Source: Omnitrophica WOR_2 bacterium RIFCSPHIGHO2_02_FULL_50_17 (GTDB lineage Bacteria > Omnitrophota > Gorgyraeia > Zapsychrales > Zapsychraceae). From it: 49,257 nt of DNA. Position 1 is the first letter of the stretch; each line of letters starts with the position of its first letter. The DNA is taken from NCBI GenBank assembly GCA_001805645.1, contig MHGQ01000014.1:1-49257 (forward strand), read 5' to 3'. The notes under the pieces were generated by a model, which saw only the letters and a program-made list of their open reading frames with translations, did no database searches and was not told the origin of the DNA. Shown here in pieces: positions 1 through 49,257 of this stretch. A program made the translations under genes and the position numbers.

Positions 1-212
1 GCTGAAATGGATTCGAAGGGGTGCCCATGCCATTCTTTCGTGCGGGTCCGGACTTCAATAAAGCAAAGCGTTTTGCCGTCTTGGGCAATGATATCGATCT
101 CGCCGAAAGGATTGCGGTAGTTGCGCCGCACAATACGGTAGCCCTCCTTTTTCAGCCGCTCGGCGGCCAAATCCTCTCCCAAACGCCCCAAGTCCAAGCG
201 CTCGCGTGTCAT
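1..212 (-). CDS. yraN: YraN / UPF0102 family nuclease-like protein (C-terminus cut by window edge)
   Basis: The first 70 codons of a small UPF0102 protein are present; the rest lies beyond base 1. Reading from the ATG at 212-210, the protein has [18 protein letters not shown], then [13 protein letters not shown] and CFIEVRTR. This is the family pattern, related to the Holliday-junction-resolvase/restriction-endonuclease fold, with the acidic E-D and E-V-R-T-R positions visible. The biochemical role of YraN is not well settled. The start overlaps the rnhB stop by four bases (ATGA), so the two are translationally coupled. The order rplS-rnhB-yraN is a widespread bacterial arrangement and supports the call. 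Confidence 0.88.
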
Positions 213-835
213 AGCTGACAATGAAACGTTTTGCGGTGAATGGACGACAGTCCCCACCGGCGGATGGCCTGCTTGTGCCGGCGAGTCGGATAACCTTTGT
301 GCTGGTTAAATCCATACTCCGGAAAGACGCGGTGGTACGCCCCCAAGATTCTATCCCGCGTCACCTTGGCAATGATTGAGGCACAGGCGATGGATAAAAC
401 CTGCTCATCCCCTTTGACAATGGTTTTAAAACAGTATGGCAAATCCGACTGGAATTGATTGCCGTCGATGAGGAGGCATATTCTTTTTTCAAAATTCTTT
501 TTTGTCTTGCGCGAACCGGGGAGGCCGGACAGAAGCTGGATAACAGCCATTTGCATGGCCAAGAATGTAGCCTGGAGGATGTTGACCTCATCGATAACAC
601 CCTCGCTCATAATCCCCACACCCACATGAGCATATTCATAAATCTTGTGAAAGGCTTTTTCGCGCTGGGCAGCGGATAATTTTTTGGAATCACGTACTTG
701 AAAAGGAGGGGAGTGTTTCTTTAAGGCAACAGCGGCGGCAACCACAGGGCCGGCCAGGGGGCCTCTTCCTGCTTCGTCTATCCCGATAATGAGACTAAAC
801 CCGGCCTTCCTGACTTTCTTCTCGACATCAAGCAT
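209..835 (-). CDS. rnhB: Ribonuclease HII
   Basis: This 208-residue protein has the usual RNase HII length. It cleaves the RNA strand of RNA-DNA hybrids and removes misinserted ribonucleotides, using Mn/Mg. The family signature [14 protein letters not shown] is at about residues 18-31 with catalytic D20 and E21. DSKKLS follows at about residue 49. Further on are LLIDGNQ and the conserved [11 protein letters not shown] block, whose last Asp is a further metal ligand. The ATG at 835 has no clear Shine-Dalgarno sequence. The 83 bases to rplS hold nothing I recognise. The stop overlaps the yraN start by four bases. Confidence 0.95.
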
Positions 836-918
836 CTGAGATATTTTTCTGCATACGCCGGTCCACAGAAACGTCTCACGTTCTCAACACGTCTTACCGA
901 TTACTCGATTTATCCAGA

Positions 919-1279
919 TCATAGCAAGGGGGTAGCCGAACTTTCTTGCTTCTTGATACGCGTCTCTTTCCCGACACGCTCCCGCAGATAATAGAGTTTC
1001 GCCCGGCAGACCATGCCTTTGCTGATCACCTGAAGGCTGTCGATAACGGGCGAATGAAGGGGAAAAACTCTCTCCACCCCCTCCCCGAAGGAAACCTTGC
1101 GGACAGTAAAAGTCTCTTTCAGGCCTTTGCCGGTTTTGCGGATCACGGTTCCCTCAAAAGGGTGCACGCGGATCTTGTCGGCCTCACGCACCTTAATGCG
1201 CATCTTAATCATATCCCCGACCTCAAAATCAGGAAGGTCTTTTCTCTGAAAGCGCTCTTCAACGCGTTTGATGCTATTA

Positions 1280-1299
<20 letters not shown>
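919..1299 (-). CDS. rplS: 50S ribosomal protein L19
   Basis: L19 is a large-subunit protein at the 30S-50S interface. The 126-residue product matches the family (about 115-125 aa), with [38 protein letters not shown] and the C-terminal [19 protein letters not shown] chose the first of two adjacent ATG codons (1299 or 1296) because GGAGG lies six bases upstream. An ATG at 1314 would put the start ahead of that ribosome binding site. The start lies inside the end of trmD, overlapping it by about 20 bases. The trmD-rplS order is highly conserved; rpsP and rimM, which usually precede trmD, are absent here and tgt stands in their place. Confidence 0.96.
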
Positions 1300-3141
<1,842 letters not shown>

Positions 3142-3153
3142 TTAAAAGTGCCA

Positions 3154-3215
3154 TACTTCGTACATCGCACATCGTCCTTCGCACATCGTACGTCGAAGTG
3201 CGATGTACAAACGAC
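3154..3215. repeat. Short inverted and direct repeats in the queA-tgt gap
   Basis: The 86-base gap between queA and tgt is built from variants of the words ACATCGCAC, ACATCGT and CTTCG. GTACATCGCAC at 3160-3170 is matched by its exact reverse complement at 3198-3208, giving an 11-bp stem with a 27-base loop. On the minus strand ACGATGTGCGA occurs twice in tandem with a period of 14 bases. There is no T-run, so it is not a standard terminator. It resembles a REP-like dispersed intergenic repeat, but that cannot be shown from one copy. Confidence 0.6.
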
Positions 3216-3224
3216 GAACGATGA

Positions 3225-4277
3225 TCACAGAATAATCATCGCATCCCCGTAACTGTAAAACCGGTATTTGCGTTCAATAGCCTCGGCATAGGCCCGCCGC
3301 ATGAGATCCGCACCTGCGAAGGCATAGACCAGCATCAAAGGAGTGCTGCGCGGCAGATGAAAATTGGTAATCAAGGCATCGGTCATGCGAAACGCACATC
3401 CGGGATAAATAAAGATGTCCGTGCTGCCTTCCAGCGCAACGGAATGACGCTCGTTGCTTTTATACCGCCCCAGCGTCTCGAGGACGCGGCAGCTTGTTGT
3501 TCCGACGGCAATGATTTTCTGACCGCCGTCTTTCGCGCGCCGGATCGCTTCGAAAGTCCGACGGGAAACCGCGTAATCCTCCCCGTGCATCTTGTGTCTT
3601 GTGATGTCCTCTTCCTTGACCGGCTTAAACGTGGCGTGATTGACATGCAGAGTAACCTTCTCGATTGTATGGCCATTCCGGCGCAAGTCATCCAAAAGAG
3701 ACGGCGTAAAGTGCAGGCCCGCCGTCGGCGAGGCCACAGAGCCGGGGTTGCGCGCATAGACCGTCTGGTAGTATTCCCTGTCCATCGGCTCGTCCCCTCG
3801 TCTGATATAGGGCGGCAGGGGCATATGGCCGTATCGCTCCAATGAACGGGTGATATATTTTTTATTAAATCGCACAATGCGTTTATCTTTATCGACAATC
3901 TCCGCCGTAAGACGGCCGCCGTTAAAACAGATCCTTTCGTTAGGTCTTAACCGTGCCCAAGGCCGCAGGAGCGTCTCATAGGAATAACCGTCCGGCAGCC
4001 TCTTGAGCAAAAATACCTCCACGCGCCCCAAAGTCTTTTCCCTGCGGCCAAACAATCGCGCGGGAATCACCCTGCTCTCATTCAAGACAAGACAAGACAT
4101 GGACGGCAGGTAAGAACTAATATGCGCGAAGATGTCGTGGGAGATCTTCCCTCGGGCCCTGTCCACGACCATCAATCCGGCCTGATCCCTGTCTTGAAGA
4201 GGATACTGGGCAATCAACTTAGCCGGGAGGTCATAGACAAATTCATCTAACTGAAGCAAAGGTTTAATATTTTTCAT
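3225..4277 (-). CDS. queA: S-adenosylmethionine:tRNA ribosyltransferase-isomerase
   Basis: QueA transfers and isomerises the ribosyl group of SAM onto preQ1-tRNA to give epoxyqueuosine. The 350-residue product has the usual length. Visible family blocks are FVYDLPAKLIAQYPLQDRD at the N-terminus, GRVEVFLLKRL, GSVASPTAGLHFTPSLL in the centre, VTLHVNHATFKPV and NFHLPRSTPLMLVYAFAG at the C-terminus. I start at the ATG at 4277 (MKNIKPLLQLDEF), just after the SpoIID-like stop. The frame also has an ATG at 4328 whose extra 17 residues are not family-like. It precedes tgt, the enzyme acting before it in the same pathway. Confidence 0.95.
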   Translation of the reverse strand: MKNIKPLLQLDEFVYDLPAKLIAQYPLQDRDQAGLMVVDRARGKISHDIFAHISSYLPSMSCLVLNESRVIPARLFGRREKTLGRVEVFLLKRLPDGYSYETLLRPWARLRPNERICFNGGRLTAEIVDKDKRIVRFNKKYITRSLERYGHMPLPPYIRRGDEPMDREYYQTVYARNPGSVASPTAGLHFTPSLLDDLRRNGHTIEKVTLHVNHATFKPVKEEDITRHKMHGEDYAVSRRTFEAIRRAKDGGQKIIAVGTTSCRVLETLGRYKSNERHSVALEGSTDIFIYPGCAFRMTDALITNFHLPRSTPLMLVYAFAGADLMRRAYAEAIERKYRFYSYGDAMIIL

Positions 4278-4281
4278 AATC

Positions 4282-5469
4282 TCATGGCAGATCCCCAGGG
4301 GGGTGTTGGTGATAATCCACCACCTCAACGCCGGGATAATAAAACCCTAAAATTTCCTTATAGGAATAACGCTCCCGCGCCATCCGATGGGCGCCCCACT
4401 GGCATAGACCCACCCCATGCCCCCAGCCCTTGCCGACCAAATCAAAATAATATCCCTTCATCACGACCTCGTAGTTATTGCTTTTGATGGTGTTCGGCCC
4501 CACGATATTCCTGAACTGGATCCCCTCCATCAGCCTCTGTCGGCCGTCGCGCGTTGTGATCTTCAAAGTCTTGATCCTCCCGCTTTCATTGCGCTCAGCG
4601 ACGCTGATTTCCTGAATGAAGCCCAGCTTATAACCGTGCGCATTGAGTTTTTCCTGGATGTCTTGAGAGCGGTAATTTTTCTTCCAGGCATAATGCGGTT
4701 CCAGCCGGCAGAAATCGCAAACGACACCCTCCAAAGGAGAGAGAGCATGTTCCCACAGATTCCCGGCATTCTCCGTGTGCCCGCCGCAGGAGGCGTGATA
4801 ATAAGCCGGCAGAATTTTCCCGTCGTAAAGCATAATTTGTCCCACGGTGTGGTTGACCGCGATATTGGTGCGGAACCGTTCCGCGCTTTTGCCGCCATAC
4901 ACCTGCGAGTAGATGTCGCTTGTCACATCGTATTCCTTCGTCTTATTCTTCTTCATCTGATAAAGGGCATAGGTCCTCACCGCCACGGCCTGAGCCTTCA
5001 TCGCCTCCATGGGCCAGCGGTTGGAAACCTCATGATACAAAACCCCTTTAATATACTGCTCGAGCTCGACGATATTGACCACAAGAAGGGTGCCATTTTC
5101 ATTCAAGAGAATATCCACGCTCCCCCGATAACGCCTGTTGATTTCTGCACAGCGCAGAAGAACGTCTTTAGAGGAGGTGAGCCGGATGCGATTCGAAGGA
5201 TACCATTGATCCCCGATCTGAATACCGTTTTCCTTAAAATGGACCAAAGAGGCCTTGAGGACTCTCCCTCTCCCGAACCGTTCGCCGGTTTGGGGGTGAA
5301 TGATATCGTATTTCCCGCGGATAGAGACCTCAAACTCCTGGACATTGTTAAGAATCGCAATGCGGATAAACCTTTGATCCGGCGATGCGCTCGAACAGAT
5401 GCCCCGGCTTACAGCGAAGGCCGTCACAAGGCATATTATTGCAAGATATTGTATTATCTTTGATGCCAT
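4282..5469 (-). CDS. SpoIID/LytB-domain exported protein, putative peptidoglycan lytic enzyme
   Basis: This 395-residue protein has a signal peptide (hydrophobic run at about residues 5-20, cut near CSSA) and a full SpoIID domain. SpoIID-type proteins are lytic transglycosylases that cleave stem-peptide-free glycan. Family blocks are YIKGVLYHEVSNRWPMEAMK, AQAVAVRTYALYQM, YDVTSDIYSQVYGG, AYYHASCGGHTENAGN and the C-terminal GKGWGHGVGLCQWGAHRMA. In Clostridia the order ruvB, DUF2905, spoIID, queA, tgt is common, and the same order is seen here without any other sporulation gene. A general cell-wall remodelling role is therefore more likely than sporulation. The substrate is inferred from the family. 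Confidence 0.88.
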   Translation of the reverse strand: MASKIIQYLAIICLVTAFAVSRGICSSASPDQRFIRIAILNNVQEFEVSIRGKYDIIHPQTGERFGRGRVLKASLVHFKENGIQIGDQWYPSNRIRLTSSKDVLLRCAEINRRYRGSVDILLNENGTLLVVNIVELEQYIKGVLYHEVSNRWPMEAMKAQAVAVRTYALYQMKKNKTKEYDVTSDIYSQVYGGKSAERFRTNIAVNHTVGQIMLYDGKILPAYYHASCGGHTENAGNLWEHALSPLEGVVCDFCRLEPHYAWKKNYRSQDIQEKLNAHGYKLGFIQEISVAERNESGRIKTLKITTRDGRQRLMEGIQFRNIVGPNTIKSNNYEVVMKGYYFDLVGKGWGHGVGLCQWGAHRMARERYSYKEILGFYYPGVEVVDYHQHPPGDLP

Positions 5470-5669
5470 AAAAAAAAGATGAGGCTCAGGACAATGCTCA
5501 CCAAAAGGCAGGTCGCGAGGGGGAAATAAAACGTGAAATTCTCTTTTTTAATCAAGATATCGCCGGGCAGTTTTCCTAAACCGGGGATTTTGCCTAAAAA
5601 CTGTATCCCTATGCCGACAATAATAAGGACGACCCCTACGGCAATAAATGTCCTGGCCATTTCCGTCAT
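5454..5669 (-). CDS. DUF2905 family small membrane protein
   Basis: A 71-residue protein with two transmembrane helices (about residues 6-24 and 47-67). They are joined by the short loop LGKIPGLGKLPGDILIKKEN, which is the DUF2905 hallmark. Function is unknown for the family. It sits between ruvB and the SpoIID-like gene, the usual place for DUF2905 in several phyla. Its end overlaps the next gene by 16 bases. The start could be the ATG at 5669 or the one at 5660, which has a weak GGA just upstream; no strong ribosome binding site decides it. Confidence 0.85.
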   Translation of the reverse strand: MTEMARTFIAVGVVLIIVGIGIQFLGKIPGLGKLPGDILIKKENFTFYFPLATCLLVSIVLSLIFFLWHQR

Positions 5670-5680
5670 GTGAAGTAAGG

Positions 5681-6718
5681 TTAATAGAGTTCGGGCTGGA
5701 TTTCTTTTTTTCGAAATGAGAGACTTCTTATATGCTTCGCCGAAGGCTCGGTCAGCTCTCGTCCCCGCGGGGTCCTCCGCAGGAATCCGATTTTCAATAA
5801 ATACGGCTCGATCACATCGACGATGGTGTCCACTTCCTCATTGAGGGTGGCCGCCAGCGCCTCGATGCCGACCGGCCCTCCCCGGTAATGTTCGTCGATA
5901 ATCCGCAGGAGTCTTCGGTCGTTTTCATCGAGGCCCATCCCGTCGATACCCAGAGTCTGCAAGGCCTCGTCGGAGACGGCACAATCAATGCGGCCGTCTT
6001 TCGTCTTGACCTGGGCATAATCCCTGACGCGCCGCAAGAGTCTGTTGGCGATCCGCGGCGTGCCGCGGGCGCGCCGGGCAATTCCCATGGCCGCCTCCGG
6101 CTCGAGGGCAACATTTAACTTTTTCGCCGAATTCATGACGATTTGGCTCAAGTCTTGCGCCTCATAAAAATCCAGGTGATGAAAAATCCCGAACCTTCCC
6201 CGCAAAGGCGAGGTCAAAAGACCGCTGCGTGTTGTGGCGCCGATGAGCGTAAAAGGTTTCAGATTAAAGTTGATCGTGCGGGCATAAGGCCCTTTGTCGA
6301 CGACGAAGTCAATCTTAAAGTTCTCCATGGCCGGATATAGAAACTCTTCCACGACCTTCGAAAGACGGTGAATTTCGTCAATAAACAGAATATCGCCGTA
6401 TTCCAAATTCGTTAATATGCCGATAAGATCGCCAGCCCGCTCGATGGCCGGACCCGAGGTCACAGTAATACGCGCCTCCATTTCATGCGCGATGATATTG
6501 GCCAGTGAGGTCTTGCCTAAACCCGGCGGCCCCGAAAGGAGCATGTGCTCGAGACATTCTTTGCGCTTCTTGGCGGCCTGAAGGGAGACCTGCAGATTGC
6601 TGATAATATCCTTTTGGCCGACGAATTCCTCCAAGCGGGCAGGCCTTAAAGAGAGGCTGTAAACCCGGTCCTCTTCCGTCTCCTGATGGAACACAATCCT
6701 CTGTTTTTCCTGTGTCAT
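5681..6718 (-). CDS. ruvB: Holliday junction branch migration helicase RuvB
   Basis: RuvB is the AAA+ hexameric motor that drives Holliday junction branch migration with RuvA. The 345-residue product has the Walker A LLSGPPGLGKTSLANIIA, Walker B ILFIDEIHRLSK and sensor I TLIGATTRSGLLTSPLRGRF. The C-terminal winged-helix domain has VGIEALAATLNEEVDTI and RTPRGRELT. RuvA and RuvC are not in the window. The ATG overlaps the scpA stop by four bases, so the two are co-translated. The protein looks complete, and nothing in it departs from the family. Confidence 0.97.
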   Translation of the reverse strand: MTQEKQRIVFHQETEEDRVYSLSLRPARLEEFVGQKDIISNLQVSLQAAKKRKECLEHMLLSGPPGLGKTSLANIIAHEMEARITVTSGPAIERAGDLIGILTNLEYGDILFIDEIHRLSKVVEEFLYPAMENFKIDFVVDKGPYARTINFNLKPFTLIGATTRSGLLTSPLRGRFGIFHHLDFYEAQDLSQIVMNSAKKLNVALEPEAAMGIARRARGTPRIANRLLRRVRDYAQVKTKDGRIDCAVSDEALQTLGIDGMGLDENDRRLLRIIDEHYRGGPVGIEALAATLNEEVDTIVDVIEPYLLKIGFLRRTPRGRELTEPSAKHIRSLSFRKKEIQPELY

Positions 6719-7467
6719 GGTTCTCCCCTTTTAAGAGGCACCATGTTGTCGGTATTACGCAAAATCTCAATATCCTCGAAAAGCCGCTTCTGGACAGCCT
6801 TGATTTCCTTAAGCCGGATCAGCTCCAGCACGGCCAGAAATGTCACGATAATCTCAATCTTGCTTCTGGATCTTTGAAAGAGATCACTCAGGAGAACCGA
6901 CGACTGGTTCAACAAAAGGTGCAGGATGTCGTGAAGTTTATTTTCAACCGTAAATTCCTCGGTGATAATCTCGTGAATGACCTCTTCCGGCACCTTTTTG
7001 AGGGCATCGGTCAGGGCGTTGATCAGATCAAAAAGACTGGCCTCGAAACAAATCTCTTTGGCCTCTTCGATAAATTGTCTTGTCGTCTCTCCATCGACAG
7101 CACGCGAAAATAAATCGCGGCGCAGGGTCTCTTTGGCCTGGAGGCAGTCGGCAATCTCCTTGAATTTTTTATATTCCAGAAGCCGCCGGGCCAGCTCATC
7201 GCGCGGGTCTTCTTCCTCCGCTTCTTCTTGATTAGGATCGGGCGGAAGAAGCATCCGGGATTTGATCTGCATCAGGGTCGCCGCCATAACCAGGAAATCC
7301 CCCACGATATCTAAATCCAGCATTTTCATCATCTCGATATACTGCATATACTGCTCGGTAATCTGGCTGATGGGGATATCGGTGATATCAATATCGTTCT
7401 TTTTGATAAGATAAAGGAGGAGATCCAGAGGGCCTTCAAAGATATCCAGTTTGAGCTTATAACTCAT
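6715..7467 (-). CDS. scpA: Segregation and condensation protein A
   Basis: ScpA is the kleisin subunit that bridges the SMC heads in the bacterial condensin. The 250-residue protein begins with the typical N-terminal domain LDIFEGPLDLLLYLIKKNDI, followed by DIPISQITEQYMQYIEM and DFLVMAATLMQIKSRMLLPP. An acidic linker (EEAEEEDPRDELARRL) and a C-terminal winged-helix region follow. The usual partner ScpB is not encoded in the window. The gene lies three bases after trpS and overlaps ruvB by four bases. The recognition rests on the N-terminal motifs, which are strong. Confidence 0.93.
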   Translation of the reverse strand: MSYKLKLDIFEGPLDLLLYLIKKNDIDITDIPISQITEQYMQYIEMMKMLDLDIVGDFLVMAATLMQIKSRMLLPPDPNQEEAEEEDPRDELARRLLEYKKFKEIADCLQAKETLRRDLFSRAVDGETTRQFIEEAKEICFEASLFDLINALTDALKKVPEEVIHEIITEEFTVENKLHDILHLLLNQSSVLLSDLFQRSRSKIEIIVTFLAVLELIRLKEIKAVQKRLFEDIEILRNTDNMVPLKRGEP

Positions 7468-7470
7468 GGC

Positions 7471-8487
7471 TTATGGCCTCGACGGATCACTGCCCGAGGG
7501 AGAATCTTTTCCAAAGACAATCTCTCGGACATGGCGGATCGTCCCTTGCGCGATAACCTCTGCCTGTCTTCGCCCTTCTTCCAGGATGCCATAGACACGA
7601 TTTTTATCTTTGACAAGCTCGGCCCTTTTCTCTTGGATGGGCGCAAGATATTTTATGAGGATGCCGGAAAGGGTTTTCTTGCATTCGGTGCAGCCTTTCT
7701 GGGCATTGGTGCACCACTGATAGACTTCCTGAGATTTCTCCTCGGCAAAGACCGTATAGTAACTGTACACGTTGCATTTGCGCGGATGCCCCGGGTCTGA
7801 AAGCTTAATGCGCTTAGGGTCCGTAAACATGCTTCTGGTTTTTCTCTCAATCTCCTGGGGAGAATCGGAGAGATGGATGGCATTCTGATAACTTTTACTC
7901 ATCTTGCGGCCATCGATACCCAAAAGGCGCGGCGTCTTCGTTAAGATGGCCTCGCAGTCCGTAAAAAAATCCGTTTTGTAGATATGATTAAACCGGCGGG
8001 TCATCTCGCGGGTTAACTCGATATGCGGGAGCTGATCCTCGCCGATCGGAACGGCGTTGGCCCTATACAGCAAAATATCCGCCGCCTGTAAAACAGGATA
8101 ACCCAGAAACCCGTAAGTCTGCAGATCGCGCGTCTTGATCTCGCGCAATTGCTCTTTATAGGTGGGGTTGCGCTCCAGCCAACCCAAAGGAGTGATGCAG
8201 GAGAGAAACATCTGGAGTTCCAGATGTTCGGGGACATGCGACTGCACGAAAAGGATGGATCTTTTCGGATCAATGCCGCAGGCGATCCAGTCGATAGCCA
8301 TCTCGACGATATTCTCGCGGATGCTTCGGCTTTGTTCGTATTCACCCATGAGGGCATGCCAGTCCACAATGGCAAAGATACAGGTGTATTTTTCCTGAAG
8401 CGCCAGCCAATTCTGCAAGGCTCCCACCCAATGCCCCAGATGGAGCCGGCCTGTCGGACGCATCGCGCTAAAGACGATTTTTTTCAT
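7471..8487 (-). CDS. trpS: Tryptophanyl-tRNA synthetase
   Basis: This class I synthetase charges tRNA-Trp. The 338-residue protein starts [20 protein letters not shown], where LHLGHW is the HIGH-type motif. It has CIFAIVDWHALMGEY, a tryptophan-pocket block (YPVLQAADILLYRA, then PIGEDQLPHIELTREM) and the KMSKS loop GIDGRKMSKSYQN. I chose the ATG at 8487, which overlaps the infB stop by four bases (ATGA) and begins exactly at the family's N-terminus. An upstream ATG at 8574 would add 29 unrelated residues. The length is normal for a bacterial TrpRS. Confidence 0.96.
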   Translation of the reverse strand: MKKIVFSAMRPTGRLHLGHWVGALQNWLALQEKYTCIFAIVDWHALMGEYEQSRSIRENIVEMAIDWIACGIDPKRSILFVQSHVPEHLELQMFLSCITPLGWLERNPTYKEQLREIKTRDLQTYGFLGYPVLQAADILLYRANAVPIGEDQLPHIELTREMTRRFNHIYKTDFFTDCEAILTKTPRLLGIDGRKMSKSYQNAIHLSDSPQEIERKTRSMFTDPKRIKLSDPGHPRKCNVYSYYTVFAEEKSQEVYQWCTNAQKGCTECKKTLSGILIKYLAPIQEKRAELVKDKNRVYGILEEGRRQAEVIAQGTIRHVREIVFGKDSPSGSDPSRP

Positions 8488-10856
8488 AACTTCTGGGCGA
8501 TTCTCTCGATTTCGTAGACCTCCAGCGTATCCCCTGCCTGAAATTGGTCGAACTTTTCCAAGGAGATCCCGCATTCCATACCCTCTCCTACCTCGCGCAC
8601 CTCATCTTTGAAGCGCTTCAAAGTCGTAATCGTCCCCGAGAACACGATTTCACCGTTACGGACGATATCCACAGGATCCTTGCGACGAACATTGCCCTTA
8701 GCTACATAACAGCCGGCCACCACCCCCTGCTTGGACAGCTTGAAGACCTGACGGATTTCGACGCGGCCTAAAAATTTTTTCTTCGTCTTGGCCTCCAGCA
8801 GCCCCTCAAGGGCATTTCTCACGTCATTAACGGCATCGTAGATAATCCGGTACTGGCGCACATCCACAGGCTCTTTGTCCAGTTCCTCTTTGGCCTTCAC
8901 GTCGATATCCACATGAAAGGCTATAATAATCGCCTTGGAAACGACCGCCAAAAGAACATCCGAGGCATTCACATCGCCTACCCCCGAATGAATAAAATTG
9001 ATTCGGACCTTGTCGCTGGGTATCTTGGCCAACGAATCCTTCAATGCCTCCAGAGACCCCTGCACATCGGCCTTAAGGATCACATTCAACTCTTTGATGG
9101 CCCCCTCCTGGACCTGGGCGTAAAGATCCTCTAAGGTGACCCTGGAGGTCGTCTGTAACCGTTTGTTCTTAACCTGCTCCTGCCGTTTCTGGGCAATTTC
9201 CTTGGCCCGCCGTTCATCCTCAATAACATAAAACATCTCGCCGGCCGCCGGCACCTCGGATAACCCCAGCACCTCAACCGGCATCGAAGGACCGGCTTCT
9301 TTGATGGCACGCCGACGATCATCCTGCATAGCCCGGACCCTCCCGCACAACGGCCCGGCAACAATCATATCTCCCTCCCGCAGCGTCCCGCTCTGGACAA
9401 TCAATGTCGTTACGGCCCCCTTGCCCGGACTTAAGTGCGCATCAACAACAATTCCCAAGGCCTTTTTCTCCGCATTGGCCTTTAACTCCAGCAGTTCCGC
9501 CTCCAGAAGAATCATTTCCAATAAACTATCAACACCCTCCCCTGTCACAGCCGAAACGCCCGCGACAACCGTCTTGCCGCCCCAATCCTCCGGCATCAGA
9601 CCTTTTTCCGAAAGCTGCTTTTTGACACGGTCGCAATCGGCATTCTTGCGGTCAATTTTATTAAGGGCAACGACAATCGGAACCCCGGCGGCCCGGGCAT
9701 GATCCATGGCCTCATCGGTCTGCGGCATTATCCCTTCATCCGCGGCCACAACCAAAACAACGATATCCGTAATGTGCGCCCCCCGGGCCCGCATGGCGGT
9801 AAAAGCCTCATGGCCGGGGGTGTCAAGAAACGTAATCCGCCCCTTCGGCAATTGCACAGAATAGGCACCGATATGCTGCGTAATGCCGCCATACTCGGTA
9901 TCCGTGACCTTTGTCTTGCGAATCCTGTCCAGAAGGGAGGTCTTCCCATGATCCACATGCCCCATAAACGTAACCACAGGCGCACGCGGTTTCAAGAGTT
10001 TGGGGTCTTCTTCTTCATGTTTATGATCGTCGACAAGCTGTTCTTCCTGGGTTTTAATCTTGACCAAATTAAACCCGAAGTCTGTGGCGAGTTTATTGAC
10101 CACCGCACCGTCCATGCTTTGATTGATATGGGCCAATAGCCCCATCTTCATCAACTGTTTTAAAACCAGGCTGGGCTTCTGCTGAATCTTCGCGCTGAAA
10201 TCCTTAACTGTAATGGGAAGATTGACTTCCAGATCCGCCAATTTCTCGAGGAGGACGTCCCTTCCATCGATAGAGACAGGCTGTGCTGTCCCAGTCTCTT
10301 GGAGGACAACGCCTGCCGTCGGGAGAAGAGATCCCGCTAATTCCTGCCCCCGAGAAGACCCCTCCCCAAGGGTTTCGGCCTTTATCTCTTCTTTAAGAAG
10401 CGTTGCCGACTTTCTTCTCTTGCGAACAAGCGGCTTCAAAGTAATCATCGGCTCTTTACCAATCTTGACCTTGGTTTTTGCCGATAGCTGACTCGCCATT
10501 TTTCTCTCTTGGGATGGAAGCGCTCCCGCTGCCTCCTCGGTCTTTGGAGCCTTTAAAAGGGCTGCGCGCTTGATTTTTGGCTCAGCCTCTTCTTTTTTAG
10601 GAGCAACGGTCTTTGGTGCCCTGCCCCGTGTCTTCTTCAGTGGGGCTTCTTCGGGTTTTGCCGGTGTTACCGGTATCGGTGTCAAGGCTTGAGGCGCCGC
10701 CTTTGCGCTCCTTAACAGTTCACTGCGCACCACAGAGACAACCGCCGCGCTCAATTCCTGAGTGCTGTCCTTGGCCTTCAACATCAAAGACTTGAGAGTC
10801 TTTAAAATTGTCTCATCCGTGGTCTTCAATTGCTCGGCTAATTCCGATACTTTCAT
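8484..10856 (-). CDS. infB: Translation initiation factor IF-2
   Basis: IF-2 is the GTPase that brings fMet-tRNA to the ribosome and promotes subunit joining. The 790-residue protein has an N-terminal IF2-N helix domain (about 1-50) and a Lys/Ala/Pro-rich low-complexity linker (about 50-200). A second IF2-N-like domain (about 212-262) precedes the G domain. The G domain shows GHVDHGKTS at about 299-307, then DTPGHEAF and ALNKID. Domains II to IV follow, with [12 protein letters not shown] and the C-terminal [14 protein letters not shown]. It follows nusA closely (6 bases), the classic nusA-infB pairing. The usual rbfA and truB are not next to it; trpS follows instead. Confidence 0.97.
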
Positions 10857-10862
10857 AATATA

Positions 10863-12065
10863 CTATCCTTTTGTTTCTCTCAACGGCTTAAGTAAGGCCT
10901 TGGCCCCGTCGATAATTTTTTGAGCCCGGATCTCTCCAAGCCCTTTGATCTTCGTTAAATCATTGATGTCCGCCTGGGCAATTTTCTCCAAACTCTCAAA
11001 GCCGGATTCCCTCAACTGGACAATCAGTTTATCTCCCACACCGGGGAGGCTCTCGAGATTTCCTGCGGGGGCTTTCGCCTCTCCACCCTTTTCTTCCCTA
11101 TCCTGTTCTTCCTGTAATGCCTTCCATTGAGCAAAGGAAAACAAATTCAGTTCCCATCCCACCAGTTGGCTTGCCAGGCGGACATTCTGTCCATGCCTGC
11201 CGATCGCCAGGGACAGCTGATCGTCGGCTACGATAATGTTGGCCTTTTTCTCGTCGTAATTCAGCTGAATCTGCGATATCTCCGCCGGGGAAAGCGCCGC
11301 CTGGATATACTCCTTGATATCGGAGGAATACCGAACGATATCAATTTTTTCCCCTTGGAGTTCGGAAACGATGTTTTTTACGCGGGATCCCCGCATCCCC
11401 ACACAGGCCCCCACACAGTCCACCTTTTCATCTTTCGAGTAAACCGCCACCTTTGTCCTTTCGCCCACATCGCGGGCGATGGCCTTGATCTCCACAATAC
11501 CCTCATAAATCTCCGGGACCTCCAGTTGAAAAAGCCTCTTGACGAAATTCGGATGAGCGCGCGATAAAATAATCTGCGGGCCCTTACTCTCTCTCCTGAC
11601 ATCCAGCACATAAGCCCGGATGCGATCCCCTTGGCGGAATTCCTCTTTGCCGGACTGCTCTTTTTTAGGGATACAGGCCTCGGCCTTGCCCAAATCCACG
11701 ATGATATTCCCCCGCTCAAAGCGGTAAATACCCCCTGAGATGATCTCGCCGATACGCGCCTGATATTCATGAAAGACAACATCCTTTTCCGCCTCACGTA
11801 TCTTCTGGATCACCACCTGCTTGGCCGTCTGGGCCGCAATGCGGCCGAACTCGCTGGAGCGGATTTCTTGACTGCCCGCATAAGCCGTAATCCGGCCCGT
11901 TTTCAGATCAAGAACAGCACGGACTTCCTCGTCCTTGCCAACAGTCCACAACTTTTTTGCCGCAGAGGCAACAGCCGCCTCCACCGTCTCGATAAGGATT
12001 CTTTTGTCAATGCCCTTATCCCGTTCCAATTGTTCCAGTATCCCCAATAATTCGCTGCTTTCCAT
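10863..12065 (-). CDS. nusA: Transcription termination/antitermination factor NusA
   Basis: NusA binds RNA polymerase and modulates pausing, termination and antitermination. The 400-residue protein has an N-terminal domain (MESSELLGILEQLERDKGID), an S1 domain (about 130-200) and two KH domains (VGACVGMRGSRVKNIV and AIGRHGQNVRLASQLVGW). A C-terminal helix-hairpin-helix segment has LPGVGDKLIVQLRESGFES and IKGLGEIRAQKI. I chose the ATG at 12065, which has AGGAAGG about eight bases upstream; an ATG at 12092 lies before that site. The proS-rimP-nusA-infB order is conserved across many bacteria. Confidence 0.96.
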   Translation of the reverse strand: MESSELLGILEQLERDKGIDKRILIETVEAAVASAAKKLWTVGKDEEVRAVLDLKTGRITAYAGSQEIRSSEFGRIAAQTAKQVVIQKIREAEKDVVFHEYQARIGEIISGGIYRFERGNIIVDLGKAEACIPKKEQSGKEEFRQGDRIRAYVLDVRRESKGPQIILSRAHPNFVKRLFQLEVPEIYEGIVEIKAIARDVGERTKVAVYSKDEKVDCVGACVGMRGSRVKNIVSELQGEKIDIVRYSSDIKEYIQAALSPAEISQIQLNYDEKKANIIVADDQLSLAIGRHGQNVRLASQLVGWELNLFSFAQWKALQEEQDREEKGGEAKAPAGNLESLPGVGDKLIVQLRESGFESLEKIAQADINDLTKIKGLGEIRAQKIIDGAKALLKPLRETKG

Positions 12066-12109
12066 GCGACTTTCCTTCCTAGAATGTGTCAATTGTTTAG
12101 AGTAGGAAT

Positions 12110-12565
12110 CTATAATACCTGGACCGCTTTATGAATGTTATCAAAATTAAGTTCCATCATCTGTCCCCGGGCATCAATAACAACAGCCGTATCTTTAACC
12201 TCTCGGATAATGCCGGCATATTCCAACTTGTGGTCCAGAGGCCCCCTAAGGTGAAACCGGACACAACGGCCCCTTACCCGCTCAAAATCCCGGCACGTTT
12301 TCAACGGCCGGTCAACACCGGGAGAGGCCACATCCACCTCAAAATTCTCCCCTAAAAGCCGCATCCTCTCCAGCTCCCGGACGATATGTTTATTGATTGC
12401 TGAACATTCATCGATGGTGATGCCTCCCTGCGGCCTGTCCACCAGAAGCCCGACGACGAACGTCTTTGCCCGCTGTTTAATATTTAACTCAATGAGTTCC
12501 GAAGACATTGGCTCAAGGGAGGACATTATAAGGTCATGTATCTTATGTGTCAATTCTTCAAACAT
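12110..12565 (-). CDS. rimP: Ribosome maturation factor RimP
   Basis: RimP is needed for assembly of the 30S subunit. The 151-residue product has the family's N-terminal alpha/beta domain, with LLVDRPQGGITIDECSAINK and FEVDVASPGVDRPLKTCRDF. A C-terminal SH3-like domain (GPLDHKLEYAGIIREVKDTA) follows. The ATG at 12565 is preceded by AAGGGG. It overlaps the end of proS by 16 bases. Position directly before nusA is the standard arrangement, which confirms the call. Confidence 0.95.
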   Translation of the reverse strand: MFEELTHKIHDLIMSSLEPMSSELIELNIKQRAKTFVVGLLVDRPQGGITIDECSAINKHIVRELERMRLLGENFEVDVASPGVDRPLKTCRDFERVRGRCVRFHLRGPLDHKLEYAGIIREVKDTAVVIDARGQMMELNFDNIHKAVQVL

Positions 12566-13830
12566 ACGCCCCTTGATATCTCCAATAGAGCCTCACCTAT
12601 CTTATCCTTATCGACAAGAAGAGTCTCACCGGTCCCGCGCTTTTTGACTTCAACCTTGCCTTCAGCCAAGTTACGTTTACCTATGGTTATACGCAGCGGA
12701 ATACCGATTAAATCGGCGTCGTTAAATTTTATCCCCGCCGTCTCATCGCGGTCATCCAAAAGGACGCTGTAACCAGCATCCGTCAAATAAGTATAACACC
12801 GATTGGCTAAATCCGTGATTCCCTCACTCTCAGCCGTACCAGGAAGAGGCACAATTTCAATGTCAAAGGGGGCAACTCCTTGAGGCCATTGGATGCCCTT
12901 CTCGTCATTGTGTTTTTCAATGACGGCAGCGATGACACGGCTGACGCCGATCCCATAACAGCCCATGATCATCGGTTTCTGCACCCCATCCACATCGACA
13001 AACTGTGCCTGCTGGGCCTGGCTGTATTTTGTCCCCAGTTGAAAGATATGGCCCAATTCGATGGCAACCTGAGCTTGCAATGTCCCTTCCCTGCACTGAG
13101 GACAGGGTTTGCCCTCCTGCTGGCCTTGAGTTACAGCACCATAAAACCGGCAGGAAGGACAGTACAGAATCGTATCCTCTCCGATAGGGGCAGGCACCAT
13201 AAACTCATGGGAGACATCGCCCCCCATGGCCCCCGAATCGGCCTCGATAACAACCGTCTCCAAACCGCAGCGCTTAAAAATTCTGCCATAGGCCTCGTAC
13301 ATCAACTGATAATTTTTCCTTAACCCTTCCTGATCACGGTCGAAACTATAAGCATCTTTCATAATGAATTCACAGGCGCGCACGATGCCGAAACGCGTGC
13401 GCATCTCGTCCCTGAATTTTGTCTGTATCTGGTACAAGACTACCGGCAGCTGCCGGTAGGACTGCACAAAGTTCTTCACCAAATCCGTAATGACCTCTTC
13501 ATGTGTCGGCCCCAGACACATCTGCCGGCCGCGGTTATCCTCAAAGGTGATCATCACATCCGCCAAGACCTGGTCACGGCCCGTCTGCCGCCACAATTCT
13601 ATCGGCTGCAGGCAGGGCAAAAACAGCTCCTGCGCGCCGGCTGTGCGCATCTCCTCGCGGATGATATTTTCTATCCGGCGCAGCACCCTTAAGCCCAAAG
13701 GCAAATAGGAATAAACCCCTGAGGTGAGCATATGCACCAGCCCTGCCCGCAACAGAAGCTGATGACTGACGGCCTCTGTCCCCACAGGCGTCTCTTTTAA
13801 CGTCGGTATAAAATATTTCGACCAATACAT
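12550..13830 (-). CDS. proS: Prolyl-tRNA synthetase, short form without the editing insertion
   Basis: This class II synthetase charges tRNA-Pro. The catalytic blocks are the bacterial type: HMLTSGVYSYLPLGLRVLRR, LGPTHEEVITDLVKNFVQSY, QTKFRDEMRTRFGIVRACEF and MIMGCYGIGVSRVIAA. A C-terminal anticodon-binding domain contains YSVLLDDRDETAGIKFNDAD. At 426 residues it is about 140 shorter than typical bacterial ProRS (about 570). The missing part is the YbaK-like INS editing domain. Residues 224-246 join CPSC directly to CPQC, which normally flank INS. Editing of Ala-tRNA-Pro would then need a separate protein, not seen here. Start at the ATG at 13830, preceded by GAAGGA. Confidence 0.95.
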   Translation of the reverse strand: MYWSKYFIPTLKETPVGTEAVSHQLLLRAGLVHMLTSGVYSYLPLGLRVLRRIENIIREEMRTAGAQELFLPCLQPIELWRQTGRDQVLADVMITFEDNRGRQMCLGPTHEEVITDLVKNFVQSYRQLPVVLYQIQTKFRDEMRTRFGIVRACEFIMKDAYSFDRDQEGLRKNYQLMYEAYGRIFKRCGLETVVIEADSGAMGGDVSHEFMVPAPIGEDTILYCPSCRFYGAVTQGQQEGKPCPQCREGTLQAQVAIELGHIFQLGTKYSQAQQAQFVDVDGVQKPMIMGCYGIGVSRVIAAVIEKHNDEKGIQWPQGVAPFDIEIVPLPGTAESEGITDLANRCYTYLTDAGYSVLLDDRDETAGIKFNDADLIGIPLRITIGKRNLAEGKVEVKKRGTGETLLVDKDKIGEALLEISRGVCLKN

Positions 13831-13840
13831 GTCTGTCCTT

Positions 13841-15109
13841 CTACGCCTCAAAAAAACCCTCGGGTAAGGGAACCATCCTCTTTTTGAATTTCTCATAAAA
13901 AGAAGGTTTCTTGCGATCCACAGCCCACTCGCCGATGATCTCCCCGTCTTTGGTCATGCCGTGCTGCTCAAACCAAAAAACATTACGCAACGAAACTTTT
14001 CCCGTATCCTTATCGTAAACGGGATCCGTTATGGCGGTCACGCGGCGTCTTCCATCCCAAAACAGTTCGACATGGACAATGATATCAATGGCCCGAATCA
14101 CCTGCTTCTGGATTTCTTCCGTGCTGAGGCGAACCCCTGCCATCAGCATCATCAAAACCATCCGGTTAAAACAATCTTCAGGCGTCTCGGCATGGACAAT
14201 CGCCAAAGAACCGCTGTGGCCGCTGCTAATGGACTGAATCAAATCCAGCATCTCCTCCCCGCGCACCTCGCCGATGATGATACGGTCAGGGCGCATCCTT
14301 AAGGAATTGATGAAGAGCTCACGCATCGTGATCTCTCCCCTGCCTTCAATATTGGACGGTTTGGAAACCAAGGAAACCACGTGCTTCTGGAGAAGCCGCA
14401 ACTCTGGGGTGTCCTCAATGGTGATAATCCTCTCCTCCTCGGGGATATGCCGCGAGAAGACATTAAGCATTGTCGTTTTGCCCGCGCCGGTCGACCCGCA
14501 AAAAATAACATTAAACTTGGCCTTCATCGCCGCGATGAGTAGCGTTGCGATATTTTTATCAATCATCTTAAGATTCAGCAGGTCATCGACCGTTGCGATT
14601 TCTTCGTTGAATTTACGGATGGTCATCACCGGGCCGATCAAAGAGCACGGCGGCAAAATGACGTTGACACGCGACCCGTCCTTGAGAATAAAATCCACGT
14701 AAGGCGATGATTCATCGACCCGTTTGTTCGAGCCGGAGGCCGCGAGAATCTTCTGAATCGTGTGCACCAACTGAGCGGCACTCCCAAATTTAATATCCGA
14801 CAACGTGATACGTCCGCTGCGCTGGATATAGACCTGATTAGCTCCATTGACCATAATCTCCGATATCGTCTTGTCCTCCATCAGAAGCCTTAAGGGTCCC
14901 ATGCTGATGACGGCGCTGACAAGCTCACGAATCACCGCGGCGCGCTGCTCCAATTCCAAATGGATATTCTGATCCCGGCACATGTTGATGATGGCATCAT
15001 CGACAAATGCCCTTAACCTGTCCTCGCTCATCGTATCCTTGACTTTGAGAAAATCCGTCTCGTGAATAAGATACCGGTTGACTTTCTCTTTAATTTCATC
15101 GTTCAGCAT
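13841..15109 (-). CDS. CpaF/TadA-type secretion ATPase
   Basis: This 422-residue protein belongs to the VirB11-like CpaF/TadA subfamily, hexameric ATPases that power Tad pili or type II/IV-type secretion. An N-terminal helical domain (with MSEDRLRAFVDDAI) precedes MGPLRLLMEDKTISEIMVNG. The ATPase core has Walker A FCGSTGAGKTTMLNVFSRH at about 203-221, IITIEDTPELRL, and RMRPDRIIIGEVRGEEMLDL. SSGHSGSLAIVHAETPEDC is the His-box region. Start at the ATG at 15109, preceded by AAGGA. No pilin, secretin or TadB/C gene adjoins it; it sits between rseP and proS, which are usually neighbours. A prepilin peptidase occurs at 47499-48317. Confidence 0.88.
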   Translation of the reverse strand: MLNDEIKEKVNRYLIHETDFLKVKDTMSEDRLRAFVDDAIINMCRDQNIHLELEQRAAVIRELVSAVISMGPLRLLMEDKTISEIMVNGANQVYIQRSGRITLSDIKFGSAAQLVHTIQKILAASGSNKRVDESSPYVDFILKDGSRVNVILPPCSLIGPVMTIRKFNEEIATVDDLLNLKMIDKNIATLLIAAMKAKFNVIFCGSTGAGKTTMLNVFSRHIPEEERIITIEDTPELRLLQKHVVSLVSKPSNIEGRGEITMRELFINSLRMRPDRIIIGEVRGEEMLDLIQSISSGHSGSLAIVHAETPEDCFNRMVLMMLMAGVRLSTEEIQKQVIRAIDIIVHVELFWDGRRRVTAITDPVYDKDTGKVSLRNVFWFEQHGMTKDGEIIGEWAVDRKKPSFYEKFKKRMVPLPEGFFEA

Positions 15110-15122
15110 TGTATCCCATCCT

Positions 15123-16223
15123 TTAAGGAAACAACTGTTTGAGTTTATCAATCCATCCGAAGCGCGCAAAATCACTATAGAATACAAATAACGCCATAAA
15201 AACGAGGAGGGTAAATCCGACCTTGACAATATATTCATCAACCCTCGGCGGCAGGGCATGGCCTCTCACCTTTTCTATAACCAACAAAAATAAATGCCCG
15301 CCGTCTAACGGGATAACCGGCAAGAGGTTAAAAATGGCCAAACTGGCGCTGATGACGCCGAGGATGAACAGAAGATGAGACATCCCCATCTCGGCGGCTT
15401 TTTTAATAATATAAAAGATCCCGATCGGACCCGTCAAATTCTCCTTGGCCGACATGCTCCCGGTGAGGATCGAAAACATCGCCTTATAGGTCATCGTTGT
15501 AATCTTCGCCAATTCCTGATAGGCCTTCAGGAATGCGGTGCCCATCCCATATTTCAGAGAAACTATCTCTTCGGAAGGACGAATGCCTATAAGCCGGACC
15601 GTTTTGTATTTTCCAAAAATTGTCTTAATCTCTTCTATCTTGGGAGCAAGCATTTTTGTAATTTCCCGTCCTTCACGCAACACTGTCAATTCAATCTGCG
15701 GTGTGGAAGATGTCGTCACGGCCTCCTGGATACCGCTCCAGCTCTCAATTGTTCTTGAGTCAACGCTGACGACTTGATCACCGGCCTGAAGACCTGCCTC
15801 GTAAGCCGGATACCCCTCAATGACCTCCCCAATCTTATTGCTCAGATCCGGATAACCTAGCATAAAGACAAAAAACAAACAGACATACGCAAAGATAAAG
15901 TTGACAAGAGGGCCGTTCAAAATCACCAGGGCCCGGTGCCCCACAGGTTTCGAGTAGAATTCCTCAGGACGCCCTTGACACTGCGAGCGTTCATCACCGG
16001 CCATTTTCACGTAGCCGCCCAGGGGGATGATATTAATCAGGTAACGCGTCCCCTTATACATCCTCGAATAGATCGTAGGGCCAAATCCTAGGGCAAACCT
16101 TTCAACCCCCACGCCCAGGCGTTTAGCCGTTATAAAATGCCCCCATTCATGCACGAGGATCAAAACACTCAATACCAAAATAAATATCAATGTGCTTTGA
16201 AGATTCGCAATAAGGACCTCCAT
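15123..16223 (-). CDS. rseP: RIP-family site-2 zinc metalloprotease RseP
   Basis: This is an intramembrane zinc protease that in model bacteria releases anti-sigma factors and clears signal peptides. The 366-residue protein has the zinc-binding HEWGH at residues 25-29 in the first transmembrane helix. One periplasmic PDZ domain (about 115-195, with GYPAYEAGLQAGDQVVSVD) follows. The third zinc ligand lies in FNLLPVIPLDGGHLF near the C-terminal helices. It follows dxr by nine bases in the dxr-rseP order seen widely. E. coli RseP has two PDZ domains; one is common in other phyla. The natural substrate is unknown here. Confidence 0.94.
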   Translation of the reverse strand: MEVLIANLQSTLIFILVLSVLILVHEWGHFITAKRLGVGVERFALGFGPTIYSRMYKGTRYLINIIPLGGYVKMAGDERSQCQGRPEEFYSKPVGHRALVILNGPLVNFIFAYVCLFFVFMLGYPDLSNKIGEVIEGYPAYEAGLQAGDQVVSVDSRTIESWSGIQEAVTTSSTPQIELTVLREGREITKMLAPKIEEIKTIFGKYKTVRLIGIRPSEEIVSLKYGMGTAFLKAYQELAKITTMTYKAMFSILTGSMSAKENLTGPIGIFYIIKKAAEMGMSHLLFILGVISASLAIFNLLPVIPLDGGHLFLLVIEKVRGHALPPRVDEYIVKVGFTLLVFMALFVFYSDFARFGWIDKLKQLFP

Positions 16224-16232
16224 AAATCTCCT

Positions 16233-17387
16233 TCAATGATAAATGAATCCCCGGGCCTCTTCCCTGGCCCATTGATCCGCCTCTAAGACATCCTTTAAAC
16301 TCGGACTCCTTACTATTGTATGTTTCCTTGCCACTTTTTCAACGACTTTATAAATTCCCGTAAAGGGGATATTGCCGCCTAAGAAAGCATCTACAGCGGT
16401 TTCATCGGCGGCGTTTAAGACACTCGGAAGCGTCCCCCCGTTTCGGGCAGCATAAATGGCCAAGGCCAGAGACGGAAATTTCTCAAGATCCGGCTTCTCA
16501 AAAGAAAGCCGCTTTAACTTGAAAAAATCTATCCCTTTTAAGCCGCTTTTCCAGCGCTCTGGATAAGTCAACGCATACTGAATAGGCAACCGCATATCTG
16601 TAATCCCCATCTGCGCGATAATCGAACCGTCTTGAAACTCCACCATCGAGTGAATGATCGCCTCGGGATGAATGACAACCTCAATGTCCTCCACGCGGCA
16701 GCGGAACAGATGTTGGGCCTCGATTACCTCAAAACCTTTATTCATCAGCGTGGCTGAATCGACCGTAATCCGCTTGCCCATTTTCCACCGCGGATGCCTG
16801 AGAATCTCATGAACGGCCAATTGATCAAACCGCGATTCAGGCACGTTCAGAAGCGCCCCCCCCGATGCTGTCAGACATATCCGTTTAAGCCGCCTTCGAT
16901 CCTGCCCCTCCAGGCATTGAAAAATGGCGCTTTGCTCGCTGTCAATGGGAATAATTCTCGCCTTATGCCTTTCAGCCTCCTTCATGAGGATATTTCCGGC
17001 CACCACGAGCGCCTCTTTGTTAGCCGGGGCAACGGTTTTTCCTGCACGCACTGCGCTTAAGAAAGGCTTTAAGGCGGCGCTCCCCTGCATGGCAATCACA
17101 ACCATATCCGCCGAAGTCAAAGAGGCAATCTCTTCTATATCCGCGCTGACATCCGAAATCTTTGTCTTGCGGCCGTTCACATGACGCCGCAGATAATCCA
17201 TACCTTGTTTAGCGACGGCCACGTGAGACGGTGCAAATCGGTGTATCTGCTGTTCCAACAGCCGGTAATTATTGCAAGCTGTTAATCCGACAACCTGAAA
17301 CTGCTGCGGGAAACGCTCGATAACTTTTAATGTGTTGATGCCGATCGATCCCGTGGATCCGAGAATGACGATTCTCTTGCGTGTCAT
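16233..17387 (-). CDS. dxr: 1-deoxy-D-xylulose 5-phosphate reductoisomerase
   Basis: Dxr (IspC) converts DXP to MEP with NADPH, the committed step of the non-mevalonate isoprenoid pathway. The 384-residue protein shows the N-terminal nucleotide site VILGSTGSIGINTLKVIERF and the metal/substrate segments PANKEALVVAG and IPIDSEQSAIFQCLEG. LTASGGALLNVPE, the WKMGKRITVDSATLMNKGFE block and NGGTLPSVLNAADE near the C-terminus follow. It lies between cdsA and rseP in the conserved uppS-cdsA-dxr-rseP group. That group links isoprenoid supply to undecaprenyl phosphate and phospholipid synthesis. Confidence 0.97.
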   Translation of the reverse strand: MTRKRIVILGSTGSIGINTLKVIERFPQQFQVVGLTACNNYRLLEQQIHRFAPSHVAVAKQGMDYLRRHVNGRKTKISDVSADIEEIASLTSADMVVIAMQGSAALKPFLSAVRAGKTVAPANKEALVVAGNILMKEAERHKARIIPIDSEQSAIFQCLEGQDRRRLKRICLTASGGALLNVPESRFDQLAVHEILRHPRWKMGKRITVDSATLMNKGFEVIEAQHLFRCRVEDIEVVIHPEAIIHSMVEFQDGSIIAQMGITDMRLPIQYALTYPERWKSGLKGIDFFKLKRLSFEKPDLEKFPSLALAIYAARNGGTLPSVLNAADETAVDAFLGGNIPFTGIYKVVEKVARKHTIVRSPSLKDVLEADQWAREEARGFIYH

Positions 17388-17394
17388 GGCAGTA

Positions 17395-18216
17395 TCAATG
17401 GGCGGTCAGGACTGAGCTCATATAAAAATAAAACGCCGGGGCAGAAAACAAAAGGCTGTCAATCATATCCAGCACGCCCCCTAAACCGGGAAACAATTTC
17501 CCCGAGTCTTTCACGTTACAATCCCTTTTGATAAGAGATTCCGACATATCCCCCATCTGTCCCACCCCTCCAAAGAATACCCCCATAAGGGCGATGTGCC
17601 ATGGGGAGAACCCAAATTGCGCAGGAATTAAGGTCTTCCCCAAGACAGCCGCCAGACTACTAAACGCAAGGCCCCCTAAACTCCCTTCAACGGTTTTCCC
17701 CGGACTTATCCTGGGAAGCAAAAAATGCCTTCCCCACCGGCTACCGATAAGCAGCGCCCCGATATCCCCGCCTTTGGTCACAAGAAGAATAAAGGCTAAT
17801 AATTTCACCCCCTCAACCCCCGGCAAGAGATACCTGACCTTGATTAAAAAGCTGAAAAACCAGGAGACATATAAGATGCCAAAAAGGGTCGTCGAGATGC
17901 CGACAATCGCATTCGTATTATCTTTGCGGACAAATTGCAAGAGAAATATAAGAAGCAATAGCAAAACAATAAACAGCAGTTCCCAGTGAGGGGTGAGCTC
18001 AAAACGGCTGAAAACGGAAAGGGGAATCAAAAGCCCGGCCAGAATCCCCGTGTAGCTGTAAATGGGGATGCCCTTTTTCTGAATCAAGTAAAAAAACTCA
18101 TAAAGCCCTCCCATGGTGAGGGCCAAGAGAACGATAATAAAAACCCACGGGTTGAGAACCGCCCCGACGGCAATCGAAATCATAATCGTGGAACTGATCA
18201 AACGCTCCCTGTTCAT
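17395..18216 (-). CDS. cdsA: Phosphatidate cytidylyltransferase
   Basis: CdsA makes CDP-diacylglycerol from phosphatidate and CTP at the inner membrane. The 273-residue protein is strongly hydrophobic, with about seven to eight membrane segments. It ends with the family signature: SLIKRDCNVKDSGKLFPGLG followed by GVLDMIDSLLFSAPAFYFY. RISPGKTVEGSLGGLAFS is the second conserved block. The ATG overlaps the uppS stop by four bases, as expected for the uppS-cdsA pair. The N-terminal half diverges more, which is usual in this family. Confidence 0.95.
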   Translation of the reverse strand: MNRERLISSTIMISIAVGAVLNPWVFIIVLLALTMGGLYEFFYLIQKKGIPIYSYTGILAGLLIPLSVFSRFELTPHWELLFIVLLLLLIFLLQFVRKDNTNAIVGISTTLFGILYVSWFFSFLIKVRYLLPGVEGVKLLAFILLVTKGGDIGALLIGSRWGRHFLLPRISPGKTVEGSLGGLAFSSLAAVLGKTLIPAQFGFSPWHIALMGVFFGGVGQMGDMSESLIKRDCNVKDSGKLFPGLGGVLDMIDSLLFSAPAFYFYMSSVLTAH

Positions 18217-19004
18217 CGAAACCCCCCGCTTAGAGATGGCTTCAGGTCACCGTAGCGCCGTTCGCGTTTCTGATAATCCGCAATAGCCTTTTGAAATTCT
18301 TCCGCCGTAAATTCCGGCCAGCATTTGTCCGTAAAATATAACTCCGCGTAAGACAACTGCCATAGTAAAAAGTTGCTGATGCGCTTCTCGCCCGAGGTGC
18401 GGATCAACAAATCCGGATCGGGCAAATCTTTCGTATAAAGACGCTGGCTGACCGCTGCCTCATCGATGTCTTCGATGTCAAGCCGGTTATTTTGAACATC
18501 GGCCGCGATCTCTTTAACGGCATCGACAATCTCAAGACGTGCCCCGTAATTAAAGGCCAAATTCACAACCAATCCTGTATTATCTTTCGTCTCTTCCACG
18601 GCCGTCTTAAGGACATCCCTGACAGATGGGGGGATACGCTCCGGCCGCCCAATCACATGAAATCTGATATTGTTTTTTTTTAAGTGCAATATCTTTTCTT
18701 TCAGAACGCTGCTTAACATATGCATTAACATAGAGACCTCAGCAGGGGGACGACGCCAATTTTCCGTCGAAAACGTAAAAAGCGTCAATACCTTGATGCC
18801 TGTCGTTCGCGCGGCAGTGATAACCTCCTCAACGCGTTTTATCCCTTCCGCATGCCCCTGCGTTCTTGTCAAATGCTGGCGTTTGGCCCAACGGCCGTTA
18901 CCATCCATGATAATCGCCACATGTCCTGGGATATTTTCCCCTAACCCTTGCCTCATATCCTTATGGATGTTCCCCAAATAAAATGGGGGATCATGATCCC
19001 CCAT
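18213..19004 (-). CDS. uppS: Isoprenyl (undecaprenyl) diphosphate synthase
   Basis: UppS is a cis-prenyltransferase that makes the C55 lipid carrier for peptidoglycan and O-antigen. The protein contains the diphosphate-binding HVAIIMDGNGRWAKRQ, the switch region LTLFTFSTENWRRPPAEV, NLAFNYGARLEIVDAV, and DPDLLIRTSGEKRISNFLLW with AYAELYF-like SYAELYFTDKCWPEF at the C-terminus. From the ATG at 19004 it has 263 residues; from the ATG at 18956 it has 247, starting MRQGLGENIPGHVA. The first start lies in a perfect 22-bp palindrome followed by a T-rich run. The second start is therefore a serious alternative. Neither has an ideally spaced Shine-Dalgarno. Confidence 0.95.
   Translation of the reverse strand: MGDHDPPFYLGNIHKDMRQGLGENIPGHVAIIMDGNGRWAKRQHLTRTQGHAEGIKRVEEVITAARTTGIKVLTLFTFSTENWRRPPAEVSMLMHMLSSVLKEKILHLKKNNIRFHVIGRPERIPPSVRDVLKTAVEETKDNTGLVVNLAFNYGARLEIVDAVKEIAADVQNNRLDIEDIDEAAVSQRLYTKDLPDPDLLIRTSGEKRISNFLLWQLSYAELYFTDKCWPEFTAEEFQKAIADYQKRERRYGDLKPSLSGGFR
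18975..19004 (-). terminator. Perfect palindrome with T-rich tail at the uppS start (possible attenuator)
   Basis: Bases 18983-19004 form a perfect 22-bp palindrome with half-site ATGGGGGATCA. On the minus strand it would fold into a nine-bp, GC-rich hairpin with a four-base loop, followed directly by TTTTATTT. This has the form of an intrinsic terminator or attenuator. It lies downstream of the coiled-coil gene and ahead of the conserved part of uppS. It would hide an uppS start at 19004. Whether it terminates transcription is an inference. Confidence 0.5.
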
Positions 19005-19057
19005 CGCCTCACAACGAACCTAACCTAAAAATGGCCGGTTAAGACATCAGATAAAAT

Positions 19058-19447
19058 TTATATGGCCCCGGCCTCTGTCACCGTGACCGCTTCCTTCGGC
19101 TTCAGGGCATCGGCGAGGGCTCCTTCGAGATCCTTCATCTTCTTCTCAAGGGACTCGCGGATGGCCGCTTCCTCTTCCAGCCGGGCCTGCAAATCGGCAT
19201 TGGCCAATTGGCTTTGATCCAACGACTTCTGCGCCCCCGCCATCTTTTTTTGAATCTTGGCTAACTCCGTTTCCAACTGCCGGATTTGCCCACTAACCCT
19301 TTCCCCATTTTCCTCGGCGACCAACCTGGCATAGCGTTCCCGCTCAAGATCCGCGCGAAAATTCAGGGCATTCTGGTTATAGTGAACCGCAAGTCCAAAA
19401 CTCAGCACGAATAATATAACACCCAAACCAATCGCCGCAATTTTCAT
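19058..19447 (-). CDS. Small coiled-coil protein with N-terminal membrane anchor
   Basis: I do not recognise a named family. The 129-residue protein has one hydrophobic segment at residues 4-22 (AAIGLGVILFVLSFGLAV), which could anchor it in the inner membrane. A long charged coiled coil (about 30-112, rich in E, K, L, A and Q) and a short tail follow. The ATG at 19447 lacks a clear ribosome binding site. It lies directly after the OmpA-like lipoprotein gene and could be co-transcribed with it. A structural role in the envelope is a guess from the architecture only. Confidence 0.7.
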   Translation of the reverse strand: MKIAAIGLGVILFVLSFGLAVHYNQNALNFRADLERERYARLVAEENGERVSGQIRQLETELAKIQKKMAGAQKSLDQSQLANADLQARLEEEAAIRESLEKKMKDLEGALADALKPKEAVTVTEAGAI

Positions 19448-19491
19448 AGAGATAAACTTGTACGGGTTGAAAATCCAAAAACAATGTTTCT

Positions 19492-20106
19492 CTATTCGCG
19501 ACCCGACAGGGTTTTTTTAGGGATGATCACGATCTCAACCCGGCGGTTCTTCTGCCTGCCTTCGCTCGTTGTATTGGGAGTTATCGGCCTGTATTCTCCG
19601 TATCCGGTCGCCGACAAACGCTGAGGCGAGATGTTGTGCGTATCCGTCATGTAATGAAGGACGCTTAAGGCCCTTGCCGAAGACAATTCCCAATTGGACT
19701 TCCACCCCGAATGTTTAATGGGGACATTATCGGTATGCCCCTCGATTCCCACGGATAAATCCCGGACGGTTGTCTTTAAGACCTCGGCAACTTTACCCAG
19801 TTTCTCCAAGGAACTCTTGCGCAACTCAGCCTTGCCGGAATCAAACAAAACCTCGGCGAGGAATGTGATAACAAGCCCCCTGTCCTGCATATCGACCCTG
19901 ACCTCTTGGTCGCTGATTTCCTGCCTCAGGCGGGCCTCCAACTCGGCCTTGGCCTTTTCCAGACTGCTCAATTTCCCTTGTAAATGGGCAATTTTTTCAA
20001 GGTCTGAGCGCCGCCCTTTCTGAAATATAATCGTACAGCCGCTCACACTCATTGCCATAATAACCACCAAGACATATGTCAGCACTGGGAATTGAATCCT
20101 ACGCAT
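19492..20106 (-). CDS. OmpA-family peptidoglycan-binding lipoprotein
   Basis: This 204-residue protein has a lipoprotein signal peptide (hydrophobic run, then the lipobox SVSGC at about 19-23). A short coiled coil (about 35-65) and a C-terminal OmpA/MotB-like domain follow. The domain shows LFDSGKAELRKSSLEKLGKV, IEGHTDNVPI, LSSARALSVLHYM and QKNRRVEIVI. It is expected to tie an outer membrane or envelope complex to peptidoglycan. The domain also resembles the MotB C-terminus, but the lipobox favours a Pal-like lipoprotein. Start at the ATG at 20106, with AGGAGG five bases upstream. A candidate promoter lies just before it. Confidence 0.87.
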   Translation of the reverse strand: MRRIQFPVLTYVLVVIMAMSVSGCTIIFQKGRRSDLEKIAHLQGKLSSLEKAKAELEARLRQEISDQEVRVDMQDRGLVITFLAEVLFDSGKAELRKSSLEKLGKVAEVLKTTVRDLSVGIEGHTDNVPIKHSGWKSNWELSSARALSVLHYMTDTHNISPQRLSATGYGEYRPITPNTTSEGRQKNRRVEIVIIPKKTLSGRE

Positions 20107-20130
20107 ATCTTCCTCCTTTTTCATGGTGAT

Positions 20131-20159
20131 ACATTAACATAGGCCTATTTCAAAGTCAA
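20131..20159 (-). promoter_or_regulatory. Candidate sigma-70-type promoter of the OmpA-like gene
   Basis: On the minus strand TTGACT (20159-20154) is separated by 17 bases from TAATGT (20136-20131), which carries an upstream TG (TGT-TAATGT, extended -10). The -10 hexamer itself is a poor match. The OmpA-like ATG lies about 25 bases downstream, with AGGAGG between. The site sits in the 93-base gap between purA and the lipoprotein gene. It is a sequence match only. Confidence 0.4.
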
Positions 20160-20199
20160 GTGGTTTATCAACTTGAACTCCCCCAATAGGATACAGTCT

Positions 20200-21471
20200 T
20201 CAGCGAACAATGATCTCATCGCGTTTGGTTCCAATGGAAATATATTTGACACCCACTTTCAGAAGATCCTCCAAGTGCTCGATGTAAATCTTCGCATTTC
20301 GAGGCAACTGCCGGTATTGGCGGATACCGTTAATGGGAGTCTTCCATCCGTCCATTTCCTCATAAACCGGCCTCGCCTTATTGAGCACTTCAAAATCCAT
20401 CGGGAAATCTTTATGAACCTTTCCTTTATAAGTGTAGCCGACGCCTATCTTGATTTTCGCCAAATCATCCAGAACATCCAGCTTCATAATCGCCAAGGCA
20501 TCGATATGGTTGATAATGACCGAATAACGCACCAGCACACTGTCAAACCATCCGCACCGGCGGGGACGGCCTGTCGTTGCCCCGAATTCTTTGCCTTTCA
20601 TACGGATTTCATCCTTAAGACTCGATGAGAACTCCGTCGGGAAAGGCCCCTCCCCGACACGGGTGGTATAGGCCTTGACACAGGCGATTGTCTTGTCAAT
20701 CCGCGTGGGAGCAACCCCGCTTCCGGCACACACCCCACCGGCAATAGAATTCGATGAGGTCACAAAGGGATATGTCCCGAAATCGATATCTAGAAATGTC
20801 CCCTGGGCTCCTTCAAAAAGAACCGACTTTCCCTCGTCGATAGCCTTATTCAGATACACGGCCGTGTCACAAATATAAGGCGCTAACCTGCGGCCGTAAT
20901 CGAGATATTCCTTGTAAAGACCTGGGAAAGAAAACCCCTTTTCCCCATACACCTTGCGGAATATCTCGTTTTTTTCCCGCAGATTATCCTCGAGCCTGGC
21001 CCGAAGAATCCCGGGGTTAAGCAAATCCACCATGCGAATACCGCAGCGCGTGACCTTGTCCGCATAACAAGGGCCGATGCCGCGTCCTGTTGTGCCGATT
21101 TTATTTTTCCGCAGCGATTCCCTGAATCCATCCAGGATGCGATGATAAGGCATGACCACATGCGAACGGCCGGAGATTTTCAGCCCTTTAGCTGTAACAT
21201 CTATCCCCTTGGCCTTGAGGCCCCTAAGCTCCTTCAACAATGCCCCGGGGTCAACCACAACCCCGTTGCCGATAACACACACCTTGTCTCTATGCAAAAT
21301 AGCCGACGGTAAAAGGTGGAAAATATATTCCTGATTCCCCACAACAACTGTGTGCCCCGCATTATTGCCCCCCTGATAACGCACCGTAATATCGCTCTCC
21401 TGCGAGAGGATATCGATAAGCTTGCCCTTCCCTTCATCTCCCCACTGGGAGCCCACCACCACAACATTCAT
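20200..21471 (-). CDS. purA: Adenylosuccinate synthetase
   Basis: PurA condenses IMP and aspartate using GTP in the first step from IMP to AMP. The 423-residue protein is full length, with the P-loop-like VVVGSQWGDEGKGKLIDIL, RYQGGNNAGHTVVV, IGTTGRGIGPCYADKVTRCG and FEGAQGTFLDIDFGTYPFVT. TTGRPRRCGWFDSVLVRYS follows toward the C-terminus. I chose the ATG at 21471, four bases after AGGAG, giving the normal N-terminus. An ATG at 21486 is upstream of that site. It follows a CcdA-like membrane protein gene by 15 bases and is not near other purine genes. Confidence 0.97.
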   Translation of the reverse strand: MNVVVVGSQWGDEGKGKLIDILSQESDITVRYQGGNNAGHTVVVGNQEYIFHLLPSAILHRDKVCVIGNGVVVDPGALLKELRGLKAKGIDVTAKGLKISGRSHVVMPYHRILDGFRESLRKNKIGTTGRGIGPCYADKVTRCGIRMVDLLNPGILRARLEDNLREKNEIFRKVYGEKGFSFPGLYKEYLDYGRRLAPYICDTAVYLNKAIDEGKSVLFEGAQGTFLDIDFGTYPFVTSSNSIAGGVCAGSGVAPTRIDKTIACVKAYTTRVGEGPFPTEFSSSLKDEIRMKGKEFGATTGRPRRCGWFDSVLVRYSVIINHIDALAIMKLDVLDDLAKIKIGVGYTYKGKVHKDFPMDFEVLNKARPVYEEMDGWKTPINGIRQYRQLPRNAKIYIEHLEDLLKVGVKYISIGTKRDEIIVR

Positions 21472-21486
21472 TTTTCTCCTTTGCAA

Positions 21487-22233
21487 TCAACGATAAAAAA
21501 ATAAATAAAGAAGACCTAATCCCATGGATAACAGGACCGCCGAAGACGTAATCCGGACAAACGAAACAGCCTTTATAAGAATCCCTTTTATCCTCTCAGA
21601 ATAACTTATACTCAAGACCACCAGCCACACAACGACGACACAAAAAGCAGATGCCAGACTGTAAAACCCCAAAAATAAAATGACCGCCTGGGGCCGGCCG
21701 GCTGTCATCAGAGAATAATACGAAAGATACAAATGCTGACTTTTAGGCCAAAGCGAACCCAGAACGGTGCCCAGCGTTCCCAGCAGCACAGAAACAATAA
21801 TAAGACTGACAAATTCCCTTAAGACTCCTCGCCTGGAGCACGGGACAGCATTATGAGCAGGGTATGCGCCTAAAAAAACCGGCAAACGATTGACTCCCGC
21901 GCCACCGGCACGGCTGTCTTTCTTGCCGCGCCACCACTCAGAGAAGCTTATAAAGCCGAACCCGCCCAAGACCGCCGCCATACCCAAAGAAAGGATGCGG
22001 ACAGCCGTATTCATGACCGCCGATTCCAGCCAGATATCGTAACCCCTGACAATGGATAAAAATATCATTAGAGACAGCGACAATGTTAGAAAGAGGCCGC
22101 TTATGATCACATGCCCCGGCGCACAGCCGTAAAACGAGAGAAAGATCAGGAACAGTAAAACAATCGATAAGCCATAGGGATTGAGGCTGTCGTTTATCCC
22201 TAAGGCAATAGCTAACAAGACATATTCGCTCAA
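21487..22233 (-). CDS. CcdA/DsbD-like polytopic membrane protein lacking the NPC cysteine
   Basis: A 248-residue protein with about six hydrophobic segments. The first carries LGINDSLNPYGLSIVLLFLI, which has the shape of the CcdA/DsbD transmembrane motif (normally with NPC). The redox Cys position is Tyr. One other Cys (in FYGCAPGH) lies after it. A central loop (WWRGKKDSRAGG) is charged and variable. CcdA-type proteins carry electrons across the membrane; without the paired cysteines this one may do something else. Assignment to the superfamily rests on one motif and topology, so an unrelated transporter remains possible. It lies 15 bases upstream of purA. Confidence 0.5.
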   Translation of the reverse strand: MSEYVLLAIALGINDSLNPYGLSIVLLFLIFLSFYGCAPGHVIISGLFLTLSLSLMIFLSIVRGYDIWLESAVMNTAVRILSLGMAAVLGGFGFISFSEWWRGKKDSRAGGAGVNRLPVFLGAYPAHNAVPCSRRGVLREFVSLIIVSVLLGTLGTVLGSLWPKSQHLYLSYYSLMTAGRPQAVILFLGFYSLASAFCVVVVWLVVLSISYSERIKGILIKAVSFVRITSSAVLLSMGLGLLYLFFYR

Positions 22234-22255
22234 GGCCTTTATCCTTTAGGATGCC

Positions 22256-23842
22256 CTAGACCTTAAGGAGCTTGACATACAAGACATCCTTCGTCCCCTT
22301 AAGTTTCTTGATCGCGGCCTCAGGCACTTCGCTGTCCACATTAACGGCGCTGATGGCGAGACCCCCGGGGGCCTCGCGCCCTAATGTGATGCCGGCAATA
22401 TTAATATTCGCCTCGGCGAGAATGGTCCCTAGGGCGCCCACCAGACCCGGCTTATCATTGTTATTGATAAACAGGATATAACCGTCGGGGATTGCTTCAA
22501 CGTACACCTTGTTGATCTTAACGATACGCGGCTGTTGATTGGCCGCCAAAGTCCCCAGGATGGTGAACGGTTCTTTATCGGTCTTCACTTCCACATGAAT
22601 ACAATTGACAAACTCCTCTTCCTTGCTGGATATAGTCTCCTGCACATTGATGGCCCGTTCTTTGGCAACATCCAGGGCATTGATGAAGTTAATCGTCTCG
22701 CCTAAAATCGGCGTTAAAAGGCCGTTCACCAAAGACAAGGTCACGGGCGCCACCTTGTATTTCGTCATGACGCCGCTATAAGTGATTTTAATCTCACTCA
22801 CGCGTCCGTTGATCAACTGGCCGGCGAATCTCCCCATGCGGGAGGCCAGGTTGATGTAGGGCTCCAGGATTTTATACGCCTCGGCATCCACGGACGGGAA
22901 ATTGGCGGCATTGACAATCCCCTTGCCTAAAAGGGCATCGCGGATAGTCTCGGCGATCTCAATGGCGACATTAATCTGCGCCTCCGATGTCGAGGCGCCC
23001 AGATGGGGCGTCATCACGCAGTTATCAATTTTCAACAACGGCGAATCCGCGGGAAGCGGTTCCTGCTCGAAGACATCCAAGGCGCACCCGGCGATCTTTC
23101 CTTCCTTCAAGGCCTTGACCAAGGCTTTTTCATCGACGATCCCGCCGCGGGCACAGTTGATCAAACGCACGGTTTTTTTCATTAAACCGAATTCCTTATC
23201 CGAAATAAGGCTTTTCGTCTCGGCGCTCTTGGGGATATGCATGGAGATATAATCGGAATTCTTCAGCAATACCTCCAGGTCAACCATCTGCACGCCTTTT
23301 TGCGAGGCAATCTCCAGGGAAATATAAGGGTCATAGACAATGACAGGCATGCCGAAGGATTTCGCAAACCTCGCCAGCGTCGAGCCGATGCGGCCGAAAC
23401 CGATAATCCCTAAAGTCTTTCCATAGAGTTCAACGCCGCTGAATTTGGACCGCTCCCATTTGCCGGATTTGAGCGACGCGCAGGCCTGCGGGATATTGCG
23501 GGAAAGCGCCAAGATCAAACTCATGGTGTGTTCGGCGGTTGCGGTCGTGTTCCCCGCCGGGGTGTTCATCGCAACGATGCCTTTTTGGGTCGCCGCCTCC
23601 AAATCCACATTATCCAAACCCACCCCGGCACGGCCGATAAACCGCAGTCTCCCCGCGGCCTTGATAATGTCGGCCGTCACCTTGGTGCTGCTGCGGACAA
23701 TCAAGGCATCATAATGGCCGATAATCGCCTTCAGCTTGTCCGGATTCAAACCATATTGGCAATCCACCTGAAAATCTTTGACAGCCTTCAGGATCTCTAT
23801 CCCTTCCTGGGCGAGTTCATCGCTGATGAGTATTTTCAACAT
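22256..23842 (-). CDS. serA: D-3-phosphoglycerate dehydrogenase
   Basis: SerA oxidises 3-phosphoglycerate to phosphohydroxypyruvate, the first step of serine synthesis. The 528-residue protein is the long type. It has a split catalytic domain, an NAD-binding Rossmann domain (LGIIGFGRIGSTLARFAK), INCARGGIVDEKALVKALK and the catalytic His in VMTPHLGAST. An intervening ASB domain and a C-terminal ACT domain (NNDKPGLVGALGTILAEANI) follow. The ACT domain suggests feedback by serine. Start at the ATG at 23842, five bases after GAGGAG; an ATG at 23866 lies before that site. The aminotransferase for the next step probably is the gene just upstream. Confidence 0.96.
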   Translation of the reverse strand: MLKILISDELAQEGIEILKAVKDFQVDCQYGLNPDKLKAIIGHYDALIVRSSTKVTADIIKAAGRLRFIGRAGVGLDNVDLEAATQKGIVAMNTPAGNTTATAEHTMSLILALSRNIPQACASLKSGKWERSKFSGVELYGKTLGIIGFGRIGSTLARFAKSFGMPVIVYDPYISLEIASQKGVQMVDLEVLLKNSDYISMHIPKSAETKSLISDKEFGLMKKTVRLINCARGGIVDEKALVKALKEGKIAGCALDVFEQEPLPADSPLLKIDNCVMTPHLGASTSEAQINVAIEIAETIRDALLGKGIVNAANFPSVDAEAYKILEPYINLASRMGRFAGQLINGRVSEIKITYSGVMTKYKVAPVTLSLVNGLLTPILGETINFINALDVAKERAINVQETISSKEEEFVNCIHVEVKTDKEPFTILGTLAANQQPRIVKINKVYVEAIPDGYILFINNNDKPGLVGALGTILAEANINIAGITLGREAPGGLAISAVNVDSEVPEAAIKKLKGTKDVLYVKLLKV

Positions 23843-23872
23843 AGCGGCTCCTCTTTCATTCTCCATTCCCTA

Positions 23873-25015
23873 TTATTCGTTAAATACCCTCTGTGCGGCG
23901 CAGACACCGGCCCCCAGCGTAAAGGGATACTTCATTTCCTGCAATACCTTTTCTAAACAAGATAGGCCGGTAAGAATATCATACTCGTCAATACAGCCCA
24001 TATGGGCGATGCGGATAACCTTGCCCTTCAGCTCTTCCCCCTGGCCGCCGGCGACCGAGATGCCATACGTATCCCGCATGCGTTTCACGACCTTCTCCCC
24101 GTCGATACTGGAAGAAAGGCGGATGGTCGTTAATGCATTGGAAATACATGACTCATCCGGATACAATGACAATCCTAAGGCCTTGGCGGCGGCGCGCGTG
24201 GCCATGGCTAAGCGCTCATAACGGGCGAAGAGACTCTCCAACCCTGTCTGTTTAATATGCCGCAGACTTTCGTTAAGGGCGATAACAATGCCGATGGCCG
24301 GGGTAAACGGCGTGTCGATTTTCTCCATGGCCTTCTTGGCCTTCCGCAGGTCAAAATAATACCGCGGACTCTTGGATTGTTCGATAAGCGCAAGGGCTTT
24401 TTTGCTGACGCTGACAAACGCCAGGCCGGGCGGGAGCATCAATCCTTTATGCGAGGCGGCAACGACGACATCCACCCCCCAATTGTCTGTCTGCAGATCC
24501 GTCACGCCAATCCCGCTGATGGCATCCACAACCAAGACAGCCTTTGTCCCGCCAACGACTTTCGCCACAGCCTCGACATCCGTCGTAACACCGGTGGAGG
24601 TCTCGCAAAGCGTGATAAAAACAGCCTCTATATCTTTATCCGCATCCAAAATCTTCTGAACCTGCTTAGGGGAAACAGCCTTGCCCCATTCGACCTTGAG
24701 AACGTGGGGCTCAACGCCGTAACTGCGGCACAGCTCTGTCCAGCGCTCCCCGAATTTTCCGCCCTCCACCGTAATCGCCTTATCTCCCGGCGACAGCAAA
24801 TTACTTACAGCCGCTTCCATCCCGCCGGTCCCGGAGGAAGCCAAGAGATAAATGTCATTGTGTGTCTGAAACACATATTGGAGCCCTTCAACGGCTTCTT
24901 TCAAATTTTCCTGAAATTGGGGGGTGCGGTGATGGATAATCGGCCGCCCCAAAGCCGCACAGATCTCCGGAGGAATTTGCGTTGGTCCGGGTGTAAGCAG
25001 GAGGTTCTTTTTCAT
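23873..25015 (-). CDS. Class V aminotransferase (alanine-glyoxylate / serine-pyruvate type)
   Basis: This 380-residue PLP enzyme starts LLLTPGPTQIPPEICAALG and has LASSGTGGMEAAVSNLL (PLP phosphate cup). LVVDAISGIGVTDLQTDNWG and the Schiff-base lysine in VVAASHKGLMLPPGLAFVS follow. It belongs to the AGAT/SPT branch of class V rather than classical SerC. Because it directly precedes serA, it may supply the phosphoserine transamination step, as similar enzymes do in other bacteria and archaea; that is inference. Glyoxylate or alanine use is the alternative. A perfect 26-bp palindrome lies between it and clpP. Confidence 0.9.
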   Translation of the reverse strand: MKKNLLLTPGPTQIPPEICAALGRPIIHHRTPQFQENLKEAVEGLQYVFQTHNDIYLLASSGTGGMEAAVSNLLSPGDKAITVEGGKFGERWTELCRSYGVEPHVLKVEWGKAVSPKQVQKILDADKDIEAVFITLCETSTGVTTDVEAVAKVVGGTKAVLVVDAISGIGVTDLQTDNWGVDVVVAASHKGLMLPPGLAFVSVSKKALALIEQSKSPRYYFDLRKAKKAMEKIDTPFTPAIGIVIALNESLRHIKQTGLESLFARYERLAMATRAAAKALGLSLYPDESCISNALTTIRLSSSIDGEKVVKRMRDTYGISVAGGQGEELKGKVIRIAHMGCIDEYDILTGLSCLEKVLQEMKYPFTLGAGVCAAQRVFNE

Positions 25016-25039
25016 CGGGAATGCTGCCTTTCTCTCGGG

Positions 25040-25065
25040 TAAAGACGAGGCATGCCTCGTCTTTA
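25040..25065. repeat. Perfect 26-bp palindrome between clpP and the aminotransferase gene
   Basis: The half-site is TAAAGACGAGGCA and the second half is its exact reverse complement, centred on GCATGC. The element fills half of the 52-base gap. It resembles the AGACG...GCATGC...CGTCT palindromes that recur between genes in cyanobacteria and other phyla. As RNA on the minus strand it would form a strong stem but is followed only by TTTACC, a poor terminator tail. On the plus strand a T-run follows, but no plus-strand gene is near. Confidence 0.65.
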
Positions 25066-25067
25066 CT

Positions 25068-25676
25068 TCATTTTTTCTTTCTGAAACTCGTAATCACCTC
25101 GTCGACAAGACCGTAGTCCTTGGCCTCCTGCGCCGACATAAAAAAATCCCGGTCGGAATCTTTCTGGACTTTCTCAACGGCCTGACCGCTGTGGAGAGAC
25201 AATAACTTGTTCAATTCCTCCTTCATGCGCAGGATCTCCTTGGCCTGAATCGAGATGTCGCTGGCGGCCCCTTGCGTCCCCCCCCAGGGCTGATGAATCA
25301 TAATCCTGGAGTAAGGCAGGGCAAAACGCTTGCCCTTGGTTCCGGCGGCCAGCAGCAATGACCCCATGCTGGAGGCCTGTCCGATACAATACGTGGACAC
25401 ATCAGGCTTGACAAACTGCATCGTGTCATAAATGGCCAGTCCCGCCGTGACAGACCCTCCAGGGGAATTGATGTAGATGTTGATATCTTTGGTCGCCTCT
25501 TCGCTCTGAAGAAAAAGCAGCTGGGCAATAACGAGATTAGCGACGTTATCGTCGATGGCCGTTCCGAGAAAGACAATCCTGTCTTTCAAGAGACGCGAAT
25601 AAATATCGTAGGCGCGCTCGCCCTGAGTCGTTTTCTCTACAACAATAGGTACCAACACTTGCGATTTCGGTTCCAT
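25068..25676 (-). CDS. clpP: ATP-dependent Clp protease proteolytic subunit
   Basis: ClpP forms the tetradecameric serine-protease chamber used with ClpX or ClpA. The 202-residue protein shows [20 protein letters not shown] and [20 protein letters not shown]. The catalytic Ser is in [20 protein letters not shown], the His in [11 protein letters not shown], and the Asp in [16 protein letters not shown]. Start at the ATG at 25676, which shares one base with the trigger factor stop (TAATG) and has GGAGG nine bases upstream. The tig-clpP order is conserved; clpX, which usually follows, is missing and the aminotransferase gene comes next. Confidence 0.97.
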
Positions 25677-26569
25677 TATTTTGCCTCCTCCCACTTGGCC
25701 TCTTTAAGTAAAAATTCCATGACCTTGGCCGGTAGATTCTCCCCTTCCTTGGCCTCCATATGCTCCAACTCTCCTATCTTATCAACGATTAAATAGACCT
25801 TGACATCCCTTTCAACAGCCTCTTGAAGCTCTTTATGAATACCCTCTTCTCTCTTTTTGATCTCCTCATCCGACAATCCCTGCTGTTGAAGCCGATGTAT
25901 TACCTCGTGCAGACGGCGCTCAAACTGCTTTTTTACCAAAGAGGGCGGCGTCACCAATTTAGCTTTTTTAAGGAGGTGTCCGACAATTTGATTCTCGACA
26001 TCCAGCCTGTTTTGCCGTTCCTTTTCAATCTCCATCTGCCGTGTCAGGGATTTCTTAAATTCCTCCAGAGTGGGAAAGCCCAACCCCCGGGCAAAGACAT
26101 CATCAAGCGCGATCTCCTTTCCATCTCCCTGCCCCTTCCTCAAGAACTCCAGTGTCTTACTGACCTCTTCTTCGGTAACCCCAGAGCTTTTTTTCGTGAC
26201 CTTGATGCCTTTGTAGTCCTCGATTTTTACATCAGGTTTTACATCCAGCTTGGCCGTAAAGGTTATCATCCCTGCCTTAAAATTCACATCCAGTATCTCC
26301 GGCAGGTCAAGAGGCGTCATTTTCTCCCTCTCAATGGCCTCGTGATAAACCTCCGGGACTAATTTCTTGATGACCTCTTCCTGGGCCAGTTTGGCCGTAT
26401 GAGATTCTAAGATAGCGCGCGGGACTTTTCCCGGACGGAATCCCTTGACCTTCACCACCTTCCCCAGTTCCTCGTAAACTTCATTGAACTTTTGGGAAAC
26501 GCGGTCCTTGGGAATCTCGAATTTGAGTTCGCGGCGAACCGCATCCACTTTTTTGACCTCTATTTTCAT
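25676..26569 (-). CDS. tig: Trigger factor, short form without the PPIase domain
   Basis: Trigger factor meets nascent chains at the ribosomal exit tunnel. The N-terminal ribosome-binding domain is clear, with the L23-docking loop GFRPGKVP at residues 43-50. The C-terminal chaperone arms are recognisable from [20 protein letters not shown] through [20 protein letters not shown]. The product is only 297 residues, against about 430 in the family. The FKBP-type PPIase domain, normally between about residues 150 and 245, is replaced by a few residues ([12 protein letters not shown]). An AGGAGG lies 12 bases before the ATG, rather far. The following clpP supports the identity. Confidence 0.9.
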
Positions 26570-26605
26570 CGAATCTTTTGACCTCCTAAGTAAGTATTTT
26601 TTTCC

Positions 26606-27334
26606 TCACATCCTGAATTTTTCCCCCAAGTAAATTTTCTTGGCCTCGGGATCGTTAATCAAAACTTCCGCGGTGCCGGAGATAAGAATCCTGCCGTCGG
26701 CGATAAGATACGCCCTGTCCGTAATGGACAAGGTCTCCCGCACATTATGATCGGTCAAGAGAATCCCCAGCCCCCTCTCTTTCAAACTCTTAATGATCTC
26801 CTGCGCCTCCGCCACCACAATGGGATCGATGCCCGAAAAAGGCTCGTCCAATAAAAGAAATGACGGTTTCGTCACCAGCGCCCGGGTGATTTCCAGACGG
26901 CGCCGTTCCCCGCCGGAGAGTGTATAAGCCTTATTTTTGGCTAAATGAGCGATATTGAGTTCTTCCAAAAGAGACTGCAGCCTCCGCCTTCGCTCGCGCG
27001 GGCCGATCTTTAATATCTCTAAAACAGCCGTGATATTTTCTTCCACGGTCAATTTTCTAAAAATGGACGACTCCTGGGCCAGATAACCCATTCCCAGGCG
27101 GCAGCGCTCATGAATGGATTTATGCGTGATATTCTCATGGTCAAAATAAATTTCCCCTTCATTGGGTTTGACAATGCCGACCGCCATGTAAAAAGTGGTC
27201 GTCTTGCCTGCCCCATTAGGCCCCAGCAACCCCACGATCTCAGAGCGGCCGACCGTGATGCTCAGACCGTCAACGACGCGCCGCGGACCGTACCTCTTAA
27301 CGAGATTCCGGGTCTCCAAAAGCTGTAATGGCAT
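26606..27334 (-). CDS. lptB: Lipopolysaccharide export ABC transporter ATP-binding protein LptB
   Basis: LptB is the cytoplasmic ATPase of the LptB2FG transporter that pulls LPS from the inner membrane into the Lpt bridge. The 242-residue protein has Walker A LLGPNGAGKTTTFYMAVGIV, the family-typical Q-loop region MGYLAQESSIFRKLTVEENI, the signature LSGGERRRLEITRAL and Walker B FLLLDEPFSGIDPIVV, then H-loop LLTDHNVRETL. The ATG at 27334 has GGAAGG upstream and overlaps the LptC-LptA gene by 38 bases. The partner permeases LptF and LptG are not in the window. Confidence 0.97.
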   Translation of the reverse strand: MPLQLLETRNLVKRYGPRRVVDGLSITVGRSEIVGLLGPNGAGKTTTFYMAVGIVKPNEGEIYFDHENITHKSIHERCRLGMGYLAQESSIFRKLTVEENITAVLEILKIGPRERRRRLQSLLEELNIAHLAKNKAYTLSGGERRRLEITRALVTKPSFLLLDEPFSGIDPIVVAEAQEIIKSLKERGLGILLTDHNVRETLSITDRAYLIADGRILISGTAEVLINDPEAKKIYLGEKFRM

Positions 27335-28139
27335 TTTTCCCTTCCGTCATGAGGACAAGCTTGGGCCGTCCTGTGAGGGTCATTTTTTTATCAACGCTGT
27401 CATAAACAGCCGTGTCCGCAAACGATTTGTTTTCCCCGCGGACAATCACCACATGGCCCGTACAGATCATTTTTCTAACCTCTTTCTTTTCTTCGTCAAA
27501 ATAAATTTCCATCCGGTCTGCCTTCAAGGTCTGGTCGTCCTGCACCGCCACGACGTTTTGTTCAAATGTTGCCAAGGACCGCGCCTGGTCAATGACCATG
27601 GGCCCGTCGCAGGTAATCGTGACGGTCTTGGTCGCCTCCGGCTTCGGGTCGGTATCCATCGTGACCGTCACGTCCTCATGAATCTGGGCCGTCTTAAGGC
27701 CGGGCTTCGCCTCCATACCCGTTCCTGTCAACTTAAGTCCCTCATCCGTAATCACCACCGGATCTTTCGTCTTTACAACATCCTTATTGCGATTCCAGTC
27801 CAGAGAGTCTGTCACAAGCTGAGTCCCCCGTTCACTCGTAATCACCACATCTTTCTCAAGGTGCATGTTGCCGCTTGTCTGATCGATGATGCCTGTCTGC
27901 GCCGTCAGATTGACCTTTTCTTCGTCGTAAGACTCGGCATCCACGTTGGAAATCCGTATCTCGCTGCCGGCAATATCGGCCTTGTCTCCATTCACCACCC
28001 ATGCCTTCTCCCCGTCATCCTTATACCCCTGAAGATTAAACCCCTGAAACTGCTGACCGGGTTCGCCGGCATGCAAAAGGAGCGTGTCCGCCTGCGCGAG
28101 AACCAGAATGCCGATGATCAAAAATACCTTTGCCCGCAT
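27297..28139 (-). CDS. LptC-LptA fusion protein for LPS transport
   Basis: A 280-residue exported protein with a hydrophobic N-terminus (about 3-22). The first half matches LptC, with LQGYKDDGEKAWVVNGDKAD, GSEIRISNVDAESYDEEKV and WNRNKDVVKTKDPVVITDEG. The second half looks like LptA/OstA, with LATFEQNVVAVQDDQTLKAD and YFDEEKKEVRKMICTGHVVI. In E. coli these are two proteins that link LptB2FG to the outer-membrane LptDE. Here they are one chain in a single open frame. The ATG at 28139 follows the kdsC stop; a TTG at 28163 is an alternative start. It lies directly before lptB. Confidence 0.82.
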   Translation of the reverse strand: MRAKVFLIIGILVLAQADTLLLHAGEPGQQFQGFNLQGYKDDGEKAWVVNGDKADIAGSEIRISNVDAESYDEEKVNLTAQTGIIDQTSGNMHLEKDVVITSERGTQLVTDSLDWNRNKDVVKTKDPVVITDEGLKLTGTGMEAKPGLKTAQIHEDVTVTMDTDPKPEATKTVTITCDGPMVIDQARSLATFEQNVVAVQDDQTLKADRMEIYFDEEKKEVRKMICTGHVVIVRGENKSFADTAVYDSVDKKMTLTGRPKLVLMTEGKNAITAFGDPESR

Positions 28140-28143
28140 GGAA

Positions 28144-28668
28144 TCAGATAAAGTCCGCAACAATTTTCCCCCACTTTCTCTGCGTCTTGAGGATCAATTC
28201 AACGACCTCTCTTACCGCCCCCCGGCCGCCTCTCTTGGCCGTCACATAATGAACCGTCCCCTTGACCTCGGCGGCCGCCTCAGGAACACTGACACTGAAT
28301 CCCACCCTTTTTAATATAACCAAATCCGGCAGGTCATCGCCGATAAAACAGACCTCTTCGTCCTTTAACTTAAAATCCTCCAAAAGCTGTTGATACGCAT
28401 GAATCTTAGGATACGCATCCTGGTGAATTCTGTCAATTTTTAAATCGTTCGCCCGCGCCGTAACCGCCCCGGCGGCGCGCGCCGAGATAATGGCTGTCTT
28501 GTGCCCGGCCTTCTGAAAGAGCACAAGGCCGAAGCCGTCCTGGACATCGAAAAACTTTGTCTCCCTGCCGTCGCCATCGACAACGATTCTGCCGTCGGTC
28601 AAGACACCGTCGACATCGAGGGCAAGGAGCTTAATCTTCTGAATTTTATCTTTTAATGTCTTGTTCAA
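28144..28668 (-). CDS. kdsC: 3-deoxy-D-manno-octulosonate 8-phosphate phosphatase
   Basis: KdsC, a HAD-superfamily phosphatase, removes phosphate from Kdo-8-P. The 174-residue protein shows the nucleophile motif LLALDVDGVLTDGRIVVDGD, KTAIISARAAGAV (motif II) and VCFIGDDLPDLVILKRVG (motif IV). It has no cap domain, as expected for the family. It starts with TTG at 28668 in a TTGA overlap with the kdsD stop, which points to translational coupling. With kdsD, kdsA and kdsB in the same run, the full route from ribulose-5-phosphate to CMP-Kdo is encoded. Confidence 0.96.
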   Translation of the reverse strand: MNKTLKDKIQKIKLLALDVDGVLTDGRIVVDGDGRETKFFDVQDGFGLVLFQKAGHKTAIISARAAGAVTARANDLKIDRIHQDAYPKIHAYQQLLEDFKLKDEEVCFIGDDLPDLVILKRVGFSVSVPEAAAEVKGTVHYVTAKRGGRGAVREVVELILKTQRKWGKIVADFI

Positions 28669-29624
28669 ACCAATCCCGCCTTCAGGAGATCCTGGACATC
28701 CAAAAGCCCGACAAGCCGCTTGCGGCGGTCCACCACAGGGAGCTCGTCAATCTTTTTTTCCTGCAGGATACGCAAGGCCTCCACGACAAGCTTGTCTTTC
28801 AAAACGGTCACCGGATGCCGGGTCATGACCTCGTGGACCTTCCGCTCCAAAAGACGGGGGTCCGATTCCAGATGCCGCCTTAAATCGCCGTCTGTAAAAA
28901 TGCCGATAAATTTGCCTTGTTTATTAAGAACGCACGCCGAGCCGCACCGGGCATGGGTTATCGCCAAAAGGACATCTTTGACCTTCGCATGCTCCTTGAC
29001 CCTGGGATAATGGGAGCCTTTACGCATAATATCCTCGACCTTAAGCAAGAGCCTGCGCCCCAATGCCCCGCCGGGGTGATAAAAGGCAAAATCCTCTTTC
29101 CGGAATCCTCTGCGGATAATAAGGCATGCCGCCAGGGCATCGCCCATGACGAGCGTTGCCGTGGTGGAGGCCATCGGGGCAAGCCCCAAGGGACAGCCTT
29201 CTTTCTTGACCGAGACATCTAAAACAACATCCACGTGTTTGGCCAGGGTCGATCGGACATTCCCCGTCATGGCAATAATACGGGAACCGATTTTTTTGAT
29301 AAGAGGAAGCAGGCGCTTGATCTCATCCGTCTCGCCGCTGTTGGAGAGGATAATCACCGCGTCATTGCGTGTGACCTGGCCCAAATCCCCATGAACGGCC
29401 TCGGCGCTGTGCATCCACAAGCTGGGCGTTCCCGTCGAAGACAAGGTGGCGGCTATTTTTCGGCCGATGATGCCTGTCTTGCCCATGCCTGTCACAATCA
29501 CGCGGCCTTTGCATTTCACAATAAGATCAACCGCTTTTAAGAAGTCCTTATTGATGCGGGGAGATAACCCCCGGATGGCATGGGCCTCCGTGGCAATCAC
29601 TTCTCTTACCTTCTGAATAATCAT
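28665..29624 (-). CDS. kdsD: D-arabinose 5-phosphate isomerase (KpsF/GutQ family)
   Basis: This enzyme converts ribulose-5-phosphate to arabinose-5-phosphate, the first dedicated step of Kdo synthesis. The 319-residue protein has an N-terminal SIS domain (GRVIVTGMGKTGIIGRKIAA, STGTPSLWMHSAEAVHGDLG, VIILSNSGETDEIKRLLPL). Two CBS domains occupy the C-terminal third (about 205-319), with FIGIFTDGDLRRHLESD and LDVQDLL. The length and domain order match KdsD. The start lies two bases after the kdsA stop. The CBS pair may bind a nucleotide regulator, which is a family-level idea. Confidence 0.95.
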   Translation of the reverse strand: MIIQKVREVIATEAHAIRGLSPRINKDFLKAVDLIVKCKGRVIVTGMGKTGIIGRKIAATLSSTGTPSLWMHSAEAVHGDLGQVTRNDAVIILSNSGETDEIKRLLPLIKKIGSRIIAMTGNVRSTLAKHVDVVLDVSVKKEGCPLGLAPMASTTATLVMGDALAACLIIRRGFRKEDFAFYHPGGALGRRLLLKVEDIMRKGSHYPRVKEHAKVKDVLLAITHARCGSACVLNKQGKFIGIFTDGDLRRHLESDPRLLERKVHEVMTRHPVTVLKDKLVVEALRILQEKKIDELPVVDRRKRLVGLLDVQDLLKAGLV

Positions 29625-29626
29625 GA

Positions 29627-30466
29627 CTATCTCTTACCCCCTCGCTTCACAATTCTGTCGATGGCTATCAAGTCCTTGAGGAGCCCCTTGAGACAATGTA
29701 ATGCCAACATGTTAGGCCCGTCGGAGAGCGCCTTGCGGGGATTGGGATGGACCTCCATGAATATCGCATCGCAGCCGGCGGCGATGGCGCAGCGCGAAAG
29801 AAGCGGGATATACTCGCTCTGTCCGCCTGAGGCTGTGCCCAGTCCCCCGGGCTGCTGGACGCTGTGCGTGGCGTCAAAAATAACCGGATACCCTGTTTGA
29901 CGTAAAATGCTTAAAGAGCGGAAATCGCTCACCAGATTATTGTAACCGAAACTTGTCCCCCGCTCGGTCAGCAGAATCCTTTTATTTCCCGCACTCTCGA
30001 TTTTCTTAACCACGGGGAACATATCCCACGGCGCCAAAAACTGCCCCTTTTTAATATTGACCGCCTTCTGTGTCTTGGCGGCCTCCAGGAGGATATCCGT
30101 CTGCCGGCACAAAAACGCGGGGATTTGAATCACATCCAAAACCTGAGCGGCCATCCCCACCTCCTCGACGCTATGGACATCACTTAAGACCGGCACGCCG
30201 ATTTTCTCCTTCACCTCCTGCAATATCCTCAATCCCTCGACGATACCGGGCCCGCGAAAGGCATGCAGCGATGTCCGGTTGGCCTTATCATAACTGGCCT
30301 TAAAAATAAACGGTATCCTCAACCTCGCCGTCATTTCTTGAATCGAGGCGGCGAGGCGCAAGGCCATGCGTCTATTCTCAATCACACAAGGGCCCGCAAT
30401 CAAGACAAACGGCGCCTCTGCGCCTATTAGAACAGAGCCGATGGAGACAGTCCTGACTCGTTTCAT
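29627..30466 (-). CDS. kdsA: 3-deoxy-8-phosphooctulonate synthase
   Basis: KdsA condenses phosphoenolpyruvate with arabinose-5-phosphate to give Kdo-8-P. The 279-residue protein contains LIAGPCVIENRRMALRLA, FIFKASYDKANRTSLHAFRG, PVLSDVHSVEEVGMAAQVL, IPAFLCRQTDILLEAAKT, and VIFDATHSVQQPGG with a C-terminal MEVHPNPRKALSDGPNML. The Cys of GPC in the first block is a conserved position in metal-dependent KdsA, and other ligands may be present. Its ATG overlaps the kdsB stop by four bases. The gene is complete and typical. Confidence 0.97.
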   Translation of the reverse strand: MKRVRTVSIGSVLIGAEAPFVLIAGPCVIENRRMALRLAASIQEMTARLRIPFIFKASYDKANRTSLHAFRGPGIVEGLRILQEVKEKIGVPVLSDVHSVEEVGMAAQVLDVIQIPAFLCRQTDILLEAAKTQKAVNIKKGQFLAPWDMFPVVKKIESAGNKRILLTERGTSFGYNNLVSDFRSLSILRQTGYPVIFDATHSVQQPGGLGTASGGQSEYIPLLSRCAIAAGCDAIFMEVHPNPRKALSDGPNMLALHCLKGLLKDLIAIDRIVKRGGKR

Positions 30467-31200
30467 TGGAGCAAACCTTCCACCCGAGCCAAATCCTCAG
30501 GCGTATCCACGCCGATAGTTTCCATATCCGTAAGGATAGTTTTTATCCTAACACCGGCCTCCAGCGCCCTCAATTGCTCGAGCTGCTCAGCCCTTTCCAA
30601 TAAAGACTTGGGCATCTGCGTCAATGCCATAAGAAAATCCTTCCTGTAAGCATAAATTCCCAGATGCTTGTAATAACGAATAGTTCCGGTCCCGGCCTTC
30701 TCCCTGTCATAGGGAATGGGGAGGCGTGAAAAATAAATCGCATTTTTTTCTCTATCGATAACGACCTTGACCACATTGGGATTTTCCAATTCCTCCTGAG
30801 TTTCGATTGCCTTAATCACGGTAGCCATCAGACACGCTTCATCCTCGATAAGGGCTTCTGCCAAGTCATCAATCACTTGATGGCGAATCAAAGGCTCGTC
30901 CCCTTGGATATTGATAACAATCTTAGCCGGGCAGTTCTTCACGGCCTCGGCGACACGGTCTGTCCCTGAGGGGTGATCCGGCGATGTCAAAACCGCCTTT
31001 GCCCCAAAGGCTTGGGCCGCTTGAAGGACACGCTCATCGTCGCAGGCAATGAGAACCTCATCCAAAAGGCGGCTCTCTTTTGCGCGTTCCCAGACATGCT
31101 GGATCATCGGTCTATCCTGAATCTTGGCCAGGACCTTGCCCTTAAACCGCGTGGAGGCCCATCGCGCCGGTATGACACCCACAATCCGCATGCTTTTCAC
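30463..31200 (-). CDS. kdsB: 3-deoxy-manno-octulosonate cytidylyltransferase
   Basis: KdsB activates Kdo as CMP-Kdo, the donor for WaaA. The 245-residue protein begins VGVIPARWASTRFKGKVLAK, with DRPMIQHVWERA, LTSPDHPSGTDRVAEAV, VINIQGDEPLIRHQVID and YKHLGIYAYRKDFLMAL. It starts with GTG at 31200, sharing GTGA with the rfaE1 stop and lying just after GGGGGA. The ATG at 31191 is a possible alternative. Placement between the heptose kinase gene and kdsA puts both core-sugar pathways in one transcript. Confidence 0.96.
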   Translation of the reverse strand: MKSMRIVGVIPARWASTRFKGKVLAKIQDRPMIQHVWERAKESRLLDEVLIACDDERVLQAAQAFGAKAVLTSPDHPSGTDRVAEAVKNCPAKIVINIQGDEPLIRHQVIDDLAEALIEDEACLMATVIKAIETQEELENPNVVKVVIDREKNAIYFSRLPIPYDREKAGTGTIRYYKHLGIYAYRKDFLMALTQMPKSLLERAEQLEQLRALEAGVRIKTILTDMETIGVDTPEDLARVEGLLQ

Positions 31201-32228
31201 TTTCCCCCTACAGCTTCCAGAAGTTCCTTCTTGGTGACCGCCACGGCCCCCAATTTTCCCACAACGATACCGGCCGCAAAATTCGCAAGATCAGCCGCTT
31301 CCCTTTTAGTGGCGTCTGCCGTGAGACTCAATGTAAAGGTAGCGATAACCGTATCCCCGGCGCCGGAGACATCAAAAACCTCACGGGCCTTCGTCTCTAT
31401 GCAAACGGGTTTCCTGCCCTTCTCAAAAAGCCGCATGCCGCGCTCTCCGAGCGTAATCAACAGCGACTCTAAATCCAAATATTTCAGCAGCTCACTTCCT
31501 GCTAAGTTGATGTGGTTGTTGTTTTGCAGCCGATCTACGTAAATGCCAAGCTTATCGGCGCTGGGAGAGGTAATCTTGATATTCCGGATTGCATTCTCCG
31601 TCTCCTTCAGGTTGGGCGTAATGGCAGTGACATTGCGGTAATAGCTAAAGTGCTCCACCTTGGGGTCCACAGCGATGATCTTCTTTTTCTCCAAAGCCAA
31701 TTGACGGACGAAATTCACGAGCTCCGGCGTAATCAGCCCTTTGCCGTAGTCGGAGATAATAACAGCATCGTGCGCGTCTATGGTCCTCTTTAAAAAGCTG
31801 CAAATCTTCGGGAAAAGGAGTTTATCGGCAGGACTCTTTGTGTCTTCCCGGTCAATACGCACAATCTGCTGACGCTGGCCGATGACACGCGTTTTGCACA
31901 CCGTGGGCAATTTCCTGTCAACAAAGATGCCTTTTGTATTAATCCCTCTTTTATTCAACTGCCTTTTCAAAATAGGACCGTGGAGATCATGGCCGATCCT
32001 CCCAACGAGCGTGACCGCCGCGGTCAAGCCGCGCAGATTCTGCGCCACATTGGCTGCCCCCCCTGGGGTATAGAAAGATTTTTCCTGGAGAACTACAGGC
32101 ACAGGCGCCTCTGGCGAGATACGCGATACGCTCCCCTGGATATACTGATCCAGCATCACATCCCCGATGACCAGGATATTTTTGCCGGAAAATTTCGAAA
32201 TGATGTGTTCAAAACGGTTCATAATCAT
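31197..32228 (-). CDS. rfaE1: D-glycero-beta-D-manno-heptose-7-phosphate kinase (RfaE1-type, single domain)
   Basis: This PfkB-family kinase phosphorylates heptose-7-phosphate at C1 in ADP-heptose synthesis. The 343-residue protein has LVIGDVMLDQYIQGSVSRIS, EAPVPVVLQ, the sugar-binding FYTPGGAANVAQNLRGL, VIISDYGKGLITPELV and the ATP-site/catalytic DVSGAGDTVIATF. E. coli HldE carries an extra adenylyltransferase domain (RfaE2); it is absent here, so that activity must be encoded elsewhere. The start is the ATG at 32228 or 32222, about 35 bases below a well-formed promoter. It is the first gene of the Kdo/Lpt operon. Confidence 0.94.
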   Translation of the reverse strand: MIMNRFEHIISKFSGKNILVIGDVMLDQYIQGSVSRISPEAPVPVVLQEKSFYTPGGAANVAQNLRGLTAAVTLVGRIGHDLHGPILKRQLNKRGINTKGIFVDRKLPTVCKTRVIGQRQQIVRIDREDTKSPADKLLFPKICSFLKRTIDAHDAVIISDYGKGLITPELVNFVRQLALEKKKIIAVDPKVEHFSYYRNVTAITPNLKETENAIRNIKITSPSADKLGIYVDRLQNNNHINLAGSELLKYLDLESLLITLGERGMRLFEKGRKPVCIETKAREVFDVSGAGDTVIATFTLSLTADATKREAADLANFAAGIVVGKLGAVAVTKKELLEAVGGK

Positions 32229-32267
32229 CGGGCTGCTACAGGCATCGAATGGTAAAATAGAGCGCTG

Positions 32268-32296
32268 ATTTTAACACAGTTTAAATAGAGAGTCAA
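32268..32296 (-). promoter_or_regulatory. Sigma-70-like promoter for the rfaE1-kds-lpt operon
   Basis: On the minus strand TTGACT (32296-32291) is spaced exactly 17 bases from TAAAAT (32273-32268). Each hexamer is one base from consensus. The predicted start lies near 32261, about 33 bases before the rfaE1 ATG. The -35 falls inside the last codons of the upstream glycosyltransferase gene, and the -10 overlaps its stop. It would give the Kdo, heptose and Lpt genes their own transcript. Confidence 0.65.
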
Positions 32297-33341
32297 CAGC
32301 TTCCAGAACCGCCTGGGTCGGAATGGCTTCCAAATACTTGGGGTCAACCGCCCCAGCCTTCTTAAAAGAAATCCCCGTATTCAAGGAGACGCTGACCACC
32401 CGCGACTTGCTCCCCAAGGGCTGCCAGCGCTGCGGATTAATGCCGGGTTGATGGCGCGTAAATATCGAAACAACAGGTGCCCCCACTCCCACGGCCAAAT
32501 GCACAGGCCCTGAATCGTTGGATACCAAAAGATCGCAGCGCCTTAACAGAGCCGCGAGCTGACCTGCCGTTGTCTGTCCGGTCAAATCCAGCACAGGGAC
32601 ACGGACATGCGATGTAATATTCCCGGCCATATCCCTCATATCCGATGTCCCGATAAGCACCATCCTGGCTGTATACCGCTCGGCGAGTTGATCGATTAAT
32701 TCAGAGAACCGGTATTCGGGCCATCGCTTAGAAGGGTCACTCGCTCCGGGATGGATGGCGATAAGACGCTCACCGCGGCGGATATTGTTCTGCCGGCAAA
32801 ACTCCTCGGCCCAGTCCTGGGAATCCTGGCCGACAGCCACATACAAATCCTCGGCCAACTCCTCGGCGGATTTCTCAAGAATAGCGCTGGAATCAACCCC
32901 GAGATGACGTAGGACATCCAGACAATATTGGGCCTCATGCCTTTGGCCGTAAGGACGCTCGTCCAAAATCGGAAGGGTGAGTAAAAATCCCATTTTATTA
33001 TTCTTATACCCTATCCGGCAGGGAATCCCTGCCAGGAAACAGGCCAGATTCGTCCGCCTTTTCGTATGGTAAATCACAGCCAGGTCAAAGCGTTTTTTTC
33101 GCAGTATAAAAATAAGCCGGATAAAACCTCTCAAGCCCCGGTGCCTATCTTGACGGTCATCCACAAGCACCTCATCAAGGCAGGGATTGCCCTCGATCAG
33201 TTCACGGGTAGCCGGGGAAACCAAAATAGATATTCTGGCCTGCGGATAAGCCTGACGCAGCACTTTGATGGAAGGCGTGGTCAGGACGACATCGCCCATA
33301 CGGTCAGTGCGCACAATGAGGATATTCTTAAATTTTTTCAT
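32271..33341 (-). CDS. GT9 glycosyltransferase (heptosyltransferase family), copy 1
   Basis: A 356-residue GT-B fold enzyme of family GT9, which transfers ADP-heptose to the LPS core. It begins ILIVRTDRMGDVVLTTPSIK, where MGDVVLTTP is the family's N-terminal motif. The C-terminal domain shows LIAIHPGASDPSKRWPEYRF and LLVSNDSGPVHLAVGVGAPV, with the SNDSGPxHLA donor-binding block. The acceptor is unknown. The gene overlaps the next GT9 stop by four bases (ATGA). It is the last gene of the glycosyltransferase run before rfaE1. Confidence 0.9.
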   Translation of the reverse strand: MKKFKNILIVRTDRMGDVVLTTPSIKVLRQAYPQARISILVSPATRELIEGNPCLDEVLVDDRQDRHRGLRGFIRLIFILRKKRFDLAVIYHTKRRTNLACFLAGIPCRIGYKNNKMGFLLTLPILDERPYGQRHEAQYCLDVLRHLGVDSSAILEKSAEELAEDLYVAVGQDSQDWAEEFCRQNNIRRGERLIAIHPGASDPSKRWPEYRFSELIDQLAERYTARMVLIGTSDMRDMAGNITSHVRVPVLDLTGQTTAGQLAALLRRCDLLVSNDSGPVHLAVGVGAPVVSIFTRHQPGINPQRWQPLGSKSRVVSVSLNTGISFKKAGAVDPKYLEAIPTQAVLEAVDSLFKLC

Positions 33342-34333
33342 GATCTGGAAAAGACAACTTCATCGCCGCAGAGATCAAAGGAATCGAGAACCTCTTGGGC
33401 CGTGATAGCCTCCAGGCAGGTATGCCGCGAGGCCTCTTGGGGATTCTGGCACGCCGGACAAAATTGATCTTTCTTGATGTAACGGCTGTTGGTGCTCCAC
33501 GGCCCGTATTTCCGGGCATCCGTGGGGCCGAAAAGCGCCAGGACGGGCTTATTCAAATAACTGGCCAGATGCATCGGCGCGCTGTCATTGGCAATCGTCA
33601 AGAGAGACCGCCTGATGACCTCGGCTAATTGAACAAGTGTTGTGCGGCCGCATAAATTGATGATAGGGCCTTGGACACCGCTTGCGATCCTCGTCCCCCC
33701 CGCCGCGTCTTTTTCATCGCCGACGAGAACGATCGACAGGGAATATTTCTTTATCAACCGGCCGCAGACTTCGACAAATCCTCGTTCCAGCCATCTCTTG
33801 CTTTGATCCGCCGCCCCCACAGCCACCACCGCATACCTTGGATTCCCGCCCAACTCTTTATCAAAAATACCGCTGACATAAGACTTGTCTTCTTCAGATA
33901 TAAACAAGGCATGGGAGGTCTCGGGTTCACAAGCGTATGCATACACCGTTCTTAACCGATTCAGATGCTTTTGCTTCATAGATATATCCTCTTTGTAACC
34001 GGCGGCAAGGGATGTCCGGTATTTCGGGAAAATCAAGAAAGGAATGGCGGTGTTGCGCAAATCCACCGCACAATCAAAACGTTTCCTGCGTAATGCCATG
34101 ACCCAGGAAATCGTTTTTCGTAAGGGTTGTTTCTTGTCAAAAATATACACCTTATCTAAATACGGATTACCTTGGAGAAGCCCCTCGGCCTTAATCCCCA
34201 CGACAACGGAAATCCGCGCTAAGGGAAAATCGTGCGCCAAGACGTCAATGACCGGAAAGGTCAAAATGACATCGCCGATATTGCTCAGGGAGATGACCAG
34301 GATTTTATGGATTTCGGATTTGTCTGACAACAT
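33338..34333 (-). CDS. GT9 glycosyltransferase (heptosyltransferase family), copy 2
   Basis: A 331-residue GT9 enzyme with VISLSNIGDVILTFPVIDVL at the N-terminus, YAVVAVGAADQSKRWLERGF in the centre and LTIANDSAPMHLASYLNKPV then LALFGPTDARKYGPW at the C-terminus. The end has a cysteine-containing segment (FCPACQNP then HTC), seen in several GT9 proteins. The start at the ATG at 34333 follows AAGGA by eight bases; an ATG at 34342 is also in frame. It overlaps the waaF-like gene by about 29 bases. It differs from copies 1 and 3 throughout, so these are old paralogues rather than a recent duplication. Confidence 0.87.
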   Translation of the reverse strand: MLSDKSEIHKILVISLSNIGDVILTFPVIDVLAHDFPLARISVVVGIKAEGLLQGNPYLDKVYIFDKKQPLRKTISWVMALRRKRFDCAVDLRNTAIPFLIFPKYRTSLAAGYKEDISMKQKHLNRLRTVYAYACEPETSHALFISEEDKSYVSGIFDKELGGNPRYAVVAVGAADQSKRWLERGFVEVCGRLIKKYSLSIVLVGDEKDAAGGTRIASGVQGPIINLCGRTTLVQLAEVIRRSLLTIANDSAPMHLASYLNKPVLALFGPTDARKYGPWSTNSRYIKKDQFCPACQNPQEASRHTCLEAITAQEVLDSFDLCGDEVVFSRS

Positions 34334-35321
34334 CCAGAACATCCTTGACGGTTACCGACTGCATACAGACATTGTCGGGACATTGCAGATAATAACACGG
34401 CTTACGGTTGCATCCGACATCCCTGAAGGAGATAAAGGCACGCCCTTTACCGCGCGGGCCTGTAACTTCCGGCCGGGTCGGGCCGAAAATGCCGATGACA
34501 TCACTCCCCACGCTGCTGGCGATATGCAAGGGGCCTGAGTCGGCGGATATGACAAGATCCGCCCGCCTCATAAGGGCTATCAGTTGTTTTAAATTTATCT
34601 TGCCGGCTAAAACAATCACCCGGCATTTCAATTGCGATGCGATTTCCTCAACGAGCGGGACATCCTGAAGGGCACCGGAAATCACGACCTGCGCCTGAAA
34701 ATCCTCACTCAACCGCTGCGCCAGCAAGATAAAATTGTCCTTAGGCCACCTCTTCAGATTCCAGTTGCCTCCGGGATGGATAACAACAAGAAGGTCGTCC
34801 TCCTTCACGTCATGGGAGAGGAGGATGTCTTTCACCTGCGTCTGGGCATCCGCTGTGACATTCAGCGAGGTGGTGCCGTCCTTGACCGGAATACCGAATG
34901 ACCTCACGACATTCAAATAGTAATCACAGCGGTGAATAGCGTCTGTGGCGGGTGGGATTCTCCGCGTCAAAAAGACGCCACGTCTCTTCGTATCATAGCC
35001 GATGCGCTGCGGAATTCCGGCGCAAAACACCAAAAGCGCCCTTGTCAAAGAGCGGTGCAGGAGAAAGGCGGCATCGAAACGCCTTTTTTTAAGCTCATAG
35101 ATAAACCGCAGTTTGACGAAAGGATTCTTATGCCCTCCCTCTTCGTCATAAAGAATAATCTCATCAATCCCGGGGATACTTTCTAAGACTTCTTGGACCC
35201 GCGGGACGGCCAGACAACTGATGCGCGCCTGAGGATAGGCCTCTTTTAAGGCCTTGAAAACAGGCGATGAGAAAATCACATCCCCTACCCAATTCACATT
35301 AACGACAAGAATTCTTTTCAT
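34305..35321 (-). CDS. waaF: Lipopolysaccharide heptosyltransferase II-like GT9 enzyme
   Basis: The 338-residue protein is the most WaaF-like of the GT9 set. It begins MKRILVVNVNWVGDVIFSSP, close to the NWVGDV pattern of heptosyltransferase II. It has HPGGNWNLKRWPKDNFILLA, VISADSGPLHIASSVGSDVI and IFGPTRPEVTGPRGKGRAF. WaaF adds the second heptose to the inner core. The C-terminal YYLQCPDNVCMQSVTV has a Cys pair. I start at the ATG at 35321; ATG codons at 35324 and 35330 and a TTG at 35339 are also in frame, and no Shine-Dalgarno decides between them. The assignment to WaaF rather than another GT9 is by resemblance. Confidence 0.82.
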   Translation of the reverse strand: MKRILVVNVNWVGDVIFSSPVFKALKEAYPQARISCLAVPRVQEVLESIPGIDEIILYDEEGGHKNPFVKLRFIYELKKRRFDAAFLLHRSLTRALLVFCAGIPQRIGYDTKRRGVFLTRRIPPATDAIHRCDYYLNVVRSFGIPVKDGTTSLNVTADAQTQVKDILLSHDVKEDDLLVVIHPGGNWNLKRWPKDNFILLAQRLSEDFQAQVVISGALQDVPLVEEIASQLKCRVIVLAGKINLKQLIALMRRADLVISADSGPLHIASSVGSDVIGIFGPTRPEVTGPRGKGRAFISFRDVGCNRKPCYYLQCPDNVCMQSVTVKDVLDVVRQIRNP

Positions 35322-36432
35322 CATCTTCATCAGAAACAAACCTGCGATAAAGACTTAAGGTCTTATCAACCATCGTATCTGCGCCATAATGCTGCAGGGC
35401 GAACTCCCGTCCGGCATTTCCCATCTCACGCAAGCGCTTCTCATCCCCTAAAAGCTCCATAAGATCCCTTGCCAATACGGACGGACTTTCCGGCTCGATA
35501 AGGATCCCCGTTTTCCCGTGCTCAATCAAACTCGGGATGCCGCCGACATTCGAGGCAATGACAGGGAGCCCCGCGGCCTGCGCCTCCATGATCGAGAGCC
35601 CTAAGCCTTCTTGGCGGGACGGCATCACAAAGACATCCAAGACCGACAAAAGCTCTGCTGTTTTATTCACAAGAGGACAAAAAAAGACATGCCGCTCCAG
35701 ATGGAATGTCTTGACCATGGCCTTGAGCGTCTTTTCCATTTTCCCTTCACCGGCAATCAACAGTTTTACATCAGGCATTTGGGCAACGACTGTCGGCAGG
35801 GCCGCAATCAAGATGTCCTGCCCCTTAACGTCGGAAAGACGGGCGATGTTGCCGATCACCTGCCCTTCCCCAAGGTGATATTTTCTCCGAAGCTGTCGTT
35901 TCGTCTCCTCATCGGCCGGGGCATAAGCCCTCAGATCCACTCCGCTCTTGATTAAAACCACGCGCCCCTCATCGATGTGGAAATCGCTTACAAGATGATG
36001 GCAAACGGCCTCGCTGATGGCAATCACCGCATCCCCCCAACAAGGAAAAAGCCGCCTGGACAATCGCCCTTGAAAAAAACCATGACAGGTGGAGACATAA
36101 GGCCTGCCGGTCATGCTCTTCAAGAGCTGTCCCATGACCTGGGTGATGCGGGTCTGCGCATGCAGGATATCGATGTGGTGTTGCTCCATATAACGGCGAA
36201 GGCGCGGCAAGACTTTATAAATCCTGAAATCGAGTTCTGATTTTGTCCGGATATCCAGGGATGAGAGCCTTACCCCCAAAGAGGAAAATTCCTCCTCCCG
36301 CCGGCCGCCGCTTGAGACGAGATGAACCTCAATGCCACGCTGCCGCATCCCTTGGGCCAGAGTCAAAAGATAGCTTGTAATCCCGCCGGCATTTAAATGT
36401 GTCGTTAAGAAAAGGACATTCATTCTGCTCAT
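35299..36432 (-). CDS. GT4 family glycosyltransferase
   Basis: A 377-residue GT-B retaining glycosyltransferase of family GT4, which transfers a sugar from a nucleotide donor. It opens VLFLTTHLNAGGITSYLLTL, has HAQTRITQVMGQLLKSMTG and YVSTCHGFFQGRLSRRLFP. The donor site follows as IMEAQAAGLPVIASNVGGIP with the E-x7-E pattern (EGLGLSIMEAQ). Sugar and acceptor are unknown; an LPS core or O-chain role is inferred from the neighbours. Starts at 36432 and 36423 are both possible and neither has a Shine-Dalgarno. A 25-bp palindrome lies directly upstream. Confidence 0.9.
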   Translation of the reverse strand: MSRMNVLFLTTHLNAGGITSYLLTLAQGMRQRGIEVHLVSSGGRREEEFSSLGVRLSSLDIRTKSELDFRIYKVLPRLRRYMEQHHIDILHAQTRITQVMGQLLKSMTGRPYVSTCHGFFQGRLSRRLFPCWGDAVIAISEAVCHHLVSDFHIDEGRVVLIKSGVDLRAYAPADEETKRQLRRKYHLGEGQVIGNIARLSDVKGQDILIAALPTVVAQMPDVKLLIAGEGKMEKTLKAMVKTFHLERHVFFCPLVNKTAELLSVLDVFVMPSRQEGLGLSIMEAQAAGLPVIASNVGGIPSLIEHGKTGILIEPESPSVLARDLMELLGDEKRLREMGNAGREFALQHYGADTMVDKTLSLYRRFVSDEDDEKNSCR

Positions 36433-36435
36433 ATA

Positions 36436-36460
36436 CCCCGTCCGCCTAAGGCGGACGGGG
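36436..36460. repeat. Perfect 12-bp inverted repeat upstream of the GT4 gene
   Basis: The arm CCCCGTCCGCCT is followed by one base and then its exact reverse complement, so 25 bases are symmetric. It lies four bases above the first possible GT4 start (36432). As minus-strand RNA the same symmetry would give a GC-rich hairpin just before the coding start. It is next to a second, longer foldback (36472-36574). The form suggests a dispersed palindromic repeat, but only one copy is seen. Confidence 0.7.
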
Positions 36461-36471
36461 ATTCAAAATCG

Positions 36472-36574
36472 CAGGAATGAAGCCCTACCTGGATACCCCG
36501 ATGCTTGCCCCGTATAAATCCCTTCAGGATTCTACGGGGCTTGCATCGGGTAGTGTAGAAGGCTTCATTTCCTG
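36472..36574. repeat. About 103-base imperfect foldback between two glycosyltransferase genes
   Basis: Four nested stems can be read. 36472-36484 pairs with 36561-36574 (13 pairs, one bulge); 36485-36488 with 36555-36558; 36494-36504 with 36543-36552 (10 pairs, one bulge); and 36507-36514 with 36533-36540 (8 pairs). An inner AATCC/GGATT stem sits in the loop. The outer stem runs into the last codons of the GT4-GT9 gene. It could be a structured 3' end, an inactive small transposable element or an RNA. Together with the palindrome at 36436 it fills the 132-base gap. Confidence 0.65.
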
Positions 36575-38667
36575 TCTTCCATAAATTCCATAACCCTGCC
36601 GGCGACCTCTTCGGGTGATATATCTCTCATGCAGACATGCGTCATCATCGGACACCGCGGCTTGTAACACGGCGCACAGCTTAATTTCTTTTCGAGGATA
36701 ACCATCTTCGGGGCAGGCGGCCTATGCCGTTTGGAGTCCGTCGGGCCAAAAAACGCAATGACGGGAATCCCCATAGCGGCGGCCACATGCATCGGCGCCG
36801 AATCCGGCGTTATATAGACCTTGCATTTTTCTATCAAAACGGCCAGATGCAAGATATCGGTGCGGCCGATAAAAACGGCCGGTTTGGATCTTGTCTTCGA
36901 TAGAAGTTCCTGGCCGCGCCACCGGTCTTTTTCCATCCCCGTAATGAGGACACGGATGTTTTTACCCGCGAGGATATCGCACAGACGAGCCATAGACTCC
37001 AGAAGCCAGTTCTTGGTCTGCCACTTCTGCGAGGCCGCAATATTCATGCCGACGATATTTGTGCTGCTGCCCAGCCATTCGGAATCCAAAAGCTCTCTGA
37101 CATACGCGCGGTCACGGGCAGAAGGCCACAGCTCAAGCCGCATATTTTCGCTGTAAGAAATATCCAAGGTCTTAAGCAGCTGAAACTGATGTTCGACCGG
37201 AGGAAGATCGTCGCGGTATGTCCTTAAAGGGTGGCTGAGAAGGCTTCCCCATTTCCCGTTTTTGAAGCCATAACTCTCCCTCGGGAAACTCAAAAACGCC
37301 AAAAGGTGGCTCTTGCGGCTGTTTTGAAAATCAATAATTTTGTCAAAACGGTACTTTCGCAGCTTGTGTGAAAACAAAATCGTCCGGATCCATCCCTTCT
37401 GCTTATGATGGGCATCATAGATGATAAGACCGTCCACATAGGGACAATTCTGCAGGACATGGCGCGATTCCTTGCCCACAAGACAATAAATTTTCGCCTG
37501 AGGGAATCTCTCGCGCAGGGCCTTCAGGGAAGGTGTGACCAAGACAACATCTCCCAGCGAGCTCATCTTAATCACAAGAATATTGAGTGTGTTCAGCAGT
37601 TCCTCATAAACCTGGATCGTCCTTAAGGCCATCTGATCCAGAGTGAATTTTTCTTTCAATTTCTTGCGCCCCGCCTCCACCAACTGCCCCGCCAGCTGCC
37701 GGTCTTTAAGGACACGCATCACTTCCCTGGCCATGGCATCGGTATCCTTAGGCAATACCAAGAGACCGGTTTTTCCGTCATCGATAATATCCACCACCCC
37801 GCCGACGCTGGTAGCAACAACCGGCACACCCGCGGCCTGGGCCTCCAGGATCACCCTGCCGAAGGCCTCCTCGGTTATGGTCGAAAGGACAAGCACGTCG
37901 CTGTGAGATAAAAGCTGCGGGATATCCCGCCGGTTTCCTAAAAATTCGACGCGCCCCTGAAGGCCTGACTGACGCACCAAGACCTCGAGCTCGCGTTTAT
38001 AAGAGGCCTTGGCAGGCGGGGCATCGCCGATAACCCAGATACGGATATTCGGCATCACCCGCGCCACTTTTGCCATAGACTTTAAAAAAAAGGTGTGCCC
38101 TTTTAAAGGGGTAATACGTCCGATGATCGCAATCGTGTAGAATGATTTTCCCGGCGTCTCCTCTCTAGGAACGTTAAATTTTTCCATGTCGATACTGCGG
38201 GGAATGCACCGAAGAGATCCGGAAGAGACGCCAAAATCGTCCCTCATGTGCCGTCCGATCGCCTCGCTGGGGACAATCACAAGCTTAGGCCATCCCATCA
38301 CCTGGCTAAAGAGCCGGTTATTATAATAGCCGTGGCATGTCGTGATGAAAGCCGCCTTCGTTGTACGGCAGGCGAAATAGGCAATCCAGGCGGGCACCCG
38401 CGAGCGGGCATGAACCACATCTACCCCCTCATCTTGAATAATCCTGCGCAGCGCCTTGACCATGCGAAACATCCCCCCTAACGACTTCTTATGGACGGGG
38501 AGGGTGTAATGCTTCGTTCCCGACTGCTCCAATAAGGGGACCAGCTCTCCGCCGTGGGAGACGACAATAGAGGTGTGCCCGTGTCTTGTCAGATATTGGG
38601 CAAAGTCAACGGTTCCTGTCTCAACGCCGCCTACATTCAACTCAGGGAGTATCTGCAAAACTTTCAT
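36565..38667 (-). CDS. GT4-GT9 two-domain glycosyltransferase fusion
   Basis: One open frame of 700 residues joins two complete enzymes. Residues 1 to about 360 are a GT4 enzyme, with LQILPELNVGGVETGTVDFA, ITTCHGYYNNRLFSQVMGW and TEEAFGRVILEAQAAGVPVV. From about 361 a GT9 heptosyltransferase domain begins NILVIKMSSLGDVVLVTPSL, and continues with VGMNIAASQKWQTKNWLLES and ITPDSAPMHVAAAMGIPVIA. Separate GT4 and GT9 genes lie next to it. The joint looks like a lost stop between tandem genes, with no linker. It may add two sugars in sequence. The ATG at 38667 lacks a clear ribosome binding site. Confidence 0.88.
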   Translation of the reverse strand: MKVLQILPELNVGGVETGTVDFAQYLTRHGHTSIVVSHGGELVPLLEQSGTKHYTLPVHKKSLGGMFRMVKALRRIIQDEGVDVVHARSRVPAWIAYFACRTTKAAFITTCHGYYNNRLFSQVMGWPKLVIVPSEAIGRHMRDDFGVSSGSLRCIPRSIDMEKFNVPREETPGKSFYTIAIIGRITPLKGHTFFLKSMAKVARVMPNIRIWVIGDAPPAKASYKRELEVLVRQSGLQGRVEFLGNRRDIPQLLSHSDVLVLSTITEEAFGRVILEAQAAGVPVVATSVGGVVDIIDDGKTGLLVLPKDTDAMAREVMRVLKDRQLAGQLVEAGRKKLKEKFTLDQMALRTIQVYEELLNTLNILVIKMSSLGDVVLVTPSLKALRERFPQAKIYCLVGKESRHVLQNCPYVDGLIIYDAHHKQKGWIRTILFSHKLRKYRFDKIIDFQNSRKSHLLAFLSFPRESYGFKNGKWGSLLSHPLRTYRDDLPPVEHQFQLLKTLDISYSENMRLELWPSARDRAYVRELLDSEWLGSSTNIVGMNIAASQKWQTKNWLLESMARLCDILAGKNIRVLITGMEKDRWRGQELLSKTRSKPAVFIGRTDILHLAVLIEKCKVYITPDSAPMHVAAAMGIPVIAFFGPTDSKRHRPPAPKMVILEKKLSCAPCYKPRCPMMTHVCMRDISPEEVAGRVMEFMEDRK

Positions 38668-38686
38668 CTTTTAAATCCATCTATCA

Positions 38687-40666
38687 TTAAATCACCCGGC
38701 GCATGGCCTCAAGGATAACCGTCCGATCATCCAGAGTTTTGGTCCGAATCTTATTCTTGGCGACATCATAAACGGCATGGCCGATATCCTTGACATTGGT
38801 AGAGAGTACATACCCTTGCGCATTCAGACCATCGATAAATTTCTGATGTTTGTTCCCTTGCAACGGCGTTTTCTTGCGGCATTCCGGCGAAAAGACAATC
38901 GTGTTTTTCCCTGAACTGGCCGCCTCCGAGATCATCGAGATACTGTCGCCCGAGACCACATGGATATCGGACAACCCTAAAATACCCCCCACGGCCTCCG
39001 TCACGTCATCCTGACCGGCCAATATCAGCAGACGGCAGGAAGGATGTCTTTTTAACATTTTCTGCAAAAGCTGTTCAAGATACGGAGGTGTCCGTCGGGA
39101 GGTCGTGGCGAGGATATCGGCATTAATTTCCCGCGCCACCTCGGTAATCTGGTGGACCAAGGTCTTTATCTGCTGTTCGCTTAAAAAAACGTTTTTGGCA
39201 TCGCCTCCAATAAAAAGGCCGATCTTGGCCTTAAGGCTGTCCTGCAGGTGAGAATACCGCAGCAACAAGAGACGGGACTGCTCTTCTTGATACTCTTTCG
39301 TAATAAGATTAGGGGCGGCCAAAGTCGAAACAACATTGCCGGCGGCCCTCCCTGCGGGCAAGGCCTCATGCCGCGGCAAGATAACAAGGTCGAATCTGCG
39401 ATAACCCAAAATCCCCGGTTTAAGGATAACGATACTTTTGGCATGATAATCCCGTGCCAGAAAGTTGTTTATACCGGCAATGGAAGAGCCGCAGGAAATA
39501 ATAAAGTCTGCTTTGATTTTGACGGCCTGTGCGAAGGAATCTTTTGTCAGAAAATATTTCAAGAGCGCCAAACGTCCCTGATACAAAAAGGGATGCCCTA
39601 TAAAACTCAGCAATGCAAATGCGCGGCGCACCAGCGCACTCCTGAAAACGACAGGAACCGTCTGAACCGTTGCACGGATATTCCTCTCGGACAAGGCCTT
39701 CTCAAGTATTTGGGCCGCGGCCTGAGACTGCCGCAGGTGCCCGGTCCTGCCGTCAGAGAGAACGGCAATACTGGACTCGTCGGAATATTTCCAGATTTTA
39801 TAAAACCACATATACTCCGACGGGTATTGACGGATATAATCCTCCATGATTTTTGTGATACGCGACAGGTTAGAGACAACATCCTGCTCCATATTGCCGG
39901 TTTGGATGAGTTCGAACGGCTGATGAACGACCATCCGGTGGCCCCCGTTACTCTGGCGGTGGATGACGCTGAAGCAAAGAGGCACGCCCCATTTCAATCC
40001 CATCCGCACCGCCCCCACCGACAGGGAGGCCCTGCGGCCGAAAAAAGGCACCAACACCCCGTCTTTCCCTCCCTGATCCACAACCATCCCAATGACCTCA
40101 TTATTCTTGAGGCCCCGGATAAAGTCCCGCGTCCCCATGCCGCGCGAGAGGACAACATACCCCCCGCAGGAACGGTAAGAATTCAAAAGTTCATCCAGAC
40201 GCGAATACTTAGACTGCGGCCGGACAATGACCTTGTACGGCAGTCCCATCATCGCACAGGAGAGACTGGCCAGCTCCCAGCTGCCAAAATGCATGGCGAG
40301 CATAATAGCCCCCTTACCCTTCTTGAGGCATCCGGCCAAATGCTCTTCTCCTTCTACCGTAATCAATTTCTTGAATCGATCAGGGGTAATGAGGGGCATA
40401 CGGAAAAGATCGATAAAATTCTGGCCATAATTTTTAAACAGATTCTTTGTGATTCTCTTGATCTCGCCGGGCGTCTTCTCGTGGGCAAAAGCCCGCCGGA
40501 GATTGGCATAAGCGAGAGTCTTATGCTTCATATCGCCGTAATAAGCAAGGATGCCGATGAGCCTGCCTATACTTAAGGCTAATCCCAACGGCACGCCGCG
40601 CACAATTTTGCCTAGAATATTAATGCTGTGAAAAATGAGTGATTCTTTGAATGAATTCACCTTCAT
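38687..40666 (-). CDS. LpxL-type acyltransferase fused to an ELM1 (DUF1022) domain
   Basis: A 659-residue protein in one frame. Residues 1 to about 295 match the LpxL/HtrB lauroyl acyltransferase family, which adds a secondary acyl chain to Kdo-lipid A. The catalytic HX4E motif is in MHFGSWELAS (H126, E131), followed by GMVVDQGGKDGVLVPFFGR. From about 299 to the end is an ELM1/DUF1022 domain, with IAVLSDGRTGHLRQSQAAA, DFIISCGSSIAGINNFLA, LFIGGDAKNVFLS and VVSGDSISMISEAASSGKN. Its GT-like fold and role in bacteria are not established. The gene overlaps lpxK by 47 bases, tying both to lipid A. Confidence 0.86.
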   Translation of the reverse strand: MKVNSFKESLIFHSINILGKIVRGVPLGLALSIGRLIGILAYYGDMKHKTLAYANLRRAFAHEKTPGEIKRITKNLFKNYGQNFIDLFRMPLITPDRFKKLITVEGEEHLAGCLKKGKGAIMLAMHFGSWELASLSCAMMGLPYKVIVRPQSKYSRLDELLNSYRSCGGYVVLSRGMGTRDFIRGLKNNEVIGMVVDQGGKDGVLVPFFGRRASLSVGAVRMGLKWGVPLCFSVIHRQSNGGHRMVVHQPFELIQTGNMEQDVVSNLSRITKIMEDYIRQYPSEYMWFYKIWKYSDESSIAVLSDGRTGHLRQSQAAAQILEKALSERNIRATVQTVPVVFRSALVRRAFALLSFIGHPFLYQGRLALLKYFLTKDSFAQAVKIKADFIISCGSSIAGINNFLARDYHAKSIVILKPGILGYRRFDLVILPRHEALPAGRAAGNVVSTLAAPNLITKEYQEEQSRLLLLRYSHLQDSLKAKIGLFIGGDAKNVFLSEQQIKTLVHQITEVAREINADILATTSRRTPPYLEQLLQKMLKRHPSCRLLILAGQDDVTEAVGGILGLSDIHVVSGDSISMISEAASSGKNTIVFSPECRKKTPLQGNKHQKFIDGLNAQGYVLSTNVKDIGHAVYDVAKNKIRTKTLDDRTVILEAMRRVI

Positions 40667-41690
40667 CGCCCTCCAACGCTATTTGAATCTTCAAATAAAA
40701 CAACCTTATCGTGCGGTCAAAGATATCCAGAAAGGGTATCAATTTCACCGCATCTTTTTCTGTAGTGACAAGGGTGTCTATATGATTCTCATGGCAACGC
40801 TCTACGAGCCGGCGGATATCCTGGTTATTATAACTGTAATGATCCATAAAAGCGACGGGCTCCTTTACACGCGCGCCCAGATCCGTCAAAATTTTTTGAA
40901 AGGACGCCGGATCGCCGATGCCGCAGAAAGAACAGATCTCTTTTCCCTTTAAAAAAGATAAATCCTCCGCCCCATCCGAGCGCACATCCCTCAAGCCGAC
41001 GGGGTGATGACGCGCCCAGACAATCATTTGATCCGGACAAAGGACTGCCAGACGTGTCTTGATCTCTTGGATGGTATCTCCACCGGCAAGGTTCGTCTTT
41101 GTAACCACAATCATATCGGCCCTCTTCAAGGCGTTCAAAGGCTCCCGCAAGATGCCCCTCGGAATCAAACAACCGTTGCCCCACGGATTGACAGCATCCA
41201 GGACAACGATATCCATATCCCTCGCCAATCGCCAATGCTGGAATCCATCATCCAGGATAAAAATGTCCGCCGCATGACCTTTAAGGAAATCCTGCGCATT
41301 CTGAAAACGGTTGGGGCCGACAAGGACAGGCACATCAGCCAAAGCCCTTCTGATCATCGCCGCCTCATCGCCTTCCAGACGCGAAAACGCTCCCCCTTTA
41401 TCCATATATCCACGCGTCAAGACAACAGGTTTGAAATTTTTGTCCTTAAGAATCTGCGCGAGGAACATCACAAGAGGCGTCTTGCCCGACCCTCCCACGG
41501 TGAGATTCCCGACACTGATGACAGGCCTGTGGAGCCGCCGGCGCCGGAAAATACCCTTTTTATAAAAAAACACAATCCTCTTTACCGCCGCCCCGTAAAC
41601 ACAGGACAAAACCCATAGGAAAAAAATTCCTATCCCTGCCAGAGGGCCGTTCACCTGATCCGTTGCCATGCGATATAAAATCCTCTTCAT
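40620..41690 (-). CDS. lpxK: Tetraacyldisaccharide 4'-kinase
   Basis: LpxK phosphorylates the lipid A precursor at the 4' position to give lipid IVA. The 356-residue protein has an N-terminal membrane-associated helix (about 14-36). The P-loop VISVGNLTVGGSGKTPLVMF and the family blocks VVLTRGYMDKGG and DIFILDDGFQHWRLARDMDI follow. IVVLDAVNPWGNGCLIPRG, FCGIGDPASFQKIL and LVTTEKDAVKL complete the call. The length agrees with the family. Its ATG overlaps the waaA stop by four bases, and its end runs 47 bases into the acyltransferase fusion. Confidence 0.96.
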   Translation of the reverse strand: MKRILYRMATDQVNGPLAGIGIFFLWVLSCVYGAAVKRIVFFYKKGIFRRRRLHRPVISVGNLTVGGSGKTPLVMFLAQILKDKNFKPVVLTRGYMDKGGAFSRLEGDEAAMIRRALADVPVLVGPNRFQNAQDFLKGHAADIFILDDGFQHWRLARDMDIVVLDAVNPWGNGCLIPRGILREPLNALKRADMIVVTKTNLAGGDTIQEIKTRLAVLCPDQMIVWARHHPVGLRDVRSDGAEDLSFLKGKEICSFCGIGDPASFQKILTDLGARVKEPVAFMDHYSYNNQDIRRLVERCHENHIDTLVTTEKDAVKLIPFLDIFDRTIRLFYLKIQIALEGDEGEFIQRITHFSQH

Positions 41691-42949
41691 GCCTTTAATA
41701 CCCCAGAGATGAGCTCAAGAGTTTTTTGTGTTGCCCCCTGACAGATCTTAATCATCTCCCGCGCCGACGCCCCCGCCGCCTCGGCCCGGGAGGGCGATGC
41801 CAAAAATTCCCGCATCGCCTGCCACAATTCTTCCTCCTGCCTCACCTGCACGAGGGCCCCTGTCCTTAAAAAAATCCGCACCACATCTTTGAAATTCTGC
41901 GTCCAGGGGCCGACAAACGTGGGTTTCCCAAAATAAAGCGGTTCAATCATATTCTGCCCGCCGCCTACTTTGAACGTCTTTCCGATAAAAACAACCTCGG
42001 CCAGACTATAAAAGACACGCAGATAACCTATGCTGTCAACGATCAGAACGACTTGGGCGTCTCCTTTTGTATCACGGTATTGCGATAATCTCAACGGGAG
42101 AAATCCTTTTTGCTGCACCAAACGCGCGATATCTCCGGTGCGTTCTATGTGCCGGGGGACAATCACCAGCCGCAACCGGGGAAATTCGCCCCGCAGCCTC
42201 GTATAAGTCTCCATAACGATCTCTTCTTCCCCGGGATGCGTGCTTCCGGCAACCAAGAGACGGTCACCTTCCTCAAACCCGAAATCCTTTTTTGCGACCG
42301 GCGCCGTTTCAGGCAAACTATCAAATTTGAGATTACCCGCCACATGCACTTTAGAGGGTTCTGCTCCTAAGCGTATAACCCTCTCTGCATCCAATGGGCT
42401 TTGCATGCAAAATACCGAGATACAATCCAACACCCTTTTGACAAAACCCGAAATCCTTTTATACCCCTCAAATGCCCTGTCGGAGATGCGGCCGTTGACC
42501 TGAATAATGGGGACGCCCTCTTTTTGAAGACACCTGTACAAATTAGGCCATATTTCCGTCTCGGCGCAAATATACATTTTCGGCCGAATAGCCCTGATAT
42601 AGCGTCGCACGACCCAGCTAAAATCCAAGGGGGCGTAAATGACGCGGCAGATGTCTTTCAATTTGGTCTGTGCGAGCCTTTGGCCCGTCGGCGTTACGGT
42701 GGAGAGAATAAAGGTGTGCCCTGAAAACTTTTCTTTCATCCGGAGGATCAAATCCTCCACCGCCAATACCTCTCCGACGCTGACGGCGTGAAACCAAATA
42801 ACGTTCCGGCAGGCACAGGCCTCACGCAACGCGGAAAGGGAAAGACCTAAGCGCATCCAGAATCCCCTGTGCCATTTCCCCCTCACCCCCAGATACGGCA
42901 GATACAGGAGGGCGCATAAGAAAAATATCGCATCATACACAATAAACAC
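41687..42949 (-). CDS. waaA: 3-deoxy-D-manno-octulosonic acid transferase
   Basis: WaaA (KdtA) transfers Kdo from CMP-Kdo to lipid IVA at the inner membrane. The 420-residue protein has an N-terminal membrane anchor (about 5-20), then VIWFHAVSVGEVLAVEDLIL, FILSTVTPTGQRLAQTKL, ICAETEIWPNLYRCLQKEGV and IQVNGRISDRAFEGY. LLVAGSTHPGEEEIVMETY and FGKPTFVGPWTQNFKDVVRI follow. The start is GTG at 42949, six bases after AAAGG. Whether one, two or more Kdo residues are added cannot be read from the sequence. The four kds genes at 28144-31200 make its donor. Confidence 0.96.
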   Translation of the reverse strand: MFIVYDAIFFLCALLYLPYLGVRGKWHRGFWMRLGLSLSALREACACRNVIWFHAVSVGEVLAVEDLILRMKEKFSGHTFILSTVTPTGQRLAQTKLKDICRVIYAPLDFSWVVRRYIRAIRPKMYICAETEIWPNLYRCLQKEGVPIIQVNGRISDRAFEGYKRISGFVKRVLDCISVFCMQSPLDAERVIRLGAEPSKVHVAGNLKFDSLPETAPVAKKDFGFEEGDRLLVAGSTHPGEEEIVMETYTRLRGEFPRLRLVIVPRHIERTGDIARLVQQKGFLPLRLSQYRDTKGDAQVVLIVDSIGYLRVFYSLAEVVFIGKTFKVGGGQNMIEPLYFGKPTFVGPWTQNFKDVVRIFLRTGALVQVRQEEELWQAMREFLASPSRAEAAGASAREMIKICQGATQKTLELISGVLKA

Positions 42950-42972
42950 GCTTTGCCTTTTAAGGATTAAGC

Positions 42973-43833
42973 CTAAGCCCTCGGATGGGCCTGGTTATAA
43001 ACTTTTTTTAAGCGGTCTGTTGTGACATGGGTGTAAATCTGGGTCGTCGAGAGATGCACATGTCCCAACAGCTCCTGGACAGAGCGCAGGTCCGCTCCCC
43101 TGTTTAAAAGATGCGTGGCAAACGTATGCCTGAGGACATGAGGCGAGATGTTCTGGGACAGACCGGCCGCATGGATATATTTACGAATGATGTTACGGAC
43201 ACCGCGGTCGGAGAGCCGCGTCCCGTTTTTATTTAAGAAAAAAACCTGGGATTTTTCTTTTCTGTGATCGAGATAATCCTTGATGGCCGCAACGGCCTTA
43301 TCGCCTATGGGAACGAGCCGCTCTTTCTTTCCTTTGCCGGCAACCTTGACCATGTTGCTGATGAGATCCACGCCTGAGACATCCAGGCCCACCAGCTCGC
43401 TCACCCGTATCCCCGTGCTGTAAAGCGTCTCGAAAATGGCGCGATCGCGCCTCCCCTGCCACGTTTCATGGCAGGGACTTTCAATAAACCGCGTCATCTC
43501 CTCCTCTGTCAAAAATTTCGGTAGCCTCTTTTCCACGCGGGGGGACATAACAAGAAGCGCCGGATTATTTTTAATGAGACCCTCCCGGTGAAGAAACCTA
43601 AAAAAGCTCCTCAGAGAAGAGAGTTTTCTGGCAAGGGTGCGGGAACGATACTGTTTGGTCCTTAATTGGGCAAGGTATTTTCTTAAAAGGGGATAATCAA
43701 CCCTTTCCCAGGGGATCTCTGCGATGAAGCTGCCCAATTCTATCAAATCGATTCTGTAATTTAAGAGGGTATGCCGGGAGTAATTCTTCTCTATCTCTAA
43801 GTAGGAAATGAATTTGTCAATATAACGATCCAT
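42973..43833 (-). CDS. Tyrosine recombinase XerC/XerD
   Basis: A 286-residue site-specific recombinase that resolves chromosome dimers at dif in model systems. The N-terminal SAM-like domain (KFISYLEIEKNYSRHTLLNY) is followed by the catalytic domain. Its full residue set is R143 (TGIRVSEL), K167, H232 and R235 (HVLRHTFATH), H258 (LLGHVHLSTTQ) and the nucleophile Y267. It directly follows topA, the usual site of xerC in bacteria with dprA-topA-xerC order, so XerC is favoured over XerD. The length is that of a housekeeping Xer rather than a mobile integrase. Confidence 0.92.
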   Translation of the reverse strand: MDRYIDKFISYLEIEKNYSRHTLLNYRIDLIELGSFIAEIPWERVDYPLLRKYLAQLRTKQYRSRTLARKLSSLRSFFRFLHREGLIKNNPALLVMSPRVEKRLPKFLTEEEMTRFIESPCHETWQGRRDRAIFETLYSTGIRVSELVGLDVSGVDLISNMVKVAGKGKKERLVPIGDKAVAAIKDYLDHRKEKSQVFFLNKNGTRLSDRGVRNIIRKYIHAAGLSQNISPHVLRHTFATHLLNRGADLRSVQELLGHVHLSTTQIYTHVTTDRLKKVYNQAHPRA

Positions 43834-43857
43834 AGGTCCGATGGGCCCGCCCTTGCC

Positions 43858-45822
43858 TTACTCCTTTTTAGTCTCCCCGGGCAAATCTCGCGACACATAC
43901 GTGCATTGGGGGTAGCGGCTGCAGCCGTAAAACGCCCCGCGCCGGGATCTGCGCCTGATGAGCTCGCCGCCGCAGCCTTCCTGGGGACATTTGATGCCGG
44001 AAGTAACCGGCTGGGCGAACCGGCATTGGGGGAATCCGGAACAGCTCAAAAATTTTCCCCGGCGCCCCCATTTGACGACCATCTGCCGGCCGCAGTCGGG
44101 GCAGTGCTGGTCCACAAAATCATGCTCCTTGACAATATGACCTTCGGCATAAGCCAGCTCTTCCTTAAAGGGCTGATAAAACTCGCGAAGGAGGGTCGGA
44201 GAATTCAGTTTGCCCTCCTCGATGAGATCCAGGTTTTCTTCCATCTGGGCGGTAAAACCAATATCCATGATCTTTGCAAAATACTCCACCAATAAATCGC
44301 AAATGCGGATCCCCAGTTCCGTCGGGGTAAAAACCCCCCGTTCGCGGCTGACATAATTACGGACAACCAGCGTCTGAATAATGGAGGCGTAGGTGCTGGG
44401 CCGTCCGATGCCGTCTTCTTCCATGGCCTTGACCAGGCTGGCATCGGTATAACGCGCCGGCGGCTTCGTAAAGTGCTGGGTAGGATTAACACTTAAAAGT
44501 TCCAGAGAATCCCCCGGCCGATAGTGCGCAAGCTCGATCTTCGGCTCCTCTTCCCTGATTCCGTTATCCAAAACCAAAAACCCGTCAAAGGTCATGACCG
44601 AACCCGAGGCGCCGAAGCGGTACGGACCGGCCGTAATCTCGATTCTTCTCTGCTCATATTCCGCCAGGGTCATCTGGGAGCTGACGAACCGGTTCCAGAT
44701 AAGATCATAGAGCTTGTGCTGGTCGGCGTCGAGGAACTTTTTAACATCCTCGGGTTTACGCCGGACATCCGTCGGACGCACGGCCTCATGGGCCTCCTGG
44801 GCGGATTTTTTCGACTTGTAGCGGTTGGGCTCCTCGGGGAGATACCGGCCGCCGTAACGGGTCTTAATAAAGTCTCTGACCTTGGCGAGCGCCTCACCGG
44901 AGATCTGGACGGAATCGGTGCGCATATACGTGATAAGACCGACGGCCTCGCCTCCTGCAACCTCAATCCCCTCATAAAGCTGCTGGGCCACCATCATCGT
45001 CTTATGGGCATTAAACCTTAATTTATTAAAGGCCTCCTGTTGAAGGGTACTTGTCGTGAAGGGGGGATAGGCCCTGCGCCGGACCTGCTTTTGTGAGATG
45101 TCCGAGACGATAAATTCATGTTTCTTGATGTCTGCAACAGCCCTTGCGGTCTCTTCTTGGGTGCTCAACGCGGCTTTCTCATCGTTGATCTTCTCCAAAG
45201 AGGCGCTCACGACGTCCTCGCAGCCGTCTTTTTTCAAATCAACGCCGATATCCCAATATTCTTTCGGCACGAAATTCTGAATCTCGCGTTCCCGCTCGAC
45301 AATGATGCGCAGGGCCACGGACTGCACGCGGCCCGCGCTTAAGCGCGAGCCGACCTTCTTCCACAGTAAGGGGCTGATCTTGTATCCGACAACTCTGTCC
45401 AGAATCCGCCGCGCCACCTGGGCATCGACCTTTTTTGTATCAAAATCCCGGGGATGCTCAAATGCCTTAAGAACGGCCTCTTGGGTGATCTCCTGAAACG
45501 TCACCCGGTAGACCTTTTTACCGTCTGCGATATGCTCAATCAAATTCCAGCCGATGGCCTCGCCTTCCCGGTCGGGGTCGGTCGCAAAATAAATCACCTC
45601 GGCGTCTTTAGTCTCTTTTTTTAACTTGGTCAAAAGTTTTGTTTTATTCCGGACAACGATAAACTTAGGCTTAAAGTCATCCTCAATATCGATCCCCAAG
45701 GTCGACTTAGGAAGATCTATCAGATGCCCCATGGAAGAGACGACCTTGAATTTGCTTCCGAGGAATTTATTGATTGTCTTGACCTTCGCCGGAGATTCAA
45801 CGACGACAACAGATTTAGCCAT
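43858..45822 (-). CDS. topA: DNA topoisomerase I
   Basis: TopA relaxes negative supercoils by a type IA strand-passage mechanism. The 654-residue protein has a Toprim domain (VVVESPAKVKTINKFLG and ATDPDREGEAIGWN with D82, D84). The active-site Tyr299 is in GLITYMRTDSVQISGEAL, and KPPARYTDASLVKAMEEDGI follows. Two C-terminal zinc ribbons are visible (CPDCGRQM...CSGFPQC and CPQEGCGGEL...CSRYPQC). It is shorter than E. coli TopA (865) because the C-terminal tail repeats are fewer. It follows dprA by seven bases. Confidence 0.97.
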   Translation of the reverse strand: MAKSVVVVESPAKVKTINKFLGSKFKVVSSMGHLIDLPKSTLGIDIEDDFKPKFIVVRNKTKLLTKLKKETKDAEVIYFATDPDREGEAIGWNLIEHIADGKKVYRVTFQEITQEAVLKAFEHPRDFDTKKVDAQVARRILDRVVGYKISPLLWKKVGSRLSAGRVQSVALRIIVEREREIQNFVPKEYWDIGVDLKKDGCEDVVSASLEKINDEKAALSTQEETARAVADIKKHEFIVSDISQKQVRRRAYPPFTTSTLQQEAFNKLRFNAHKTMMVAQQLYEGIEVAGGEAVGLITYMRTDSVQISGEALAKVRDFIKTRYGGRYLPEEPNRYKSKKSAQEAHEAVRPTDVRRKPEDVKKFLDADQHKLYDLIWNRFVSSQMTLAEYEQRRIEITAGPYRFGASGSVMTFDGFLVLDNGIREEEPKIELAHYRPGDSLELLSVNPTQHFTKPPARYTDASLVKAMEEDGIGRPSTYASIIQTLVVRNYVSRERGVFTPTELGIRICDLLVEYFAKIMDIGFTAQMEENLDLIEEGKLNSPTLLREFYQPFKEELAYAEGHIVKEHDFVDQHCPDCGRQMVVKWGRRGKFLSCSGFPQCRFAQPVTSGIKCPQEGCGGELIRRRSRRGAFYGCSRYPQCTYVSRDLPGETKKE

Positions 45823-45828
45823 AAAATA

Positions 45829-46938
45829 TTACCTTACAAAAAGTTTCCCGGGCAATTGTTTTACCAAGTGTTTAAGTTCCAGCCTCAGCAGGACAGCGCT
45901 CACGGAGGGAACATGGGAGCCGCATTGATCCAGCAGATGGTCTATAGGCACGGGCTGGTCATGGATATGGCGGTAAACGTATTGCTCTTCTGAGGTCAAC
46001 CCTTCCGTCGCCGTATCCTCATTAGGACAACTCTGGGGGGCCGGGCGTTGTTCCAGATCCGCAGCCAACTGCGGATGAAGATCCTCCAGGATATCTTCAA
46101 CACAAGTAACAAGCTTCGCCCCTTGTTTAATGAGATTGTGCACTCCCTGCGATGTGGGACTATCGATCTTGCCCGGCACGGCATACACCTCCCGCCCCTG
46201 CTCCAAGGCGCAATCGGCGGTAATAAGGGCGCCGCTTTTCTCTGCTGCCTCGACGACAACCACCCCCTTGGATAACCCGCTGATCAGCCTGTTACGCCGA
46301 GGAAAGTTAAAGGCCAAAGGGAGCGTTTCCATAGGAAATTCAGAGATAACCGCCCCTGTTTCGATAATCTGGTTGAATAATTTCCTGTTCTCGGGCGGAT
46401 AGATATGGGCAAGGCCGCAGCCCAGCACAGCGACGGTTACCCCTCTGACCCGCAGGGCGCCCCGGTGGGCGGCTGTATCAATCCCGCGCGCCATCCCCGA
46501 GACGATATTCACCCCCGCCTCGGCAAGACGCGCGGCAAACTGCTCGGCAACGGATGTGCCATATACCGAGGCTGTTCTGGAGCCGACAATAGCAACCGAA
46601 AGGTCAATATCTTCAGGGATCTTTCCCCTCACATAAAGGACAAAAGGGGCATCGGGAATTTCCTTTAAACTCGCCGGATAGCTTTCCTGCGGATACGTGA
46701 TAACCTCCACACCTTCTTTATCAAGATACGCGTGCTCTTTCTTGAGAAAGGAATCCTTAGGGAAGCAGACAATGTCAGAGGCTATGGGGGGCGGGATCAT
46801 CTGATCGGCGAGAAAATCGCTTTCCCGTAACGATAAAACCCTGTCGGCCGATCCGTAATGTGCCGATAATTTCCGAATCCGCGCAGAGCCAATTCCTGGA
46901 ATCGCATTAAGAACCAATAAGGCATCCGTTTCAGTCAT
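45829..46938 (-). CDS. dprA: DNA processing protein DprA
   Basis: DprA binds incoming single-stranded DNA and loads RecA during natural transformation. The 369-residue protein has an N-terminal helix-hairpin-helix segment (LNAIPGIGSARIRKLSAHYG). The Rossmann-like core VAIVGSRTASVYGTSVAEQF, IVSGMARGIDTAAHRGALRV and FPRRNRLISGLSKGVVVVEA follows, then a C-terminal winged-helix tail (about 305-369). The start is the ATG at 46938, nine bases after AGGA, overlapping the aroK end by eight bases. An ATG at 46974 would add 12 unrelated residues. The prepilin peptidase and the CpaF ATPase in the same window could belong to DNA uptake, which is speculative. Confidence 0.95.
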   Translation of the reverse strand: MTETDALLVLNAIPGIGSARIRKLSAHYGSADRVLSLRESDFLADQMIPPPIASDIVCFPKDSFLKKEHAYLDKEGVEVITYPQESYPASLKEIPDAPFVLYVRGKIPEDIDLSVAIVGSRTASVYGTSVAEQFAARLAEAGVNIVSGMARGIDTAAHRGALRVRGVTVAVLGCGLAHIYPPENRKLFNQIIETGAVISEFPMETLPLAFNFPRRNRLISGLSKGVVVVEAAEKSGALITADCALEQGREVYAVPGKIDSPTSQGVHNLIKQGAKLVTCVEDILEDLHPQLAADLEQRPAPQSCPNEDTATEGLTSEEQYVYRHIHDQPVPIDHLLDQCGSHVPSVSAVLLRLELKHLVKQLPGKLFVR

Positions 46939-47443
46939 GAGACAATATCCTGATAACCTCCTCACAGACCTCATCCGCGGTTTTATTATCGGTCATTATA
47001 ATATAATCCGCTTGCTCGTAAAGGGCCCGGCGCTCTTTTAAAAGCTCCCGAATCCTTGCCAAGGGATCCTGGACATTTAATAATGGCCGGTCGTCCTTGT
47101 CCTTAATATTTTCATAAATACACTCGGGAGAGGCGGAAAGATAAATTAAAATCCCGCGTTTTTTAAGATCCGTTATATTCTCAGGATTAAGAACGACCCC
47201 GCCGCCGCAGTCGATGACAACCGATTGCTTTTCAGCAGCCCCTTCCACGACCTTTCTCTCCATCTGGCGGAAATACTCCTCACCGGCTTCCTCAAATATC
47301 CGGTTGACGGAGCGGCCTTCCTCCTGCACAATCAGATCATCGGTGGATAAAAGCTGCCGGTTCAGCATATTTGCTAACCTCTTGGAAACAATTGACTTGC
47401 CAGAACCCATAAACCCTATCAGGACAATATTCTTTTCCAGCAT
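46931..47443 (-). CDS. aroK: Shikimate kinase
   Basis: AroK phosphorylates shikimate with ATP, fifth step of the chorismate pathway. The 170-residue protein has the P-loop NIVLIGFMGSGKSIVSKRLA, STDDLIVQEEGRSVNRIFEE and the shikimate-binding VVIDCGGGVVLNPENITDLK, with the lid KDDRPLL. The ATG at 47443 is only six bases below a -10 hexamer, so the mRNA probably starts at or next to the ATG (leaderless). A TTG at 47461 is in frame but falls inside the promoter. AroE lies upstream across the prepilin peptidase gene. Confidence 0.95.
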   Translation of the reverse strand: MLEKNIVLIGFMGSGKSIVSKRLANMLNRQLLSTDDLIVQEEGRSVNRIFEEAGEEYFRQMERKVVEGAAEKQSVVIDCGGGVVLNPENITDLKKRGILIYLSASPECIYENIKDKDDRPLLNVQDPLARIRELLKERRALYEQADYIIMTDNKTADEVCEEVIRILSHD

Positions 47444-47449
47444 GCGGGA

Positions 47450-47478
47450 ATTGTAACACAAGCCCCCTGCCCTGTCAA
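47450..47478 (-). promoter_or_regulatory. Consensus sigma-70 promoter for leaderless aroK
   Basis: On the minus strand a perfect TTGACA (47478-47473) is separated by exactly 17 bases from TACAAT (47455-47450), one base from consensus. Six bases then separate the -10 from the aroK ATG (47443). A start at the usual distance falls on the ATG itself, leaving no 5' leader and no room for a Shine-Dalgarno. It opens the aroK-dprA-topA run. Confidence 0.8.
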
Positions 47479-47481
47479 TTT

Positions 47482-47512
47482 TCTACCACAATCCGTCTCT
47501 ACCACAATCCGT
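47482..47512. repeat. 16-base tandem duplication at the pilD stop
   Basis: TCTACCACAATCCGT occurs at 47482-47496 and again at 47498-47512, a period of 16. The second copy contains the last codons and TAG stop of the prepilin peptidase gene. The first is a non-coding echo just ahead of the aroK -35. It looks like a slippage duplication. Confidence 0.75.
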
Positions 47513-48317
47513 ACCCGCGCATCATCCAGGCAAGGATAGCATCTCCACAAAACAGGCTTATAAGGGCGCCGGCAACCAAAAACGGCCCATAGGCAATGGC
47601 CGTGTCTTTCGTGCGAATCTTTTCGATAATCCCATAGACCGCGCCAAAAAAGGGCGCCAGAAAAAACGTCAAAATAGCCAGCTTCCATCCCAAAAAGGCC
47701 CCGACCATCGCCATCAACTTGACATCCCCGCCTCCCATAGACTCCTTCTTAAAAAGAAAATCCCCGAGGAGACCCATGGCATAAATGGCGCCGCCGCCTG
47801 CCAAAACACCCAACAGAGAAAGTCCCAGCGACTTGGCATGAACTAAAACAAGACCATCATCGGCACGGACACCGTGCAACTGCGGCATCAGCAGGCTGAA
47901 AATAAGCCCGGCGGTCATCCCTCCGATGCTCACCTCATCGGGAATAATCCGGTGCTCAAAGTCAACAAAAGTGGCCACGATAAAACCAGAGGTCATAACA
48001 AGGTAGGGTACAAGCAGTTTTGTCCAGCCGAAATATTGGTAAAAACCCCAAAACGCCAGCGCTGTGATAAGCTCGACGATGAAATAACGGGATGAAATTT
48101 TCTCCTTGCAGAACCGGCAGCGGCCCCTTAAAAAGATATAACTGATAAAAGGAATGTTGTCATGCCACAGAAGGGGCTTCTGACAATGGACGCAGTGCGA
48201 ACGGGGCTGGACGACGGACTTTCCATGAGGCAGCCGCACGATACAGACATTGAGAAAGCTTCCCCCAATAGCGCCGAAGACAAACATCCCCGCGCCCCCA
48301 AAATCAAAAGACATCAT
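47499..48317 (-). CDS. pilD: Prepilin peptidase / leader peptidase (PilD/GspO family)
   Basis: This aspartic membrane protease cleaves and N-methylates type IV prepilin-like signal peptides. The 272-residue protein has about eight membrane segments. The N-terminal methylase part has FVFGAIGGSFLNVCIVRLP, with zinc-type Cys pairs at 42/45 (CVHC) and 67/70 (CRFC). The protease Asp residues lie in FVDFEHRIIPDEVS (D119) and MGGGDVKLMAMVGA. Its pilin substrates are not in the window. The ATG overlaps the aroE stop by four bases. Its position between aroE and aroK is odd in functional terms. Confidence 0.95.
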   Translation of the reverse strand: MMSFDFGGAGMFVFGAIGGSFLNVCIVRLPHGKSVVQPRSHCVHCQKPLLWHDNIPFISYIFLRGRCRFCKEKISSRYFIVELITALAFWGFYQYFGWTKLLVPYLVMTSGFIVATFVDFEHRIIPDEVSIGGMTAGLIFSLLMPQLHGVRADDGLVLVHAKSLGLSLLGVLAGGGAIYAMGLLGDFLFKKESMGGGDVKLMAMVGAFLGWKLAILTFFLAPFFGAVYGIIEKIRTKDTAIAYGPFLVAGALISLFCGDAILAWMMRGYGLW

Positions 48318-49183
48318 AACCGTAAACCCTCCTCCAATGCCCGGCGCATCACATTTTTAACACGCTCATCGAGTTGCACATTCGCCCAATGCTGGAGGCC
48401 CAAGACCCCCTGGTAATAAAGCATCCCCAGACCGTTAGCGGTGCGCGCGCCTCTTCGTTTGGCCATCTTCAAAAGATCGGTCTCTGCCGGATTATAAATC
48501 AGGTCATAAACCAAAAGAGAGGGGTGGATAAGCGCCTCATCGATTAAACAGGGATCATCTTTGCGCAGCCCCACCGAAGTCGTATTGAGCAACAAATCCG
48601 CCTCCGGGATCTCCAGGTCATCAATGCTCATCACCGGCTCGACGATACTGGTATCCATACGCGTCGCCAGATCCTTCAATAATTCATTCAAACGCCCTGT
48701 GCTGCGATTATATATTTTAATGGAAACGGGCCGTTCGGAGATCATGCACAAGACGCCTAAGATGGCACGCGCCGCACCTCCCGCCCCCAGCATGGCAATC
48801 TTCTTGCCCCTCGTATTAAACTGAAGCTCAACCAAATGCGAAAGAAATCCCGGCGCATCGGTATTGTATCCAATCAGCCTGCGCTCTCTTGTAATCACAA
48901 TAGTATTGACGGCCATAATCCTCTCGACAAGAGGGCTGACATTATCGAGATAGCGGACGGCCCGCTCCTTGTAAGGGGTGGTCACATTCAGCCCGAATAT
49001 GGGGTTGGAGCGCTCGCGCAATTTTTCAAAAAAACCGTCGAGCTCTTCTTCTTTTAAAGGAAAAAGCTGATAGACGGCATCCACCCCCAATTCCTTGAAA
49101 GCGACATTATGCATCAAAGGCGACAAGCTGTGAGCGAGCGGATACCCGATGATTCCGTAAACAGACCTTTGGGCGTCTTGCAT
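48314..49183 (-). CDS. aroE: Shikimate dehydrogenase
   Basis: AroE reduces 3-dehydroshikimate to shikimate with NADPH. The 289-residue protein starts YGIIGYPLAHSLSPLMHNVA, has FGLNVTTPYKERAVRYLDNV (substrate Lys), and the nucleotide fold KIAMLGAGGAARAILGVLC. LLLNTTSVGLRKDDPC and ANGLGMLYYQGVLGLQHWA follow at the C-terminus. The ATG at 49183 lies six bases after the upstream stop. It feeds aroK, encoded just beyond the prepilin peptidase gene. Confidence 0.96.
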   Translation of the reverse strand: MQDAQRSVYGIIGYPLAHSLSPLMHNVAFKELGVDAVYQLFPLKEEELDGFFEKLRERSNPIFGLNVTTPYKERAVRYLDNVSPLVERIMAVNTIVITRERRLIGYNTDAPGFLSHLVELQFNTRGKKIAMLGAGGAARAILGVLCMISERPVSIKIYNRSTGRLNELLKDLATRMDTSIVEPVMSIDDLEIPEADLLLNTTSVGLRKDDPCLIDEALIHPSLLVYDLIYNPAETDLLKMAKRRGARTANGLGMLYYQGVLGLQHWANVQLDERVKNVMRRALEEGLRL

Positions 49184-49189
49184 GAAGAA

Positions 49190-49257
49190 TTATTGTTTCA
49201 GGTTGGATTCCTGGAAGAGGACCTTATTCAGGGCATTAATATACGCCTTGGCTGAAG
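49190..49257 (-). CDS. C-terminal end of a 2-isopropylmalate synthase-like protein (partial)
   Basis: Only the last 22 codons are present, reading SAKAYINALNKVLFQESNLK and then Q and TAA at 49192-49190. This matches the end of the regulatory domain of LeuA-type enzymes, where an A-Y-x-x-A-L-N pattern is usual. Citramalate or homocitrate synthase ends look similar and cannot be excluded from so short a piece. It lies six bases before aroE, so it probably heads the same transcript. Confidence 0.5.
   Translation of the reverse strand, partial: SAKAYINALNKVLFQESNLKQ

Follow-up and report, generated by a model that had tools for sequence, protein, structure and literature searches.

A single open frame at positions 38687..40666 on the minus strand of the window (the whole stretch of 49,257 nucleotides analysed here) encodes a protein of 659 aa, in which an LpxL-type acyltransferase is followed by an ELM1 domain with no linker between them. 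In the Pfam search the first half (residues 1-295; 39782..40666, minus strand) matches PF03279 over residues 15-293 with E 2.6e-41 and 142 bits against a cut-off of 22.3, while no NCBIfam equivalog cut-off is reached by it; the second half (residues 297-659; 38690..39778, minus strand) matches PF06258 over residues 309-624 with E 1.9e-42 and 145.9 bits against a cut-off of 27. Thus the sequence-only reading, which had proposed one uninterrupted frame joining an LpxL-type enzyme with H126 and E131 to an ELM1-like part from about residue 299, is borne out by the domain search of the full protein: both matches lie far above the curated cut-offs, and residues 299-659 were assigned to no different family. 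The start at 40666 is supported by a ribosome-binding-like GGAGG (40670..40674, minus strand) located 3 bases 5′ of the ATG, and the gene shares 47 bases with the 3′ end of lpxK. Two more stand-alone LpxL-like (PF03279) genes are present in the same genome, on contig 6 (L169) and contig 56 (L170); one of the two adjoins an MGDG-synthase-like glycosyltransferase gene and the other is found near a gene for apolipoprotein N-acyltransferase.

The fusion was expected to sit between lpxK and a second fusion gene encoding glycosyltransferase, and this is the arrangement observed, all genes listed below being transcribed from the minus strand. Upstream are located waaA for Kdo transferase (41687..42949) and lpxK (40620..41690), both identified by profile match, and directly downstream lies a gene for a 700-aa GT4:GT9 fusion glycosyltransferase (36565..38667), defined by Pfam and conserved across Omnitrophota. 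Then follow, also assigned by Pfam, a GT4 glycosyltransferase (35299..36432) and three GT9 proteins of the heptosyltransferase family (34305..35339, 33338..34342 and 32271..33341). The run goes on with heptose 7-phosphate kinase (RfaE domain I; 31197..32228), kdsB for CMP-Kdo synthetase, the enzyme making the proposed donor (30463..31200), and kdsA for Kdo-8-phosphate synthase (29627..30466), all three by profile match, and with kdsD for arabinose-5-phosphate isomerase (28665..29624; above the KpsF/GutQ subfamily cut-off) and kdsC for Kdo-8-phosphate phosphatase (28144..28668; above the TIGR01670 cut-off), which together constitute the route to CMP-Kdo. The order topA-xerC-waaA-lpxK-[LpxL:ELM1]-[GT4:GT9]-GT4-GT9-GT9-GT9 is retained in almost all long loci. 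Several peculiarities of this region are recorded separately: a 318-aa open frame of the opposite strand (27195..28151, plus strand) without NCBIfam match separates kdsC from the trigger factor gene in the window, an Omnitrophota genome (L057, 3504-5945) has waaA and lpxK merged into an open frame of 814 aa, and two GT9 genes are combined into an open frame of 611 aa in another locus (L064, 12134-13966).

The ELM1 domain was detected in 357 of 384 Omnitrophota genomes sampled (237/249 of good genomes) and in 29 of the 32 genomes of the family to which the window's genome, an Omnitrophota MAG to judge by its relatives, belongs; in the phylum sample, frames of at least 540 aa hold 141 of the 150 ELM1 matches listed. 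Since the fusion recurs over Omnitrophota down to ~42% identity at whole-protein length, it reflects neither chance nor an assembly error, and the most divergent members examined are mostly frames of ~600 aa flanked by lpxK on the upstream side and by the GT4:GT9 gene on the downstream side. No case of two split genes in place of the fusion was found among the Omnitrophota genomes examined, and an artefact of assembly is also rejected on the ground that in most ELM1-less genomes the locus is missing altogether or interrupted by the end of a contig. Among 20 genomes that lack an ELM1 match, 14 gave no match to lpxK as well; four of the six having lpxK (G194, G345, G210 and G016) have a contig that terminates within the fusion or within lpxK, and in the two others (G252 and G334) the region likewise seems to border on a contig end. 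As for short frames, that of G100 is truncated where its contig stops and the others looked at turned out to be extra stand-alone copies. Loss of LPS was considered as a reason for the missing fusion and accounts for it only partly, because 12 of the 14 lpxK-less genomes keep an above-cut-off kdsB, so that most absences are probably gaps. The near-complete genome G110, assembled in two contigs, looks like a true loss: ELM1, lpxK and an above-cut-off kdsB are all missing from it, two stand-alone PF03279 proteins are present, and it possibly represents Omnitrophota without Kdo-lipid A. Two fusions (L157 of G107 and L155 of G093) have a seemingly shortened ELM1 half, and in L157 a match to the Alpha-E domain comes after it; this may be due to a rearrangement or to contigs wrongly joined in assembly.

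Stand-alone ELM1 copies are extra genes in a few Omnitrophota genomes and are of different kinds. In the tree, L071-L073 are canonical ELM1 proteins grouping with alphaproteobacterial ones, and L082, L166 and L167 fall inside the fused clade, having probably lost the acyltransferase half. One more stand-alone ELM1 of the fusion-derived type (L168) is encoded next to genes for an ABC transporter and a methyltransferase. The existence of the three copies inside the fused clade implies that the half can exist alone and thus leaves some room for the assumption that the full protein is cut post-translationally into two independent enzymes, the join meaning co-expression only. We hold such processing to be very improbable, given that in the predicted structures the two folds are only ~2 residues apart (the final LpxL motif reaches about residue 295, and residue 297 opens the first ELM1 strand), that the full-length AlphaFold2 model is well formed (pLDDT 87.6, pTM 0.83) and that split copies in place are absent from the genomes examined. 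In this model the first half matches LpxM structures 5kn7 and 5knk and PatA. Residues 296-659 modelled by AlphaFold2 (pLDDT 89.9, pTM 0.86) adopt, according to Foldseek, a confidently predicted GT-B fold, their top PDB matches being the GT-B enzymes MGD1, TreT, UDP-GlcNAc 2-epimerase, BshA and MshA. The suggestion of a role for the ELM1 domain in lipid A or core sugar synthesis, with a GT-B-like transferase as a possible form, is supported by the predicted fold, the conserved Kdo/lipid A/inner-core run and the motifs of KdoT described below, and the ELM1 half is very probably a GT-B glycosyltransferase of the inner core.

Another part of the initial view, namely that bacterial ELM1 proteins are uncharacterised, has to be abandoned, because KdoT was described in 2024-2025 (PMC10936431, PMC12856342); for the same reason the idea of a function for the ELM1 domain itself is not new. 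This ELM1-like protein of Acinetobacter baumannii (GtrOC1, the gene name of an Acinetobacter outer-core locus), the relative known in most detail, uses CMP-Kdo as the donor to add Kdo to Kdo2-lipid IVA (VanOtterloo et al., PMC12856342, following PMC10936431), and the NCBI family name already reads "ELM1/GtrOC1 family putative glycosyltransferase". Mutants in its SRRT motif demonstrated that R180 matters, and none of D8, H13, H109 and D110 is individually essential (PMC12856342). A. baumannii records of the kdoT gene were recovered by tblastn of plasmid records with the ELM1 half from the window; in one of them (L104) kdoT immediately follows a gene for branched-chain aminotransferase of the ilvE type, and residues D8, H13, H109, D110 and S178-T181 of its product agree with the published numbering (PMC12856342). 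A Pseudomonas plasmid, pPNP1, encodes a 780-aa protein (L106, 3612-5954) with an ELM1 domain at residues 441-723 placed after ~440 residues without a Pfam match.

Conservation of motifs was scored on the alignment of 64 distinct Omnitrophota fusions, their positions in the window being given for the minus strand. In the catalytic HX4E motif HFGSWE (residues 126-131; 40274..40291) H126, G128, W130 and E131 are invariant (64/64). Within the ELM1 half, DGRTGH (residues 305-310; 39737..39754) aligns with D8...H13 of KdoT, D305, G309 and H310 being the same in all 64 fusions, while PRHE (residues 431-434; 39365..39376) is the counterpart of KdoT P107-D110 containing H109/D110, where H433 never varies and the next residue is D in 58 fusions and E in 6, including that of the window. 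SRRT (residues 523-526; 39089..39100), equivalent to KdoT S178-T181 with the donor-site arginines R179/R180 (PMC12856342), is present without exception (64/64), and G487-G488, S575, S577, M578 and E581 are invariant as well. Even in the most divergent fused members compared (n=15), DxxxGHxxQ as well as PxHD and SRRT were found in 15/15. Such constancy of putative active-site residues, seen in all 64 fusions and again in the divergent set, speaks against the view that the ELM1 half has no catalytic role and serves as a scaffold bringing LpxL together with other LPS enzymes, for which a precedent may be seen in plant ELM1 recruiting the dynamin-related protein DRP3A (as cited in PMC10936431). 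Taking into account also that the relative KdoT is a proven transferase (PMC12856342), a purely docking role is hardly to be expected.

The choice of donor is a matter of finer distinction. SRRT alone is common to most ELM1 proteins and is thus a mark of the family and not of the donor. The His of DGxxGH (KdoT H13), reported as unconserved outside Acinetobacter, is invariant in Omnitrophota fusions and replaced by D, N, T, M or L in other proteobacterial ELM1 proteins fetched, and the combination of DGxxGH, PxHD and SRRT is absent from these proteins. Profile alignment of the fusion ELM1 with KdoT (E 1.2e-21) extends from the N-terminal motif onward with all motifs aligned, and stand-alone canonical ELM1 gives a somewhat better profile score than KdoT over the C-terminal part. 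The fusion ELM1 is ~23% identical overall to KdoT and not less similar to other ELM1 proteins; a closer overall identity to KdoT was looked for and not found, this value being unable to discriminate. In the tree KdoT is placed with Omnitrophota fusions with support 98/96, yet its branch is very long (3.08 changes per column), which makes this position unsure. Judged by motifs and setting, the designation of the fusion as KdoT-like is supported, whereas its membership with KdoT by descent remains unsure, as identity does not separate KdoT and the tree rests on this long branch. No BLASTP similarity to GnaT, the partner of KdoT, was seen in the two neighbouring GT4 proteins compared.

An active inner-core GT-B enzyme using a donor other than CMP-Kdo, for instance a different sugar activated by CMP, UDP or ADP, with acylation joined to a different core step, would fit the fold and the gene order equally well; in line with it, the low identity to KdoT is shared with ELM1 proteins whose donors are not known, and elsewhere ELM1 genes have neighbours coding for glycosyltransferases of other kinds, GT92 in Rhizobiaceae being one example. 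We nevertheless regard this alternative as less likely, since the three motifs are invariant in the fusion and missing together from the other proteobacterial ELM1 proteins fetched, and since kds genes belong to the same run, kdsB lying within ~9-14 kb of the fusion in many other genomes (coordinates compared by eye). The presence of kdsB as such is no test of the donor, because 105 of the 107 genomes sampled possess it. CMP-Kdo is favoured as the probable donor of the ELM1 half.

The best reading of the locus, and one that we consider reasonably probable, is that the fusion encodes a conserved bifunctional LpxL-KdoT enzyme of Kdo-lipid A assembly acting on Kdo-lipid IVA. Such an inner-membrane protein would transfer a secondary acyl chain to Kdo-lipid IVA by its N-terminal half via the HX4E mechanism of LpxL/LpxM, while the C-terminal half, as an inverting GT-B transferase of the KdoT type holding CMP-Kdo by the SRRT arginines, would add Kdo onto the Kdo set by WaaA on the same lipid acceptor. 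Its place in the pathway would be after LpxK and WaaA and before heptosyltransferases, and joining of the halves may let one protein hold the same lipid through two successive steps; like the donor sugar, the site at which Kdo is attached and the linkage between both steps are deduced here. The literature searched yielded no LPS structure for Omnitrophota, no paper describing an ELM1-acyltransferase fusion or Kdo-lipid A of this phylum, and none for DUF1022. New here are the phylum-wide fusion and the KdoT-like motifs outside Proteobacteria. ELM1, an obscure name that came from plant mitochondria, becomes tied to lipid A far from Proteobacteria by a gene found beside lpxK and waaA in almost every Omnitrophota genome. 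If the ELM1 half is indeed a Kdo transferase, addition of Kdo by a non-WaaA enzyme is far more widespread than the literature suggests, and predictions that can be put to the test become possible for the LPS of a phylum with hardly any cultured members; the fusion would also provide structural biologists with a ready-made LpxL-KdoT protein for studying how one substrate serves both secondary acylation and Kdo transfer. More tentatively, one might imagine that throughout the phylum the fused acyltransferase-Kdo transferase passes one lipid through both steps, that Kdo transfer split between WaaA and KdoT is old and widespread rather than an oddity of Acinetobacter or Rickettsia, and that ELM1 proteins, including plant ones, originated from Kdo-type glycosyltransferases.

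Among known systems, LpxL/LpxM (PF03279; PDB 5kn7, 5knk) resemble the first half of the fusion over the whole domain, in the HX4E motif and in fold, the fusion differing by the C-terminal GT-B domain that it carries. WaaA (KdtA) is a GT-B enzyme of the Kdo-lipid A pathway with CMP-Kdo as donor; it thus shares the fold type with the ELM1 half but belongs to a different family and is encoded by a separate gene, the second one upstream from the fusion. Canonical bacterial ELM1 proteins (PF06258) are of the same family and in most cases have SRRT, yet unlike the fusion they are devoid of the His of DGxxGH, and those standing alone in Omnitrophota score ~300 bits on the Pfam model versus mostly 95-190 for fusions. 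Plant ELM1, engaged in mitochondrial fission through recruitment of DRP3A (as cited in PMC10936431), falls into the same Pfam family as the fusion half. KdoT has in common with the fusion the ELM1 family, GT-B, the DGxxGH, PxHD, SRRT and [DE]SxSM motifs and the location within an LPS/LOS core gene set; unlike the 659-aa fusion, KdoT is a stand-alone protein of 296 aa, and ~50 extra residues are inserted in the fusion between the N-terminal and SRRT motifs.
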